From contig VGXU01000005.1 in assembly GCA_016873215.1 (NCBI GenBank), positions 1 through 64,000 on the forward strand: a stretch of DNA of 64,000 nt, given 5' to 3'. Below, in pieces: positions 1-64,000 of the stretch; positions within the stretch are counted from its first letter, which is position 1; every line of letters begins with the position of its first letter. The position numbers and the translations under genes were made by a program. This DNA comes from Planctomycetota bacterium (lineage in GTDB: Bacteria; Planctomycetota; Phycisphaerae; Sedimentisphaerales; Anaerohalosphaeraceae). The notes under the pieces are model-generated. The model was not told where the DNA came from and made no database searches. It was given only the letters and a program-made list of their open reading frames with translations.

Positions 1-1
1 A

Positions 2-1024
2 ACCATCGCTGATGTCGTTGACCTGCGCGGCGAAAACCGCATCATCGCCGCATTCGGCCTGCGTGCCCTGACTGAATCGAAACTCCTCGGCATCCGCGCG
101 CTGGTCGAATCCGCTCAATTGCAAAACGCCGGCGCCAATAGCTACGATGTTGCATTCCGGCTGGCCCCGATGCTCAACGCCGCCGGGCGAATGGGACACG
201 CGCGCCTCGCCGTTGAACTGCTCACCACCGACAGCCAGGTGCGGGCGTGGCAAATCGCCCAGTATCTCAAGGACCAGAATCGCCAGCGGCAAAAATGCCA
301 GCGCGACATCTTCCAGCAGGCCCGCCAGCGCATCATCGCCGACAATCTCCATCACCCCGACCGCAAAACCATCGTCCTGTGCGACGGCCAATGGCACGGC
401 GGCGTCATCGGCATCGTCGCCTCGCGCATCATCGACGAATTTTTCCGCCCCACGGTGATGATTTCCACGCAGAACGGCATCGGCCACGGCTCCGCGCGCT
501 CCGTCGAAGGATTCAACCTCTACGCCGGCCTTGCCGCCTGCGCCGAACACCTCGTCAGCTTCGGCGGACACGAAATGGCCGCCGGCCTCCGCATCGAGAC
601 GGCCAAAATTCCCGCCTTCACCGAGGCATTCGAAAATTACGCCCGCAGCCAGATGCCGCCCGGCCTGACGGAAAGCGCTATGGAGATTGAAGCCGAAGTC
701 TCCATCCGTGATTTCACCGACCGCCTGATGAAAGAGTTGAATTGGCTTGAGCCCTTCGGGCAGGGCAACCCCCGGCCGATTTTCGCCACCCCCGGCGTCC
801 GCCGCATCGCGCCGCCCCGGCGGGTCGGCGCCAAAAACGAGCATTTGCAGGTGGCGATTACCGACGGCTCCGCGTCCGTCCGCTGTATCGGCTTCGATAT
901 GGGACATCTCGAAAAGAACATCCTTGAAGCCGACACCTTCGATGTCGCCTACGAGCCGCAAATGAACACCTTCAACGGCACCAGTTCCCTCCAGTTCGTC
1001 CTCACCGACATCCGCTTTGAATAA
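2..1024 (+). CDS. recJ: RecJ single-strand DNA exonuclease, C-terminal part (5' end outside window)
   Basis: The frame is open from base 2 to a TAA at 1022-1024, giving about 340 residues of the C-terminal part. RecJ degrades single-stranded DNA 5'->3' in recombination and mismatch repair. Seen: a stretch reading TIADVV..LRGENR, then a DHHA1-type core containing WHGGVIGIVASR and GHGSARS...FGGHEMAAG, then an OB-like tail with EHLQVAITDG. These are the family landmarks in the usual order. The DHH catalytic motifs lie upstream of the window. The gene is clearly more GC-rich than the cassette that follows it. The family assignment is secure. Confidence 0.95.
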   Translation, partial: TIADVVDLRGENRIIAAFGLRALTESKLLGIRALVESAQLQNAGANSYDVAFRLAPMLNAAGRMGHARLAVELLTTDSQVRAWQIAQYLKDQNRQRQKCQRDIFQQARQRIIADNLHHPDRKTIVLCDGQWHGGVIGIVASRIIDEFFRPTVMISTQNGIGHGSARSVEGFNLYAGLAACAEHLVSFGGHEMAAGLRIETAKIPAFTEAFENYARSQMPPGLTESAMEIEAEVSIRDFTDRLMKELNWLEPFGQGNPRPIFATPGVRRIAPPRRVGAKNEHLQVAITDGSASVRCIGFDMGHLEKNILEADTFDVAYEPQMNTFNGTSSLQFVLTDIRFE

Positions 1025-1167
1025 TCGTGCCGTTTTGAAACTGGTGACAGACAATATAAGAAAAAGTTACTCAATTAATCGGACTTGTCCGGCAGTTTTA
1101 CGGTCCCTATTTTTTTACAAGAGAAAATTTGCCGGTTATTTTATGAATTTTGGAAGATTTTTTGAGG

Positions 1168-1196
1168 TTGCGGAATTAGGACGGGAAATATATAAT
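1168..1196 (+). promoter_or_regulatory. Putative sigma-70 type promoter of the ATPase-PIN cassette
   Basis: TTGCGG at 1168-1173 and a perfect TATAAT at 1191-1196 are separated by 17 bases. A start near 1203 would give a leader of about 50 bases before the ATG at 1256. The region is AT-rich, so a chance match is possible; a weaker candidate (TTTACA-17-TATTTT) lies at 1114-1142. Confidence 0.45.
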
Positions 1197-1255
1197 TTAA
1201 CATGGTACAAAAAAGGAAGAATAATGTGCTTTAATCTTTTTGATGAGGCGTAAAG

Positions 1256-2641
1256 ATGCTGAGGGAATTAACAGTCAAAAACTTCAAGTCATGGAAAAAC
1301 ATAGGCAAAATGCAGCTTGCACCCCTGACGGGATTATTTGGAACTAATAGTTCCGGCAAAAGCAGTATTTTGCAGTTTTTGTTGATGCTCAAGCAAACCG
1401 CAGAATCTGAGGACAGAAAACTCGTCTTAGATTTTGGCAATGAGAATTCCAAGACGAATCTTGGGAGCTTTCGTGACGTAATTTATGGCCATGATGAATC
1501 CAATGCACTTGATTTTTCAATCTCGTGGGAACGCAAAGATAAATTAATCATAGAAAATGCTATTACTATCAGTAACAAAAACAAAAAACTGGCCGAGGGA
1601 ACTCGTTTATATTTCAAATCAAAAATAATAGCTCATGAAAAATCAAAATTAGTAGTTCCCGAAATGGAATATTCCCTCGAAGGAAATACTTTTGGGATGA
1701 AAGAAAAAGCTGATAAGCCGGGAGAATATGTTCTTGTATTCAAAACAACTAATGGTTCCGACTTCGAGTTTGTACGAGTCAGACAAAGGGCATGGGCTCT
1801 GCCTTCTCCGTTAAAATACTACCGATTTCCTGATCAAGTTAATTCGTACTATCAAAATGCCGGTTTTGTTTCAGATCTTCAGTTGGCATTAACGAACATG
1901 TTGGAAGGAATCTATTATCTGGGACCCCTTCGTGAATTTCCTAAACGTCACTACACTTTCAAGGGTGCAACTCCCTATGATATGGGGACCAAAGGGGAAT
2001 ATGTTGTTGATGCTATTCTGGCTGCAAGAGAAAAAGGCAAATACATCTCTCGTGGCCGTGGTCGCGAAAGACTATCTCTTGAGGAATCAGTTGCTTTCTG
2101 GCTGAAAAAATTAGGGTTGATCCATTCTTTTAAGGTGGAGAGGATCGCAGACGGCAGTAATCTTTATCAGGTTAAAGTCAAGAGAAGCTCCCAAAGCTCG
2201 GAAGTATTGATCACAGATGTTGGTTTTGGAGTATCGCAGGTATTGCCGGTATTAGTCATGTGTTATTATGTGCCGGAGCATTCAACCATTCTGCTTGAAC
2301 AGCCGGAAATTCACCTGCACCCATCTGTTCAAATGGGATTGGCAGATGTGTTTATTGATGTTATGAAAAACAGAGACATCCAGATTATATTGGAATCGCA
2401 TAGTGAGCATTTGTTAAATCGACTGCAAAGAAGACTCGCAGAGAATAAAGTAAACAGGGACAAAGTATCACTTTATTTTTGTGAAACAGGCCAGGCAGGC
2501 TCAAACTTGACGCGATTGAACTTTGATTTAGTGGGGAATATTGTAAATTGGCCAAAAGATTTCTTTGGGGATCAGTTTGGTGAGGTGGCAGCTCGTCAGG
2601 AAGCTCAGCTAAACAGAAAAACCACCGAGAGCCCCAAATAA
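1256..2641 (+). CDS. AAA family ATPase, DUF3696/AAA15-like (ABC-type fold)
   Basis: This 461-residue protein resembles the SMC/OLD-like AAA15 ATPases that carry a C-terminal DUF3696 region. Seen: an N-terminal strand LTVKNFKSW, a Walker A motif GTNSSGKSS at about residues 29-37, a Walker B-type LLEQPEIHLHP at about 344-354, ESHSEHLLNRL at about 380, and a C-terminal NWPKDFFGDQFGE stretch typical of DUF3696. The ATG follows GAGGCG. The TAA stop overlaps the ATG of the next gene (TAATG), so translation is probably coupled. Base composition is more AT-rich than in recJ or secA on either side, suggesting recent acquisition. Such ATPases usually pair with a nuclease effector; here the partner is PIN-like. 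The role in phage or plasmid defence is inference. Confidence 0.85.
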   Translation: MLRELTVKNFKSWKNIGKMQLAPLTGLFGTNSSGKSSILQFLLMLKQTAESEDRKLVLDFGNENSKTNLGSFRDVIYGHDESNALDFSISWERKDKLIIENAITISNKNKKLAEGTRLYFKSKIIAHEKSKLVVPEMEYSLEGNTFGMKEKADKPGEYVLVFKTTNGSDFEFVRVRQRAWALPSPLKYYRFPDQVNSYYQNAGFVSDLQLALTNMLEGIYYLGPLREFPKRHYTFKGATPYDMGTKGEYVVDAILAAREKGKYISRGRGRERLSLEESVAFWLKKLGLIHSFKVERIADGSNLYQVKVKRSSQSSEVLITDVGFGVSQVLPVLVMCYYVPEHSTILLEQPEIHLHPSVQMGLADVFIDVMKNRDIQIILESHSEHLLNRLQRRLAENKVNRDKVSLYFCETGQAGSNLTRLNFDLVGNIVNWPKDFFGDQFGEVAARQEAQLNRKTTESPK

Positions 2642-3144
2642 TGCTTATGCAAGCTTATGTCATTGATACAAATGTATGTGTAGCTGCCAACGGGAGAGAT
2701 TGCCCACAGGCGGATGCACGTTGCATATCAAAGTGCATACAAATACTTAAAGAGTGTGTTGCCATACTTAAAGGTGAAATTTCAGGCGTAATCGTTATAG
2801 ATGAATTGGGCGAAATACTTGGGGAATATCGAAAACACTTAAGTCACTCAGGGCAACCCGGTGTAGGAGACTTATTTTTCAAGGAATTGTTTTGCATGCA
2901 GGCGAATGATACCTGCGAGAAAGTGGTTATTACAAAAAATGAACATCGAACTTATGAAGAATTTCCTGATGATCCGTCTTTGGCACTATTTGATCCCAAT
3001 GATCGGAAATTTGTTGCAGTTGCCATGCAAAGCCGATTTGCTCCTGTTGTTTTAAATGCTGTAGATGCGGACTGGTACGAATATCAAGCGGCTTTGTCCA
3101 AGTATATAAAAATCCAACAATTATGCCCAAATTGTCTAAGGTAA
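2641..3144 (+). CDS. PIN-like domain protein, partner of the upstream ATPase
   Basis: The protein has 167 residues. I read it as a PIN-fold metal-dependent nuclease: VIDTN near the N terminus (Asp9, Asn11), acidic residues in VIDELGEIL (Asp54, Glu55, Glu58), FDPNDRKFVAVA (Asp118, Asp121) and NAVDADW (Asp142, Asp144). This is the spacing expected of the PIN acidic cluster around the central helix. It ends with CPNC and is cysteine-rich for its size (Cys13, 21, 28, 32, 39, 85, 92, 162, 165), so zinc binding is possible. It starts one base inside the stop of the ATPase gene. It is not a VapC with a short antitoxin: no antitoxin-sized gene is adjacent, and the ATPase probably controls it. The nuclease function is inferred from the motif. 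Confidence 0.7.
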   Translation: MLMQAYVIDTNVCVAANGRDCPQADARCISKCIQILKECVAILKGEISGVIVIDELGEILGEYRKHLSHSGQPGVGDLFFKELFCMQANDTCEKVVITKNEHRTYEEFPDDPSLALFDPNDRKFVAVAMQSRFAPVVLNAVDADWYEYQAALSKYIKIQQLCPNCLR

Positions 3145-4048
3145 TTTAAGGTGTCAGATATTTTCCGCCCAATTTCCTCCGCCCTGAGCGGACCTGTCTT
3201 GAGCGGAGCCGAAAGAATCAACCGGGCCTTTTATTTTCTTCAATTTTAAAATCCTCAATCGTCAATCGAAAAACCTGTCCTTCCTAGCCTTGTGCGAAGA
3301 AGGATCAGCAATCGTCAATTTTTAGCCCCGCCTCCCGGCGGATTTCTTCTCCCTGTATCCCTGCATACCTATATACCTGCGTTTCGCCCGTTGCTGATGT
3401 GCCCATATTATACAATCCCCCTGCGATTTGACAACCCTCTATTTTTCTTTTTCCGGACAATCAGGACTGTCTTTGCTTTTTTCCCCCTCCTTGCGTCTCT
3501 TGCACCTCTTGCGTCTTTAGCGTTAAAAAATCGGTGTTAATCCATGGTTTATACTGCTGATTTCTCAATTCTAAATTCTGCATTCTCAATTCCCCACCCA
3601 TAAGACCTATTAGACCCATTAGTCCTATCCCGCTTTCTTTTCGTGTTTTTCGTGGTACCCCCACCTTTTTTAATTAGTCCAGCCTTATAGACTGTCCTCA
3701 ATTTTGCCTTTCTTGTCCGTCATAGCTTTAGCGACGACGGATGATTTTTAACTTTTGCCCTTTGTCTTTGTTCCATCTCTGCATACCTGTATATCTACAC
3801 ACCTTTTGTCTCTTGCCTTCTCCCTTTTTTCTCTCTGTGACAATCTGCGTCAATCTGTGGTTTATGTTATTTTAACACAATTGCGATTTCACTATCCTGC
3901 TATCCTTAGAAATTCCACAAATTTTTAACCCCATTCCACATAAAGACTTACAGTTTTTTCGCCCCGCAAAAATCACGAATTTTCGACACCGGCACGCAAG
4001 TCCAGCCCCTATATAGGAGGCGCTTATTTTGCGCCTCGTGGTTCTGTC

Positions 4049-4068
4049 ATTCCGGCGAAGGCCGGAAT
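4049..4068. repeat. Perfect 8-bp hairpin repeat (REP-like)
   Basis: ATTCCGGC and GCCGGAAT flank a 4-base GAAG loop. It is followed by CCAG, as in the short palindromic units widespread in bacterial genomes. A second stem, AGGCGC/GCGCCT, lies just upstream around 4018-4036. No T-run follows, so it is not a typical terminator. Confidence 0.6.
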
Positions 4069-4444
4069 CCAGAAACTCAGAACTAAAAATATGGACCTTT
4101 TTTGAAGGAGTATGACGTGTCATAGTACTGTGTAAGATCAGCCCGGCCGCAGGCCGCCTGCCCCGCCGTCTCGTCCTGTCGTAGTTTTAACGAAGACGGA
4201 AGTTTTAACTAAGGCGGGTCCTTAATTTTGCCTTTTTACTTTTACCTTTTGCCTTTGCGTGGCATCTCGCGGATGCCGCGCGCATCCACTGCAAACAGGG
4301 GTCAAAAAACTGCTCCTAAAAACCCAATATAAACCCATTTATAACCCAAATATGAAAAAACCAATGACAATAAAATTGCTTAAAATCATCGCCGCCAATC
4401 ACTTGCAACTCGCGATCTCGCGCAGCAAAACTCCGCATCTTGTT

Positions 4445-4479
4445 CGTCATTCCGAACCCCTTGCGGGTGAGGAATCCGC
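4445..4479 (+). repeat. Dispersed repeat, GTCATTCCGAAC type (copy 1)
   Basis: The unit reads CGTCATTCCGAACC, then CCTTGCGGGTGAGGAATCC. A near-identical copy lies at 34754-34787 on the same strand, and a reverse-complement copy lies inside the hydrolase gene at 13165-13198. Confidence 0.8.
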
Positions 4480-4755
4480 TTATTTCAGCCGTCGGCCCTG
4501 CCGACTCCTTAATTTTGATTTTTGCACTTTGATTTTTGATATCCAAAAAATGGTTCACCATCATTTTTTGGAAAAGCAAACCCAATTTAAAAATCGATAA
4601 CTTATTACACGGAAAGGACTAATCTAAAAATCACCCAAAAAAAGCAAACCCAAACAAACCCATTAAGCCATTTGTGGATAACTTTTCCAGTACGCTGAAC
4701 GCTGCCCGCTTAGCTGCCTTCGGGTTTGGTGAGTGAAATCATCGGGGCGGGGAAA

Positions 4756-4956
4756 TTATTCATCCCACGTGCCGAGTTTGACCGGCGTACAGAGATTGTC
4801 TTTTTTGGCGGCCACCCGGCCGCAGCTCTTACAGACAAATTCCGGGTTCTGCACCAGCGCGTGATACTTCTCCGGGTCGGACTTATGCAGTCCTTTGCCG
4901 GTCAGTTGGCATAGATGATGCTGATGATTAGGGCAGGGTGTATTGGATTTTGGCAT
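4756..4956 (-). CDS. Small zinc-ribbon-like protein downstream of secA
   Basis: The protein has 66 residues from ATG 4956, preceded by AGGAAAGG on the minus strand. An upstream in-frame TTG or ATG would overlap secA and lacks family reason. Seen: CPNHQHHLC near the N terminus and CKSCGR in the second half, giving a Cys/His pattern consistent with one or two zinc sites. There is no membrane segment. It begins 17 bases after the secA stop and probably shares its transcript. SecA itself ends in a Cys-rich metal-binding tail, so the pairing is suggestive but unproven. I do not recognise a named family. Confidence 0.75.
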   Translation of the reverse strand: MPKSNTPCPNHQHHLCQLTGKGLHKSDPEKYHALVQNPEFVCKSCGRVAAKKDNLCTPVKLGTWDE

Positions 4957-4973
4957 GTTTTTTTCCTTTCCTA

Positions 4974-8456
<3,483 letters not shown>

Positions 8457-8611
8457 CGTCCTGTTCCTGTCCATTAAAAGAGGTAATCCATTTTCAAGAC
8501 CACCCATTCTACACGAATTAACGCCGGATTTGTAGTTCTTTTTTGGCCGACTTGTACCCTTAGCCAGTTATCGAGATCCGACAGGGCGAGATGTTAAAGC
8601 CGTGGGGAGAT

Positions 8612-10102
8612 TTAACTTTCGATGACTTTCTTCTTCGCTGTTCGCCAGTCTAAGCCTGCGATGCGGGCCACATCCTGATAGGATGGGTGCTTGTCATAAA
8701 GCAGTTTGCAGTATTCGGACACCAACTGGTCGGCGCTGAGGACGCCTTTTTCCAGCCCGTCCTTGATTTGCTCGGCCCGTGTTCGCGCCGCGATTTCCGT
8801 CGGCTGATAATCCTCTTTCAAAATAACCCTGCGGATGCACTGCGCCAATTCCCGTACATTCCCCGGCCAGCCGTAGCCTTTCGGCAGGCGCGTCCGTATG
8901 ACCTCCAGTACTTTATCGCACAGCTTCGGATTGTAATCGCGCGTAATCTGCCGGGCAAAATGCTCCACCAGTTCCACCAGTTCCTGCGGATTCTCCTGTA
9001 CGCGTTGCGCCAGGCTCGGCACCACAATACAATCCGCGCACAGGCGGTAATAGAAATCTTCACGAAATACGCCGTCCCGCCGCAACAGGGCCACCGGCCG
9101 GTTTGTCGCCGCAATTACCCGCCCGTAAAAATGTTTCGTCTTATGACTGCCGACAGGCGTATAAGCGCGTTCTTCCAGCACCTTGAGCAGTTTGACCTGC
9201 ACTTGCGGGCTGATTTCGCCGATCTCATCCAGAAATATCGTGCCGTGCGGCCGGCACAGGCCGAATAAGCCCTCGTGTTCACTCACCGCTCCCGTAAATG
9301 CCCCGCGCGTATGGCCGAATAATTCACTTTCCAGCAAGGTGGGGGCGTACTGGCTCAGATTGGCCGGGACGAACAATTCCATAAAGCTGGACTGAAACGT
9401 ATTGCTTGCCGCATCAAACGGAATGAAACAGCTTTTGCCGACTGCCGCCGCGGCCGCGCCTTTGCCGCAGCCGGTCGGGCCTTCCAGCAGGGTGGCGAAA
9501 TCCTCCATCCGATCCCATAGATATTGTTCATACCCGCGAATATCATAAGTGAAGATGTTATTCCACAAATCCATACGCAGTTTCCGCATACAGTTGCTTT
9601 TGCCGATCAGTCCCTGCTGAATGAAATAAAACGCCCGGCGAATCTGATAAAACAGTGCAAAACACCGGCTGGCCTGCTGAGGCGAAAAGCCGCGCCGAAA
9701 CATCTGTTCGAGCGTTTTAGGGGCGAAGGAGACGGTGAGTGTTTTTTCTTCGGCGCGTTCCTGTTTGCGAATCAATGCGTCAAAATCCCGCGCCGCCTGA
9801 TGAAACACGGCAAATAGAAAAGCATATTTCATCAGTTCCCTGTCTGTCTCACCGTCGAAATCTTCCAGTTTGGCCGTCCCGCCGGAAGACATCTTGTCTA
9901 ATTCCGCCAGTCGTGCCTCCAGCTTTTTTATCATCAGCGAAACAACGTCCGCCCAGGGCAATCCTGAGTCTTTTTGTCCTGTCAGCCCTGCGATTTCGCT
10001 GTCAATTGTCTCGCGTTTTTCGCTGAACGGGTTGGTGAATGCCGCATCGGCCACAAGGCCGAAAAACCGCCGGTCGGATTGTGATAGCGTAATTTTATAC
10101 AT
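8612..10102 (-). CDS. Sigma-54 dependent transcriptional activator (AAA+ enhancer-binding protein)
   Basis: The protein has 496 residues from ATG 10102; an upstream ATG at 10141 would add 13 hydrophobic residues, and neither start has a clear Shine-Dalgarno. Seen: an N-terminal region of about 200 residues that I do not recognise, a Walker A GPTGCGKG at about 208, [15 protein letters not shown] at about 265 (the GAFTGA loop contacts sigma-54), a Walker B-type [14 protein letters not shown], and a C-terminal helix-turn-helix region ([18 protein letters not shown]). It lies divergent from a sigma-54 promoter at 10224-10239, so its target is very likely the neighbouring peptide/radical SAM operon. 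A palindrome overlaps its own start codon, which could allow autoregulation. The inducing signal is unknown. Confidence 0.9.
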
Positions 10103-10116
10103 ACATAAAATGTATA
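10096..10116. promoter_or_regulatory. 7-bp palindrome overlapping the activator start codon
   Basis: TATACAT and ATGTATA are perfect inverted copies with a 7-base spacer. The left arm covers the ATG (10100-10102) of the sigma-54 activator. It could be an operator for autoregulation or a start-codon hairpin in the mRNA. The sequence is AT-rich, so chance cannot be excluded. Confidence 0.4.
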
Positions 10117-10223
10117 TATAATATTCAATAAATGCAATCATAAAATTAAAAAAAGTGATATAGAATTGATAGTGTTATTCGTAAGTGATTTATATTCAAC
10201 TACTTATAACAAACACGAAATGA

Positions 10224-10239
10224 TGGCACAGGGTTTGTT
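10224..10239 (+). promoter_or_regulatory. Sigma-54 promoter (-24/-12) of the peptide/radical SAM operon
   Basis: TGGCACAGGGTTTGTT matches the consensus TGGCAC-R-N4-TTGC-W at every fixed position except the C of TTGC (here T). It is about 120 bases from the divergent activator gene and would start transcription near 10250, leaving a leader of about 50 bases before the ATG at 10301. A TAAGT/ACTTA inverted pair at 10182-10206, just upstream, is a possible activator site. Confidence 0.7.
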
Positions 10240-10300
10240 TTATATCATACAGTGATTCAGAAAACGATTAAAAACAGAATAATTGAAAATGAGGTGATTT

Positions 10301-10396
10301 ATGACAGCTTTTATGATTTTTCCAGTGATGGCAATAGTCGGGCTCGTAGCGGCGAACGTTTGCGGGTTTGTCGGACAAACCAAGCACAGCAAATAA
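10301..10396 (+). CDS. 31-residue membrane peptide
   Basis: ATG at 10301 follows GAGGTG by 7 bases, and TAA is at 10394-10396. The peptide is one hydrophobic span (MTAFMIFPVMAIVG... to about residue 25) followed by a short polar, basic tail ending KHSK. It is the first gene after the sigma-54 promoter, with the radical SAM gene starting 28 bases later. Possibilities are a small membrane regulator, a substrate of the radical SAM enzyme, or a leader peptide. No family is recognised. The strong ribosome binding site and position are the main support. Confidence 0.6.
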   Translation: MTAFMIFPVMAIVGLVAANVCGFVGQTKHSK

Positions 10397-10424
10397 CTGG
10401 CGATTTGTATAAGGAGTATTGACA

Positions 10425-11828
10425 ATGAAAATAGTACTTATTCTTCCCGCGGCGCGGCATTTGAGAGTGACACAGGAAAATCAAAACGTTCCCCGGCGAA
10501 AAATGCTGCGTTTCAGCGTTCTTTCGCTGACGACAATAGCGGCGTTAACGCCGGGCGAGCATCAAGTCAAAATCGTGGATGAAAATGTCGAACCGCTGGA
10601 TTTAAACGTCGATGCGGATGTTGTGGGAATTACGTTTATGACCGGCCTTGCGCCGCGGGCGTATGAACTGGCCCGGCATTTCCGCAGTCGCGGCATTGTT
10701 ACCGTTGCCGGAGGCTTTCATCCGACGTTATGCACGCAGGAAACGACGAAATATTTTGATATTGTTGTCGCGGGCCAGGCGGAAGGAGTATGGGGTCGTG
10801 TTCTGGAGGATATCCAAAAGGGCTGTTTTCAAAAAATATATCGCGGCGACTGCAATCAGGATTTGGCCGTCGTTCCCGCGCCGAGGCGGGAGTTGCTGAA
10901 AAGAACCGGCAAATACTATATGACGACCAATGCGGTGCAGACCGGCCGAGGCTGTCAGCACATGTGCAAATTCTGTTCCGTGACGGCGTTTTTCAATCAT
11001 CAGCATCACAACCGGCCGCTGGAAAATGTGCTGGCCGAACTGCGGATGATACCACGGCATTTTATGTTCATTGACGACAATATCATCGCCGACAAAGACT
11101 ACGCCAAGGCACTTTTCCGTGCGATGATTCCAATTAAGAAAATCTGGATCAGCCAGTGTTCGATTGAACTGGCCGACGACGATGAATTGATGGATTTAGC
11201 ATATCGCGCGGGCTGTCGCGGCGTCTTTATCGGTATCGAATCGCTCGATGAAAATAATCTGTCGGCGGTCGAAAAAGGCTTTAATGACAGCTGGAACTAT
11301 TATGCCCGCGTCGCCAAAATCCGCAAACACGGCATCGGCGTGCAGGCGGGAATGATTGTGGGCCTGGACAGCGACGATGTGACGGTATTTGAGCGGAACC
11401 TGCGATTCCTGCAGAAATCCGGCATTGATGCGATGCAGCTTGCGATTCTGACGCCCCAGCCGGGAACACCGCTGCGTGAGGAATTTGAAAAGGCCGGGCG
11501 GATTATTGACAACGACTGGGCGAATTATGATTATCGCCATGTCGTGATAAAGCCGCGAAAAATGACCATCGAACAATTGCAGGCCGGTGCCGACTGGCTC
11601 TATGCCCGGTATTATCGTCTGGATAGGATAGTGTGGCGTGCATTGCGGTCGGTATTCACCATCGGGCCGGTGGCGACGTATTTGGCGTTTCGTTTGGGGC
11701 TCAATTACCGCTATGACAACATCCGCGAAGGCATCGTCGGTTTCAACCCAGCCGGGCAGACAAAAGAAAGCAGAGTTTGGCAATGGACCGTAAAAACATT
11801 GGCACAAATGAAATCCGCGGCGATGTAA
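10425..11828 (+). CDS. B12-binding radical SAM protein with DUF4070-like tail
   Basis: The protein has 467 residues. ATG 10425 is 8 bases after AAGGAG; a TTG at 10419 is too close to it. Seen: an N-terminal Rossmann-like region with VGITFMTG and GGFHPTL typical of the cobalamin-binding domain, the radical SAM cluster motif C-x3-C-x2-C at residues 177, 181 and 184 (GRGCQHMCKFCSV), FIDDNI, FIGIESLDE, and a C-terminal TPQPGTPL...YDYRHVVIKP region of the DUF4070 kind. Relatives methylate or rearrange lipids, hopanoids, tetrapyrroles or peptides; the substrate cannot be read from sequence. It is second in an operon controlled by sigma-54. A role in envelope lipid modification would fit the genes at 12901-17741 but is inference. 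Confidence 0.88.
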   Translation: MKIVLILPAARHLRVTQENQNVPRRKMLRFSVLSLTTIAALTPGEHQVKIVDENVEPLDLNVDADVVGITFMTGLAPRAYELARHFRSRGIVTVAGGFHPTLCTQETTKYFDIVVAGQAEGVWGRVLEDIQKGCFQKIYRGDCNQDLAVVPAPRRELLKRTGKYYMTTNAVQTGRGCQHMCKFCSVTAFFNHQHHNRPLENVLAELRMIPRHFMFIDDNIIADKDYAKALFRAMIPIKKIWISQCSIELADDDELMDLAYRAGCRGVFIGIESLDENNLSAVEKGFNDSWNYYARVAKIRKHGIGVQAGMIVGLDSDDVTVFERNLRFLQKSGIDAMQLAILTPQPGTPLREEFEKAGRIIDNDWANYDYRHVVIKPRKMTIEQLQAGADWLYARYYRLDRIVWRALRSVFTIGPVATYLAFRLGLNYRYDNIREGIVGFNPAGQTKESRVWQWTVKTLAQMKSAAM

Positions 11829-11846
11829 AATGACGGTGTAAATAAA

Positions 11847-12239
11847 ATGAAAAATGTAGTTTTAAGAATATCTATTTTGATGATGCTGCATTTAGCCGGA
11901 TGTGTCAGCTCTTTACAACACGCAGGGAAAGTGCTTGTGAAGCATCCCAAAGGTGAAGTGCGTTATCCATCTCAAGTTGGGAATGCGGCAGGTTCAATAG
12001 TCGGCCTTCCGGCGTGTTTCGTTCTTTTACCTGTAACGATTCCGCTTGCCCATTGTCTTTTAGCTCTCGATAAATCCAGGGAGAATGCAGAGCGCCTGAT
12101 GTGGCTTCCGACTTATCCCGCGTTTTATTGTCAAAGCGTTGGTACTATATTAACTGGAGGCGTTCCCTATCTGCTTTTCGGATGGTGGGGCGTTAACGAA
12201 CCAGTTGCGGCAACAGAAAATAAATTAAGTGACAAATGA
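11847..12239 (+). CDS. Small lipoprotein, unknown function
   Basis: The protein has 130 residues with a lipobox LAGC at about residues 16-19 after a hydrophobic start, so it is probably an acylated envelope protein. There are two further hydrophobic stretches (about 48-68 and 95-112, the latter containing TILTGGVPYLLFGWWG), which is unusual for a soluble lipoprotein and could be membrane-embedded. It follows the radical SAM gene by 18 bases and is probably co-transcribed. The ribosome binding site is weak. I do not recognise the family, though it resembles small YceK-type lipoproteins in layout. Confidence 0.7.
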   Translation: MKNVVLRISILMMLHLAGCVSSLQHAGKVLVKHPKGEVRYPSQVGNAAGSIVGLPACFVLLPVTIPLAHCLLALDKSRENAERLMWLPTYPAFYCQSVGTILTGGVPYLLFGWWGVNEPVAATENKLSDK

Positions 12240-12260
12240 TTATTGAGAAAGGAAAGTACA

Positions 12261-12809
12261 ATGAAAAAGATGATGGTAATCAGTTTGGCGGTGGTGGCGA
12301 TGTTTGCGGCGGCATGTCAGATGTTCGACTGCGGCAAAGTTAAGGCGAGTTCAGCGGTGGTTAAACCGCTGCGGGTGGGCGTCTATGATTCGCGGTGTAT
12401 TACCATAGCGTATGTGCATTCAAAATTCAGCAAAAATGAAATACAAAAATTGTTTGACATCGTACATAAGGCGGAAAAAGAAGGAGATGTCAAAACCGCA
12501 CAGAGTACAAGAGAGATTGCCGAGTATATGCAGAAAAAAAGACATTCACAGGGGTTCGGCACGGCCCCGGTGGGTGAACTGCTGGAGCCGATTAAAGACG
12601 AAATGTCGAAGGTTGCCGAGCAGGCCGGGGTGGATATGATTGTCAGCAAATGGCAGGTGGATTATCAGGCAAAGGACGCTCATTTTGTGGATGTGACGGA
12701 CGCGATGGCGGCATTATACAATCCGGATGAAAAGACGCTGAAAATCATCGAAGAAATGAAAAAGCAGCAGCCGATTGCGGAAGAAGAACTTTTAAAGATG
12801 AAAGACTGA
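12261..12809 (+). CDS. Exported protein or lipoprotein, unknown function
   Basis: The protein has 182 residues from ATG 12261, preceded by GGAAAG; a TTG at 12243 would add six residues without reason. The signal peptide ends at AAAC (about residue 19), a possible lipobox. The mature part opens with a strand RVGVYDSRCITIAYV, continues as charged helices, and ends in a Lys/Glu-rich tail (KKQQPIAEEELLKMKD). The VYD-start followed by helices is reminiscent of OmpH/Skp-like periplasmic proteins, but similarity is low. It starts 21 bases after the preceding lipoprotein gene and is followed by a terminator, so it ends the sigma-54 operon. Confidence 0.75.
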   Translation: MKKMMVISLAVVAMFAAACQMFDCGKVKASSAVVKPLRVGVYDSRCITIAYVHSKFSKNEIQKLFDIVHKAEKEGDVKTAQSTREIAEYMQKKRHSQGFGTAPVGELLEPIKDEMSKVAEQAGVDMIVSKWQVDYQAKDAHFVDVTDAMAALYNPDEKTLKIIEEMKKQQPIAEEELLKMKD

Positions 12810-12817
12810 TGAGGTCA

Positions 12818-12840
12818 TTGTAAATTGACAATTGTAAACT
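12818..12840 (+). repeat. Dispersed repeat, CAATTGTAAATTG type (copy 1)
   Basis: CATTGTAAATTGACAATTGT is built of two partly inverted units. A related copy stands before the lipoprotein gene at 20112-20138. Confidence 0.7.
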
Positions 12841-12858
12841 GTAAAATACAGCAGGCAG

Positions 12859-12886
12859 GGTGGGCTTCTTGGCCCACCATTTTTTT
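12859..12886 (+). terminator. Rho-independent terminator ending the radical SAM/lipoprotein operon
   Basis: GGTGGGC and GCCCACC form a perfect 7-bp stem around a 6-base loop (TTCTTG), followed by A and seven T. It separates the lipoprotein genes from the hydrolase gene that starts 14 bases later. Confidence 0.85.
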
Positions 12887-12900
12887 AACGAGTGGAATAC

Positions 12901-13974
12901 ATGATTGAAATAGCACAAAACAAAAATGAGATTCAGGTCCGGATGGGCCGGCTGACCGGGCGAAACGGTGCGGTATACTCCGGCGAGATTCAATCGTATT
13001 TTGAGCATTACGGATTGGATTTTCCGGCGGCAAAGCATCATTTGGGCTGGTTTGAAAGCCGGGGTTTAAAACTGGCGGGGCATGTGTGGATGCCGTCCAA
13101 AGTCAAAAGTCAAAAGGTAAAAGGCAAAAGTGTGGACAATCCTGCGGATTGGAAATTTTTAACAGATTCCTCACCCCGCAAGGGGGTTCGGAATGACGAC
13201 CCCTTGAATGATAAGACTGCAATGGTGATTGTTCTGCATGGCTATCTCAATCATACGGGGCAGGTGAAGCATCTGATTGCGTCTCTCTTGGAAAACGATT
13301 TCGCCGTCGGTTCATTTGATCTGCCCGGGCACGGGCTCAGCGAAGGCCTGTCGGCGGCAGTGGGAGCTTTTTCGGATTATACACAGGCGCTGCTGGATTA
13401 TATTCTGACCATCCGGCCGTTTTGCGGCGGGCCTTTGCATTTTGTCGGGTTCAGTACAGGGGCGGGCGTCGGCATAGATTATCTTGTCCATGCCCGCCAA
13501 ACCGTCTTTGACAGGATTATTCTTGCCGCGCCGCTGATTCGCTGGCGGGGCTACTCGGCCTCCAAAGCGACGTATGCCTTCTACCGGGCATTTACCGACA
13601 GAGTCCGCCGGATGCCGCAAAAAAATTCATCCGACAACAATTTTCTTTCCTTTAACCGGAACGACGATTATCTTCATGGGCGGTATGTGGCGCTGGATTG
13701 GGTCAGGGCGCTCTATGACTGGAACGCCCGGCTGGCGGCGGCGACACCCTGTGATAAGGAGGTATTCATTTTGCAGGGCGACCGTGACACCACCGTTGAC
13801 TGGCGGTATAATCTTGGCCTGCTGCGGGCCAAATTCCCCGCCGCGAATGTGCAAATGGTAAAAGGAGCAAGACATGAATTATTCAATGAAAGCATTGAAT
13901 TACGCGAAGACTCTCTGGCGAAGATAACTGTTTGGCTGGCGAAGGAATGTCGGAATTCAAATGAAGTATCTTGA
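12901..13974 (+). CDS. Alpha/beta hydrolase, monoacylglycerol-lipase-like, with an inserted repeat
   Basis: The protein has 357 residues from ATG 12901; a GTG at 12892 is in frame. Seen: VLHGYLNHTG (oxyanion region), DLPGHGLSEG, the nucleophile elbow GFSTGAG (Ser), a late Asp in LQGDRDTTVDW and His in GARHELFNE, which together make a full catalytic triad of the serine hydrolase_4/lysophospholipase kind. Residues 67-102 are encoded by dispersed-repeat DNA (AAAGTCAAAAGTCAAAAGG..., then a reverse copy of the GTCATTCCGAAC unit) that keeps the frame. The insert is Lys-rich and lies just before the hydrolase core. It overlaps the next gene by 14 bases. It probably cleaves lysophospholipids or monoacylglycerols. 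Confidence 0.88.
   Translation: MIEIAQNKNEIQVRMGRLTGRNGAVYSGEIQSYFEHYGLDFPAAKHHLGWFESRGLKLAGHVWMPSKVKSQKVKGKSVDNPADWKFLTDSSPRKGVRNDDPLNDKTAMVIVLHGYLNHTGQVKHLIASLLENDFAVGSFDLPGHGLSEGLSAAVGAFSDYTQALLDYILTIRPFCGGPLHFVGFSTGAGVGIDYLVHARQTVFDRIILAAPLIRWRGYSASKATYAFYRAFTDRVRRMPQKNSSDNNFLSFNRNDDYLHGRYVALDWVRALYDWNARLAAATPCDKEVFILQGDRDTTVDWRYNLGLLRAKFPAANVQMVKGARHELFNESIELREDSLAKITVWLAKECRNSNEVS
13096..13198 (+). repeat. Dispersed repeat tract inside the hydrolase reading frame
   Basis: An AGTCAAAAGTCAAAAGG/TAAAAGGCAAAAG tract (13096-13131) matches, reversed, the TTTTACCTTTTGCCTTTG tract near 4236. It is followed, after about 33 bases, by a reverse copy of the GTCATTCCGAAC repeat (13165-13198). Confidence 0.8.
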
Positions 13975-14344
13975 AAACAAAAAGTATTCTTTCAAGACGG
14001 TTATATTAACGCTGGTTTTAACACATTTGTGTGCCATTGTACTAACATGGATTCTGTTATGGCCGGGGATAGAATCTTTTCTGGTGGTGCTGTATGCTGT
14101 TCCGGCAGTACTTTTCGCCTTCCCTGTGGGATTGATATACTATGTGGAGTGTGTCGAGTTTTCTGAAGCATGGGTCGGCTGGTTCGCGTTAATCTTTTTC
14201 TATCTTATGTACATTATGCTTTTTATTCTTGCCCTATGTTTTCGTGGAAAGAAAGCGTTTATAAGTATTCTGATTATATGGATAGCCTTATTAATCTTGA
14301 ACATCTACGGCTGTATTAAAGAATTTGGTAAAATTGATATATAG
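13961..14344 (+). CDS. Small integral membrane protein
   Basis: The protein has 127 residues with about four hydrophobic spans (about 13-33, 38-58, 70-92 and 98-118), short loops and few charges, so it is an inner-membrane protein. Its ATG lies 14 bases inside the end of the hydrolase gene, and it stops 13 bases before the LplT-Aas gene, so the three genes are almost certainly one operon. No family is recognised. Confidence 0.8.
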   Translation: MKYLENKKYSFKTVILTLVLTHLCAIVLTWILLWPGIESFLVVLYAVPAVLFAFPVGLIYYVECVEFSEAWVGWFALIFFYLMYIMLFILALCFRGKKAFISILIIWIALLILNIYGCIKEFGKIDI

Positions 14345-14357
14345 AGAAATTTTTCAA

Positions 14358-14386
14358 ATGGAAAATCGACAATCGAAAATCGACCA
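14358..14386 (+). repeat. Dispersed repeat, AATCGACAATCGAAAATCG type, forming the N terminus of a gene
   Basis: The first codons of the LplT-Aas gene contain AATCGACAATCGAAAATCGA. The same 19-20 bases occur in the korA-korB intergenic region (59757-59780), with a variant at about 3255-3272. Confidence 0.8.
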
Positions 14387-17300
14387 TTCCTTCGGCTGGC
14401 TCAATGTCACACAGTTTCTCGGTGCCGCCAACGATAATTTGTTCAAAGGCCTGATGATATTTCTGCTCATTGGCAAGCTTGGGCAGGACAAAGCGTCGTC
14501 AGTCAGCGCTGTTGCGGGGCTGGTGTTTGTGGTGCCGTTTCTGCTGTTCACGCCGTACGCCGGGACGCTGGCCGACCGATTCAGCAAGCGTCATATCATC
14601 GTTCTGGCTAAAATCGCCGAAATCGCGGCGATGGGGCTGGGGTGCCTGGCATTCTGGCTGTCCAGTCCGTTGCTGTGTTACGCGACGATGTTTATCATGG
14701 CCGCCCAAAGCGCGTTTTTCGGCCCGAGCAAATACGGCATTGTGCCGGAACTCGTCGAGCAGCACCGGCTTTCGCGGGCCAACAGCTCGCTGGAAGGAAT
14801 GACGTATCTGGCGATTGTAATTGGCATTGCCGCCGCGCCTGTGCTGACCCGTTTCACGCATGAAAATTATATATTTGCGCAGATGGCCTGTGTCCTGGTC
14901 GCCGTGCTTGGAACACTGACATCGTTATTTATTTGTACGACACCCGCCGGCGGGCAGGTAAGTCATTCGCATCCGGTTTTTTTGGTTGATGTCTGGCGGA
15001 CGATGCGGAGTATTAAAGCCGACGGTAATCTTGTCGCGGCGGTTTTCGGCGCGGCGTCGTTTATGTTTCTGGGAGGATTTGCCCAGCTTGACCTCATTCC
15101 CTATGGAATTCAGGTCTGCGGTTTTGACCAGATTGACAGCGGCTATTTATTTGTCATCGCAGCGGTTGGAATTGGTATGGGTTCGTTCTGGGCCGGGAAA
15201 CTCTCCGGACGCGGGCTGGAATCCGGGCTGGTTCCTTTTGGAGCATTACTGCTGGGGCTGGGGGCGGCGGGGCTTGCCGCAAGTCAGGCCAAAACGTGGA
15301 TTTATACGGAAATATTTCTGATGGGCATCGGCGCCGGTTTGTATATCGTGCCGATCCAGACGTTTGTCCAGATGCGGGCCGAACGTCAGATGCTCGGGCG
15401 GATTATCGCGGCGTCAAATTCGCTGGGCTGGATGGGCGTAGCGCTGGCTTCTGTCATCATAGGAGGTCTTGGCGGCTGGCTGGGAGTGCCGGCGGCAACA
15501 TTATTCATTGTATTGGGATGTTTAGGGTTAATCATTTTTGCAGTGTCTCTTTATTATCTGCGTGAATATGTTTTGCGGTTGGTACTTTCCGTCCCGATTC
15601 GGCTGGCTTATCGCATCCGCGTCTATGGCGAAGAAAATCTGCCAATCGATGGCGTGGCGCTCTTGGTCGCCAACCATTTGTCGTGGGTGGATGGATTGGT
15701 TTTGAGTGCTGTCCAGCATCGCCGAATTCGTTTTCTGGTGGATCGGCCGATTTATGAAAGCAAGCCAATGAATTATTTTTTCCGCTTTATCAAGGCGATC
15801 CCCATCAGTGCTGTTGACGGCCCGCGGCACATCATCGAATCCCTGCAGAAAGCCCGGCAGGCCATCGAGCAGGGCTATATGGTCTGCATCTTTGCCGAAG
15901 GAACATTGACGCGGACGGGACACATGGGCGCCTTTCGCGGCGGATTGGAAAAAATCGCCAAAACGACCGATTGCCCGATTATTCCTGTTTTTCTGGGCGG
16001 CTTGTGGGACAGCGTTTTCAGCTATCGCTACGGCAAACTGTTCTCACGGTTCCCAAAACCGCTGCCGTATCCGATTACGGTGCATTTTGGCAAGCCAATG
16101 CCGCCCGATTCTAACGCCCGGCAGATTCGACAGGCCGTACTCGAATTATCCTGTGACTGGATTGATTCGCGCAAACATCAGCGGCTCTCACTGGCGCAGA
16201 CCTTTGTCAAAATCGCCCGGCGAAACTGGACCCGACCCTGCATCGCCGACACGACGGGAAAGAAACTAACCTATAGCCAGACACTAATCGCGGCGATGGC
16301 GCTGGCGAAAAAGTATAAGCCGCTGCTGCGGCATCAGCAAAATATCGGCATTCTTCTGCCCTCCGGCGTTGCCGGCGTGCTGGCCAATGTCGCCGTCGGC
16401 TTCTTGCGAAAGACGGCGGTCAATCTGAATTATACCGCCTCGCTGGCCGACAGAGATATGGTCATAGAGCAATCCGGCCTGCAAACGATGGTGACTTCGC
16501 GGGCATTTCTCAAGAAGCTGGGCCTCGACCCTAATGACAAACGATATCTGTTCGTGGAAGACCTAACCGGGCGGATTACTGAAAAAGATAAAAAGAAAAT
16601 GTGGCTGAAAGCGCGATTTTGCCCTGCGCGGTGGGTCGGCGGATGGAGAAAAGTTAACCCCGACGACACCGCCGCGATTCTGTACTCGTCCGGCAGTTCC
16701 GCTCGACCCAAGGGCATCATGCTCAGCCACCACAATATCCTGTCAAATATGGAAACCGTCCGGATGATATTTAAATTCGACAGCACCACGCGATTGTGCG
16801 GCGTACTGCCGTTCTTCCACTCCTTCGGGATGACCTGCACGCTGTGGCTGCCGATTTTGTCCGGCGTCTCGGCGTATTATGTCTTTAATCCACTCGACGG
16901 CAAAACGGTGGGGCAGACCGTCAGCGAAAATCAATGCACGATATTATTTGCCACGCCGACATTTTTGGCGATGTATCTGCGCCGCTGTGAAAAAGATGAA
17001 TTCAGAAGCCTCAGGAACGTCGTCGTCGGGGCCGAAAAAATGAAAGCGTCGCTCGCCGATAGTTTCCAGGATTATTTCGGCATCCGCCCCCTCGAAGGCT
17101 ACGGCGCTACGGAGCTTTCGCCGATGGTTGCCCTCAATGTGCCCGACGTGGAAATCGACGGCGGCAGACAGCAGGGCACAAAAGAAGGCTCTGTCGGCAG
17201 ATGCATCCCCGGTGTCGCAACGAAGATAGTCGATGTTGAGACGGGACAGCCCGTCGAGCCGGGACAAGCGGGTGTATTATGGGTCAAGGGTGCAAACGTG

Positions 17301-17741
17301 ATGAAAGGGTATCTCAATGAGCCGGGAAAAACTGCCGAAGCGATTCAGGACGGCTGGTACAACACCGGCGATGTCGTGACGATTGATGACGAGGGATTTA
17401 TCACCATCACGGACCGGCTGGGACGTTTCGGAAAAATCGGCGGCGAAATGATATCACATACCGCCATTGAAGATGTCTGCCTTAAAGGATTAAATATTCA
17501 GGACCGCGTGCTGGCTGTTACAAGTATTCCTGATGAAAAGAAGGGGGAACGAATTGTGGTTCTCTATGTCGCCTCCGCCGTCGATGGCGATAAGTTATTC
17601 GAAGTCATCAATGCCAGTGATTTACCGAACCTGGCCAAACCCAAACGTGAGAATCTCATCGCCGTTGATGCCATCCCCACCCTCGGCTCCGGCAAAACCG
17701 ATTTCCAGCGAATCAAAAAAATCGCCGCGGAAAATATGTAA
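14358..17741 (+). CDS. Fusion of lysophospholipid flippase (LplT/MFS), PlsC acyltransferase and acyl-ACP synthetase
   Basis: The protein has 1127 residues from ATG 14358. Residues 1-410 form an MFS-type transporter with about 12 spans (QFLGAANDNLFKG and RAERQMLGRI are typical of LplT). At about 435-620 is a PlsC acyltransferase with NHLSWVD (the H-x4-D motif) and FAEGT. From about 650 to the end is an adenylate-forming synthetase with YSSGSSARPKGIMLSH, YGATELSP and WYNTGDV. In E. coli LplT and Aas are separate; together they import, re-acylate and recycle lysophospholipids. Here transport, acyl activation and acyl transfer are in one chain. The first residues (MENRQSKIDHS) are encoded by a copy of the AATCGACAATCGAAAATCG dispersed repeat. 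It follows the lipase-like gene that could supply its lyso-lipid. Confidence 0.93.
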   Translation: MENRQSKIDHSFGWLNVTQFLGAANDNLFKGLMIFLLIGKLGQDKASSVSAVAGLVFVVPFLLFTPYAGTLADRFSKRHIIVLAKIAEIAAMGLGCLAFWLSSPLLCYATMFIMAAQSAFFGPSKYGIVPELVEQHRLSRANSSLEGMTYLAIVIGIAAAPVLTRFTHENYIFAQMACVLVAVLGTLTSLFICTTPAGGQVSHSHPVFLVDVWRTMRSIKADGNLVAAVFGAASFMFLGGFAQLDLIPYGIQVCGFDQIDSGYLFVIAAVGIGMGSFWAGKLSGRGLESGLVPFGALLLGLGAAGLAASQAKTWIYTEIFLMGIGAGLYIVPIQTFVQMRAERQMLGRIIAASNSLGWMGVALASVIIGGLGGWLGVPAATLFIVLGCLGLIIFAVSLYYLREYVLRLVLSVPIRLAYRIRVYGEENLPIDGVALLVANHLSWVDGLVLSAVQHRRIRFLVDRPIYESKPMNYFFRFIKAIPISAVDGPRHIIESLQKARQAIEQGYMVCIFAEGTLTRTGHMGAFRGGLEKIAKTTDCPIIPVFLGGLWDSVFSYRYGKLFSRFPKPLPYPITVHFGKPMPPDSNARQIRQAVLELSCDWIDSRKHQRLSLAQTFVKIARRNWTRPCIADTTGKKLTYSQTLIAAMALAKKYKPLLRHQQNIGILLPSGVAGVLANVAVGFLRKTAVNLNYTASLADRDMVIEQSGLQTMVTSRAFLKKLGLDPNDKRYLFVEDLTGRITEKDKKKMWLKARFCPARWVGGWRKVNPDDTAAILYSSGSSARPKGIMLSHHNILSNMETVRMIFKFDSTTRLCGVLPFFHSFGMTCTLWLPILSGVSAYYVFNPLDGKTVGQTVSENQCTILFATPTFLAMYLRRCEKDEFRSLRNVVVGAEKMKASLADSFQDYFGIRPLEGYGATELSPMVALNVPDVEIDGGRQQGTKEGSVGRCIPGVATKIVDVETGQPVEPGQAGVLWVKGANVMKGYLNEPGKTAEAIQDGWYNTGDVVTIDDEGFITITDRLGRFGKIGGEMISHTAIEDVCLKGLNIQDRVLAVTSIPDEKKGERIVVLYVASAVDGDKLFEVINASDLPNLAKPKRENLIAVDAIPTLGSGKTDFQRIKKIAAENM

Positions 17742-17749
17742 CATCCCCT

Positions 17750-17812
17750 CCTCGGCTGTGAATTCGCCAGTTTTTTACGGCTTGACCTGTACGCAGGTCT
17801 AAACAGCCGAGG
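17750..17812. repeat. Inverted repeat after the LplT-Aas gene
   Basis: CCTCGGCTGT (17750-17759) and ACAGCCGAGG (17803-17812) are perfect inverted copies 43 bases apart, with a smaller ACCTG/CAGGT hairpin inside. No T-run follows. It could act as a long terminator-like structure between convergent genes. The GGCTGT core resembles the CACAGCCGCCC...GGCTGTG repeat near 59710. Confidence 0.5.
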
Positions 17813-17881
17813 CCGAGCAACAAAAGCATGGCTGGACTTTTTCAATAGCCCCACAGCCCATAGTTTCTAAAATGCGACAGG

Positions 17882-18439
17882 TTAATCTTGAAATTGCCGT
17901 AGCATTTCTACTTTTTTTTGCGGGGATGGGATTCCTTTTGCTACAATTTCAACATCTGCCTGTCCAGCGGAGGAGATTCCAATTGTACCAACATTGAATA
18001 TCCGCTCGAAAAAAGACTGTTCAATTAAAATATTTCGGATGTCTTTATGTCGCACCTCGGTTGTGAATTTAGAAAAAATCCCTTGTCGCAAAGTTGATCT
18101 TTTGTCTGAAATAATTAACGAGGTACACTTAGACTGAATAAACCAGAAGATATAGATCGGCAAACTGAGCGGGAAAAATAGAAGAAGAATTACAGCCGTA
18201 ATCGGGCGAGATCGAAGCCATACCGGATTGACCGAGCAGAGAATTTGTTCGCCTGCTTTTTCTTTTTTGGGTCCATCGCTGATTATTTTGTGAGGTTGCT
18301 GATCTTTTTGATGTTCGGCGATGGCTGACGATTTTAATTTTTTATCGCAAGCCCCACAGACGACCGCTCCATTGTGAATGTAAGCTGTTTCAAGTTTTCC
18401 GATTATTGCCTCGCAATTCGAACATTTTTCAAGCTGCAT
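17882..18439 (-). CDS. Zinc-ribbon and bacterial PH-domain (YdbS-like) membrane protein
   Basis: The protein has 185 residues from ATG 18439 (AGGGAAA upstream). Seen: an N-terminal C-x2-C...C-x2-C ribbon (CSNC, CGAC) in the first 40 residues, a low-complexity polar linker, a transmembrane region at about 85-107, then a bPH_2-type domain (LIISDKRSTLRQGIFSKFTTEVRHKDIRNI...) usual for YdbS/DUF304 proteins. The bPH domain probably lies on the cytoplasmic face. It is a single gene convergent to the LplT-Aas operon. Function unknown. Confidence 0.8.
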   Translation of the reverse strand: MQLEKCSNCEAIIGKLETAYIHNGAVVCGACDKKLKSSAIAEHQKDQQPHKIISDGPKKEKAGEQILCSVNPVWLRSRPITAVILLLFFPLSLPIYIFWFIQSKCTSLIISDKRSTLRQGIFSKFTTEVRHKDIRNILIEQSFFERIFNVGTIGISSAGQADVEIVAKGIPSPQKKVEMLRQFQD

Positions 18440-18781
18440 AGAGATTTCCCTGTTCTGCAATACCTTATATTTTTCATTTAATTAGGTACTGTTGTTATGT
18501 ATTATTTCCTCCGGTTATTGATAGGGTTATTATATCGTCCTGCCATAGGGCTAATCAAGGAAAAAACGGGGTATTGGCATAGTAGCCCCCGGACGGGGCA
18601 AAAAGAAAGAGTATTGCGAAACTCACAGCGTGGGGTTAGACTGACAGGTAAGACCGGATTCCGGATGAAAAATCGGCTCAATTTCGGGCAAAATGGAAAG
18701 TTCAGGCCGGATTTATCCGATATAAAGACGGATTCACAGGCCTTAAAATACGACGAAACATAAAAAACCAGGGAAAAATGA
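18440..18781. other. Intergenic region upstream of the clpP pair
   Basis: It contains the divergent starts of the PH-domain gene (minus) and clpP (plus). An open frame of 88 codons at 18497-18763 has only a weak AGG at 10 bases, a hydrophobic start and then a composition unlike a protein, so I do not call it a gene. No structured RNA is evident. Confidence 0.5.
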
Positions 18782-19441
18782 ATGATTTATCAGACGACAG
18801 ACTCGAATGAACGAAACGACGGCAAACTGCTGATGCCGGATGCGCGCTTGCAGGTCCAGTACCAGCGGACGCGCGAAATGACCCTCGACGACCTGCTGCT
18901 CGAAAATCGAATCGTATTTTTAATCGGGGAGATTTCCTACCGCTTAGCCGCCGAAGTCATTATGAAACTGCTGTACTTAGACAACCTCAAACGCGGTGTC
19001 GAAATCAGCCTCTATATCAATTCCCCCGGAGGCAGCGTCGATGACACCATGGCCATTTATGATACGATGCGGTTCATCGGCTCGCCGGTGGCAACATATT
19101 GTATCGGCCGGGCGCAGTCCGGCGGGGCGGTCATTCTGGCCGCCGGCACCAAAGGCAGACGGCACGCATTGCCGCACGCAAAAATTATGCTCCATCAGCC
19201 CTGGGGAGGCGTGACGGGACAGGCCGAGGATATCCGCATTCAGACCGAGGAAATCGTCAAGGCCAGAAAAATGATTAACGAAGTCCTGTCCAAACATACC
19301 GGCCTGACGCCGGAGAAACTGACAGAAGAGACGCAGCGAGATAGATATATGGACGCCCAGGAAGCCAAAGTATGGGGCCTCATTGACGACGTGCTGCACG
19401 AGCAGGAAGAAAAAGACGAAAAGAAAGACGAGAAAAAATAA
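18782..19441 (+). CDS. clpP: ATP-dependent Clp protease proteolytic subunit, divergent paralogue 1
   Basis: The protein has 219 residues from ATG 18782 with AGGG upstream. Seen: [10 protein letters not shown], the serine context GRAQSGGAV (usual ClpP has GQAASMGA), the catalytic His in KIMLHQPWGG, and Asp in DRYMDAQEAKVWGLID. So the triad is present but the nucleophile neighbourhood is unusual. The C terminus is a Lys/Glu/Asp-rich tail (EEKDEKKDEKK). It is followed 38 bases later by a second clpP. Mixed-subunit ClpP rings from tandem genes are known in several bacteria, and this copy may form the second ring. Confidence 0.93.
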   Translation: MIYQTTDSNERNDGKLLMPDARLQVQYQRTREMTLDDLLLENRIVFLIGEISYRLAAEVIMKLLYLDNLKRGVEISLYINSPGGSVDDTMAIYDTMRFIGSPVATYCIGRAQSGGAVILAAGTKGRRHALPHAKIMLHQPWGGVTGQAEDIRIQTEEIVKARKMINEVLSKHTGLTPEKLTEETQRDRYMDAQEAKVWGLIDDVLHEQEEKDEKKDEKK

Positions 19442-19479
19442 CCGCCGAAAACAATTCGGCTTGAAATAATGAGGAGTTT

Positions 19480-20109
19480 ATGACCATAGGCAATAATCTG
19501 GTACCCATCGTAATCGAAAAATCCGGCCGGGGAGAGCGGGCGTACGACATCTATTCGCGGCTGCTCAAAGACCGCATCATCTTTCTCGGCAGCCAGGTGG
19601 ACGACGATTCGGCCAACCTGATCATCGCGCAGATGCTGTTCCTGAGCAACGAGGATAGTACCTCGGACGTCCATTTCTATATCAATTCCCCCGGCGGCTC
19701 GATTACCGCCGGGCTGGCAATTTACGATACGATGAGGTTTTTACGCTGCCCCGTGGCGACGTACTGCGTCGGGCAGGCCGCCAGTATGGGAGCTTTTCTG
19801 TTTGCCGGCGGAGAAAAAGGAAAACGTTTTATCCTTCCCAACAGCCGCGTGCTTCTCCATCAGCCGCTGCTTAGCGGCGAGTTAATTGCCCCGGCGGCAG
19901 ACCTCGAAATCGAGGCGAAGGAAATCCTGCGGCTGCGAAGCCGGTTATATCGGATTCTGGCCGAACAGACCGGCAAAGAAAAGGCTCAAATCGAAAAAGA
20001 CTGCGACAGAAACCTCTGGCTGGAAGCCGACGAAGCCGTCGAGTATGGCCTGGCGGATTCCATCCTGCACAAGGAACCGGCCATCAAACACAAACCGCTG
20101 GAAGAATAA
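19480..20109 (+). CDS. clpP: ATP-dependent Clp protease proteolytic subunit, paralogue 2 (canonical)
   Basis: The protein has 209 residues from ATG 19480 with GAGGAG just upstream. Seen: [20 protein letters not shown] with the catalytic Ser, RVLLHQPL with the His, and [18 protein letters not shown] with the Asp, which is the standard ClpP arrangement. It differs from the neighbour at 18782 mainly in the nucleophile region and tail. The two probably form one operon. No clpX or clpA lies in the window. Confidence 0.96.
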
Positions 20110-20111
20110 GG

Positions 20112-20138
20112 AACAATTGTAAATTGGCAATTGGAAAT
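20112..20138 (+). repeat. Dispersed repeat, CAATTGTAAATTG type (copy 2)
   Basis: ACAATTGTAAATTGGCAATT sits between clpP and the lipoprotein gene. It is the relative of the copy at 12818-12840 and extends the downstream reading frame in a spurious way. Confidence 0.7.
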
Positions 20139-20162
20139 TACAAAATCAGGCGGGTAAATTGG

Positions 20163-20750
20163 ATGATTGGTTTGCTTTTATTAAGCGGGCTGATTTTCTG
20201 CGGCGGCTGCGGCGACCAGAACAAATCCCTCTGGCAGCAGATTAAATCTCTCGGCGGCGAGAAAAATGTTCTGGCTATACGCGTCGAAAAACTCGAACAG
20301 GAAAATGAGCAGCTTCACCGGCAGGTCAAAACCCTCCAGACACTGGACCCCAATGACCGTATCGCGGCAATCGATGCGTTAAAAAAAGTCGCTCTCGGTC
20401 ACCGCAGCGGATTATATGACAAAAACGACGACGGCAAAAAAGAAACGCTGATGGTTTATATTGAGCCGACCGACTCCGCCGGCGACCGAGTCAAGGCGGC
20501 GGGCAAGGTCAGCGTACAACTCTGGAATCTCAACGTCAAAGACCCGCACAGCGCCCTCTTGAAACAATGGACGATTGAGCCTGAAAAGCTCAAAACCTAC
20601 TGGGCTGAAACGATAATGACTTATTGCTACCGGCTCAGTTTCCCCGTAGGGGATGTCGTTAAGGGGGATGAAAAAGGATTAACGGTCAAAGTCCGATTTA
20701 CGGACTACTTCAGCGGCAAAATCCTCGAAGACCAGCGCCCGATTCAATAG
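20163..20750 (+). CDS. Coiled-coil lipoprotein, unknown function
   Basis: The protein has 195 residues from ATG 20163; earlier in-frame starts read through a dispersed repeat and were rejected. Lipobox FCGGC is at residues 12-16, giving an acylated envelope protein. A short coiled coil at about 30-65 (IRVEKLEQENEQLHRQVKTL) is followed by a beta-rich domain (KETLMVYIEPTDS... to VKVRFTDYFSGK) that looks like an immunoglobulin-like or C2-like sandwich. It starts 53 bases after clpP and converges on the PBP2 gene. No family is recognised. Confidence 0.75.
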   Translation: MIGLLLLSGLIFCGGCGDQNKSLWQQIKSLGGEKNVLAIRVEKLEQENEQLHRQVKTLQTLDPNDRIAAIDALKKVALGHRSGLYDKNDDGKKETLMVYIEPTDSAGDRVKAAGKVSVQLWNLNVKDPHSALLKQWTIEPEKLKTYWAETIMTYCYRLSFPVGDVVKGDEKGLTVKVRFTDYFSGKILEDQRPIQ

Positions 20751-20767
20751 CACAACAACAAAAGCCA

Positions 20768-22855
20768 TTAGGGCTTGGGCGCATTTCCAATAAACCCCGC
20801 CTGATTGCACAGGCGGATAATTTCACGGGCCAGCGGAGCCGCGTCATTGGCGCCGCTTTGACCGCCTTCTACGACAATGGCCAGCGAAATAGCGCGTCCG
20901 GCCCCGTCGGTCACAAACGCCGCGAACCACGCACAGTAGGGCGTTTCCGTAGAACCTGTTTTGCCGTAAATCGTCATCCCGAGGTCTCTTAGCCCGTTTT
21001 CGGCAAAAGCGGAATAAGCCGTGCCGCCCCGTTCGTTCACGACCGCGTGCATCCCGTCATAAATCACCGCCAGATTCTCCGAATGGATCGGCAATTGCCG
21101 GCAGTGTTTTTCGTTCATCGGGTCATTCGGGTCAATAACTAATCGTGGAGATTTCACAAGTCCTCGTCGCGCCAAAATCGCGTACGCGTTGGCCACCTGA
21201 AGAACAGTCGTCCGCAGATTGCCCTGTCCAATGCCCCACCAGCGTTTTTCGTTTGAGGGAATCGCCGGCGCCTTCACGACGTCTTCTATCGAATCCTGCT
21301 GAATGCCGAAAATAATACTCCCGGGAGCTTCACGAAGTTGATAGTCATCGGGTGATTCAAACGGCGATTCATAAACGCAGGACTGAAGGACCTGTCTTCC
21401 ATAACCGAATCGCCAGAGCCACGTCTGAAGCGATTTGCCGTCCAGGCGGTCCGCCAATCGCGAAAAATAAACATTGCAGCTTCCCCGCAAGGCGTTCCGG
21501 GCGTTATTGACCTGTCCCTCTTCCTCCCATCGCGCATCGTGACAATAATTTTTTCGCTGAAGCAGGCATTTCGGCCAGCTCGCCGACGGCAGCGTCCACG
21601 AACAATGAATAACATCGCTGGCGGTAATTTTCTGATCTTCAAGACCCGCCAGTAAAATCAGCGGCTTTATCGAGGACCCCGGCGGAAACGTATCTTCCAT
21701 CGTATGATTGCGCAGGGGCCGGCTCGGATCAAGAAGCAACTTGCCGTAATCCGCTCTCGCGCGATTTAAATCAAACACCGGCAGGGAAACCATGGCCAGA
21801 ATATCCGCCGTCGCCGCATCGAGAACTACCGCCGCGATTCGGCCGGTGCCGCGAAACGCCGGCGCCACCGCGTTTGGGTCGCTCAATAGGTCTTGCATTT
21901 GTTTTTGCAGGGCAATGTCGAGCGTCAACTGGACATCACGGCCAAAAGACGGCTCCGTACGCGAAAGCTCATTCTTTTGACGGTCGTAGGTCACCTCACC
22001 GCGCCGCCCGCGAAGAACGGCTTCACAGCATTTTTCCATTCCGAATTTACCGATCACTTCGCCGTCAAGATAACGCAGATATTCATCGTCACTGAACAGC
22101 CGGGAGGCCTCTTCCGGGCGAACCAGGCCGACCCACCCGATGATTTGGGACGCCGCGCTGCCAAAAGGATAGACACGATCCGCTTCAGAACAAATACTGA
22201 CACGGGGCATGCCCGCCAGTTCAAGCTGTGCGGCCATCAACGTCCGGCGGTCTTGCAGCTCAAGCACCGAATATCCCTGATGCATCTCCGCCAAATTCAC
22301 GGACAAAACCTGCTCGGGTGCAATACTCTCTTTCTGTTCGGCGTATTGGCGAAGGGCGGCGCCGGGATTTTGTCTTCGCCAAAAAATAAAACGCCCCAAT
22401 TCCCACATTCGGTCGTTAATGCCCCCGAATTTTTGATACAGGTCGTTCTCCGGGATGCCGACGGTATAGATACAGAAATTGACAACTTTTTCCAATTGTG
22501 CAATATCGTCGGCCCATTCTTGTGTCAACTTCTGCTCGGCCGCCGAGGCATCCATGCCGTCTGCGGCAAGCTGACGAATGTTCGCTTGCCAGAAGCGGTC
22601 GTCCATCAGGCGAATGAGTTCATAATTGATTTGCAGAAAAAAAAGGGGTTGTTCTTTGGCCAGCACGCGTTCATTGCGGTCCATAATTTTACCGCGCAGC
22701 GTCGGAAGCGATAGGGGTGAAAGCATCCGCAGCCGTTCTATCTGGGCACGGGCTTGTCGGATTTCAAAATACTCTAAGAACCACAGCCGGCCAAGACATA
22801 CAAACATCCCGAACACACAAATACCAATAAAAATTTTCAGTCTTCGGTGGAACAT
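20768..22855 (-). CDS. mrdA: Penicillin-binding protein 2, elongation transpeptidase
   Basis: The protein has 695 residues from ATG 22855, five bases after the mreD stop; longer in-frame versions overlap mreD and were rejected. PBP2 cross-links peptidoglycan in the elongasome. Seen: an N-terminal membrane anchor (FIGICVFGMFVCLGRLWF), a dimerisation region beginning LRGKIMDRNERVLA, then the transpeptidase motifs S-x-x-K in PPGSSIKP (about 391), S-x-N in GSCN (about 460) and KTG in YGKTGST (about 632). It lies last in the mreB-mreC-mreD operon, which supports PBP2 rather than FtsI. The presence of intact peptidoglycan enzymes agrees with current knowledge that planctomycetes make peptidoglycan. 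Confidence 0.93.
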   Translation of the reverse strand: MFHRRLKIFIGICVFGMFVCLGRLWFLEYFEIRQARAQIERLRMLSPLSLPTLRGKIMDRNERVLAKEQPLFFLQINYELIRLMDDRFWQANIRQLAADGMDASAAEQKLTQEWADDIAQLEKVVNFCIYTVGIPENDLYQKFGGINDRMWELGRFIFWRRQNPGAALRQYAEQKESIAPEQVLSVNLAEMHQGYSVLELQDRRTLMAAQLELAGMPRVSICSEADRVYPFGSAASQIIGWVGLVRPEEASRLFSDDEYLRYLDGEVIGKFGMEKCCEAVLRGRRGEVTYDRQKNELSRTEPSFGRDVQLTLDIALQKQMQDLLSDPNAVAPAFRGTGRIAAVVLDAATADILAMVSLPVFDLNRARADYGKLLLDPSRPLRNHTMEDTFPPGSSIKPLILLAGLEDQKITASDVIHCSWTLPSASWPKCLLQRKNYCHDARWEEEGQVNNARNALRGSCNVYFSRLADRLDGKSLQTWLWRFGYGRQVLQSCVYESPFESPDDYQLREAPGSIIFGIQQDSIEDVVKAPAIPSNEKRWWGIGQGNLRTTVLQVANAYAILARRGLVKSPRLVIDPNDPMNEKHCRQLPIHSENLAVIYDGMHAVVNERGGTAYSAFAENGLRDLGMTIYGKTGSTETPYCAWFAAFVTDGAGRAISLAIVVEGGQSGANDAAPLAREIIRLCNQAGFIGNAPKP

Positions 22856-22860
22856 AAAAA

Positions 22861-23373
22861 TTACCTGAGACGCAAACGGTCTTCCGGCCGCGGATACATC
22901 CATTTCCAGACCCACGACAGAAACATCCAGAACAGCGGCGCCAAAACAGCGGTGTAAATAGCCGTTTCCATGACAGTGGAGGATAAATGGGTTCTGGCCT
23001 GCCCCATTTTCCACGCCTCCAGCCATGCGGCCGGAAATTCCGTCAGCAGAAACGCAAAAAACACTACAGCACTCTGATATATAAAACGTTTCGTGTTTAT
23101 CGTCCGGCTTATCCCGTTCAGCGCCAGGCCGACAATACTGTACATAATCATATAAGGCCCCATCGTCGTGGAAACAAGGTCGGCGACTAATCCGACGGCA
23201 AAAACACATCGAATCGCATCCTGCCGGTGGGCGTGAAACGCAAAAAATACCATCATCACAATCAAAATGGAAGGACGAATATGCCCGCTTCCCATCGCAA
23301 TGAAATTCAGCAGGCTGCCGCCGTTAAAAAGGGCGCCAATCAGAAGAACCAGTGTAAACATCAACCATCGCAT
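22861..23373 (-). CDS. mreD: Rod shape-determining protein MreD
   Basis: The protein has 170 residues from ATG 23373 with AGGG upstream; a TTG precedes it directly. There are five or so hydrophobic spans, with no catalytic motif. It stops five bases before the PBP2 start and begins 15 bases after mreC, which supports assignment by context as well as by size and topology. MreD is an inner-membrane partner of MreC in the elongasome. It is weakly conserved in sequence, as usual for this family. Confidence 0.85.
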   Translation of the reverse strand: MRWLMFTLVLLIGALFNGGSLLNFIAMGSGHIRPSILIVMMVFFAFHAHRQDAIRCVFAVGLVADLVSTTMGPYMIMYSIVGLALNGISRTINTKRFIYQSAVVFFAFLLTEFPAAWLEAWKMGQARTHLSSTVMETAIYTAVLAPLFWMFLSWVWKWMYPRPEDRLRLR

Positions 23374-23388
23374 CAATTATGCCCTGTT

Positions 23389-24207
23389 TTATTTCACATT
23401 CGGAACCACGACCACGACATCTTTTAATTTCCCGGCGCTTTCAATCGGCTCGACCTGAATCGACCACAACAGCGGATTCTGCTCGTCGGGTTTGACCTCG
23501 CGGACTTCTCCGGCGACAATCGGAATGCTTATTTTACCCGAATGAGCCGCGGCGTAAATTGTATCGCCGGCGCGAATATCCGTGTCGCGGGGAAGAAAAC
23601 CGATACGGCAGCCCGTTTTACCGTCGCCGAACATCTGCGCGGCGACGTCAAGAGGGTCGCCGTCTCTGCGGATGCGGACTTCAATACCGCAGGTCGGATC
23701 CGTCAAAAGCCCGACGCGCGACATCGTTTCCGAAGTCTCCCGAATCATACCAACGATGCCGTTTTTTTCCGGGGATAAAACAATCTGTCCCGCAGCCACG
23801 CCGTCCCGGGCCCCTTTATTGATAATCAGTTCATGCCGAGCGCTCCGCACAAGCGTCGTCACTTTGGCCGATAAAAGACCCCCTTCGGAAAGACCGACCT
23901 GCCTGCGAAGCCGGCTCAGCGACAGATTCTCCTTTTCCAGTTCCGTCGTCTGCGCACGCAGATTTTTATAATTCTTCCAAAGCTGGTCGTATTCGTCTTT
24001 GCTGACGGTCTGTTCAGAAGGGCCGGACATGCGAATCTCTTCATCCGCCAACTGCCTGCCAATCTGCAAAAAAGGTGCAAACAAACGGTGAAAAAGAAAA
24101 TTCAGGGAATTGGTGGTTTTTTGAGGGACAAAGTAAATCAGGATGCTCAGTCCGAGCAGCATGAAAAACGACGAATTCTTTGATGCGTGAATGTTATGCT
24201 GCGCCAT
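23389..24207 (-). CDS. mreC: Rod shape-determining protein MreC
   Basis: The protein has 272 residues. Seen: an N-terminal membrane anchor (about 12-30), a coiled coil (about 70-100, YKNLRAQTTELEKENLSLSRL), then a beta domain with ARHELIINKGARDGVAAGQIV and GLLTDPTCGIEVRIRRDG, the usual MreC pattern. It acts in the periplasm as a scaffold linking MreB, MreD and PBP2. Its ATG at 24207 lacks an obvious Shine-Dalgarno. 153 bases separate it from mreB, which include a dispersed AAAAATCAAAAATTG-type repeat at about 24225-24250. Confidence 0.92.
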   Translation of the reverse strand: MAQHNIHASKNSSFFMLLGLSILIYFVPQKTTNSLNFLFHRLFAPFLQIGRQLADEEIRMSGPSEQTVSKDEYDQLWKNYKNLRAQTTELEKENLSLSRLRRQVGLSEGGLLSAKVTTLVRSARHELIINKGARDGVAAGQIVLSPEKNGIVGMIRETSETMSRVGLLTDPTCGIEVRIRRDGDPLDVAAQMFGDGKTGCRIGFLPRDTDIRAGDTIYAAAHSGKISIPIVAGEVREVKPDEQNPLLWSIQVEPIESAGKLKDVVVVVPNVK

Positions 24208-24360
24208 ATCATATAAAAATTAAAACTTAAAAATCAAAAATTGAAATTATAATCCCAAAAACCGAAACTCGAACAAGATACTCTTGTGGGCCATTTCGGA
24301 GGGAATAAGGAAATCCAGAGCTGTTATTTTTGCTTTTTGGATTTTACTTCTTGAATTTAC

Positions 24361-25413
24361 TTAATCCCATCCCGGACCGGACTGATCGAGAGCGTCTTTG
24401 AGTATTTCCAGATTTTCCAGATAGACGCTGCACCCGCGGGCCACACAGCTCAGCGGATCGTCGGCGTGTACCACTTTCAATCCCGTGGCGTTGGAAAGAA
24501 CCGTATCCATCCCGCGAAGCAGCGACCCGCCCCCGGCCAGATGCATCCCATTGTCAATTAAATCTGCCGCCAATTCAGGCTCCGCGCGTTCCAGCGTGCG
24601 AATGACGCCCTCAATAATACCCGCGATAGGATCACGAAAGGCTTCGCGAATTTCCTCACTGGTGATTACGATCTTTCGAGGCAGACCTGAAATAGTATCG
24701 CGTCCCGCGATTTCCATCGTCATTTCCTGTTCCAGCGGAGCCGCCGAACCAATCTGAATTTTAACCTGTTCAGACCGCGGTTCGCCAATGAGCAGATTAT
24801 ACGTGCGTTTCAGGTGATTAATCAGCGACTCGTCAAAATCATCGCCTCCGATGCGAACGGATTCACAGGTGCTGATGTCGCCAAGACTCATAATAGCGAT
24901 TTCCGTCGTGCCGCCGCCGATATCCACAATCATCGACGCCGTCGGTTCGGTAATTGGAAGGCCCGCACCCAGTCCCGCGGCCATCGGTTCATCAACAAGG
25001 TACACCTTTCGGGCTCCCGCGCGTTCCGCGCTGTCAATGACCGCACGTCTTTCCACTGCCGTAATGCCGCTCGGAACGGCGATTACCACGCGGGGGCTGA
25101 ACAGGCTGCCTCGACCGTGAACTTTCCGGATGAAATAACTCAGCATTTTTTCGGTGATTTCGAAATCGCTGATTACGCCGTCCTTCAGCGGACGAATCGC
25201 GGTGATGGAACCGGGGGTTTTCCCAAGCATTTCCTTGGCGACAAGCCCTACGGCTTCGCCGTCGTTCAAAACAATGTTCGTACCCTTGCGAACGGCTACG
25301 ACGGATGGCTCGTTGAGGACAATCCCTTCGCCACGAACACAAACCAATGTGTTGCAGGTCCCCAAATCGATGCCCATATCCTTGCTGAACCAGCCTAAAA
25401 CTGTATCGAACAC
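24361..25413 (-). CDS. mreB: Rod shape-determining protein MreB (actin-like)
   Basis: The protein has 350 residues from a GTG at 25413, with AAGGG seven bases upstream. Seen: DLGTCNTLV (phosphate 1), VIAVPSGIT, VDIGGGTTEIA (phosphate 2), GGDDFDESLINH and HLAGGGSLLRGMD, all typical MreB actin-fold motifs. It forms membrane-bound filaments that orient the elongation machinery. It heads the mreB-C-D-PBP2 operon and has its own possible promoter at 25460-25488. Confidence 0.97.
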   Translation of the reverse strand: MFDTVLGWFSKDMGIDLGTCNTLVCVRGEGIVLNEPSVVAVRKGTNIVLNDGEAVGLVAKEMLGKTPGSITAIRPLKDGVISDFEITEKMLSYFIRKVHGRGSLFSPRVVIAVPSGITAVERRAVIDSAERAGARKVYLVDEPMAAGLGAGLPITEPTASMIVDIGGGTTEIAIMSLGDISTCESVRIGGDDFDESLINHLKRTYNLLIGEPRSEQVKIQIGSAAPLEQEMTMEIAGRDTISGLPRKIVITSEEIREAFRDPIAGIIEGVIRTLERAEPELAADLIDNGMHLAGGGSLLRGMDTVLSNATGLKVVHADDPLSCVARGCSVYLENLEILKDALDQSGPGWD

Positions 25414-25459
25414 TGTGATTCCCTTCTATATCAATAGCGGTTCTTTGCCCTCTCCGTTG

Positions 25460-25488
25460 GTATATTTCGGACAAATCCGTTCGGCAAC
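25460..25488 (-). promoter_or_regulatory. Putative promoter of mreB
   Basis: On the minus strand TTGCCG (25488-25483) and TATACC (25465-25460) are 17 bases apart. The start would lie near 25453, about 40 bases before the GTG. Two of six bases deviate in each element, so confidence is modest. Confidence 0.35.
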
Positions 25489-25520
25489 TTCAAAAAACAG
25501 GCCGGTCGGGAACGCTCTTT

Positions 25521-25679
25521 TTACTTTACAGTTGTCACCACTCGGAACAGGGATTCCCAGCCGTACTGGGTACCGCACTGATAAGCCGCAAATACCGCCG
25601 TGGCCAGCACCGCCAGAAAAGCCAGTGCCAGGACTGCCGTATAAACATCGCTTGAAACTGCTATTTTTCGCTTGGCCAT
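25521..25679 (-). CDS. Small single-span membrane protein
   Basis: The protein has 52 residues from ATG 25679 to TAA at 25523-25521. Basic N terminus (MAKRKIAVSSD), one hydrophobic span of about 20 residues (TAVLALAFLAVLATAVFAA) and a short polar tail with GTQYGWESLF. It begins eight bases after the stop of the coiled-coil gene, so it is in the same transcript, and lies 107 bases ahead of mreB. A GTGAG upstream is a weak ribosome binding site. No family recognised; context suggests an envelope role. Confidence 0.7.
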   Translation of the reverse strand: MAKRKIAVSSDVYTAVLALAFLAVLATAVFAAYQCGTQYGWESLFRVVTTVK

Positions 25680-25687
25680 AGTTTAAC

Positions 25688-26554
25688 TCACAGCTTGGTG
25701 GCTACGGTGTCGCCTACTTTCGGACGCTGCTGAACCATTTCCAGTACGCCCGCACATTTATTCACATCCACATCGGTGATGAGAATGTCGCACAGGAATT
25801 GATCTCCGCGAGTAACATGAAAAACCATTCCCTTTGATACCCCGTCGGCGGTACCCACCGACAGCGTCACGAGCGATTGATCCACTTCCATAATCAGACC
25901 CTGAATTTCCGAGGCCGCCATAATCGCTGCAGGTCTGGCCCGGTCGGGAATCTGTGTCACGGGGCCGGGGGTTGCGGCTCCGACACTGCCGCCGGGCTGC
26001 GAAACCTGATTTTCAAGTTCAGTCTTTTGTTCAAGAATTCTGCGGCGATCCGCCTGCAGACGCTCCAGTTCGACGATTTTCTCGTACAAACTCGCGGTAA
26101 TCTGAGTTATATCTTTCTGGTTGGTGATGTTCTGTGAGCGGGCCATTTCGAGTTGGTCGCGAGTCAGCTTCAGCGACTCCAGCATCGAGGCGACACTTTG
26201 CTCAAAGCCCGTCAGCACGCCTTTCCAGCTTTCCGCCCGAACCTGGTATTCCTGCCCCAGCCGTTCCGCATTCTGGAGCCTGGATGCCAATTGGTTGTTG
26301 CGCTCCTCAAGAGACTGAATTTCCGTCGCTTTCTTGCTTTCCAGTTCTTTGGTTTTTGCCACCTGCTCATTAAACTGACTGACCAGACTCAAATTCTCCG
26401 CCTGAATTGCCGCGCGGGCAATTTTCTCAGCCTCATACTGCGACTTGAAATTATTCGCGCTGCCCACATAACTGACAACCATGCCGCACAAAAAAACAGC
26501 AAATAAGGACAGCAAAACCACCAAAATTTTCGTCAACGTACTCAAGGGAACCAT
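25688..26554 (-). CDS. Membrane-anchored coiled-coil protein
   Basis: The protein has 288 residues with an N-terminal signal anchor (about 8-30), a long coiled coil (about 35-185) and a compact C-terminal beta domain (about 210-288, LIMEVDQSLVTLSVGTADGVSKGMVF...VGDTVATKL) that looks like a small barrel found at the end of planctomycete envelope proteins. It is topologically similar to MreC: anchor, coil, beta domain. ATG 26554 is directly abutted by AAAGG, so a TTG at 26545 (MTLTK-like start) could be the real one. It stands upstream of the small membrane gene and mreB, with a good promoter at 26647-26675. An elongasome-related role is inference. Confidence 0.8.
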   Translation of the reverse strand: MVPLSTLTKILVVLLSLFAVFLCGMVVSYVGSANNFKSQYEAEKIARAAIQAENLSLVSQFNEQVAKTKELESKKATEIQSLEERNNQLASRLQNAERLGQEYQVRAESWKGVLTGFEQSVASMLESLKLTRDQLEMARSQNITNQKDITQITASLYEKIVELERLQADRRRILEQKTELENQVSQPGGSVGAATPGPVTQIPDRARPAAIMAASEIQGLIMEVDQSLVTLSVGTADGVSKGMVFHVTRGDQFLCDILITDVDVNKCAGVLEMVQQRPKVGDTVATKL

Positions 26555-26646
26555 CCTTTCAATACTAATGCGGTTTATATTTCCGCGAAAATAACGATAA
26601 AGGCTTCACGAGCCTTACCCAATCACTCATCCTAAACGCAACTGGG

Positions 26647-26675
26647 ATTTTACGCCCTCGCCTGATACAGGTCAA
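26647..26675 (-). promoter_or_regulatory. Promoter of the coiled-coil/small membrane protein transcript
   Basis: On the minus strand TTGACC (26675-26670) and TAAAAT (26652-26647) are separated by exactly 17 bases. The start would be near 26640, with an 85-base leader that contains an AAGGCT/AGCCTT hairpin (26600-26616). The rest of the 370-base gap (26555-26924) shows no gene. Confidence 0.6.
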
Positions 26676-26924
26676 GACTTTTTTTATCCTAAGTAGCGCA
26701 TTTATAAATGAATAATGATAATTCAATAAGAGTAAATCACAGGACAAACAACAAAATATAATCCGGCGAAACCCCTTTTCTTTTTATGACAATCGCTGAA
26801 ATTTCGGCCCCATCCGTTTTACCGTTCGTTTTCTCCAGCCGAGCACTGTTTTCCGGGCAGCATTTCAGGATACCTCTTGCTTGACCATCAAAACCATAAC
26901 TTGTTAAAAACAAACAAGATAAGG

Positions 26925-27917
26925 TTATTTTGCCATGAGCAGAACGGATTGCGCCGCAGCCAGACGAATATAGATGGACTGACTGTTTAAAGCTTTAGCC
27001 AGATACCCGGTCAGTTCGGTGGCATTCATTCGGCCAATCGCCATCACGCCGGCACTGGCGGCTATTGTGGGCTGATTCAAGTCCGGGTTGGTCTGGAAAT
27101 AGGAAACCAGTTGCTTCATTCCGCCCTGGTCACCCAGTTTGCCAAGCTCCCCGGCTGCACGGAGACGGACTTCAAGAATATCATCCTTCAGCATCGTCTG
27201 AATGGCTTCTCTGGCCTCTGTTGTACCCAAAGCCATCATTCCCTGAATGCCCACCACACGGTCATCGGCGTATTTACTGATTAGCAGTGGCCAGAGTTTG
27301 GATCGGTAAATCCGGACGTCCTGAAGCCGAGCCAGCGACTCAACCGCCTGCATACGCACACGGTCCGTCGTTTCGGTGTCGCCAATGGCCTGATACATTA
27401 GCTCTATATCGTCCCGGTTTTGCAGTTTGCCAAGCAGCAGCAGGGCGTTGGCACGCACGACCGGATCGGTACTGACGGCCGCGGCGCGAATTTTTGGGTA
27501 AAAGGATGTTTCGCCCAGCCGAATCATCGCGTAGGCTGCGGCTATCCGAACATTTTCATCCCCATCTTCAAGGGCTTTTTTCAGCCGGTCTTTGCAGTTA
27601 TCACAGGTCAAATCGCCCGCGGCGATAGCGGCCGCGAAACGAACCACCATGGAAGAATCATCCAGTTTTCCAAGAATTTCAGGCATCAACTGCCGCTGCT
27701 GTGTTTCTGCGGCAATTTCGATCGCGTGACTACGCATAGAAGCGCTGCTGTCGGAAAACGCCGTCTGGGTAATCGTCAGTGCCTTGCTCTTTAGCCGAGA
27801 TACAGGCACCGGCGAGAGAAGAGGCGAAGTTTCCGTTTTTATTTCCGTTTTTTGATGATGCGAACAGCCGCAAACTGCGATTATCCCAATCAAAAACGTA
27901 TGCAAAATCCGTTTCAT
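26925..27917 (-). CDS. HEAT-repeat lipoprotein
   Basis: The protein has 330 residues from ATG 27917 (AAGGAAA upstream); earlier in-frame starts run into lnt. Lipobox AVCGC is near residue 18. The mature protein is a ladder of HEAT-type helical pairs with repeated (V/I)R..AA.A(I/L)..L phrases, for example VRFAAAIAAGDL, VRIAAAYAMIRLG, VRANALLLLGKL, VRMQAVESLARL, VRLRAAGELGKLG and IRLAAAQSVLLMA, about eight units. It is a protein-binding solenoid anchored in the envelope. Its ATG overlaps the lnt stop by one base (TAATG), so it is translationally coupled to the enzyme that completes lipoprotein acylation. Confidence 0.85.
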   Translation of the reverse strand: MKRILHTFLIGIIAVCGCSHHQKTEIKTETSPLLSPVPVSRLKSKALTITQTAFSDSSASMRSHAIEIAAETQQRQLMPEILGKLDDSSMVVRFAAAIAAGDLTCDNCKDRLKKALEDGDENVRIAAAYAMIRLGETSFYPKIRAAAVSTDPVVRANALLLLGKLQNRDDIELMYQAIGDTETTDRVRMQAVESLARLQDVRIYRSKLWPLLISKYADDRVVGIQGMMALGTTEAREAIQTMLKDDILEVRLRAAGELGKLGDQGGMKQLVSYFQTNPDLNQPTIAASAGVMAIGRMNATELTGYLAKALNSQSIYIRLAAAQSVLLMAK

Positions 27918-29623
27918 TACTTTTTCCTTTCTGTTCGTTTCTCCATAACGGCCATCATCACTATCAGGCAAACCGCAATTGACGGCAGTTTGTCAATCCA
28001 GTCTCCAAAACGCGAGTAAAAGGTTATTCGGTTATCCAGCGGCACGGCATCAACAAACCAGCCGGCCATACCCTGACGAGCCATTCCCTTTATCGGCAAA
28101 TTACCCGCAAGATATTGATTTTGTATTTTCCCGCGGGGGTCTATCAGGCAGCTAATGCCCGTATTGACGCTGCGAACCAGTGAAATCCGATTTTCTATGC
28201 AGCGAAAAACGCAAATCGCCGTCCGCTGGGCCAGTTCCACCGAAGGTCTCACTTTGCCGTCCCTAAACCGCACATACCACCCGTCATTGCTGATATTGAC
28301 TAACCAATCCGCCTGCTTGTCGCCGTCTTTATAAATCATTTTGCGGGCGATGGCCGGGTCGGTATCTTCGTAGCAAATCAATACGCCGAAACGATAACCC
28401 CGGTTTTCCAGCCGCACCGGAAACAAAGTGTATTCCGTGCCCCGCGTCAGCGTATAATCAAAATCATAAGGATTCAGACCCATAAACAGCTTATACAGCG
28501 GCGGAAAAGTCTTCTTGAAGGGGATAAACTCTCCGAACGGCACCAAATGGATTTTATCGTAACGCAGGCTGCTTTGTTCGCCGTCCGGTTTGTACAAATA
28601 AGCGGAATTGAATCGCTCCGTCACCTCCAACTCGCCGTTGACCTCGCCCACGTTGGCTCCATCAGCGCCGACCAGCAAATAGCATTGCGTCCGTCCGGCA
28701 TACTCTGCGATTTGCCGGTTAAATCGCACCGGCTTGCTGTTCGGATCCCAATACATTCGATAGCCCGGATTCAGCGTCGTCAGTACCATCGTCTCCGGCC
28801 ATATCACCATCTTTGCACCCGCGTCGATGCACTGGTCGCTCTGTTTGAACAAATCATCCAATATCGCCTGTGCGTTTTTCGGTTCTTCCTTCACCGCCGA
28901 AGGAACGTTCGGCTGAACCACGCCGATTCTGGCCGGTGAAATGGACGGCGGTAAGAGCATTGCTTGCCGTCCGTACAGAAATGCTGCCAGTATCAGCACC
29001 GCAACCGCTGTGGCTTCGAGCTCCAGACGCTTTAGCCCCTTTTTCTCCCGCGCGAATTTTAGTCCATCAATCAGCACGCCATTGACCATTGCAATCAAAA
29101 CGGAAATACCGAACGTGCCGAACAGATCCGCGATTTGAATTAGCGTGGTATTGGCATATTGGCTGTGCGCCAGAAAATACCAGTTGAAGCCGGTAAAGAG
29201 AAAGGACTGAACCGACTCCGCTCCCACAAACAAAATCGGCAGCGCAATTATCATCGGCCAGTTCTTCGCCCGCAAATACCGCACACCCAATGCCAGCAGC
29301 GGCCAATAAATCGCCTGCCACAGTGCAAAACACACATACCCCGGCCCCGTGATTGGTATCAGCCAATACAGGTTGCCCAGCCAATACACAAACGACACGA
29401 TGTAGGCTGCAGGTATCAGTGTTTTTTTCGATGTCTGCGGTTTGCACACCATCGCAAACGGCACCAGCGCAAACCACGCCAGATACGACAGACTCCACGG
29501 TGCCTGACAAAACGTCAGCAGCAGGGCGGAAACTGCAAATCCGGCGGAAATTTGCAGAGTGAATATATAATTCTGCCTTCCACCTTCTGCCTTCTGGCTA
29601 TTATTTATTTTCTTATGACCCAC
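27917..29623 (-). CDS. lnt: Apolipoprotein N-acyltransferase
   Basis: The protein has 568 residues from GTG 29623, with AAGGAAC upstream; a shorter start is possible because the first 20 residues are encoded by repeat-like DNA. Lnt adds the third acyl chain to lipoproteins in the inner membrane. Seen: about six N-terminal spans, then a nitrilase-fold domain with the catalytic triad Glu in WPETMVL (about 275), Lys in YDKIHLVPFGEF (about 357) and Cys in LICYEDTDP (about 417). It ends with a last membrane span. It overlaps the methyltransferase end by 19 bases and is coupled to a lipoprotein gene. Confidence 0.93.
   Translation of the reverse strand: MGHKKINNSQKAEGGRQNYIFTLQISAGFAVSALLLTFCQAPWSLSYLAWFALVPFAMVCKPQTSKKTLIPAAYIVSFVYWLGNLYWLIPITGPGYVCFALWQAIYWPLLALGVRYLRAKNWPMIIALPILFVGAESVQSFLFTGFNWYFLAHSQYANTTLIQIADLFGTFGISVLIAMVNGVLIDGLKFAREKKGLKRLELEATAVAVLILAAFLYGRQAMLLPPSISPARIGVVQPNVPSAVKEEPKNAQAILDDLFKQSDQCIDAGAKMVIWPETMVLTTLNPGYRMYWDPNSKPVRFNRQIAEYAGRTQCYLLVGADGANVGEVNGELEVTERFNSAYLYKPDGEQSSLRYDKIHLVPFGEFIPFKKTFPPLYKLFMGLNPYDFDYTLTRGTEYTLFPVRLENRGYRFGVLICYEDTDPAIARKMIYKDGDKQADWLVNISNDGWYVRFRDGKVRPSVELAQRTAICVFRCIENRISLVRSVNTGISCLIDPRGKIQNQYLAGNLPIKGMARQGMAGWFVDAVPLDNRITFYSRFGDWIDKLPSIAVCLIVMMAVMEKRTERKK
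29573..29603 (-). repeat. GGCAGAAGGTGGAAGGCAGAA-type repeat in the lnt N terminus
   Basis: The minus strand reads GCCAGAAGGCAGAAGG, then TGGAAGGCAGAA, an imperfect direct repeat of the same simple kind as the dispersed units in 3145-4755. It makes up codons about 7-17 of the longest lnt frame. Confidence 0.5.
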
Positions 29624-30570
29624 GTCGTTAGTTCCTTCAGGGCGTTTTGAATCAGGCTGCGATTGTAGTCTTTCTGATTATTCATCCGCAAATGAAATTG
29701 TTTTGCAAATAACTCCAGCAAAAAGGGTTCCTCTAAAAGAACCTTTGTATCTATTCCCATTTCCACATACAGCCGCTTGAGTTCAAACGACTCTTTCGTG
29801 GTTAGCTTCCCGTTGTCGCTTTCCTGCGGTGTTTCAATTTCTTCCAGCCGGAGGATGGCGTTTTTGACGTAATCATCGGAGGTGTCGATGCTGCAATAAT
29901 CCCGCCCAAGCTGTTTTGCCGCCGCCGCGGTGGTGCCGGAGCCGCTGAATGGGTCCAGCACGAGGTCGCCGGGTCTGGAGCTTGTCGCAATAATCCGGGC
30001 CAGCAGCAGTTCCGGCATCTGGCACGGGTGCCAGCCTTCACGTTCCTTAAACGTACCGCAGACGCGCGAATAACACGTCCACGTGTCGCTGGGAATTTTA
30101 CCCCGGCCGTCGGCGCGGGCGTCGTTGTAAAGTAATTGCCGGTCGGACGGCACACGGATGGCGTAATCGTTAAAGACAAAATTTTTCACGTCTTTGACGA
30201 AGTAAAGGATGTGCGTATGCGACTTGGCGAATTTCTGCGTTGTCTGCTGGCCGAAAGTATAATGCCAGATAATCCAGTTTCGTACGGTTAGCCCCAGCTC
30301 TTCGCCGATGAGCCGGATATGGGCGGCATAATCGTCGGCGATGGCGACATAGAGCGAACCGTGAGCCTTAAGAACCTGCACGCAGGCCGTCATCCAGTCC
30401 CGCGTCCAGGCTAAATAATTATTCTTTTCGAGCTTGTCGTGGTACTTGTCGTAGCGAAACCCGACATTGAACGGCGGGTCGGCGAATACCAAATCCGCAA
30501 ACGGCTCACGGATAGCGCCGAGCAGGTCGATACAATCGCCGCACAGGATTTTATTCCGATACTCTTGCAT
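29605..30570 (-). CDS. DNA methyltransferase (N6-adenine/N4-cytosine type), apparently orphan
   Basis: The protein has 321 residues from ATG 30570 (ATG 30582 is equally weak). Seen: catalytic motif IV DPPF in DLVFADPPFNVGF near the N terminus, and the SAM-binding motif I-like LDPFSGSGTTAAAA in the second half, with CSIDTSDDYV after it. The order IV before I marks a beta-class amino-methyltransferase. The region around 110-200 is a probable target-recognition part. No restriction endonuclease lies nearby, so it may be a regulatory or solitary methylase. The C-terminal 80 residues, mostly helical, are not recognised. Confidence 0.9.
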   Translation of the reverse strand: MQEYRNKILCGDCIDLLGAIREPFADLVFADPPFNVGFRYDKYHDKLEKNNYLAWTRDWMTACVQVLKAHGSLYVAIADDYAAHIRLIGEELGLTVRNWIIWHYTFGQQTTQKFAKSHTHILYFVKDVKNFVFNDYAIRVPSDRQLLYNDARADGRGKIPSDTWTCYSRVCGTFKEREGWHPCQMPELLLARIIATSSRPGDLVLDPFSGSGTTAAAAKQLGRDYCSIDTSDDYVKNAILRLEEIETPQESDNGKLTTKESFELKRLYVEMGIDTKVLLEEPFLLELFAKQFHLRMNNQKDYNRSLIQNALKELTTWVIRK

Positions 30571-30613
30571 AGCGAGTATCATACAGGCAATCGGCTGGTT
30601 TGCAAGAATGTCC

Positions 30614-31291
30614 TTATGGATTGCTCATCAGGCGGGTTAGTGTCTCGATGGTGATTGCCGAAAAATCAGGATACTTCGCCGCCGCGTCGTATGTCTCTTT
30701 CAACTCCATTTCCTCCGTCCCGGCCGTGATGGCAATGTATTTCATCCCCGCATTCCGGCACGCCCGAAACCCCGACGCCGAATCATCAAATACTAAACAC
30801 CGCCCCGGCGGATAACCCAGCCCGTTCGCCGCCCGCAGCAGGCTCTCCGGGTCGGGTTTGCCCATTTTGACCATATCCCGGTTGATGGCGACCTTGAAAA
30901 ACCGCTGCAGATTCAGCCCATCCAGCACAAAATCCACATTCTCTTTCGACGAATTTGACGCTATGCCGCAGGGAATGCCCGCCTGTTCCAGTTCCTTCAA
31001 AAGCCGCCGCAGCCCCGCAATCTCCCGCAAGTGAGGCGCAAACGTCTTGCGATACAGTTTTTCTTTCTCATCGGCGATTTTCTCTATCAATTCCGCCGAT
31101 GCGTCCGCGCCGAACAAATTTTGTATAATCTTATCGTTGCTCCGGGCATGGACTTTATCGTGATACTCCTGCTCCGACAGCTTCATACCATACTGACTGT
31201 CTAAAAGCTCCAGCCATACGCCCTTATGTACCGCCGTATTGTTAACCATCGTTCCGTCAACATCAAAAATCGCTGCAAACGAATTTTTCAT
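30614..31291 (-). CDS. HAD-superfamily phosphatase, beta-phosphoglucomutase-like
   Basis: The protein has 225 residues. Seen: the HAD motif I FDVDGTMVNN (two Asp), motif II GIASNSS (Ser/Asn), motif III Lys in KMGKPDPE, and motif IV DDSASGFRAC. A helical cap follows motif I (about 20-85). These are the marks of the PGMB/phosphatase subfamily that dephosphorylates sugar phosphates or interconverts glucose phosphates. The exact substrate is not readable. AGG directly abuts the ATG at 31291, so the start is not fully certain. The gene stands 67 bases downstream of a DJ-1 gene on the same strand. Confidence 0.88.
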   Translation of the reverse strand: MKNSFAAIFDVDGTMVNNTAVHKGVWLELLDSQYGMKLSEQEYHDKVHARSNDKIIQNLFGADASAELIEKIADEKEKLYRKTFAPHLREIAGLRRLLKELEQAGIPCGIASNSSKENVDFVLDGLNLQRFFKVAINRDMVKMGKPDPESLLRAANGLGYPPGRCLVFDDSASGFRACRNAGMKYIAITAGTEEMELKETYDAAAKYPDFSAITIETLTRLMSNP

Positions 31292-31358
31292 CCTCGGTTG
31301 TACCTCTCTCAGTTGTGTTATTCCACTTTAGAAAACGTCAATAGGTGGAGGGTGATTT

Positions 31359-31910
31359 TTATTCCGCCAGCATCGGCTCCGCAACCTGCTTTTTCCGCTC
31401 CGACCCAAAGAGAACCTCCACCACCGCCAGCGAAAATTCCAGTGCCGTCCCCGGCCCCTGACTGGTGATGAAATGACCATCCCTGACAACGCGCTTGCCC
31501 GCCGCCGATTTGTCCGGCAGCGTATCTTGAAACGACGGATAACACGTCGCCTTACGTCCATTCAGCAGTCCGTGAGGGGCCAGTACCACCGCCGGCGATG
31601 CGCATATCGCCGCAATCAGCCTTTTGGCCTTATCCTGCTCTTTAAGCAACTCAGTCAACGCCGCACAGTCCCGCAAATGTTCTGCTCCGGGCATCCCGCC
31701 GGGCAGGGCGATACAGTCATACATTTTTCCCGTACAATCCTTAATTAACACATCCGCCACTAATTTCACCTTGCGTGATGCGATAACTTGAAGCCCCGAC
31801 ACAGACGCCACAGTCACCTGCGCTCCCGCCCGCCGAAGCGTATCGATAATTGTCACGGCCTCCAGTTCTTCCGTTCCATCGGCAATCGGTACGAGCACAG
31901 TTTTATTCAT
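31359..31910 (-). CDS. DJ-1/PfpI family protein
   Basis: The protein has 183 residues from ATG 31910, with AGGAG nine bases upstream; an earlier ATG at 31940 has no ribosome binding site. Seen: VLVPIADGTEELEAVTI with the conserved Glu, LPGGMPGAEHLRD, and the nucleophile elbow AAICASPAVVL with Cys. The strong EELE and ICASP motifs match the DJ-1 clade (YajL/Park7-like) rather than PfpI proteases. Possible functions are glyoxalase/deglycase-like or chaperone activity; the substrate cannot be decided. Confidence 0.88.
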   Translation of the reverse strand: MNKTVLVPIADGTEELEAVTIIDTLRRAGAQVTVASVSGLQVIASRKVKLVADVLIKDCTGKMYDCIALPGGMPGAEHLRDCAALTELLKEQDKAKRLIAAICASPAVVLAPHGLLNGRKATCYPSFQDTLPDKSAAGKRVVRDGHFITSQGPGTALEFSLAVVEVLFGSERKKQVAEPMLAE

Positions 31911-31943
31911 TGTTTGATTCTCCTGTGAAAACGAATCCATTTA

Positions 31944-33521
31944 TCAGAACAAATGAAACCAATTAAAATCGCTGGTGAAGACTTTATAATTAATCATTAT
32001 TTCTGTTCCGGTGATCAATGCACTGATCAGGAAAACCGGTATAATTGGACTTATACATCCTTTTATTGTTTTTGCGATACAACTTAATCCCTCTACATAA
32101 AGAACAAGAAACGGGATCATTGCTCCAAGTATCAGCCGGCCGGAGGTGAAATAAGGATGAGCCCGTGATGGATACCAGCAGTTTCCGAAATCATAAAGCG
32201 TGGAAACACTTCCCAGGAATAAAATAAACAGCAATACGATACACAGGTTCATGTGATAGAACAACTTTTGAGATGAAAAGGCCGAAATTTTCTTCAGAAA
32301 GCGGCTGCCGATTGTTACAGACAAAAACAACAATGATGAGAAAACATAAAATAAATCCATACTTTGCCATGCCAGCCGTTGCAGTTTCCAGACCAATTCC
32401 CCTCGCCAAAATGTTTTAGTCAGCTCGGATAGAAAATAGGCCGCACCGACAGGGGTGAAAATGGGGTGATCCCACATCTGGCTGGGTGACTTCGGCGTCC
32501 ATTGCAGGTGTTTGATTTTTTCTACAGTTCCTGTCGGGTCATTCAAGGCATAAGCGTTCCATCCATGCCAGCAGGCGATCGGGACAGCAAACGCCAAAAT
32601 AAGAAGCAGAAGATGTGGAAGATATTTTCTTAGATTGTTCTCTTTCTGTAATTGTCTCGTTTTTGCCCACAGTATTATTATTACGACGGCAAAAACCGGA
32701 AGATTAGATATCTTTGTCAGATAGGTCAGAGCAATGACTATCCCTGTGCAAAAATAGAACAGCATGTTTTTTTTGGAAATGTAAACAGAATAAAGCATAT
32801 AAAGCGAAGTCAGAAACAACAAGGGCGACAAAACGTCGCTGTTAATGGAATAAAAAACATCCTGGGGGAAAAATACAAGCAGTAAAGGCACACTGATATG
32901 CAGACCGGGATTCATGCCGAGGATATTTTTGCAAAACAGCCATGTCAGCCAGATTAGCAGAACAAAAATACCGATGTTCAAAAACCGAACCCAATAGAGC
33001 AGATATCCCCCCTCCAGCCCCAGCAATTTACCCGCATTGTACCACATGCCTGCTGTGAAATAATAAACCGGCGCGGTAGTAGTTTCGAAGTTTTTTTGGG
33101 TTGTCGATTTGACCTCCATGTCTTTGACCAGCATTTTTTGGATCTTGGTATCAAGCGTCCAAATGGGAGGGCTTGCTTCCGAAGCGGGAATGTTGTTAAA
33201 GTATTCATATGTGCCGTAGAGAATTATGGCACGGAGTGATTCAGGTGATATTATATTATTGGTACTGCGGGGCAAATAACCATGCGAATACTTGACGACC
33301 AGGTCGAAATGAAACTGTTCGTCTACATTGTTAAAGAAAGGAAACGCTGCACAAAACAAAAAAATACGAAATGCGGCGATCAGACATATCGCGATGATAA
33401 ACAATTTCTCGTGTTTGACAAGATAAGCGTCAATCCTGTTTGGTTGAGACTCAGGCCGGTTATTTTGTGCAAAACTGATTGGAGAGGTTTTTGGTCTTGG
33501 ATTTTTGTGGATTTTATTCAT
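31944..33521 (-). CDS. Multi-span membrane protein, DUF2142/GT-C-like
   Basis: The protein has 525 residues from ATG 33521 (AGGA seven bases upstream); 43 extra residues of the longest frame overlap the pseudouridine synthase gene. There are about 12 membrane spans. FFNNVDEQFHFDLV after the first span resembles the conserved DE..H motif of DUF2142 proteins and the Asp-Glu/Asp-Asp of GT-C glycosyltransferases such as PMT/ArnT, which lies on the periplasmic loop and binds lipid-linked sugar. A long extracytoplasmic loop (about 95-145) carries further polar residues. It is probably a polyprenol-dependent glycosyltransferase; substrate unknown. The start is two bases past the upstream gene's stop. 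Confidence 0.7.
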   Translation of the reverse strand: MNKIHKNPRPKTSPISFAQNNRPESQPNRIDAYLVKHEKLFIIAICLIAAFRIFLFCAAFPFFNNVDEQFHFDLVVKYSHGYLPRSTNNIISPESLRAIILYGTYEYFNNIPASEASPPIWTLDTKIQKMLVKDMEVKSTTQKNFETTTAPVYYFTAGMWYNAGKLLGLEGGYLLYWVRFLNIGIFVLLIWLTWLFCKNILGMNPGLHISVPLLLVFFPQDVFYSINSDVLSPLLFLTSLYMLYSVYISKKNMLFYFCTGIVIALTYLTKISNLPVFAVVIIILWAKTRQLQKENNLRKYLPHLLLLILAFAVPIACWHGWNAYALNDPTGTVEKIKHLQWTPKSPSQMWDHPIFTPVGAAYFLSELTKTFWRGELVWKLQRLAWQSMDLFYVFSSLLFLSVTIGSRFLKKISAFSSQKLFYHMNLCIVLLFILFLGSVSTLYDFGNCWYPSRAHPYFTSGRLILGAMIPFLVLYVEGLSCIAKTIKGCISPIIPVFLISALITGTEIMINYKVFTSDFNWFHLF

Positions 33522-33523
33522 GT

Positions 33524-34381
33524 TTAATCCTGCCGCTTTGTGACTGCCTGTTTTATAACGGCCGGTTCCTTTCGCACCTTTTTCAAAGTCTTTTCGGCCT
33601 GAGTTGCCTTGTATAAATATTCGACCTCGGAGCCTGTCAAATGCCGCCATTCGCCGGGGCCGAGGCCTTTGAGACGGATATTTCCAATAAAGGTGCGTTT
33701 GAGGCTTTTGACCTTAAAGCCCACCCTTGCCATGATGCGGTGAATCTGGCGGTTGAGACTCTGACTGAGGCTGATTTCAAGGACTGTTTCGAGATTATTG
33801 CGACGCAGTACTTTCACGAAGGCCTTCTGGGTTTTGCCTTCGGACAGCCAGACGCCCGTCTTGATTTTCTCGATGACCTCGCCTTCCACCTTGCCGCGCA
33901 GGGTTACTTCGTAGGTCTTGGACAGTTCAAATTTCGGATGCGTCAGCCGGTTGGCCAATTCCGAATCATTCGTCAGCAAAATCGCCCCCGTCGTGTCGGC
34001 GTCAAGCCGGCCCACGCAGAAAATCCGCTCATCGCAGTCAATATAATCAATCACCTTGCGCCGACCCTGCGGGTCAAAATTCGTGCAGATGATATTTTTG
34101 GGCTTGTTGAACAGAAAATAAACCCGCTGCGGCTTGTGAAGCCGCCGTCCGTGGACGCGGATATCGTCGGTCTCGGGATCGGCAAAGGCCGGCAGTTCGC
34201 TCAGCGTATGCCCGTTGACCGTCACTGCACCATCCAGAATCAGTTCCTCACATTTCCGCCGCGAATCCACGCCCGCCTCCGCAAGAATTTTTTGCAGTCG
34301 TATCATCCCGGCAGGGACCTGACGCTCCGGCTTGCCCGCCTTCTTCCGCGGCTTCGAAAATCGCTTATTAAACATATTCAT
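33524..34381 (-). CDS. rluB: 23S rRNA pseudouridine synthase, RluB/RsuA family
   Basis: The protein has 285 residues. Seen: an N-terminal S4 RNA-binding domain (RLQKILAEAGVDSRRKCEELILDGAVTVNG), then the catalytic core with GRLDADTTGAIL (Asp nucleophile; the family has GRLDxxTxG) and NRQIHRIMARVG. The Lys/Arg-rich N terminus and C-terminal tail (EKTLKKVRKEPAVIKQAVTKRQD) suggest extra rRNA contacts. RluB modifies U2605 of 23S rRNA in E. coli; RluE, RluF and RsuA share the fold, so the exact site is uncertain. Start ATG 34381; an ATG two codons on is also possible. Confidence 0.9.
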   Translation of the reverse strand: MNMFNKRFSKPRKKAGKPERQVPAGMIRLQKILAEAGVDSRRKCEELILDGAVTVNGHTLSELPAFADPETDDIRVHGRRLHKPQRVYFLFNKPKNIICTNFDPQGRRKVIDYIDCDERIFCVGRLDADTTGAILLTNDSELANRLTHPKFELSKTYEVTLRGKVEGEVIEKIKTGVWLSEGKTQKAFVKVLRRNNLETVLEISLSQSLNRQIHRIMARVGFKVKSLKRTFIGNIRLKGLGPGEWRHLTGSEVEYLYKATQAEKTLKKVRKEPAVIKQAVTKRQD

Positions 34382-34405
34382 CTCTCTTGTCCATGGTCTA
34401 TAGTC

Positions 34406-34630
34406 TTATTTGAAAAACCGGCTCACAATCCACATTAGCAGCGTCAGCACCGCCGACAATACCAAACAGCTTGCAATCGGCACAGATATATGCCAATTCT
34501 TCCCGCCCCACGCCAAATCCCCCGGCAGACGAAACAGCCCAACCTTGCCCAGCAGCATGACCACAATCCCGACGCCGCACAGGAAAAGCCCCGTAATAAT
34601 AAGCCATCTGCCGATTTGCCACGATTCCAT
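34406..34630 (-). CDS. DUF2905 family small membrane protein
   Basis: The protein has 74 residues with two membrane spans (about 8-28 and 50-70) and a glycine-rich middle containing RLPGDLAWGGKNWHISVPIAS, the signature phrase of DUF2905 proteins. ATG 34630 follows GGACAG by four bases on the minus strand. It precedes the pseudouridine synthase gene by 24 bases and is probably co-transcribed. Function of the family is unknown. Confidence 0.88.
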   Translation of the reverse strand: MESWQIGRWLIITGLFLCGVGIVVMLLGKVGLFRLPGDLAWGGKNWHISVPIASCLVLSAVLTLLMWIVSRFFK

Positions 34631-34753
34631 TTATCTGTCCTTGACCTGTTGACTATGCCATTATAGCCGGATATAGGCCCAAGGCAATTCTTTTGTGCCA
34701 TAGCGCATGCACCGACTTACAATTCCCAACCACCTCTTGCGAAACAGACGCAC

Positions 34754-34787
34754 CGTCATTCCGAACTCCTTGCGGGTGAAAAATCTG
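34754..34787 (+). repeat. Dispersed repeat, GTCATTCCGAAC type (copy 3)
   Basis: CCGTCATTCCGAACTCCTTG then CGGGTGAAAAATC. It differs from the copy at 4445-4479 by a few bases and lies 170 bases before the small basic protein gene. Confidence 0.75.
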
Positions 34788-34839
34788 TTTGATTCAGAAA
34801 AATTCCTCTTTTTTATCCCATCAGAATATTAAAATAACA

Positions 34840-34867
34840 TTGTCAGACGGAAAATTTATAATATAAT
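34840..34867 (+). promoter_or_regulatory. Promoter of the small basic protein gene
   Basis: TTGTCA (34840-34845) and a perfect TATAAT (34862-34867) are 16 bases apart. Transcription would start near 34875, about 50 bases before ATG 34925. Confidence 0.55.
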
Positions 34868-34924
34868 CAGGACAGTGAAGAACACGAAGCTCTAAAAGAG
34901 GATGCAGTCACGAAAGGGATTTTT

Positions 34925-35026
34925 ATGTCTAAAAGTCATGATGTAAAAAAAGATGTAAAGAAGAAGCCGCAGAAAACGCTGAAAGAAAAACGGCTTGAGA
35001 AACAGGCCAAAAGGGCCGCAAAATAA
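34925..35026 (+). CDS. Small highly basic protein (33 residues)
   Basis: ATG 34925 follows AAGGGATTTTT, and TAA is at 35024-35026. The composition is dominated by Lys and Arg (sequence opens MSKSHDVKKDVKKKP and continues TLKEKRLEKQAKRAAK). It has its own promoter and a structured region downstream, so it is an independent gene. It resembles short conserved KKDVKKKP.KT.KEKR proteins seen in other bacteria, of unknown function, possibly nucleic-acid binding. It is related in spirit, not in sequence, to the 24-residue lysine peptide at 57067. Confidence 0.75.
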   Translation: MSKSHDVKKDVKKKPQKTLKEKRLEKQAKRAAK

Positions 35027-35060
35027 CACAACCAGCCCCCGGCCGCCTCCGGCGGATTGC

Positions 35061-35117
35061 ACACGCGAACAATTAAAATATAGCACAGTCGCCCAGTCTG
35101 TGTTCGCGCGTGTTTTT
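35061..35117 (+). terminator. Nested inverted repeat with T-run, possible terminator
   Basis: ACACGCGAAC (35061-35070) pairs with GTTCGCGCGTGT (35102-35113) apart from a two-base bulge; inside lies a CACAG/CTGTG stem. Five T follow. The inner part (TAGCACAGTCGCCC...CTGTG) is related to the repeat near 59706. The rest of the gap to 35421 shows nothing gene-like: a frame overlapping the PocR gene at 35226-35501 has no start signal. Confidence 0.45.
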
Positions 35118-35421
35118 AAACAAGATAGACAGGATAAGCTTTAACCCGCCATTTTCCTCAAATCTCTTCCGGCCAATACCCTGCAAAATCTGCATAATCT
35201 TTCAAATCCACGGTTCCGCCGTCATTCAAATCTGCTCCCTCACAGTTACCCGTTGCCGCACAATCCGCTCGCAGCCATCGTTGGGCCAGATAGAAAAATC
35301 CTCCATGCTTCGTGTGTCAACCGATACATAGGGTTTTTGAATGCGGGTCAGGTATTCACCAAGCTCTTTAAGATTGGCAAAGACGTTCATGGCCGGCAAG
35401 AAATTTTCCACGAAGGCGTTT

Positions 35422-36033
35422 TTAATCACTTTTCCCGGCGGTTTTTGGCTGGGGGAAGAGTCCGGCCCTTGCGAGACGCTGGTTGGCCAGCCCCAATTCA
35501 CCGATGAGGCGCGTCAGGCGGGAGAGGAATTCCACGATTATTTTTATGAAGTTTTCGGAGAAGAACGGCACCCTGTCCACGGCATCCATATAGGCGTCCT
35601 TATCAAAGCCGAATTCCTCGGCCTGTCGTTCGAAGTATTGCTTGTCGGGCGTATCTAAGAAAAACTGGCCGGTAAAGAAGTTAGCGACGTGGCGGCCGTC
35701 AATGGTGATAGGCAGGGCGACATCGACCAGGCCGTTCTTGCATTTATAGATACTGTGGTATTCGCCGCTTTTCATCTTGCCGGCAAGTAAGGTATCGCTT
35801 TCTATGCAGCGAGCCTTCGTGGCGGGATTGACGCGATGAAAGCGGGTACAGATTTCATGCCAGCCGGCCGCGGCAAGGATATTTCCTTCCAGGTCAATAA
35901 TAGCCACCGCGGCGCCTGTGAGGTTTGTAATGCTGCTGCATAACCCCTGCAATTCGGTGGTGTCTATTAATTTGGAAAGACTCAGATTCTCGTCGGTTGG
36001 CGATTTTGGCGGTATGTTATTCTTCGATGCCAT
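35422..36033 (-). CDS. Stand-alone PocR-type sensory domain protein
   Basis: The protein has 203 residues from ATG 36033 with GGAAGGG seven bases upstream. Seen: a single PocR ligand-binding domain (LIDTTELQGLCSSITNLTGAAVAIID... CTRFHRVNPATKARCIESDT ...CKNGLVDVALPITIDGRHVANFFTGQFF), with the conserved Cys residues of that family, and a helix at 165-190. No DNA-binding, kinase or cyclase domain follows. PocR was first described as a propanediol/cobalamin regulator with this domain fused to AraC. A lone sensor implies a partner protein elsewhere. A promoter is at 36086-36114. Confidence 0.85.
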   Translation of the reverse strand: MASKNNIPPKSPTDENLSLSKLIDTTELQGLCSSITNLTGAAVAIIDLEGNILAAAGWHEICTRFHRVNPATKARCIESDTLLAGKMKSGEYHSIYKCKNGLVDVALPITIDGRHVANFFTGQFFLDTPDKQYFERQAEEFGFDKDAYMDAVDRVPFFSENFIKIIVEFLSRLTRLIGELGLANQRLARAGLFPQPKTAGKSD

Positions 36034-36085
36034 AAAAGTACCCTTCCTTTTTAGGCTACGTTCAACAAATGGTATGTCTCCAATC

Positions 36086-36114
36086 CTTATATGACTTTTG
36101 AGTCTTGTTATCAA
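36086..36114 (-). promoter_or_regulatory. Promoter of the PocR-domain gene
   Basis: On the minus strand TTGATA (36114-36109) and TATAAG (36091-36086) are 17 bases apart. The start would lie near 36079, about 45 bases before the ATG. Confidence 0.5.
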
Positions 36115-36161
36115 CGGTTTTTTTTAGGGATTTTACGGGCTGTTGTCAACGATAAAGGTCG

Positions 36162-37358
36162 TTATTGTGCGGCGGTGAGGGCATAGAGTGAGCCGTCGTC
36201 GGCGGCGATGAAGATGCGGTTATCGGCGACGGCCGGGCCGGAGGAGATGGGGCCGGCGGCATCGAACGACCAGACGAATTTGCCCGTGGCGGCATCCAGC
36301 ATATAAAGTTTGCCGTCATTGCTTGCGGCCAGAACCTTATCGCCGCAGATGAGAGGGCTGGCGTCGGCGGCGTCGCCGGTTAAAAATGTCCATAGCAAGC
36401 GGCCATCGGCGGTATTGAAGCAATAGATTTTTTTATCCCGGCAGCCGACGACAACGTATTTTTCATTGACGGCGGGGCTGGAAAAAAAGGCCTCCGTGCC
36501 TTGTCTGTAAGCCCAGACTTCGTGTCCGGTGTTGATGTCTATGCAGTAAAATTGGCCTTCGAAGTTTCCGAAATAGGCCTTGTCGTTGAGAATCGCGGGG
36601 CTTGCGGCGATGTACGAACCGCTGTCGAAGGTTTTGACACTGTTTGGGTCGTCGATCGGGATGATGTAGAGATTTGCATCACAGGAGCCGAAAACGGCGG
36701 TGTTTTCCCAGACGGCAGGGGAGCCGTTGATATAGTTTTGAGCCGAGTAGGCCCATTTTTTCCGCCCGGTGCCGGCGTCAAGGCAGGTAAATTGTCCATC
36801 ATAGCTTCCAAACAATATCTCCGTTTCCATGTCCGATTTTTTGCTGACATTGACTGAACCTGCGATTTTGCCGCCGGCCTTGTATGTCCACAGCAATTTT
36901 CCATTTTCGGTATTCCATGCATATAAGATGCCGTCCTGAGAGCCTGCGATGATGATATTATTCAGTACGAGCGGACTGGATTCGAAAGTGTCGTTTGCGG
37001 CGTAAGACCAGAGGATTTGGCCGGTTTGGGCGGATAACGCATAGATTTTTTTGTCCGCGGAGGTGACAAAAACCGTTTTTTTACTGATAACGGGGGTGGA
37101 TTTGATGGCGTCAGCGGCACGGAATTTCCATGCGACGATTAATTTATCGGGCAATTGTCCATCCGCAATGCCGGTTTGAGCGGGATTACCTCGAAAGGAT
37201 GTCCAGTCGTCGGCGCCGAATGGTGACAAGACTGCCGCCGGGCGGGTGGTTTTTCGCAGGGCCGCTTTTTTATAATACAGAGGATAGGCAATCATCGCCG
37301 CGATGGGCAGGGCAATGATGAGAAAGGGCATCAGGATTCTGCGAAGAAATCCGCGCAT
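36162..37358 (-). CDS. PQQ-like beta-propeller repeat protein, membrane-anchored
   Basis: The protein has 398 residues from ATG 37358, five bases after the ribD stop. Seen: an N-terminal membrane anchor (about 5-27), then WTSFRGNPAQTGIA followed by about seven WD-like blades of the PQQ type (KIYALSAQTGQILWSY, ILYAWNTENGKLLWTY, KIYCFNTADGRLLWTF, KLYMLDAATGKFVWSF). It resembles BamB-like and planctomycete outer-surface propellers; it has no cofactor-binding or catalytic residues that I can see. Position after ribD suggests only co-transcription. Confidence 0.88.
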   Translation of the reverse strand: MRGFLRRILMPFLIIALPIAAMIAYPLYYKKAALRKTTRPAAVLSPFGADDWTSFRGNPAQTGIADGQLPDKLIVAWKFRAADAIKSTPVISKKTVFVTSADKKIYALSAQTGQILWSYAANDTFESSPLVLNNIIIAGSQDGILYAWNTENGKLLWTYKAGGKIAGSVNVSKKSDMETEILFGSYDGQFTCLDAGTGRKKWAYSAQNYINGSPAVWENTAVFGSCDANLYIIPIDDPNSVKTFDSGSYIAASPAILNDKAYFGNFEGQFYCIDINTGHEVWAYRQGTEAFFSSPAVNEKYVVVGCRDKKIYCFNTADGRLLWTFLTGDAADASPLICGDKVLAASNDGKLYMLDAATGKFVWSFDAAGPISSGPAVADNRIFIAADDGSLYALTAAQ

Positions 37359-37363
37359 AAAAA

Positions 37364-38491
37364 TCAAATATCCGGATAATTCAGCAGGCCGGTGATTTTG
37401 ACATCATGGTCGAGGGTCTGGATTTTTACATCGGTCAGTTTTTCGGCGGCGACGCCCGCGAGCAGTGCGGCGCCGAGGTCGGCGATGCCGCCTTCACCGA
37501 GAATCAGCGGAGCGATATAGATGCAGACTTCATCGACCAGGTGTTCCCTGAAAAACGACGAAAGTACCGTGGGGCCGCCTTCGACGAGCAATTGCTGAAT
37601 GCCCTGTGAGCCGAGTTCGACGAGAACTTCGGTCAGGTCGCAATGGCCGTCTTTTTCATTGACTGCCAGCATATTCACGCCTGCGTGGGAAAGCTTTGTG
37701 ATTTTATCCGGCTCAGTGTATGCGGTGTGTCTGCTGGTGACAACCAGCGTCGGGGCTTCGGGGGTGGTAATCAGATAGCTGTCCCATGGCATCCGCAGAT
37801 GCGTGTCGAGAACCACGCGCAGGGGCGGGCGGTCAATAGCGGTATCGGGGATGCGAACCGTCAGGCGAGGATTATCAGAGATGACTGTTTCAACGCCGAC
37901 GAGAATGGCCTGAGTGCGTTTGCGAAGAAGCTGGCTGTCTAAGCGGCTTTTTTCACTGGAAATCCAGTGGTTCTGTACGGGGGGATTTTGCCATGCGAGT
38001 TTGCCGTCGATGCTTTGCGCCCATTTGGCGATGACCCAGGGGCGGGCGGTTTTGGCGAATTTAAAGAATGGGGCGTTGAGCCGACGGGCCTGGGCTTCGC
38101 AGACGCCAACGACGATTTCGATTCCCGCCCGGCGCAATTCGGCCAGACCTTTGCCGGCGATTTTGTCTGTGGGGTCTTGAATGGCGGCGACGACGCAGGC
38201 GACTTTGGCGTCGATGAGTGCCCTGGTGCATGGGCCGGTTTTGCCGGCGTGGCAGCACGGCTCAAGGGTGACATAAACGGTCGAGCCAGCCGGGTTGTAT
38301 CCTTTTTTTCGGCAGTCGGCAAGGGCGTTGATTTCGGCGTGCGGTCCTCCAAAGCGTTCGTGGAAGCCTTGGCCGAGGATGTGGTCATCTTTGACGATGA
38401 CGCATCCGACGGCGGGGTTAGGTTCGACCGCGGCGATTCCTTTGGCGGCCAGTTCCAGAGCCAATTGCATATAATTTTCGCGGCTGGGCAT
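37364..38491 (-). CDS. ribD: Riboflavin biosynthesis protein RibD (deaminase/reductase)
   Basis: The protein has 375 residues from ATG 38491, with GGTGAG seven bases upstream. The N-terminal deaminase domain (about 1-145) shows the zinc motif HAEINAL and PCCHAGKTGPC; the C-terminal reductase (about 150-370) shows AKWAQSIDGKLA and VEGGPTVLSSF. It deaminates and reduces the pyrimidine intermediate in riboflavin synthesis. It lies eight bases after ligA and five bases before the propeller gene. No other rib genes are in the window, and no FMN riboswitch was recognised. Confidence 0.95.
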   Translation of the reverse strand: MPSRENYMQLALELAAKGIAAVEPNPAVGCVIVKDDHILGQGFHERFGGPHAEINALADCRKKGYNPAGSTVYVTLEPCCHAGKTGPCTRALIDAKVACVVAAIQDPTDKIAGKGLAELRRAGIEIVVGVCEAQARRLNAPFFKFAKTARPWVIAKWAQSIDGKLAWQNPPVQNHWISSEKSRLDSQLLRKRTQAILVGVETVISDNPRLTVRIPDTAIDRPPLRVVLDTHLRMPWDSYLITTPEAPTLVVTSRHTAYTEPDKITKLSHAGVNMLAVNEKDGHCDLTEVLVELGSQGIQQLLVEGGPTVLSSFFREHLVDEVCIYIAPLILGEGGIADLGAALLAGVAAEKLTDVKIQTLDHDVKITGLLNYPDI

Positions 38492-38499
38492 TGTTATAC

Positions 38500-40593
<2,094 letters not shown>

Positions 40594-40609
40594 TTATTTC
40601 AGATACGGC

Positions 40610-40993
40610 TTATTCGTTGCTGCCGTAGAGCCAGGGGGCGTCGGAGCCGTGGACGAGATTAAATCCGCGGCTGCATCCGAAATCGCCGCGAATCGTACCC
40701 GGCTCGGCTTCATTGCCGAAGGTTTTGCCCATCAGTTTGCGTGCCATCTGGATGGCGCCTTGTCCCTGCAAGACCATCACCAGTGACGGCGACGAACTGA
40801 GGTCTCGCACCACGCCTTCAAAGAAAGGTTTGCCTTTGTGGACGGCATAATGCTGCTCGGCCAGCACCCTGGGAATTTGCATCAGACGGGCGGCGACCAG
40901 TTGGAGGCCTTTTTGTTCAAACCGGCTCAAAATAAGCCCGATGATGTGCCGCTGCACGCCATCGGGCTTGATAATAATCAGTGTTTGTTCGAT
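40610..40993 (-). CDS. ndk: Nucleoside diphosphate kinase with non-canonical start and short C terminus
   Basis: Ndk transfers the gamma phosphate between nucleotides. Seen: IIIKPDGVQR (Lys), HKGKPFFEG, PGTIRGDFG, and the active-site His in NLVHGSDAP. Homology begins at the codon ATC (40993-40991), which takes the place of the initiator Met in the usual M-E-Q-T-L-I-I-I-K opening. Upstream codons are GCA ACA ATA GTT and then TGA at 41008-41006; none is ATG, GTG or TTG. The first in-frame GTG (40957) would remove the KPDG Lys. An out-of-frame ATG at 41009 would read into the gene with one base deleted. The C terminus stops at HGSDAPWLYGSNE, some 10-15 residues short of usual Ndk. A GNRA-capped hairpin (GGCGGC-GCAA-GCCGCC) lies about 20 bases upstream. 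Confidence 0.85.
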   Translation of the reverse strand: MEQTLIIIKPDGVQRHIIGLILSRFEQKGLQLVAARLMQIPRVLAEQHYAVHKGKPFFEGVVRDLSSSPSLVMVLQGQGAIQMARKLMGKTFGNEAEPGTIRGDFGCSRGFNLVHGSDAPWLYGSNE

Positions 40994-41050
40994 TGCTGTT
41001 ATAACTCATTATCGGGCGGCTTGCGCCGCCGCGCTTTTGTTTTTAACAAT

Positions 41051-41836
41051 TTAACGAGCGCTGGGGACGATGAAGATTTCGACCCTGCGATTGGCCGCGT
41101 TGCCGCCCTTATTGGGCTTGTTCGGCGCGATCGGACGGAACTCGCCGTATCCCTTGGCGCACATTCTTTCTTCGGCAATCTGATTCTGTGCCAGAAGGTT
41201 CAGCACGGAAATGGCCCGGTGTACGGACAGGTGCCAGTTGGTGGGATGTTTTTGCTTGGTTTCCGCGCGACTGATTCGCAAATCGTCCGTATGGCCGACA
41301 ATCGCCATATCGAATTGCTTGGCTTCGGGGTTATTCATAATCCCTGCCAGCGCCTTCAATGCGTCTGTTGCCGAGGCGGCGACTTCATCACTGCCGGCGT
41401 TAAACAATAGGTCGCTCTTGAATTTCAGCGAGCCTGTGGCTTCGTCGAAACTTACAAGGTCTGGATTTTTGTCGGCAAAGTCTTTAAGCAGGACGTTCAT
41501 TTCCATCGGCAGTACAGCTCCGCCCTGGAGAAGTTGTTCCCGCAGCTTGGCGATAAGGTCTTTTTTCTGTTCGAGGTCGGCTTCGAGGGCGGCAATGTAT
41601 GCGCTCTTGGCCTGCAGGTCGGCGCCGCTTTTACCCAGCAGACTCTGCAATTCTTTATTTTTCTGGTCCAGCGTCTGATTGCATTCGCTCAACTGACTTT
41701 CCAACTGTCCGATGCGCTCCTGCTGGATTCGGTTTTGCGCCTTGAGGTCGTCATACTTGGCCTGAGAAATACATCCTGTTGTTCCCATAACCGCTGCCGC
41801 CATTGTCACCCACGCCAACATCCTGCCCGTACTCAT
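41051..41836 (-). CDS. OmpA-family lipoprotein with coiled coil
   Basis: The protein has 261 residues from ATG 41836, preceded by GGAAAGG. Lipobox TTGC is near residue 21. A coiled coil covers about 28-105 (IQQERIGQLESQLSECNQTL... LEQKKDLIAKLREQLLQ). The C-terminal OmpA/MotB peptidoglycan-binding domain shows FNAGSDEV, IVGHTDDLR, NWHLSVHRAISVLNLL and GYGEFRPIAPN...NRRVEIFI. It probably links membrane and peptidoglycan like Pal, though the long coil and the loop match MotB/OmpA-family planctomycete lipoproteins. It precedes ndk by about 57 bases and follows the HTH gene by 158 bases. Confidence 0.9.
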   Translation of the reverse strand: MSTGRMLAWVTMAAAVMGTTGCISQAKYDDLKAQNRIQQERIGQLESQLSECNQTLDQKNKELQSLLGKSGADLQAKSAYIAALEADLEQKKDLIAKLREQLLQGGAVLPMEMNVLLKDFADKNPDLVSFDEATGSLKFKSDLLFNAGSDEVAASATDALKALAGIMNNPEAKQFDMAIVGHTDDLRISRAETKQKHPTNWHLSVHRAISVLNLLAQNQIAEERMCAKGYGEFRPIAPNKPNKGGNAANRRVEIFIVPSAR

Positions 41837-41994
41837 TTGTTTTTTCCTTTCCAGATTGTTCAATCCATTATGAAGTGTTCGCAAACGGATTTTCCATTCC
41901 GCCGATGCGAACGGTAGTTTTCTTATCGTATTACGGCCAAAGGAGAGAATTCGTTTCCCATTTGGGCGTTATGAATCTTTCTCCGAAGGTCCCG

Positions 41995-42975
41995 TCAATT
42001 TTTTGCTTTGCGTCCACCGGAGATGGCGGCAACAATCGCAAAAATCAATACCAGCAGCAGCAAAACGGCCACGAGGATAAAACCCCAGTTGAAATCCGCG
42101 ATGCCGCGGTACGCCAGGAATTTGACCACCGAAGGCAATACATTCTTTATTCCCCCGGCGGTGGCGATACCAGCCAGAATCAGCGCCGCCAACGGGAGAA
42201 ACATCATGACACCGTAAATAGATGTGGAAGAGTCCACCGGCGTAACCGCAACAAGTTGGGGGGCTGTCGAGATCGTCGGTGCCGGTGCGGTTTCACCCGC
42301 CGCGGCTTCGGCGACCGGCACGGCTTCAGCCTCAGCAGTCGGCTCCCTGACAACATCTTTCATTAACCCGTCCGCCTCTTTGGCGAAATCCACCGGTGCG
42401 GCCTCAGCCTGAGCCGGAATGTCCGGCCCGGTCGGCAAAATGTCATCCAGAACCGCTCCCAAGGAGGTGTCATCGGCCTGCAACGATAAATCCAAAAGTC
42501 CTGAACCACTGCCGGCGCTTTCGAGATTAGCATCGGCGTCCAGACTTTCAATTTCTCCCGGCTCCACTGCCTTTGTTTCGGCATGGGTGTCGGCGGTGAT
42601 TTTATATTGGTCGTCGGTTCCGCCCAGCACATTAATGCCCAGCGTTCCGACATTGGTATCCGCCTCAGTTAAATTCCCCATTTGGCTCAACCCGAAACCG
42701 CCTTCACTGACGGGTTTCTTTTTCTTCGCATCCTCGTCAGGCTCCAGTTGAATTTCCGCGGTTTTCTCCAGTTCCAGAGGCGCTTCCGAATCCGCGATGA
42801 TATCAATGACGTCGGATTCGCTGCCGAGCTTATCTATTTCATCCTGTTTGTACAATATTTTGGCGCCGTCACGATATTCGCGGATTTTACCCTGCTTGAT
42901 AAAATCACGGATATCCTGCTCGCTTTTGCCGAGCTTTTCCATTGCTTCCTGGAGCGTATAAAACGTTCCTGCCAT
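41995..42975 (-). CDS. Membrane-tethered HTH (MerR/excisionase-like) protein
   Basis: The protein has 326 residues from ATG 42975, with GGGAAG nine bases upstream. The N terminus (1-50: YTLQEAMEKLGKSEQDIRDFIKQGKIREYRDGAKILYKQDEID) is a winged helix of the excisionase/HTH_17 type. A long acidic, low-complexity linker (about 50-235, rich in Asp, Glu, Ala and Gly) follows. The C terminus holds two membrane spans (about 245-270 and 295-318) and ends in GGRKAKN. The layout puts a DNA-binding domain in the cytoplasm on a long tether. This type is common in planctomycetes. A promoter is at 43058-43085; the gap 42976-43302 is otherwise empty of genes. Confidence 0.82.
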   Translation of the reverse strand: MAGTFYTLQEAMEKLGKSEQDIRDFIKQGKIREYRDGAKILYKQDEIDKLGSESDVIDIIADSEAPLELEKTAEIQLEPDEDAKKKKPVSEGGFGLSQMGNLTEADTNVGTLGINVLGGTDDQYKITADTHAETKAVEPGEIESLDADANLESAGSGSGLLDLSLQADDTSLGAVLDDILPTGPDIPAQAEAAPVDFAKEADGLMKDVVREPTAEAEAVPVAEAAAGETAPAPTISTAPQLVAVTPVDSSTSIYGVMMFLPLAALILAGIATAGGIKNVLPSVVKFLAYRGIADFNWGFILVAVLLLLVLIFAIVAAISGGRKAKN

Positions 42976-43057
42976 AAGTCTATCTTCCCACTTATTGGAT
43001 CAATATACTTTTGCCGCCGTGTGCGGATTACTTAACTTATTATCTTGTCAAAATTTA

Positions 43058-43085
43058 ATTATACCTTTTCCGGCCCGTCTTTCAA
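43058..43085 (-). promoter_or_regulatory. Promoter of the tethered HTH gene
   Basis: On the minus strand TTGAAA (43085-43080) and a perfect TATAAT (43063-43058) are 16 bases apart. The leader would be about 75 bases. Confidence 0.5.
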
Positions 43086-43302
43086 CTTCAAATTCCAAAC
43101 TTTCTCCGGAAGTCACCTTGTGATAATAAAGTAATAACCTACCCATATACGCCTTAACTATTGATTAACCTATTTAATTTGGATTAGTCGAATAAGAAAA
43201 CAGGCCTCATGGTCTGAAAACGAACTTATTTATCCAAAGGAGCAACCATAACCTTCAACTAAAAATGGGGCAACGTCCGAATAAAAGCTGCAAATAATGG
43301 AA

Positions 43303-44913
43303 TTAATGGTAGAAATGTCGCGTGCCGGTAAAGACCATTGCGATGCCGTGCTTGTCGGCACAGGCGACAACTTCATCATCTTTCTTTGAACCGCCGGGCT
43401 GAATGACACAGGCGATACGGGCCCTGGCGGCGTTTTCAACATTATCCGGAAACGGGAAAAATGCGTCCGAACCCAACGCTGCGCCTTCGGCCAAATCCCC
43501 GGCCAGCTTGACGGCGATCATTCCCGATTCGACACGATTCATCTGCCCGGCCCCGACACCGACCAAACGTTTGTCCCTGACCAGCGTAATAGTGTTACTT
43601 TTGACGTGCTTGGCCGTCAGCCAGGCGATTCGCAGGTCTTCCATCTGCTGCGGCGTGGGTTTGGTTTTGGTCGGATAAGTCAGTTTTTCCGGCTGCCAGC
43701 CGACAAGGTCGCGTTCCTGCACCAGCAGGCCTCCGACGATACAGCGAATATCTCTCTGGCCGCGGTCAACAACGTCCCGGCTGATCGGCCCGGTTTCCAT
43801 AAGGCGCACTCGCTGGCCCCATTCCTTGAGCGTGCGGATTGTCTGCACCGCGTCGGCGTCGTAAGACGGGGCGATAATTACCTCAGCAAAGAATCCGGCC
43901 GCACCCCTGGCTTTGCCAAAGCGGGCGTAGGATTCCATAATTACTGTCGCAAGGTCTTTGTTGATATTCTGGTTTATTGCAACGATGCCGCCGAAGGCGC
44001 TGACCACATCGCCCAGATAGGCTTTCTCGTAAGCCTTCATAATATCTGTGTCCACCGCGCAGCCGCAGGGATTCATGTGCTTGACCACGACCGCCGCCGG
44101 CTCATCGAATTCCTTGACCAGCTCAAACGCAGCGTTGGCGTCCATTAAATTATTAAAGCTGATGGGCGTGCCGCCGGCCAGCAGGTTGGCCGTTCCGACA
44201 CTTACTTCCTTCGCATCGGGCAGACGATAGAAGGCTCCCTTTTGATGCGGGTTTTCGCCGTAGCGAAGCTCCTGGTCTTTACGTAAGGAAACTGAAAGCC
44301 GCTGGGGGAAAATTTCCCCGGCCTGGGCGCTGAGATAGTTCGAAATTGCGGCGTCATAAGAGGCGGTCAATTCAAACGCTTCACGGGCCAGATGCTTTCG
44401 CAATTCCAGCCCCGTACTGCCATTTTTCGCTTTCAGTTCCGCCAAAACCTGCGGATATTGCGCCGGGCTGGTCACAATCGTCACATACAAATGATTCTTG
44501 GCCGACGAGCGAACCATACTCGGCCCGCCAATATCGATATTTTCAATCGCTTCCTCAAATAAACAGCCCGGCTTAGCCACAGTTTGTTCAAACGGATATA
44601 AATTCACGCACACCAGGTCAATCGGTTCGATGTTGTGCTGTTTCATCGCGGCGGCATGGTCGGGTTTGTCCCGCAACGCCAGAAGACCGCCGTGGATTTT
44701 CGGGTGCAGCGTCTTGACACGCCCATCCATCATTTCAGGAAAACCCGTCACCGCGTCGATGCTGGTCACTTTCAGGCCCGCATGGGTCAGCGTTTTGGCC
44801 GTACCGCCGGTGCTGATGATCACCGCCCCCATCGCCGTAAGCTCTTTGGCAAATTCCACAACACCGGTTTTGTCGGAAACGCTGATTAACGCACGTTTGA
44901 TTTTGATGTCCAT
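43303..44913 (-). CDS. purH: Bifunctional AICAR formyltransferase/IMP cyclohydrolase
   Basis: The protein has 536 residues from ATG 44913 with GAGGTG nine bases upstream. It carries out the last two steps of IMP synthesis. Seen: an N-terminal cyclohydrolase part (ALISVSDKTGVVEFAKEL, STGGTAKTL, GFPEMMDGRVKTLHPKIHGGLL, NIDIGGPSMVRSSAKN) and a C-terminal formyltransferase part (RYGENPHQKGAFY, VKHMNPCGCA, AFGGIVAIN, SDAFFPFPD...CVIQPGGSKKD). The length is as expected. It is a single gene; no other pur genes are in the window. Confidence 0.97.
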   Translation of the reverse strand: MDIKIKRALISVSDKTGVVEFAKELTAMGAVIISTGGTAKTLTHAGLKVTSIDAVTGFPEMMDGRVKTLHPKIHGGLLALRDKPDHAAAMKQHNIEPIDLVCVNLYPFEQTVAKPGCLFEEAIENIDIGGPSMVRSSAKNHLYVTIVTSPAQYPQVLAELKAKNGSTGLELRKHLAREAFELTASYDAAISNYLSAQAGEIFPQRLSVSLRKDQELRYGENPHQKGAFYRLPDAKEVSVGTANLLAGGTPISFNNLMDANAAFELVKEFDEPAAVVVKHMNPCGCAVDTDIMKAYEKAYLGDVVSAFGGIVAINQNINKDLATVIMESYARFGKARGAAGFFAEVIIAPSYDADAVQTIRTLKEWGQRVRLMETGPISRDVVDRGQRDIRCIVGGLLVQERDLVGWQPEKLTYPTKTKPTPQQMEDLRIAWLTAKHVKSNTITLVRDKRLVGVGAGQMNRVESGMIAVKLAGDLAEGAALGSDAFFPFPDNVENAARARIACVIQPGGSKKDDEVVACADKHGIAMVFTGTRHFYH

Positions 44914-44961
44914 TGCTCTACACCTCATCCGTAAAGTGAACAATAAAACGAAACCCTGAAA

Positions 44962-46104
44962 TTATGGTTTCGGGGAATTGCCGGACTTGCCTTCCGCGAC
45001 AGGTGCCGCGGCCAAAATCCTGCCCTTCTTGTCAGCCAGATAAATCTTCGAATCCGTCATATTCACTGCATACCGATCCACGCCGGCGATATTAACGGAC
45101 AACACTTTTTTGCCGGCGGCATTATCCATCACATTCAAAATTCCCGGCTGCACATAGATATACGCCAGATGGCCTTTCTCGGCCAAAATCGCACGGCCCT
45201 GCAACAACGGAGGCCAGACTTCCTTTTTCGTCTGTTTATCCACGGCATGTAAGCCCGTATTGAGCGTATAGACATACACACAAGTCTTGCCGGGGATTAA
45301 AGGGTCGCGAATGGGACCGCCGGTAAAAAACGGTGTTTCCCACTCCGGGGCCGGCAGCCCTTTTGCCGCATTGATTTTATAAAGTTTAGAATCCAGCCCC
45401 CCAGCGTAAATAAATTCTCCGTCCGGGTCCAGGACCGGCGGAATCACCATTTTTCCGGACAGATTAAACTGCCAGATCTTCCTGGGGCTTGTCGGTTCTA
45501 TCGCCACGATATTGCCGGCGGCGGTGCCGAACCAAACTATTTCGTCGGTTGCAAGAACCGAATAAATCGCCGAATCATTATCCGCCGTCACCGTAAAGAG
45601 GCAGACGCCCTCTTCCCTGGTAAAGACATACAGCCGATTATCGGAGCCACAGATATAAACAAACTTGCTGTTTTGCGCGATGCCGCCGCGGCTGCCGTCC
45701 ATTTGCGACAGCTTCATTGTCCGTGTTATCTGCCCGGTTACGGGATTAAATATCTTCAGCTCCTGCCCTACCAGAAAGGCGCTGTTCTTTTCAAAATACA
45801 GCGGAGGCAGCACCGGCAGACCGGCCGTAGCAATTTGCAAAGGGGTACGTACCGCTCCGGTGTTGCGGTCAATGCAGAAAAAGAAATTCTGATCCGTCAG
45901 CACATACAGATAATCCCCAAAAACATTCAACCGCTCGACTTGTTCGTGGGGTTTGAGAGGCAATTGAATCTGCCAGGCGGACTGCAGACCGGCCTGGTCC
46001 AGCAGTTCCGGGCGGACAAGACCATCGTTCCCGGCCCCGGCCAGACCCAGACCCAGAAAAAAAATGATGATGCTCCACATAAAACCTGATTTTATACCGC
46101 TCAT
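44962..46104 (-). CDS. Exported PQQ-like propeller protein
   Basis: The protein has 380 residues from ATG 46104, with GGAGG six bases upstream. Signal peptide about 1-24 (WSIIIFFLGLGLAGAG). The rest consists of beta-propeller blades with YVLTDQNFFFCIDRNTGAV, LYVFTREEGVCLF, IVAIEPTSPRKIWQF, LYKINAAKGLPAPEW and LHAVDKQTKKEVWPP. It is a different sequence from the propeller at 36162-37358. It follows the small protein gene by 13 bases and precedes purH by about 48 bases. Function is unknown, probably protein-protein contacts in the envelope. Confidence 0.85.
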   Translation of the reverse strand: MSGIKSGFMWSIIIFFLGLGLAGAGNDGLVRPELLDQAGLQSAWQIQLPLKPHEQVERLNVFGDYLYVLTDQNFFFCIDRNTGAVRTPLQIATAGLPVLPPLYFEKNSAFLVGQELKIFNPVTGQITRTMKLSQMDGSRGGIAQNSKFVYICGSDNRLYVFTREEGVCLFTVTADNDSAIYSVLATDEIVWFGTAAGNIVAIEPTSPRKIWQFNLSGKMVIPPVLDPDGEFIYAGGLDSKLYKINAAKGLPAPEWETPFFTGGPIRDPLIPGKTCVYVYTLNTGLHAVDKQTKKEVWPPLLQGRAILAEKGHLAYIYVQPGILNVMDNAAGKKVLSVNIAGVDRYAVNMTDSKIYLADKKGRILAAAPVAEGKSGNSPKP

Positions 46105-46117
46105 CCGTTACCTCCGC

Positions 46118-46414
46118 TCAGTTAAATTCCACCAGCTCACCCAGGTCAATGCCATTCTCGGCCTCAAACGATCGCATACGCTCAATTCGCTCCATATCCT
46201 CTTTGATACGTCCGGCCAGTTTGAAAATATAGGGTTTCCCATTGAGGCGGTTTCGCAGGTCTTCCAGCATCGGTTCCCAGCGATTGCCGTAAAGCTGGGC
46301 CTTGAGAATCACCAGCATCCGATATTTTTCGTCAAGGCCTTCCACGAACCGACGCACTTCCGGGGTCACCGCGCGGGACTGGGACGTATGTTTTTTTTCA
46401 GAATTCTCGGCCAT
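46118..46414 (-). CDS. Small conserved-looking helical protein, unknown
   Basis: The protein has 98 residues from ATG 46414, with AGGG nine bases upstream; earlier in-frame starts give an unlikely cysteine-bearing leader. It is soluble, charged and predicted mostly helical (VRRFVEGLDEKYRMLVILKAQLYGN, then a helix ending FEAENGIDLGELVEFN). It has no signal peptide and no recognised family. It sits between atpC and the exported propeller gene, 13 bases before the latter. Confidence 0.7.
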   Translation of the reverse strand: MAENSEKKHTSQSRAVTPEVRRFVEGLDEKYRMLVILKAQLYGNRWEPMLEDLRNRLNGKPYIFKLAGRIKEDMERIERMRSFEAENGIDLGELVEFN

Positions 46415-46534
46415 AAGACAAACCCTGCATATGCCAATCGTACCCTCAAAACCGCGGAATTGCAACCCTTTTTCGCCCCCTCCTGTCGGAAGATTTTTGG
46501 AAAACCCAGGCGTGTGAAAAACAGTGAAAATCGG

Positions 46535-46966
46535 TTAAGACTCAGGCGTAATCAGGGATGCCATCTCAGCCATCCGAACAATCAGCCGGCTGCGGGCCAT
46601 ATCCGTCCGTTGAAGCTGGGTTTTGATGTATTCCTGTCCCACCACGACACTTTTGGCGTGCGAAACCATCTGTTTGACTTTCTCGGAGTCAAGTCCTTCA
46701 AACGTCATCACATCATAAGCCAGCACGGTTAAATGATTCTCGCTGAACCGCGCAAATCCTCCTTCGAGAATATAAAAGGCGTCCGACCGGTCGGCAATGC
46801 CGCGAACCTGCATAATCCCCTGCGTAAGCCCGGTTAAAAAAGGACAGTGATTACGCAAAATCCCTCGCAAGCCGTCCGTGCAAGGAACCACCACCGCCCC
46901 CGCCCGGCAGTCCAGTAATTTCGCCCGCGGCGTCAGAAGCACCACGTGAAACACTGTTTTTGTCAC
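46535..46966 (-). CDS. atpC: ATP synthase epsilon subunit
   Basis: The protein has 143 residues from GTG 46966; a GTG at 46978 is also possible, and there is no ATG. The N-terminal beta sandwich (FHVVLLTPRAKLLDCRAGAVVVPCTDGLRGILRNHCPFLTGL) and the two-helix tail fit the epsilon subunit, which regulates coupling at the central stalk. It is last in the operon, after atpD by 56 bases. Confidence 0.9.
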   Translation of the reverse strand: MTKTVFHVVLLTPRAKLLDCRAGAVVVPCTDGLRGILRNHCPFLTGLTQGIMQVRGIADRSDAFYILEGGFARFSENHLTVLAYDVMTFEGLDSEKVKQMVSHAKSVVVGQEYIKTQLQRTDMARSRLIVRMAEMASLITPES

Positions 46967-47022
46967 CAATCCAACCACAGCTTATACAAATCCTTTATCC
47001 AAAGTTCGTATTTTGATTTATA

Positions 47023-48462
<1,440 letters not shown>

Positions 48463-48489
48463 TCATTTTCACAATCCGGCGGCGGCGCT

Positions 48490-49386
48490 CTATTTTTGAG
48501 CGGCGCCCACGCCGGTTATAATATCCAGCAACTCCATTGTTATCTGCCCCTGTCGGGCACGGTTATAGTCTTTTGTCAATTCCTCAATCATCTCGTCGGC
48601 GTTATCGCTGGCGTTGCGCATAGACACGATGCGTGCCAGGTACTCGCTGGTCATCGCCTCGATGAAACAGCCGGCCAGCGCCGAACGGATAATCATCGTC
48701 GCCAGGATTTCAAACAGATCCGCGGGCGAATCGCTGAACAAAAAATCCTCAAATTCCAGTTCCCACGGCCAAATCACCGTCGCGCGGGTGGTCAGATCTT
48801 CAATCAAATCCGTAATGGGAAGCAGGGTCAGTGTCTGGGCTCGCTGAGCTGTCTGGTAATAGAACCGATTGTAAATAACCCCCACCCGACCGATGCGGCC
48901 CGCAAGATATTCCTTAATAAAAAAATCGGCGATTTTGTTGGTCTGCTCGGCCGAAGGCACCTCGTCAAAATCCGAATATACCCCCGTCGGTGTAATTTTA
49001 CGGTGTTCCAGATAATTGATAATCTTGCGGCCCTTGGCGTAAATTTTTAGATCTCGTTTGAACCGCTGCGACATCTTGACGTGTGTATCAATCTGGCGGA
49101 ACACCTCGGAATTATAGCCTCCGCACAGGCCGCGATTGCTGCCGATGGCAATCACGGCATTGGTCTTCGATGCGCCGGCTTTCATCAGCGGATGGCTGAT
49201 ACTTTCTTCGGCGGTCACCATCAGATATGCCAACTGGGCCAGGGCGTCGAAGTATTCGACACCCTGCGTCCATTGATTGTAGTACTGACGGTACCGTACC
49301 GCGGCGATGGTTTCCATCGTGCCGGTCACTTTGCTGATATTCATCGCGGCTTTTCGACGCCGCTGGATTTGTCGCGTGTTGGCCAT
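48490..49386 (-). CDS. atpG: ATP synthase gamma subunit
   Basis: The protein has 298 residues. The N terminus IQRRRKAAMNISKVTGTME and C terminus EMIEELTKDYNRARQGQITMELLDI are the two helices of the rotating stalk. The middle has IAIGSNRGLCGGYN. It lies between atpA and atpD, as usual. Confidence 0.96.
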   Translation of the reverse strand: MANTRQIQRRRKAAMNISKVTGTMETIAAVRYRQYYNQWTQGVEYFDALAQLAYLMVTAEESISHPLMKAGASKTNAVIAIGSNRGLCGGYNSEVFRQIDTHVKMSQRFKRDLKIYAKGRKIINYLEHRKITPTGVYSDFDEVPSAEQTNKIADFFIKEYLAGRIGRVGVIYNRFYYQTAQRAQTLTLLPITDLIEDLTTRATVIWPWELEFEDFLFSDSPADLFEILATMIIRSALAGCFIEAMTSEYLARIVSMRNASDNADEMIEELTKDYNRARQGQITMELLDIITGVGAAQK

Positions 49387-49397
49387 TGTTCGACCGT

Positions 49398-50921
49398 TTA
49401 TGCGCCAAAGCTGAATTTATACATGGTCTTGTACGCCGCCACCGCTTCGTTCAGTGCGGCCAGAAATTCGTCGTCCAGTTGACCGGTTTTGTCAATCTGA
49501 TCCAGATATTCCGGCCCTTCAAGCTTAAGCCATAACAGAAACTCATCCAGAAAATGATTGACCCGTCCGACATGGATGTCATCCATCACGCCGCTGGAGC
49601 CGACCAGGATGCTGATAACCTCCTGGGCCACGCTCATCGGCGAAAACTGCTTTTGTTTAAGTACTTCCACCATACGGTATCCGCGGTCGAGCTGTTTTTG
49701 AGCCGCTTCGTCCAGTTCGGTCCCGAGACGCGCAAAATCCTGTAATTCACGAAATGACGCCAGGTCCAGACGCAGTTTGGGAGCGACTTTTTTCATCGCC
49801 TGCGGCTGCGCCGCACCGCCCACCCGGCTGACACTGATACCGACATTGATGGCCGGACGCACCCCGGCCAGGAACAAATCCCGCTGCAGATAAATCTGAC
49901 CGTCGGTAATGGAAATAATGTTGGTCGGAATATATGCCGAAACCTGACCTTCGAGCGTTTCTACAATCGGCAGCGCTGTCATTGAACCGCCGCCGAGCTT
50001 ATCGGACAGCTTAACGCTGCGTTCCAGCAGCCGGCTGTGCAGATAGAAAATGTCGCCCGGAAAGGCCTCGCGTCCCGGCGGACGCCGCAGCAGCAGGCTC
50101 AGTTCGCGGTAAGCGATGGCGTGTTTGCTCAGGTCGTCATAGACACACAGCGTATGTCCATTCTTTTCGTACATAAAATATTCCGCAATCGTCGCACCGG
50201 TATAGGGAGCGATATATTGCATCGCAGCGCTCTGAGCGGCGGTAGCCGCTACGACAACGGTATGTTCCATCGCACCATATTTTCGCAGCGTCGCCACGAC
50301 CTCGGCCACCGTGGATTCCTTCTGACCGATGGCCACATAAATACAAATAACACCCTTATTCTTCTGATTTATAATGGTATCCAGGGCGATGGCGGTTTTG
50401 CCCGTCTTGCGGTCGCCGATAATCAACTCACGCTGCCCGCGACCGATGGGAATCATCGAATCGACGCTTTTAATGCCCGTTGCTAATGGTTCTTTGACCG
50501 GCTGACGTTCGGCGATGCCGGGAGCTTTAAATTCCACGAACCGCCGGCTTTCCGACCGGATTTCACCCATTCCATCTATTGGTTCACATAGCGAATTAAC
50601 CACCCGGCCCAGCAATTGCGGGCCGACCGGAACTGAAAGCAGTCTGCCGGTGGAGCGAACCTTTCCGTTCTCACGAATCTTGTGAAAGTCGCCATAGACG
50701 ACTGCGCCAATAGAATCTTCATCGAGATTAAACACCTCGCCGATGACGCCCTCGTCAAACTCCAGCATTTCGCCGACCATCGCGTTTTCCAGCCCGTACA
50801 GCCGGGCGATTCCGTCGCCGACTTCCAGCACCGTACCGACCTGAGAGACCTCAAGCTGGCTCTGATATCGCAATACTTCCTGTTTAATCAGGCTCGAAAT
50901 TTCAGTCACATCAAATTTCAT
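49398..50921 (-). CDS. atpA: ATP synthase alpha subunit
   Basis: The protein has 507 residues. Seen: Walker [14 protein letters not shown], and [21 protein letters not shown], typical of alpha. It overlaps the atpH end by four bases (ATGA). It contributes the non-catalytic nucleotide sites. Confidence 0.98.
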
Positions 50922-51517
50922 GGCTTCTTTTCATCCATTTCGTGTTGCGGCTTATGAAGTTTTTCTTTGGAACGATCCATAATCACATTGACCGTCCGGT
51001 CCAGCACGGTTCGGACGGAATTGTCGATCATGATATCTCCCTGTCGAAGAATCACACCCCCCAGAATCTCGGGGTCAATATTAATTTTCAATTTGACTTC
51101 AGACCGGATGGCGTCTTTGATTTTCCCACGCAACTGTTCCAGTTGATCATCGGATATCGCTTTGGCCAGTGTCACTTCCACCAGCCGGCAGTTTTTGAGA
51201 CTGTCGGCCAAAACCTCATAGCGATCAGTGATACCAACCAAAAAGCCCACGCGATTGCGCCGGGCAAGAACGCACAAAAAATCAATGGTCAGGCTGCTGA
51301 CCCGTCCGCCAAAAACCCGTCGAATCGCCGCGGCCTTTTCGGGCTCTTTCATTCGGGCCGACATCAGCAGTTTCATAAAATCCGGCTCATCCCGCAAGAC
51401 ACCCGCCACCGCCGCCAAATCCTCCAGCACCTGCCCCACCTGACCCGCTTCTTCGGCCAGTTGAAACAGTACGTCGCTGTAGATTTCGTGAATGATATGT
51501 CTGGAAGACGCCGCCAT
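50918..51517 (-). CDS. atpH: ATP synthase delta subunit
   Basis: The protein has 199 residues. The helical N domain is followed by the conserved C-terminal [34 protein letters not shown] typical of delta/OSCP, which joins the peripheral stalk to F1. It lies between atpF and atpA with a four-base overlap to atpA. Confidence 0.95.
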
Positions 51518-51536
51518 TATTATTCCAATCGCCCAA

Positions 51537-52166
51537 TCAGCCGGTTTGCGGGGGCTGATGAACCTGTTTGAGCCGTTCGACCGCCTGTCGAATCAGACGC
51601 TGATTGTCCTCATCATTCAGCGTCTTGCTGAACACTTCCTGTCCGAGCTGTTGAACGATCTCACCCGCCTGCCGCCATAATTGGTCTTCAGCTTCGATTT
51701 TTTCCCGTTCCACATCGGCGTCAAAACGAATTTTCATTTGTTCAATCTGCTTGCGGTTTTGATTTTCAACTTCTTTGGCCTCGACCTGGGCCTGTTTGAC
51801 GCGCTGATTGATTATTTCCCGGCCCTGTCGTTCCGCGTCGGCCAGTTTGCTGCGATATTCATCCAGCACCTGCTGTGCTTGTTTGTGGCTTTTTTCGGCA
51901 TCGTCAATTTCTTTCTGGATATGGTCCTGACGAGCTTGTAAACCCCTCAGCAGCGGCTTCCAGGCCAGCCTCCACAGAACAAGCAGCAACAGTGCGAACC
52001 ACACCAGCGTCCAGAATGCCTCCGCCCAACTCCCGGTAAACACACTGGGAGGCATCTCCTCTGCCGCGGCTTCTCCTTCGGCGACAGAAACGGCTTTTGA
52101 GGCCAAAACAATTGCTGTGGTATTCAGCCAGACCCACAGCGCCGGCCATAACCTGCGTATCTGCAT
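51537..52166 (-). CDS. atpF: ATP synthase b subunit with N-terminal extension
   Basis: The protein has 209 residues from ATG 52166 (GGGAAA upstream). The membrane span (about 52-72, WTLVWFALLLLVLWRLAW) is preceded by a further hydrophobic N terminus with a signal-like stretch and an acidic loop. A long charged coiled coil (about 80-200) follows, as in all b subunits. The extra N-terminal part is seen in several phyla and may be a cleaved signal. It forms the peripheral stalk. Confidence 0.94.
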   Translation of the reverse strand: MQIRRLWPALWVWLNTTAIVLASKAVSVAEGEAAAEEMPPSVFTGSWAEAFWTLVWFALLLLVLWRLAWKPLLRGLQARQDHIQKEIDDAEKSHKQAQQVLDEYRSKLADAERQGREIINQRVKQAQVEAKEVENQNRKQIEQMKIRFDADVEREKIEAEDQLWRQAGEIVQQLGQEVFSKTLNDEDNQRLIRQAVERLKQVHQPPQTG

Positions 52167-52182
52167 CACAGTTTCCCGCTTC

Positions 52183-52455
52183 TTATCTCATTCCCATGAA
52201 ACAAATAATCATCGCAAACAGCGTCACGCCTTCAATCAAAGCGGCAGCGACAATCATGGTTGTAAAGATTCGCTGTCCGGCTTCAGGCTGACGCGCTATT
52301 GCCTCAACGGCGCTTCCGGCCAATTGGCCGATACCGCGAGCGGAACCAAGCACAATGATTCCAACGGCCAGCATGCCGCCGAGCAGAGCCAATCCCCTGT
52401 CATCAATTGTAATCTCGGACAGCATTATTGGAGCTAAAGTTAGCAGTTTCAACAT
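52183..52455 (-). CDS. atpE: ATP synthase c subunit
   Basis: The protein has 90 residues with two spans. ARQPEAGQRI forms the polar loop, and the essential Glu lies in AAALIEGVTLFAMII. The N-terminal span has no Gln at the sodium-site position and no E-S/T-x2-Y signature, so proton coupling is inferred. A GGAG lies 10 bases before ATG 52455. The c-ring protein heads the stalk genes. Confidence 0.97.
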   Translation of the reverse strand: MLKLLTLAPIMLSEITIDDRGLALLGGMLAVGIIVLGSARGIGQLAGSAVEAIARQPEAGQRIFTTMIVAAALIEGVTLFAMIICFMGMR

Positions 52456-52541
52456 GTTAAGTAATCTCCTACATACACACTAAAACATAGTTCAAATTTT
52501 CTATAAGACAAAATACCATTCTTTAAGGTTAAGTTTATAGG

Positions 52542-53339
52542 TCAATGTTCTTCTGCAACCGCAAAGCCAATAAATATGGTCGTCAAAAAGACAAAAATAT
52601 AAGCCTGAAGAAATGCCACAAAAATTTCAAGAAGGCTGAATAATATCATCGCAAACAGGGAACCTGTAGCAGCCATAAAAGTTTTGAATATCATAATAAA
52701 ACCAAGAATGACTGCAAGCAAAATATGCCCGGCCAGAATATTGGCAAAAAGCCGGATGGCCAGCGAAAAAAGTCTGACAAAAGAGCTGACCGCCTCCAGA
52801 ATAAACATAAAAGGAAGCATCGGCCAGGGAACCTGCGGGGTAAAGGTTCTCAGATAATTCCAGAGTCCTTTTTCTCTGATACCGGCAATGTGAAACAAGA
52901 AAAAAGAAAATGTCGCCAGAGCGCCGGTAACATAAATATTTGCTGTTGGGGCGCCGCCAATATGGTCTTTTTTTGTAATTAAAAATATCACCTTGTCAAT
53001 CGGCATTAATCCAAGCAGATTCATCGTTAATATAAAGAAAAACAATGTCCAGAGAACGCCGATATACCGATCGGTATGTTCTTTGAGAAAGGGCCGAACA
53101 ACATCTTCTCTGAGAAAAACACAGATGGTTTCGATAACACTGCCGAATCCCTTGCGAACCAGAACAGGAGCCTGCAAACTCAACGGCAGGATAATCATCA
53201 GCAGTAAACACGCAACCATAATCATCAGCATGTGGTTGCTGAAAGGTATTTTATAGGGTCCGAGGGGAATTTTCCATTCCTTGCTGACGATTTCTTCAAG
53301 TATGTTCGAACTGGCAAGTAATAGACTACACATAGTCAT
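52542..53339 (-). CDS. atpB: ATP synthase a subunit
   Basis: The protein has 265 residues from ATG 53339, overlapping the atpI end; ATG 53333 and TTG 53345 are alternatives. There are about six spans. The essential Arg lies in FSLAIRLFANILAGHILL. It forms the proton half-channels. The 86-base gap to atpE contains no feature. Confidence 0.97.
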   Translation of the reverse strand: MTMCSLLLASSNILEEIVSKEWKIPLGPYKIPFSNHMLMIMVACLLLMIILPLSLQAPVLVRKGFGSVIETICVFLREDVVRPFLKEHTDRYIGVLWTLFFFILTMNLLGLMPIDKVIFLITKKDHIGGAPTANIYVTGALATFSFFLFHIAGIREKGLWNYLRTFTPQVPWPMLPFMFILEAVSSFVRLFSLAIRLFANILAGHILLAVILGFIMIFKTFMAATGSLFAMILFSLLEIFVAFLQAYIFVFLTTIFIGFAVAEEH

Positions 53340-53754
53340 ATTCAAGCTCTTTCTTCTTCAAGGGAGCATCCCGAACCAGACGGATAACCAGCCACGAATC
53401 CATAATAATAAAAACAATATAAAAAAGTCCATAGCAGCCGAGAAACCATTCGGGACTGACTTCGATAAAAAGGAGGATTATCGCAATGGCCGAGAAGCTA
53501 ATTAACATTCTCAGAGAGATAGCCCAAATGATACTCAGCAGGATTGTTTCCTGATCCTCTTTGAGCATTCGAAAAATCGGCCATAAGCTCCCGGCGCCGG
53601 CCAGAAACGAAATCAGCATAGCCAGAATGCAGCTTTTTTGGGCTTGAACTCCGGCCTGCTCGCAATAGCGATAAACCAACAGAAAAATCACTCCCAGAAG
53701 AAAACCTATTCCTCCAATCCTGACTATAAATTTTTTGACGGTTTGTTCCCACAT
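53326..53754 (-). CDS. atpI: ATP synthase I-chain-like membrane protein
   Basis: The protein has 142 residues from ATG 53754 (a TTG at 53766 is in frame). It has four membrane spans and few conserved residues. Position between atpZ and atpB matches AtpI/AtpR-type assembly proteins. Sequence alone would not identify it. Confidence 0.75.
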   Translation of the reverse strand: MWEQTVKKFIVRIGGIGFLLGVIFLLVYRYCEQAGVQAQKSCILAMLISFLAGAGSLWPIFRMLKEDQETILLSIIWAISLRMLISFSAIAIILLFIEVSPEWFLGCYGLFYIVFIIMDSWLVIRLVRDAPLKKKELEYDYV

Positions 53755-53762
53755 CGCTGTTA

Positions 53763-54029
53763 TCAATCCTGACCGCGGTCATCGGAATCCTGTTCCATCT
53801 CTTCATTGGAACGCTGGGCTCGTTTGAGCATTACATAGACCATAAACCCGAAACCCACAAAAAAACCTATAATCATACAGCCCGGACTGGAGTTTTCAAT
53901 CGTATCCAGCCAATACCCAACCCCCGCCCCAATCGCGCAGACAAAAGCAAACTCTATTCCGATGCTCATCCAGCGCATCGCTCCGCGGTAATATTGTTCT
54001 TTTTCAAGGCCTTTGAATTTTCGGGCCAT
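53763..54029 (-). CDS. atpZ: AtpZ-type protein (ATPase gene 1)
   Basis: The protein has 88 residues with two spans; the second half of the first and the loop read AIGAGVGYWLDT..., followed by GFFVGFGFMVYVMLK, as in AtpZ proteins (putative Mg/Ca-related assembly factor). ATG 54029 is preceded by AAAGGGG. It opens the ATP synthase genes. Confidence 0.85.
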   Translation of the reverse strand: MARKFKGLEKEQYYRGAMRWMSIGIEFAFVCAIGAGVGYWLDTIENSSPGCMIIGFFVGFGFMVYVMLKRAQRSNEEMEQDSDDRGQD

Positions 54030-54077
54030 CGCTTTTCCCCTTTCGGGGATTCCGAAGAAAATTTCTGTTTCGAAGAA

Positions 54078-55838
54078 TCAGAATTTGGCCTGGTCAAGAA
54101 TCAGCCGTTTGACTTTTTCGCTCGGCAGATTCAGTGCGCCAAACGCCCCGGCTGCCGCGGCGCGAAGCTGCGGTTCGGTCTGTGTTGAGCTGACTAAGGC
54201 ATAGATCGCATCAATTTGCTCATTCAACAGAAGATTGGCATTCTGTTTGGCCGATACAGCCAAAGAACCAAACGCGGCGATACGAATTGCATTGCTGTTT
54301 TGGTCGGAAAGGGCCATTGCAGCAATGGCTCGCTGAGCCTGTGGGCTTTCCAGCCGGGCCAGCACTTCCGCCGCATGTGTCTGCATTTCCGGCCGGCCGG
54401 TTTGCGTCACTTGAACCAGCGAATCCAGGGCCTTCGATAAATCCACAACCGGGTTGCGGGTCAATGCCAGTTTTTCCATCGCTTGGATGGAACGCATGGC
54501 GTATTGAGTCGCCAGTTCCTGACTGAGCGAATTGGCGTCCTGTTCAAGAATCGCCGCCGACAGGTTTTCGACTATCTTTTCGCTGCCGATAAAGCCGGCC
54601 GTCGGAAGGGCCTGGGCGATAGCGATGGCGGCGACAGTGCGCACTTTGCCGTCTTCGTAGGTCAGGGCCTTAGCCAGCGGCTGCTCGGTACCCAGTTGAT
54701 ACAGCAGCGACTTGGTACCCGCATTGACCGCCAGCGCTTCCACGACGCCCAGGGCAACATACGATTCCTTCCTGCTCAGTGCACGATCGAGAGCCTGATG
54801 CAGATACTCCGGTCCGGCGGTCATGGCGTAGGTCTTCGCGTTCCCTTTGCTAAAGTATTCCGGCATCGCAATATTGTAGGACTCGGCGCGGTAAAATGCC
54901 GCCAGCCACAGACCAATCGCCTTACCCACGGACGGGTCAGCCTTCAAGGTCCATTCGCAGCAGCGCATGGTCATCAATTCGTAAAAATATTTTTTATTCA
55001 CTTCCTGTCGTACGACGCCGACGCTGTTGGGATCCCGGAACCAGACGTTCGCAAAAGAATATTCTTCATTTAATGCCACAGACTCATCGCGATTGTAGTA
55101 TTTTTCCGCCAGCGTAAAGAATAGTTCGGCGGCAGAGATTTTCAGGGCGTTGGTATCGATTTCAGCAATTGCCGTCGCGGCCAGGTTCTTCAATTCGTCC
55201 GACGATTCCTTTTCCGCCACAAGTTTCAGATACGGCAGCGGCTCGAAATAGCCGATTTTGCCCAACGCACGAATGATTTCCGCCTTGACCGCAACATTGT
55301 CGGTCTCCATCGCCGCGGTCAGCGGACGGATTGCGTTTCTGCCGATTTTGGGAAGGGCAGCGGTAATTGAAGCGTATTCGTTCTTGTGGCCTTCATCCGC
55401 CAATACCGAAAGCATAAACGGGACGGCATACTCTCCGGCATTGCGAAGCCGGTCTTCCGCCGCGATGCGACCGCGAATAGTCGTACTGAGCCGGCGGATT
55501 TCCTCCACGATAATCCTGGGGTCCGTCCGGCGGATGAATCGTCCTTTTTCGATGATTCCAAGTATCTTGCCGCTTACCTCACGGAGTTGTTCGCTTTCGG
55601 CGTTCATCTTCAGCAAAATGCTGTAGCCATCCGGGTTGTCTTCGCTCAGGGCCAAAAGTTCAACGGCATTCGGTTCGCTGTCTATCAGTTTCTGAGCGTA
55701 TCCCTTCGCCAGGTCGAAGCTCCCTATCGCGGTATAATGAAGGAAATTATCCCAGTTCTCTTTCACTCCCTCGGCCGCGGTCATCGCACCCGAGCCAATC
55801 AAAATCAAGGCTGCCAGCACACTTTGTCTGAAATTCAT
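54078..55838 (-). CDS. Exported HEAT-repeat protein heading the ATP synthase operon
   Basis: The protein has 586 residues from ATG 55838 (GGAG 10 bases upstream); 100 extra residues of the longest frame precede the ribosome binding site and were rejected. A signal peptide (about 1-22, VLAALILIGSGAMTAAEG) leads to a helical solenoid: IRPLTAAMETDNVAVKAEII, YLKLVAEKESSDELKNLAATAIAEI, VRTVAAIAIAQAL, MQTHAAEVLARLES and IRIAAFGSLAVSA are HEAT-like units at the two ends. It stands 48 bases ahead of atpZ and has a strong promoter. It is not a known ATP synthase subunit. Its location suggests an envelope-side function co-expressed with the enzyme. Confidence 0.85.
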   Translation of the reverse strand: MNFRQSVLAALILIGSGAMTAAEGVKENWDNFLHYTAIGSFDLAKGYAQKLIDSEPNAVELLALSEDNPDGYSILLKMNAESEQLREVSGKILGIIEKGRFIRRTDPRIIVEEIRRLSTTIRGRIAAEDRLRNAGEYAVPFMLSVLADEGHKNEYASITAALPKIGRNAIRPLTAAMETDNVAVKAEIIRALGKIGYFEPLPYLKLVAEKESSDELKNLAATAIAEIDTNALKISAAELFFTLAEKYYNRDESVALNEEYSFANVWFRDPNSVGVVRQEVNKKYFYELMTMRCCEWTLKADPSVGKAIGLWLAAFYRAESYNIAMPEYFSKGNAKTYAMTAGPEYLHQALDRALSRKESYVALGVVEALAVNAGTKSLLYQLGTEQPLAKALTYEDGKVRTVAAIAIAQALPTAGFIGSEKIVENLSAAILEQDANSLSQELATQYAMRSIQAMEKLALTRNPVVDLSKALDSLVQVTQTGRPEMQTHAAEVLARLESPQAQRAIAAMALSDQNSNAIRIAAFGSLAVSAKQNANLLLNEQIDAIYALVSSTQTEPQLRAAAAGAFGALNLPSEKVKRLILDQAKF

Positions 55839-55931
55839 TGTTATTATCTCCGCCAAATAAGTCCGGTATAAACAAATCCCTTCCAGGGCCTCGCCGTCGA
55901 ACGGATTTTCTCTAACGCAATCATTGACATA

Positions 55932-55960
55932 TATATAGGAAAAAAAACCGCCTCTGTCAA
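55932..55960 (-). promoter_or_regulatory. Strong sigma-70 type promoter for the HEAT/ATP synthase operon
   Basis: On the minus strand a perfect TTGACA (55960-55955) and TATATA (55937-55932) are exactly 17 bases apart. Transcription would begin near 55925, giving an 87-base leader before ATG 55838. No other good promoter is seen in the 48-base gap before atpZ, so this may serve all eleven genes. Confidence 0.65.
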
Positions 55961-56001
55961 TCAAAAAGCTATTCGCATTGTCGCCTTTTTTTGCCAAAAA
56001 C

Positions 56002-56637
56002 TCAGGCTCCGGCCGAATCGCCGTATCCATATAGTCTTTGGTGCCGGATAAATTCCCAAACCGCTGGCAGCAAAAAGCTCTCAACATCCTGGCCCAGGGC
56101 GATGCGCCGACGGATTTTCGTACTGCTGATATCCACAAGAGGAGCGGGAATTACGTCTTTACGAAGTTGGTCGATGTGGCGGGGAGGCAGCCGTCCTTCC
56201 AGTTCATCCAGCGACGGAACCTTAAAACCGGCTCGATACAAAATACATAATCGGCACAAATCCAGTAGTTCTTCGATGCGATACCAGCGGGGCAGCTCCG
56301 GCACGGCATCGGCACCCGCCAGCCAATATAATGGAACGGACCCGTATTGGGTCCGAAAATGACGGACCGTATCGAAAGTATAGCTGGGCTGTGGGCGGGT
56401 CAACTCACAATCACTGACTTCCCATTGGGGGCAATCACTAATGGCCAGACGAATCATCTCTAATCGCTGACTACCGGCGGCCACTGCGGCTGCGGCTTTA
56501 TGAGGTGAACGTGACGCCGCAATAAAGAGCACCTTGTTTGCGGAAAGATAACGCATTGCAAAATCCGCCATCGCGATATGCCCGCGATGGACCGGATCAA
56601 ACGAACCGCCAAATAAGATGACGCCGGGTTTATTCAT
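56002..56637 (-). CDS. nadD: Nicotinate-nucleotide adenylyltransferase
   Basis: The protein has 211 residues from ATG 56637; a GTG at 56649 with AGG five bases upstream is a real alternative (MSFGMNKP...). Seen: LFGGSFDPVHRGH (HxGH motif of nucleotidyltransferases) and the C-terminal ISSTKIRRRI. It adenylates nicotinate mononucleotide in NAD synthesis. It is a single gene, with about 150 bases to the HEAT operon promoter. Confidence 0.94.
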   Translation of the reverse strand: MNKPGVILFGGSFDPVHRGHIAMADFAMRYLSANKVLFIAASRSPHKAAAAVAAGSQRLEMIRLAISDCPQWEVSDCELTRPQPSYTFDTVRHFRTQYGSVPLYWLAGADAVPELPRWYRIEELLDLCRLCILYRAGFKVPSLDELEGRLPPRHIDQLRKDVIPAPLVDISSTKIRRRIALGQDVESFLLPAVWEFIRHQRLYGYGDSAGA

Positions 56638-56649
56638 CCCAAAACTCAC

Positions 56650-57066
56650 AAAAACCTGTTGGATTATAAAAAATTTTAACGAATATTTTAAAAAAATCCA
56701 CTTTTTGTTTTGAATTCTTTTTTTGTCATTGCTGGCCGAATAAATGTTCCCATTTTTTATTTTCGGCGTTTTGAGAGTAAAAACGCCGATTTGCGTATTC
56801 TTGCGTTATACGATGAATGGAAACAAAATTTCACTTTTCGCTAAACACCTTTTTTCTTCTTTTCAACAGAGAAACGAGAGGTAATCCCGATGGAGGAAAT
56901 AGCGTGGCGAAGATTCAACCTCTTTGAAAATGCGGGGTTAGGAAAAAATCCGTGAAGAAATTTTGAAGCAATTGACGATGATATGACTATAATAACTGAA
57001 TAGAATAGGTGGAAAAACCTGTACAGGATATTGTTTAGTGAAATTCGAAAGGAGGTGATTCCAGCT
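56650..57066. other. Intergenic region with leader of the lysine peptide
   Basis: No gene is supported. TTGAAG (56963-56968) and TATAAT (56988-56993) are 19 bases apart and could be the promoter of the lysine peptide, though spacing is long. Short frames around 56813 and 56890 (21-23 codons) lack convincing start signals; one at 56890 has GAGAGG eight bases upstream and cannot be ruled out. Confidence 0.35.
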
Positions 57067-57141
57067 ATGGCAAAGAAGAAAGCCAAAAAGAAAGTCGCGA
57101 AAAAAGCAAAGAAGAAAGTCGCAAAGAAGAAGAAGAAATAA
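57067..57141 (+). CDS. 24-residue lysine-rich peptide with an extended ribosome binding site
   Basis: ATG 57067, TAA 57139-57141. Sixteen of 24 residues are Lys, with Ala and Val between, in K-K-x-A-K-K type repeats (MAKKKAKKKVAKKA...KKKVAKK...). The Shine-Dalgarno AAAGGAGGTGAT (57049-57060) matches the expected complement of the 16S rRNA 3' end over about 12 bases, and continues CCAGC after one extra T. The Shine-Dalgarno core is seven to eight bases from the ATG. A strong terminator follows. The peptide resembles the C-terminal tails of histone H1-like proteins, so DNA, RNA or acidic-surface binding is plausible. It is far too short to be a usual protein of that type. Confidence 0.75.
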   Translation: MAKKKAKKKVAKKAKKKVAKKKKK

Positions 57142-57178
57142 CTTTGGACTTCTTGGGAAGTCTGAGTCTGCGACTCAA

Positions 57179-57219
57179 AAGGAAGGTTTTTCCAGCCACG
57201 GCGAGACCTTCCTTTTTTT
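57179..57219 (+). terminator. Rho-independent terminator of the lysine peptide gene
   Basis: AAGGAAGGT (57179-57187) and ACCTTCCTT (57206-57214) pair over nine bases around an 18-base loop, with seven T (57213-57219). It makes the lysine peptide a monocistronic transcript. Confidence 0.85.
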
Positions 57220-57253
57220 ATGCCTCTCCCCATCCTCCTTTAACGCCCGCTTC

Positions 57254-57336
57254 CTATAGCTCGCCAAAGTCGATTATATAACGATGGTCATCTGCTGGGG
57301 TTTGACACGCCCAACCGTCCAGAAGACCCTGCTTTC
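57254..57336 (+). pseudogene. Decayed fragment of a korA-like gene
   Basis: Bases from 57269 read, in frame, VDYITMVICWGLTR, against VDYKTLVICWGSTR in intact KorA (codons around 59370). Over 14 codons the DNA differs at 4 of 42 bases. Just before it, the KorA codons for LW-P-P-R are represented by CTA-TAG-CTC-GCC-AAA, so a TGG has become the stop TAG in a gap-free alignment. Similarity fades after about 57336. There is no start and no open frame; it is a relic of a second korA copy, lying 0.1 kb before the ferritin-like gene. Confidence 0.75.
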
Positions 57337-57443
57337 TCATCCCCGCCCCGGATTTCCAATGACCAAAAAACCACTTGAATTATGCTGTTTTTAGGGCTAT
57401 GATGCTTCGGTGGGGGGTTGTTGGGCAGAAAGGGTTATGACGT

Positions 57444-57926
57444 ATGGATATTTTTGCTTTTGCGATGAAGATGGAAAAGGACGGAGAAACGTTCTATCGC
57501 GATCTTGCCCAAAAGACCGCCAATCAGGGAATCGCCAATATCTTTGAGATGCTGGCCGACGAGGAGGTCAAACACTACGGGACAATCAAATCGCTTCAGG
57601 GCGGAACTCATCTTGTGGCTGAAACCGACATTCTGGGCCGGGCGAAAAATATCTTCGAACGGATGCGGGATTTTAATGACCCGCTCCGGATTGACGCCGG
57701 CCAGATTGAGCTTTACCGCCAAGCGATGAAGTTCGAAAAGCAGAGCGAGAATTTCTACCTTGACCGCGCCGACCAAACCAAAGATACCGAACAGAAACAG
57801 TTATTTCTGCGCCTGGCTTCGGAAGAGAAAAAACACTGCTTCCTGCTGGAAAATATTGTGGATTTCGTCTCCCGTCCGCGAAGCTGGCTGGAAAACGCAG
57901 AGTTCTTCCACCTCGAAAATTATTAA
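57444..57926 (+). CDS. Ferritin-like/rubrerythrin-type diiron protein
   Basis: The protein has 160 residues from ATG 57444 with AAAGGG upstream. Seen: two ferritin-like half-domains with E-x2-x-H patterns: FAMKMEKDGETFYRD...ADEEVKHYGTI and FEKQSENFYLDRA...ASEEKKHCFLL. The spacing is that of the four-helix diiron fold of rubrerythrins (YciF/DUF892-like or Rbr erythrin domain). No rubredoxin zinc knuckle follows. It may act as a peroxidase or iron-related oxygen sensor, useful next to the oxygen-sensitive KorAB. It precedes korA by 45 bases, so probably one operon. Confidence 0.85.
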   Translation: MDIFAFAMKMEKDGETFYRDLAQKTANQGIANIFEMLADEEVKHYGTIKSLQGGTHLVAETDILGRAKNIFERMRDFNDPLRIDAGQIELYRQAMKFEKQSENFYLDRADQTKDTEQKQLFLRLASEEKKHCFLLENIVDFVSRPRSWLENAEFFHLENY

Positions 57927-57971
57927 GTCTCCTGTCCGAGTTTACAAAAAACAGTCTATAGAAAGTTGAAA

Positions 57972-59696
57972 ATGAAAAATGATGTATCTATCGTTCTCAC
58001 CGGCCAGGCCGGGATGGGCGTCCAGACGGTCGAGCAGCTTTTGATGCAGATGTTCAGGCTGGCCGGGTTTCACGTCTTCGCCACCAAGGAATATATGTCC
58101 CGCGTCCGCGGCGGAATGAATTCCACCTCCATTCGCGTCAGCGCCGCACCCGTTAGGGCCTGCGTGGACCGCATCGATATCCTCGTCCCGCTCAATAAGG
58201 GCGGCATCAGCCACGTTCAAAACCGGCTGTCCAAAGACACGCTGATTATCGCCGAAAAAGAAAACTTCGAAGACCGTTCGGATATCGGCCAGCTCGACCT
58301 CGTCGATGTGCCGTTCACGAAAATCGCCACAGACCTCGGCAACAAAATCTATTCGAGCGTTGTTGCCGTGGGGCTGCTGGCGGGATTGTTTGAACTGGAA
58401 TTATCCATCCTGACCGACTTCATTTCCAAACGTTTCGCGGGCAAAGACGCGACTATCATTTCCGGCAATCTCGCGGCGGTACAGGCCGGCTATGACATTG
58501 GCAAAAAACTGGCTTCGGAGAAAGGACTGAAATTTCAATTACAAGCCGACCCGGCCGTCAAAGATCGGATGCTTGTCGGCGGCGCCGAGGCAATCGGGCT
58601 GGGAGCCATCGCCGGCGGATGCAATTTCATCGGTGCCTATCCGATGTCGCCCTCAACGGGCCTGCTGCAGTTTCTGGCCAAACACGCTGACCAATTCGGA
58701 ATTGTTGTCGAACAAGCCGAAGACGAAATCGCCGGCATCAATATGGCGCTCGGCGCCTGGTACGCCGGCGCCCGCGCCGTTGCCAGCACCTCCGGCGGGG
58801 GATTTGCCCTGATGACCGAAGGCCTCAGCCTGTGCGGGATGATTGAATCGCCGCTGGTAATGCACATCGCCCAGCGGCCTGGTCCAGCGACGGGCCTGCC
58901 GACCCGCACCGAACAGGCGGATTTGAAACTGGCGTTATACGCCGGGCACGGCGAGTTTCCACGGGCGATTCTGGCGCCGGGTAGTCTCGAAGAAGGCTTT
59001 GACTTGATGCGGCGGGCCTTTGATTTAGCCGACAAGACCCAGTCGCCGATTTTCGTGCTGACCGACCAGTATTTTATCGACACCTACTATACCATCGATC
59101 GGCCGGACGTCTCGAAGCTCAGCACCGGACACCAGTTTGTCAAGACCTACAAGGGCTATAAGCGTTTCGCTCTGACCAAGACCGGCCTGTCGCCGCGCGG
59201 TATTCCAGGATTCGGCGACGGCCTCGTCGTTGTTGACAGCGACGAGCACGATGAAGAAGGTCATATCACCGAAGACCTCGACTTGCGCGTTAAGATGGTT
59301 GATAAGCGGCTTGCGAAAATGAAACTGCTCGAACGTGCGACAATCAAGCCGACGCTGTGGCCCCCCAGGGTCGATTATAAAACGCTGGTCATCTGCTGGG
59401 GTTCGACGCGCACCGTCGTGGAAGAGGCTCTGACCCGGCTGGGACGCAAAGATATCGCAATGCTGCATTTCGCACAGGTCTGGCCGCTGCATCCAAAAGT
59501 GGCCGAATATACCAACAGGGCCAAAAAAGTTATTTGCCTCGAAGGCAACGCTACCGGCCAATTCGCCAAAATCCTCCGGCTGCAGAAGGATATTGCCATC
59601 GATAAGCAAATCCTCAAATACAACGGCCTGCAGTTTTCCGTCGAAGAAGTGATGGAATATCTGGCGGGCAATGCCCACGGCTTCGCCTCGCGGTAG
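57972..59696 (+). CDS. korA: 2-oxoacid:ferredoxin oxidoreductase, fused gamma-alpha subunit
   Basis: The protein has 574 residues from ATG 57972; TTG 57966 is also in frame. Residues about 1-190 form the gamma domain (LTGQAGMGVQTVEQLL... VRGGMNSTSIR), and 195-574 form the alpha domain (GAEAIGLGAIAGGCNFIGAYPMSPSTG, VVEQAEDEIAGINMALGA, STSGGGFALMTEGLSL). With KorB it oxidises a 2-oxoacid (probably 2-oxoglutarate) to the acyl-CoA, reducing ferredoxin. No delta (ferredoxin-like) domain is fused. A diverged relic of its middle region lies at 57254. Confidence 0.93.
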   Translation: MKNDVSIVLTGQAGMGVQTVEQLLMQMFRLAGFHVFATKEYMSRVRGGMNSTSIRVSAAPVRACVDRIDILVPLNKGGISHVQNRLSKDTLIIAEKENFEDRSDIGQLDLVDVPFTKIATDLGNKIYSSVVAVGLLAGLFELELSILTDFISKRFAGKDATIISGNLAAVQAGYDIGKKLASEKGLKFQLQADPAVKDRMLVGGAEAIGLGAIAGGCNFIGAYPMSPSTGLLQFLAKHADQFGIVVEQAEDEIAGINMALGAWYAGARAVASTSGGGFALMTEGLSLCGMIESPLVMHIAQRPGPATGLPTRTEQADLKLALYAGHGEFPRAILAPGSLEEGFDLMRRAFDLADKTQSPIFVLTDQYFIDTYYTIDRPDVSKLSTGHQFVKTYKGYKRFALTKTGLSPRGIPGFGDGLVVVDSDEHDEEGHITEDLDLRVKMVDKRLAKMKLLERATIKPTLWPPRVDYKTLVICWGSTRTVVEEALTRLGRKDIAMLHFAQVWPLHPKVAEYTNRAKKVICLEGNATGQFAKILRLQKDIAIDKQILKYNGLQFSVEEVMEYLAGNAHGFASR

Positions 59697-59705
59697 CCTG
59701 AATAA

Positions 59706-59745
59706 ATGTAGCACAGCCGCCCCCGGCTGTGGTTTTGTTGCAGGC
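59706..59745 (+). repeat. Dispersed repeat with short stem, TAGCACAGCCGCCC type
   Basis: TAGCACAGCCGCCCCCGGCT then GTGGTTTTGTTGC; CACAGCCG and CGGCTGTG form an 8-bp hairpin. A related unit lies inside the inverted repeat at 35061-35117, and a GGCTGT-bearing relative at 17750-17812. Confidence 0.65.
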
Positions 59746-59751
59746 TCTTTT

Positions 59752-59784
59752 CAATCGGCAATCGACAATCGAAAATCGTCAATT
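59752..59784 (+). repeat. Dispersed repeat, AATCGACAATCGAAAATCG type
   Basis: AATCGGCAATCGACAATCG followed by AAAATCGTCAATTTGG, made of tandem 7-8 base units. It matches the repeat that codes for the N terminus of the LplT-Aas fusion (14358). Confidence 0.8.
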
Positions 59785-59803
59785 TGGTATACTTTGCTCA
59801 CGC

Positions 59804-59831
59804 TTGCGTGTGCATGTTTATCCTGTATAAT
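59804..59831 (+). promoter_or_regulatory. Putative promoter of korB
   Basis: TTGCGT (59804-59809) and a perfect TATAAT (59826-59831) are 16 bases apart, 37 bases before ATG 59868. KorB may thus have a separate start site downstream of korA, placed after the repeats. Confidence 0.45.
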
Positions 59832-59867
59832 AGCAGGATAGGAAAATTGGCAGTAAGGAGACACAGA

Positions 59868-60734
59868 ATGGATGCAAAGATATTTGATATGGGGCCGGTG
59901 GATATCGCGTGGTGTCCGGGGTGCGGGGATTACCTGATATTGAAGGTTCTCAAGCAGGCGCTGGCGGAGCTGGAGATCGGGCCGGAACGGCTTGTGATGG
60001 TCTCGGGCATCGGGCAGGCGGCGAAAATCCCGCATTATTTTCGCTGCAACGCCTTCAACGGTCTGCATGGCCGGGCGCTGTCGCCGGCGTTTGCGATACA
60101 GATGTCGAATCCGGAGCTTGTGGTCATCGCCGAAAGCGGCGACGGCGATATGTACGGCGAAGGCGGCAATCACTGGACGCATACCATCCGGCGGAATCCC
60201 AACATCACCAACATCGTCCACAACAATATGGTCTATGGGCTGACCAAGGGGCAGGCGTCGCCGACGAGCCGGTGCGGGTTTGTCACGCCGGTGCAGATTA
60301 ACGGCGTGATTAATGAGCCGTTTAATCCGCTGGCGGCGGCGATCGCGTTGGACGCATCGTTCGTCGCGAGGGTGTTTATCGGCGACCAGGAAAAATCGAA
60401 GGACGTTCTCAAAAAGGCCATCTTGCACAACGGCTACGCGCTGGTGGATATTTTTCAGCCGTGCGTGTCGTTTAATAAGGTCAATACGTTCCAGTGGTTC
60501 AAGGACAACACGTATAATCTCGAGGACGGGTACGACCCGACGAATCGAACGGAAGCGTTCAAGCGGGCCTGCGAGGAATCGGGCGGCGGGAAGCTGCCGC
60601 TGGGGATTTTTTATATCAATCCGAATAAGAAGCCGTATCACGAACTGGCCGGGACGTATAAGACCGACCGGCGGCCTTTGTATCAGCGGCTGCCGCAAAT
60701 GGAAAAATTGCAAAGTCTATTGAACACGATTTAA
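59868..60734 (+). CDS. korB: 2-oxoacid:ferredoxin oxidoreductase, beta subunit
   Basis: The protein has 288 residues from ATG 59868, with AAGGAG 7 bases upstream; earlier in-frame starts run into the repeat. Seen: WCPGCGDY near the N terminus (iron-sulfur/TPP interface), [11 protein letters not shown], and the thiamine diphosphate motif [13 protein letters not shown]...[11 protein letters not shown]. It provides the TPP and iron-sulfur site of the KorAB complex. The next gene, a PocR-AraC regulator, starts 12 bases later. Confidence 0.94.
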
Positions 60735-60745
60735 GGCGGAATTTT

Positions 60746-61699
60746 ATGAGCACACCCTCTTCTGAAATGGAATTGAAAGACATTTTCACGTCGGCACAAT
60801 TCAAGGCTATCGAGTCATCCTTTGTGTCGAAATATGGAATGCCGCTGGAAAGCTGCGGCACTAACGGTAAGGAATCGCTGTCGCTGTGCAGTTCGCCGTG
60901 TCATCCGTATTTTTGCCGGGTGATTCGCAATTCGCGTCCGGGTGCGGTGCGGTGCCGGCGGGATCGGCGGCGATGGATGAATATTGCGATACAGACGGGA
61001 AAGCCGCATATCGACGTTTGCCACGCGGGGATTATGCTCGGGTGTGTGCCGGTGGTGTACAGAGGGACGCAGTTTGGCGGAGTGTTTTTCGGCAAGTGCC
61101 TGCTGAAGAAGCCGGGCAAGGCGTTCGGGCGGGAATTTCGCGGGCGGTTTAAGGGATTTCGTTTTGACGGGGATGAAGTCAGGCGAGCGGCGGGGCGGCT
61201 GAAAATTGTTCCCGAACGGCAGCTTGTCCGAGCGGGGGAGTTTTTGCAGTCGCGGCTGAAGCGGGCGCTTGTGCCGGCAAAGGTGAAGGTTTTGCGTGAG
61301 CAAAGTGCCCTGCGCCGGGCCGAGAAAGAAAGCAAACGCAAACGCCTGCGGGCCGCCATGCCGTATATCTCTGAATCCTCGGCTATTTGGCCTGCGATGG
61401 AATATATGAATCATCATTACGACCGGCCGATTACGCTGGCCGAGATTACGCGAACGACTAAATTAAGCGAATCCCGCCTGTCGCATCTGTTCACGGAGAA
61501 GATGGGCATCACGCTGTTCGATTATCTGACGCGGGTGCGCATCCGCAACGCCAAGCGGCTGCTGCAGACGACCGACTGGGAATGCCTTCAAATCGGCCCG
61601 GCGGTCGGCTATGATAATCAGAGCTATTTTATGCGAACTTTTAAGCGGCTGGCGGGAGCGACGCCGCAGCGATGGCGTATACGGAACAAACATAAATAG
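60746..61699 (+). CDS. PocR sensory domain and AraC-type DNA-binding regulator
   Basis: The protein has 317 residues from ATG 60746 (AAGGCGG upstream). Residues about 15-170 are a PocR domain: cysteines in CGTNGKESLSLCSSPCHPYFC, and ICHAGIMLGCVPVVYRG-like residues HVDVCHAGIM. Residues about 205-310 hold two helix-turn-helix units (ITLAEITRTTKLSESRLSHLF; LQIGPAVGYDNQSYFMRTFKRLAG) typical of AraC. The domain order is that of PocR. The stretch at 100-175 is Arg/Lys-rich and linker-like. It stands 12 bases after korB, so it may sense a metabolite tied to 2-oxoacid oxidation. Confidence 0.9.
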   Translation: MSTPSSEMELKDIFTSAQFKAIESSFVSKYGMPLESCGTNGKESLSLCSSPCHPYFCRVIRNSRPGAVRCRRDRRRWMNIAIQTGKPHIDVCHAGIMLGCVPVVYRGTQFGGVFFGKCLLKKPGKAFGREFRGRFKGFRFDGDEVRRAAGRLKIVPERQLVRAGEFLQSRLKRALVPAKVKVLREQSALRRAEKESKRKRLRAAMPYISESSAIWPAMEYMNHHYDRPITLAEITRTTKLSESRLSHLFTEKMGITLFDYLTRVRIRNAKRLLQTTDWECLQIGPAVGYDNQSYFMRTFKRLAGATPQRWRIRNKHK

Positions 61700-61711
61700 G
61701 ACGATAGCTGT

Positions 61712-62440
61712 ATGGCACTTGTCGCTGAGGTTTTGACGCCATTTGCTTCCCGGCGGGGCAGGGGTATCCGTCGTCGGCTGATTTCACTGGCCGTGATGGC
61801 GCTGGCTAATCTTCTGCCGGTTCTCGGCTTTGTTTTTTTCAATTGGAATCTGTACGAGCTGATGACGCTTTACTGGGCGGAGAATGTGATTATCGGCGCC
61901 TTTACGGTGCTGAAGATGTTGAATGTTGATAACAATTCCGTGGCGGATGACAGAGAAATTTTGACGGCGGTGCCGTCTTTTTTTGCATATTTTTTGTTTT
62001 GTTTCTTTCATGCGTTGATGATTCAGTTTATGTTTCAAAAGTTTCTTCCGCCGCTGACGCCCGAGGAGACCTGGCTTGAGGGCTGGCATCGGATGAACGA
62101 TTTTTTTCATTTTACTTTTGTGCAGTTGAAATGGGTGGTGCTGGCGATGGCGCTGAGTCATGGTTTTTCTTATGTGTATGATTACAATCTCGGCGGAGAA
62201 AAATACCGCACTACGCTCAGGAAGCTGTGGTTCCTGCCCGGCGGAAGATTGGTGGTGATGATGGCAATTATTATGGTTGCTGCCTGGCAGCTTGAAGCGA
62301 TGAGTTCGCTCACGGTATTTACGGTTATCATTACAGTGAAGATTATGCTGGAATGGTTGTTTGACGGAGTAAGACGGGCGGCCACGGCGGAGCCGTTTGA
62401 GAAAACACCGAGCCTGAAAAAATCTGACTTGTCTTTCTGA
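61712..62440 (+). CDS. DUF6498 family membrane protein
   Basis: The protein has 242 residues with about five spans. The N-terminal ANLLPVLGFVFFNWNLYELMTLYWAENVIIGAFTVLKM is the signature segment of DUF6498 proteins. It starts 12 bases after the AraC-type regulator gene. Function of the family is unknown. ATG 61712 follows AGGACGAT by about seven bases. Confidence 0.82.
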   Translation: MALVAEVLTPFASRRGRGIRRRLISLAVMALANLLPVLGFVFFNWNLYELMTLYWAENVIIGAFTVLKMLNVDNNSVADDREILTAVPSFFAYFLFCFFHALMIQFMFQKFLPPLTPEETWLEGWHRMNDFFHFTFVQLKWVVLAMALSHGFSYVYDYNLGGEKYRTTLRKLWFLPGGRLVVMMAIIMVAAWQLEAMSSLTVFTVIITVKIMLEWLFDGVRRAATAEPFEKTPSLKKSDLSF

Positions 62441-62586
62441 CGTCCGAGAATAAATCCGTTTTTGCGACTTTTATCCGTGAATTTCCGTTCATCCTGCTTT
62501 TTCATTCCATCGCGGGCCAGTTATGTTTGTTAAAAAACCCCAAATTTGATATGATAAGGATCAGAAAGGTTTTGGGGAGAAAACAC

Positions 62587-63405
62587 GTGCTGAACCCGTG
62601 GATAGAAACCATTGTTGTGGGTGTGCTTGCGCTGGTCGGCCTGCTGGCGGGGATAGGGATTTCCCGCAGAGGCAAAGGGGCCGGGGTGGGGGCGTGTTTT
62701 TGCGTCGTGATAGTCATCCTGGCTTTGGCGGCGGGATGGCTGATTCCGGTGAATATGAACACGCCGATTGTGTTTGCGCTGATTTGCGGGCGGGCGCGAT
62801 TTGCGCTGCTGGCGTTTATCGTGCCGCTGGCGCTTGCGGCGGCCCGGCCGTACCTGCCATATAAGATAGAACGGCAGGGCATTGTCGTTTTGATTGCCCT
62901 GTCGATTTATGTTTTTGCCGTGTTTCCGTTTTTGGGAGCGGCGATAGCGGCCGGCGCGTTGAAGGAACTTCCTGTTATGTATGACTCCGACGGCGTCTGT
63001 CTGCAAAATACGCCCTATACCTGCGGGCCCGCCGCGGCGGCCACCGCTCTGCGTCAATTCGGGCTGGATGTCTCGGAAGGACAAATCGCCGTTCTGAGTC
63101 GAAGCTGTCCGCTGATCGGCACTTCCGATTACGACCTGACGCGGGCAATCGGACAGGTTGTTTCCGGGCGGGCGGTGGAAAGCTCTTATGGCCAGTGGAA
63201 TGAAATTCCAAAATTGACGGACCATCAGGTTTTGCTGGCGATGCTGCGGCAGCGGTACTGGTCCAATCATTGCGTGCTGATTGTCAAGATGACGGACAAC
63301 GCGGTTGTTTTTGCCGACCCCGCGGAAGGGCTGATTACGCTGTCCAAAAAGCGATTTCTGGACCTCTGGACGGGCCGGGGCATTCTTCTGCAAAACAATT
63401 CATAG
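62587..63405 (+). CDS. Membrane protein with a C39-like peptidase domain
   Basis: The protein has 272 residues from GTG 62587, preceded by GGGGAG seven bases upstream; TTG 62527 and ATG 62551 are upstream alternatives without a good ribosome binding site. Four spans cover about 10-130. The C-terminal domain starts QNTPYTCGPAAAATALRQFG, the C39 papain-like Cys context, and later NHCVLIVKMTDNAVVFADPAEG gives the His/Asp pair. This is the design of bacteriocin-ABC peptidases, but here the peptidase is last and no ABC domain is present, so it may be a stand-alone membrane protease. It follows the DUF6498 gene by 146 bases. Confidence 0.8.
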   Translation: MLNPWIETIVVGVLALVGLLAGIGISRRGKGAGVGACFCVVIVILALAAGWLIPVNMNTPIVFALICGRARFALLAFIVPLALAAARPYLPYKIERQGIVVLIALSIYVFAVFPFLGAAIAAGALKELPVMYDSDGVCLQNTPYTCGPAAAATALRQFGLDVSEGQIAVLSRSCPLIGTSDYDLTRAIGQVVSGRAVESSYGQWNEIPKLTDHQVLLAMLRQRYWSNHCVLIVKMTDNAVVFADPAEGLITLSKKRFLDLWTGRGILLQNNS

Positions 63406-63444
63406 CCGGGATATTTCAGCGATTTCTTGATACGGATGAATTTT

Positions 63445-63618
63445 CTAAGACTGTTTGCGGCATTCCACCGGCGTCCTACCCATTTCTCTGTAAAAAATCC
63501 GTGAGACATGATTCATATCTGCAAAGCCGAGGTCATAGGCGATTTTCTGTACCGTATGATTTGTGTTTCGTAATAATTCTGCGAACTGCCGGATGCGAGT
63601 TCTGCGCAAAATGGGAGA
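63445..63618 (-). pseudogene. Relic of an AraC-type regulator (second helix-turn-helix only)
   Basis: Between two stops (TAA at 63621-63619 and TAG at 63447-63445) the minus strand reads LRRTRIRQFAELLRNTNHTV, then QKIAYDLGFADMNHVSRIF and YREMGRTPVECRKQS. This is the last half of an AraC DNA-binding domain. The first helix-turn-helix and the sensor are missing and the frame is closed upstream. It lies just before a FucP-type sugar transporter gene, which it may once have controlled. Other parts of 63406-63767 show no gene. Confidence 0.75.
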
Positions 63619-63767
63619 TTAATTTACGCAAAAGGGCATTTACAGATTTTACGTTTCGGGGTATAGTTCTCCTGTTAGAGAAAGTGTTTCGGTTGCTGAA
63701 AATGATAGTGCAGGTGTCGTAAAGAGGTGCGTTGTACGCTTATAACACTCTTGGCGAAAGGTTTTTT

Positions 63768-64000
63768 ATGGCGAAAAATCTATTGGGTAAGATGCCGAGT
63801 TCCGGGTCGCCGGCGCCGGTTATTCCCAAAGAAATGATTTTCTCGTTTGTTTTGGTGACCACTTTATTTTCGCTGTGGGGGTTTGCCAACGATATTACCA
63901 ACCCGATGGTGGCGGCATTCAAAAACATTCTGCTGATCAGCAATTTTGAAAGTTCGCTGGTGCAGTTTGCTTTTTACGGCGGATATTGCGTGATGGCTTT
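63768..64000 (+). CDS. FucP-type sugar:proton symporter (MFS), N-terminal part
   Basis: ATG 63768 follows AAAGG by six bases and the frame runs open to the window edge (77 codons). Seen: LFSLWGFANDITNPMVAAFK and LVQFAFYGGYCVMA, the first-helix signatures of the FucP/glucose-galactose MFS branch. A relic AraC regulator lies just upstream. The sugar cannot be determined from this part. Confidence 0.85.
   Translation, partial: MAKNLLGKMPSSGSPAPVIPKEMIFSFVLVTTLFSLWGFANDITNPMVAAFKNILLISNFESSLVQFAFYGGYCVMA

Follow-up and report, generated by a model that had tools for sequence, protein, structure and literature searches.

What this locus raises is how DNA of a kind that normally lies between genes came to stand inside the reading frame of a predicted alpha/beta hydrolase, and what this did to the protein. 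The gene lies at 12901..13974 on the plus strand of the 64,000-nucleotide stretch of planctomycete DNA that was analysed (the window), with a possible alternative GTG start at 12892.

An in-frame insert restricted to one hydrolase

The hydrolase frame comprises 360 codons and is unbroken through the segment in question. Its product scores 96.5 bits against the Hydrolase_4 Pfam model (cut-off 27), and a Foldseek search with its structural model matched human monoglyceride lipase (E 4.4e-19), the monoglyceride lipases being its nearest solved relatives. The nearest NCBIfam model, that of the phospholipase BipL (NF052543), gave 210.6 bits, below the curated cut-off of 450. Downstream lies a gene that scores above the model cut-off for acyl-[ACP]--phospholipid O-acyltransferase.

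We compared the hydrolase across Phycisphaerae and Sedimentisphaerales (Planctomycetota) in two alignments. The first holds one hydrolase per genome from every matching genome (44) among 98 related genomes searched; the second, gathered with the alignment query, is a wider set of 110 rows in which 80 loci from named genomes were joined to the first 30. Some loci are common to both, for example contig DLFY01000227.1, which is apparently the same as contig 221 of G001. In the 44-row alignment, the region of residues 58–115 comprises 58 residues in the window protein and 21 in all 43 other orthologues, so the insert is exactly 37 residues, or 111 nt, long. The wider set gives the same picture, with 49 residues between the conserved P65 and H113 in the window protein vs 12–15 in the other 109 rows. 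G001, which belongs to the same genus and is the nearest relative with a hydrolase match, lacks the insert.

The sequence-only reading had expected most orthologues to be without the segment, and this was borne out in every other row of both alignments (43/43 and 109/109). Its extent of 13096–13198 (residues 67–102) marked a real insert with too short a span: the 111 nt lie at about 13099..13209 on the plus strand, with ends uncertain by a few bases. Its observation that the frame is unbroken was confirmed; in a six-frame check of the insert, only one frame is free of stops, and it is the frame actually used. No target-site duplication was seen at the insert, which speaks against capture.

As the genome is a draft in 123 contigs and contains dispersed repeats, a false insert could in principle have arisen from contigs joined through a repeat. 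Such a chimera is very improbable here, however: the hydrolase has both its halves, correctly ordered and in one frame, an outcome not expected from joining two loci; the insert is stop-free and a multiple of three in length; and the gene has a single match within its own genome.

The insert is a composite dispersed repeat

Three modules can be distinguished in the insert. The first is a heptad tract on the plus strand at 13095..13131, with a unit of about GTCAAAA, for which TRF reports a period of 7, 5.3 copies and an 83% match. The second, at 13137..13151 (plus strand), is a small stem-loop, CAATCC-TGC-GGATTG, which the sequence-only reading had missed. The third is a CGTC-tagged hairpin on the minus strand at 13161..13198, the best of 24 genome matches to covariance model R1; the hairpin itself, GTCATTCC...GGAATC, occupies 13165–13197. 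Its stem consists of 5+5 bp around a 2x2 internal loop, beginning with an A-T and a T-A pair, and closes on a loop of 5 nt. When the window was shuffled 100 times, the 32-nt form of this hairpin never matched by chance. As RNA, the whole insert folds in no unusual way (z -0.68 for the plus strand and -1.45 for the minus strand), the hairpin alone on the plus strand being the only case to reach z -2.1, and a search of the region 12800–13500 against Rfam at E up to 1 returned no family.

A 123-nt query covering the insert and its flanks matched 41 places in its own genome, itself included. The best partial matches are 86–91% identical and one near-full-length match is 71% identical; no near-identical source copy was found in this genome, which counts against capture. 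The covariance model found 24 copies of the hairpin in the genome at E up to 0.01, and in 19 of these the hairpin is followed by about ten bases, a small stem-loop and a T-rich heptad tract, which is the module order that the insert shows on its minus strand. This recurring order indicates a single composite element in place of a pair of unrelated repeats; the tract and the reverse-strand copy of an intergenic repeat recognised in the sequence-only reading are both present, but as parts of a single unit. Thirteen of the 19 ordered copies are not independent, since they are members of one nearly identical larger repeat. In the other six, the window copy among them, the stem-loop sequences differ (CAATCC/GGATTG, CAGCCC/GGGCTG, CCGCC/GGCGG and others) and pairing is kept.

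The element is normally found between genes. Two intergenic copies of the hairpin lie on the plus strand of the window: one at 4445..4480, with the same kind of stem-loop and a heptad tract downstream to about 4540, and one at 34754..34789, without the small stem-loop and the tract. Across the genome, 22 of the 24 hairpins are outside any ORF of 120 aa or more, and of the remaining two, one is in the hydrolase and the other in an ORF of 177 aa that gave no Pfam match above cut-off. A pattern anchored on the tract matched 73 places in the genome vs one for the reversed control, and several tracts begin at, or a few bases from, a stop codon. The hydrolase is the only credible gene among 60 distinct tract contexts, a figure that refers to the loci examined, with identical contexts merged and the other contexts judged by eye. 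Six further ORFs of at least 150 aa over tract copies (seven of the 60 contexts when the hydrolase is included) appeared by eye to be antisense or readthrough. We regard as spurious the other long ORFs over hairpin copies, both here and in relatives; Pfam scans of five of these nine gave no score above cut-off.

The hairpin family is patchy in its distribution: of the 39 genomes of the taxonomic family, 17 carry it, this one included, and the two other genomes of the genus gave no match at E up to 0.001. In G029, the hydrolase orthologue has a CGTC-like hairpin some 100 bases upstream of its frame (contig 115, 6259–6305). Within the window, 3200–4620 is a long intergenic stretch with many short repeat families, several of which have seven-base periods.

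We consider it very probable that a composite intergenic repeat was copied into the hydrolase gene of this Phycisphaerae-type genome, that the frame stayed open, and that the protein gained a 37-residue loop. The copied unit would have comprised the heptad tract, the small stem-loop, a spacer and the CGTC-tagged hairpin. By chance its length would have been 111 nt and the single frame required would have been free of stops, so that translation would read through the insert. Over a comparable 111-nt stretch at the 24 hairpin copies, 40 of 144 frames are open; by simple arithmetic, therefore, about one random insertion in eleven would keep the frame.

Predicted position of the insert in the hydrolase fold

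We examined the place of the insert in an AlphaFold model of the hydrolase, for which the input was a 39-row alignment. The model is a confident lipase fold (mean pLDDT 89.1, pTM 0.89), in which the insert falls between strands 56–65 and 108–112; the segment had previously been placed between an N-terminal cap and the HGYL motif, and its position is corrected accordingly. The insert region is modelled as a low-confidence loop containing one short helix, with pLDDT values of 55, 59 and 52 for the residue blocks 71–80, 81–90 and 91–100. The capture would thus have given the hydrolase a loop, probably a flexible one, that joins the second strand of the sheet to the third. In the lipase type of alpha/beta hydrolase fold, the oxyanion residues come after the third strand, so the insert loop, which precedes that strand, should be at the far end of the sheet.

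Residues S185, D296 and H325, which we take to be the catalytic triad, are invariant in both hydrolase alignments. Tolerance of the repeat in coding DNA, as proposed from the sequence, finds indirect support in the open frame, in these invariant residues and in the low-confidence loop of the model; an intact frame and conserved residues suggest that the insert may well be tolerated. Modelling had been proposed as a check on surface exposure; it returned the loop just described, and the exposure of that loop is our reading of it. The enzyme probably still works, with the loop presumably surface-exposed and neutral.

Two other explanations of the present gene bear on this point. The hydrolase could be a decaying pseudogene in which the insert is merely one lesion, and the large unordered segment that the insert adds would fit such decay. 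Against this, the 360-codon frame is open and the invariant positions, including S185, D296 and H325, are retained, which makes decay very improbable. Alternatively, the insert could have been adopted as a functional loop, for instance for membrane or partner binding, and kept by selection. It is lysine-rich (7/37 residues) and a predicted phospholipid acyltransferase gene lies nearby, so a membrane-facing role is conceivable; but the modelled loop is of low confidence with one short helix, none of the 43 other orthologues shares the insert, and its sequence is that of the repeat. Adoption under selection is therefore unlikely.

Comparison with known repeats and the route of copying

The hairpin of the composite element is most readily compared with the tagged repetitive extragenic palindromes (REPs) of Di Nocera, De Gregorio and Rocco (2013; PMC3733652). 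There, CGTC- and GTAG-tagged REPs are short palindromes, mostly intergenic and near gene 3' ends, some of which lie entirely within ORFs and encode 20–30 or more residues. Those of the CGTC type have an 8- or 9-bp stem that opens with two complementary A/T positions, a loop of 4–5 nt, an unpaired tail that is mostly of the consensus CCA, and a tag that is often TGTC or CCTC. The results of the paper give five phyla with CGTC repeats, without Planctomycetes, and its discussion mentions Planctomycetes for either type of repeat. By this description, the window hairpin resembles the CGTC REPs in its A/T stem start and 5-nt loop, in the unpaired CGTC tag that starts 20 of the 24 copies in its genome (the window copy included; TGTC in several relatives), and in the predominantly intergenic location of those 24 copies. 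It differs in its stem (5+5 bp around a 2x2 internal loop vs 8–9 bp), in what follows the stem (CTGTT here and CCGCT in the majority of other copies vs a CCA tail), and in its linkage to a heptad tract and a further stem-loop as one composite unit. The window hairpin is CGTC-like and is not assigned to the four CGTC families of Di Nocera and colleagues. Elsewhere in the window, at 4045–4071, TGTC-ATTCCGGC-GAAG-GCCGGAAT-CCA fits the published description of CGTC-1 (8-bp stem, 4-nt loop, CCA tail).

The classic case of insertion in frame is that of the Rickettsia palindromic elements (RPEs), described as elements of about 150 nt that lie in frame in unrelated genes and are translated (Ogata and colleagues 2000, 2002, as covered in the review PMC10969869). 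Compared by these descriptions, the window element stands in frame in one gene; it differs in having only this coding copy in its genome and in not being one large palindrome. Closer to the situation in Rickettsia is the genome G061 (below), where a different repeat occurs in several genes.

Pieces of the window tract match Nostoc, Anabaena and Allocoleopsis plasmids at 89–94% identity. The heptanucleotide repeats of cyanobacteria are known as short tandemly repeated repetitive sequences. In PMC4679880, these are intergenic repeats, mostly so placed, of TAACTGA heptamers; the window tract shares the seven-base tandem unit and the mostly intergenic location, and differs in being joined to stem-loops and, by prediction, translated.

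Copying may have proceeded through single-stranded hairpin DNA, either by template switching during replication or by a Y1-type transposase acting in trans. The genome encodes two Y1_Tnp genes (E 1.8e-27 and 3.0e-13), and in carrying a tetranucleotide tag the hairpin is similar to the substrates of REP systems; the co-occurrence of hairpin repeats and Y1 transposase genes in one genome also recalls the REPIN/RAYT systems. Unlike in those systems, the tag is CGTC instead of GTAG and the hairpin of the element is beside neither transposase gene: no CGTC hairpin was found in either transposase locus (L001 and L002, 3.3 kb), the hairpins that adjoin L001 are GTAG-tagged, and Di Nocera and colleagues (PMC3733652) report that CGTC repeats lack an associated transposase. 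We therefore regard an IS200/IS605-type transposase, rather than template switching, as a possible but doubtful route. At L001 (contig 11 of the window genome, G000), the Y1 transposase gene is adjoined by several hairpins like GTAG-CCACGGGC and GTAG-CCACGGGCGTTAGCCCGTGG, an arrangement reminiscent of a GTAG REP/RAYT unit and distinct from the CGTC hairpins.

We did not find an instance in Planctomycetota, or the composite element, described in the open-licence literature searched; within that literature, the capture is ordinary in kind, and the element and the phylum are new. Dispersed repeats that encode protein, of which Rickettsia and the intragenic REPs offer the best-known examples, are thereby extended to environmental planctomycetes.

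Repeat inserts in related genomes

A second repeat insert was found in the hydrolase of G061, a genome of the same order and a different family. The turn that connects strands one and two is longer by 16 residues in this protein (34 residues vs 17–18 in the other 43), and the DNA of this insert matches 14 further places in G061 (E up to 1). The repeat is a stem-loop of about 50 nt (loci L274–L283 and L334–L361). Model R2, built from eight G061 copies and run at E up to 0.1, matches 70 places in G061 and 0–12 in each of the 14 other genomes searched.

We examined 40 of the 70 matches, of which 10 lie in frame within conserved genes, a share that is not an unbiased rate because the copies behind the model were found through a coding copy. 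Family matches identify the genes for RsmB, homocysteine S-methyltransferase, Ddl, MutL, IleS, GyrA, HolA and FolK; the hydrolase copy was placed by alignment, and a copy in Dtd lies between two stretches of one model. The copies in IleS, GyrA, HolA and FolK are weak matches to the repeat model (E 7.7e-4 to 5.8e-3). A further four of the 40 are at domain boundaries or linkers (a second RsmB copy, a GH2 enzyme, a McsA-like protein and an AmmeMemoRadiSam fusion), and the other 26 fall between genes, close to gene ends or in unplaced ORFs. The repeat is read in three reading frames, and its residues fall in, or overlap, gaps relative to solved homologues in FolK, Ddl, MutL, homocysteine S-methyltransferase and IleS. 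G061 is a stronger lead than the single capture in the window genome.

The evidence leaves us evenly divided on a broader proposal: that in Phycisphaerae-type planctomycetes the entry of stem-loop repeats into housekeeping frames, with translation like that of the Rickettsia RPEs, is active or recently active; that in G061 it reaches core genes (mutL, ileS, ddl, folK, rsmB, gyrA and holA); and that different repeat families invaded the hydrolase on separate occasions, in two lineages or more. Since the loop concerned varies with the lineage, the hydrolases would amount to natural insertion mutants, with which one can ask how much new sequence a folded enzyme accepts. They also bear on whether repeats supply raw material for protein evolution, and they carry a warning for annotation, in that lineage-specific loops may be repeat DNA.

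Further loops of the hydrolase vary among the relatives. At a third loop, the one following the nucleophile helix, the G049 hydrolase (L362) has an 8-residue insert whose position is also that of a weak hit of the G061 repeat model (E 0.042), from which a third capture in the same gene appears possible. In the G001 hydrolase (L028), a separate insert of about 29 residues precedes the VGFSTG motif; we rejected this as a repeat, its three other matches in G001 all being weak (E 0.06 or worse). The hydrolase of G072 (L375) has about 11 extra residues in the same helix–strand loop as that of G049.

Follow-up and report, generated by a model that had tools for sequence, protein, structure and literature searches.

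The 64,000-nucleotide stretch of planctomycete DNA analysed here (the window) carries, on the forward strand at positions 57067–57141, an ORF for a lysine-rich micropeptide of 24 amino acids, MAKKKAKKKVAKKAKKKVAKKKKK, with its ATG start codon at 57067–57069 and the last base of its stop codon at 57141. On the same strand, the ORF is preceded by an extended Shine-Dalgarno (SD) sequence, GAAAGGAGGTGAT (57047–57059), and followed by an intrinsic terminator with the apical motif GCCACGGC (57178–57219); a short stretch predicted to form a hairpin (57145–57175), not conserved in sequence and with alternative pairings also predicted, lies between stop codon and terminator. The divergently oriented neighbor on the reverse strand (56002–56649) is a nadD-like gene with a cytidylyltransferase-like fold (Pfam PF01467), which by synteny marks the conserved place of the micropeptide gene; downstream on the forward strand follows a gene of the rubrerythrin family (57444–57926; Pfam PF02915). 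An earlier note on this DNA had placed the gene with its signals at 57049–57219, accurate to within 2 bases, and had called the product two-thirds lysine, in agreement with 16 lysines among the 24 residues. A longer N-terminal reading from TTG at 57031 (36 amino acids) was rejected, since agreement with relatives begins only at the ATG.

A similarity search with the 24-residue peptide returned no matches on account of its short length and low complexity, and sequence patterns and synteny were therefore used to follow the gene through related genomes. At E-values up to 1, no Pfam or NCBIfam model matched this peptide or its relatives of 99–129 amino acids, low complexity being a hindrance to such searches; an incomplete coverage of the literature yielded no description of a lysine-rich micropeptide family. 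To avoid selection by a lysine pattern, loci of relatives were located by their nadD gene and the flanking DNA was read: a divergent, lysine-rich ORF beginning with MAKK adjoins nadD at 29 of 30 loci, and the one remaining contig breaks off 354 bases short of nadD. Six of 13 further genomes of the order carry a lysine-rich ORF at nadD; the genomes lacking it there are three out of four in one family and all four in another, and such genes are present elsewhere in the latter family. In total, 35 of 43 genomes of the order have a lysine-rich ORF beside nadD, as compared to none in 27 genomes from more distant parts of the phylum. A degenerate pattern, consisting of an SD followed by ATG and lysine codons, matched in 44 of 397 genomes of the class; the reversed pattern, used as a control, gave no match in the same 397 genomes. 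The micropeptide gene is real and is conserved over a large group of Planctomycetota, and the K-rich micropeptides that the earlier note had proposed to look for at this place in relatives do occur there.

The 35 family members range in length from 15 to 133 amino acids, a ninefold variation that had previously been overlooked; the differences arise mostly by units resembling KKKVA or KKKAT. After the start, the residues are 62% lysine, 21% alanine, 8% valine and 5% threonine, with little arginine and proline; apart from alanine, valine and proline there is no hydrophobic or aromatic residue, and approximately 1,500 codons include a single acidic residue. Lysine codons account for 936 AAR triplets (511 AAG, 425 AAA) against a single AAY, while alanine (GCN) and valine (GTN) codons use all four third bases; selection therefore acts on the amino acid and not on a purine run. 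In similar pairs of equal length, some of them spanning two phyla, 50 codon differences are synonymous and 20 change the amino acid. Judged by these codon patterns, the micropeptide frame is translated, and the earlier view of a genuine micropeptide gene gains support from synteny, frame conservation and the AAR preference. The same evidence bears on a chance origin, in which the lysine codons would have arisen fortuitously from a purine-rich spacer that follows a good SD. Such an origin would suit a short, low-complexity ORF in a MAG that has no protein similarity matches; it is nevertheless refuted by the recurrence of the ORF at the same place in the order-wide count, by its synteny with nadD, by the empty reversed-pattern control and by the AAR:AAY ratio of 936:1, and its probability is negligible.

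The SD GAAAGGAGGTGAT is an exact complement of the 16S rRNA 3′ end over 13 contiguous nucleotides, and CCAGC at 57061–57065 would permit five more pairs beyond one bulged T. The 16S rRNA gene of this genome is broken by a contig end and its 3′ end is unreadable, so that the 16S genes of relatives served as reference; at seven relatives' loci, from the same family and order, the 3′ end invariably reads GCGGCTGGATCACCTCCTTTCTAA, with the agreed tail GGCTGGATCACCTCCTTTCT. In a background sample of 342 ORFs of at least 150 amino acids from 464 kb of the same genome, each represented by the best among all its candidate starts, the longest exact match to the anti-SD was 9 nt and the strongest duplex reached −22.0 kcal/mol, compared to 13 nt and −26.1 kcal/mol at the micropeptide; the SD therefore stands at the extreme of the sample. 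The earlier note was right that this pairing far exceeds the usual length, and its count of about 12 bases was slightly low. The feature is shared within the family, as 28 of 35 members have an SD of 12–14 nt; the strict pattern of SD plus start, allowing up to three mismatches, occurred in no genome other than this one in a set of 59. Other genes of the order with MAKK and lysine-cluster N-termini, encoding RecA, endonuclease III, Rho, a DNA methylase and histones, have SDs of only 4–6 nt, and two purely lysine-rich members of 140 and 68 amino acids have SDs of 6 and 5 nt, respectively; the long SD is therefore tied to the micropeptide gene and not to lysine-rich starts as such. As a caveat, a 6-nt SD is more efficient than longer ones in Escherichia coli (PMC2176067), and a 13-nt SD alone therefore does not imply high output; Staphylococcus aureus, on the other hand, relies on extended SDs (PMC13009471). 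In the window, a hairpin is predicted at 57000–57069, in which ATAGGTGGAA...ACCT pairs with AGGT..TTCCA(G)CTAT and which would cover both SD and start codon; the hairpin is specific to the window, and the upstream sequences listed for relatives give no hint of a sequestered SD.

The strong terminator that had been proposed to close the gene consists of a hairpin at 57178–57213 and a T-run to 57219, with a predicted stability of about −20 kcal/mol. Among 33 members with complete 3′ ends, 31 have a hairpin terminator 15–160 bases past the stop codon, a count that omits one further match, weak and more distant. Terminator and ORF had been recognized correctly in the earlier note, which missed that the terminator itself is conserved. 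The motif CCACGGC occurs in the hairpin of 22 of the 31 nadD-linked terminators, which were found by a search that did not require the loop; in a 39-sequence alignment (A1), for which the loop motif was a prerequisite of entry, compensatory changes occur at 12 of 15 stem pairs. A covariance model run over 464 kb of the same genome scored the window copy at 54.9 bits and the next best match at 19 bits; at the named loci it found the hairpin beside lysine-rich genes, some copies combining the same stem with a different loop. The motif is not a generic one shared by terminators throughout the genome, as only one of 55 terminator-like hairpins contains GCCACGGC. Rfam yielded nothing at gathering score in the window, and chance-level matches only at 56900–57300. 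As an observation in its own right, the conserved GCCACGGC hairpin is specific to the micropeptide gene and may act as a binding site for a protein or as an sRNA element.

These features invite the alternative that the RNA is the main product: the start would be a ribosome-capturing site, the lysine run would slow the ribosome, and the terminator hairpin would act as a 3′ regulatory or protein-binding element. The 13-nt SD is consistent with such a role, as are the maintenance of GCCACGGC while the stem changes with compensation, the confinement of the element to the micropeptide gene within the sampled 464 kb, and very short versions (10–17 amino acids) with long SDs in other phyla. An RNA function alone leaves unexplained why an in-frame K/A composition extends over 15–133 amino acids and why the third base of the lysine codons is restricted to AAR; furthermore, the loop conservation seen in the 39-sequence alignment was preselected, although the loop also recurs in the nadD-linked terminators found without this requirement. 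On balance, this explanation is unlikely.

A census of neighbors within 2.5 kb at 47 named Planctomycetota loci found nadD at 26, lysA at 17, parA at five, mnmE at four and uvrC at four; lysA, parA, mnmE and uvrC were named by reading the protein sequences and not by profile search. The five parA loci are without nadD; this association (5 of 47) would suit a nucleoid role but may be due to chance. The rubrerythrin-family gene of the window is not a conserved neighbor; its homologs in relatives have no lysine-rich ORF alongside, and the rubrerythrin neighbor is therefore incidental. The lysA loci raise the question of a leader peptide, the lysine codons of which would respond to the availability of lysine and control a downstream lysine gene by attenuation; lysine codons followed by a terminator are the classical layout, and lysA follows ORF and terminator at the 17 loci noted. 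However, a downstream lysine biosynthesis gene is limited to those loci; the next gene in the window is rubrerythrin-like, other families have uvrC (on the opposite strand), parA or others in this place, ORF and terminator are kept without lysA, and lengths up to 133 amino acids are unlike a leader. No antiterminator appeared in the single predicted fold of the transcript. A leader function is very improbable.

The preferred reading, to which we assign a probability of roughly 0.6, is that the gene encodes a free-standing, lysine-rich tail of the histone H1 C-terminus or Hc2 type, which would be made from a monocistronic gene, bind DNA and/or RNA, and condense or coat the nucleoid. Judged by its composition, with lysine accompanied only by A, V, T, R and P, the peptide is disordered; it would be an intrinsically disordered polycation, attaching to DNA and/or RNA through its charge and contributing to nucleoid coating or condensation together with the histone and the other lysine-tailed proteins of the order. 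The extended SD, the lack of co-transcribed genes and the separate terminator would together constitute a dedicated translation cassette; we infer that the peptide binds nucleic acids and is located at the nucleoid, and it may be abundant, as the earlier note had suggested. Attached tails provide the best indirect evidence that the free one, too, acts on nucleic acid: within the genomes of the order, N-termini with MAKK and a lysine cluster occur on RecA (L215, L220), endonuclease III (Nth; L206, L214), Rho (L202), a DNA methylase (L204) and histones (L208, L217), and nearly all of these lysine-tailed proteins are nucleic-acid binders. The nucleoid reading is weakened by the shortest members, which at 15–24 amino acids would be very small proteins to condense DNA, and the composition by itself is compatible with DNA, RNA, the ribosome or polyphosphate as partner. 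The polycation could instead serve another polyanion, either polyphosphate granules or ribosomal RNA: AlgP, an H1-like Pseudomonas protein of the same composition class, associates with polyphosphate granules (PMC9239181), and a strongly basic micropeptide could equally occupy ribosomes. This partner choice is improbable, given that the recurrent neighbors provide no link to polyphosphate genes and that the lysine-rich N-termini in the same genomes are found mainly on DNA- and RNA-binding proteins.

The closest known proteins include the chlamydial Hc2 (HctB) and Bordetella BpH1, which share lysine-rich repeats, A, V, T and P between the basic residues, and a large length variation through repeat number; size variation in Hc2 derives from lysine-rich pentamers (PMC2848022), and the micropeptide family likewise has units of the KKKVA/KKKAT type with length polymorphism. 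The Pfam HC2 profile gave no match at E-values up to 1, in a search hampered by low complexity. Hc2, at 165–237 amino acids, is built from pentamers with two basic residues each and has a separate C-terminal part; in contrast, the micropeptides have 15–133 amino acids and about three lysines in five residues, consist of the tail alone, and come with an extended SD and a conserved terminator. The C-terminal KPAA repeats of Pseudomonas AlgP and PhaF are similar in being disordered, lysine- and alanine-rich, H1-tail-like and DNA-binding (PMC9239181), but they are fused to an alpha-helical domain, whereas the micropeptide repeat is free-standing. Finally, the tail chemistry is shared with face-to-face histones, for which Planctomycetota are a main bacterial home and the tails of which mostly carry positive charge (PMC11390915). 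Another contig of the same genome encodes a bacterial histone that begins with a short lysine-rich segment (L072, C23:27537–27737; closest PDB entry 9qt0, E-value 8e-17). The micropeptide itself has no histone fold, as the ORF stops after the lysine-rich stretch. Histone genes have SDs of 5–6 nt, and the micropeptide gene is therefore not simply a truncated histone gene; this candidate was rejected on the separate loci and short SDs of the histones. The description as a detached H1-like tail, already proposed in the earlier note, holds up best in the form of a free-standing lysine-rich tail in a genome that also encodes a tailed histone. Within the H1-like kind of lysine-rich protein, the family represents a new, free-standing variant, whose gene stands out by its unusual translation cassette and by a terminator element specific to it.

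If this reading is correct, a histone tail exists as a separate gene in a genome with a tailed bacterial histone, and a protein class encoded next to almost every nadD across much of one order may escape standard annotation because it is too short and too low in complexity. The planctomycete Gemmata has a highly condensed nucleoid, the packaging proteins of which were unknown (PMC3440768). The strongest SD of the sampled genome, combined with a gene-specific terminator motif, also provides a natural system for testing the purpose of extended SDs.

Beyond the class, one scan of approximately 85,000 genomes, selecting by SD pattern, returned 84 stretches, about 50 of them from Planctomycetota and about a dozen of them ordinary genes. 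In Patescibacteria, Omnitrophota, Methylomirabilota and other phyla, it found homologous or convergent lysine-run ORFs of 10–45 amino acids with SDs of 9–14 nt, mostly followed by a terminator-like hairpin. A near-full-length SD, a pure lysine-run micropeptide and a dedicated terminator may form a cassette that recurs in Phycisphaerae and, at different loci, in Patescibacteria and several further phyla, and whose transcript, with its ribosome-capturing start and, in Phycisphaerae, the conserved GCCACGGC hairpin, would be a regulatory or ribosome-holding RNA with the nucleic-acid-binding peptide as co-product; the probability of this scenario is low. The gene order serS – peptide – secA is common, in whole or in part, to four loci. 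Levybacteria-like contigs (L097, L124, L139, L148, L075), one of them labeled Nanoarchaeota and probably misbinned, carry lysine-run ORFs of 10–14 amino acids with SDs of 11–14 nt, several between serS and secA, and share a near-identical 3′ stretch, TTGGTAAGCTATTTGGAGCATTACCAATTGATCAGTTGGTAA, ahead of the terminator. A second group, mostly Patescibacteria (L100, L110, L111, L117, L118, L141), has lysine-rich micropeptides of 15–45 amino acids with an SD of 11–13 nt and a terminator, convergent with a phosphoesterase-like gene (PHP-type by eye). At three further loci (L078, L080, L128), from Omnitrophota and a contig labeled Woesearchaeota, a tandem repeat protein with the unit KVAKVGVKKEKGYLYFVDKxGDVSCAKMARG ends in a lysine-rich C-terminal tail.
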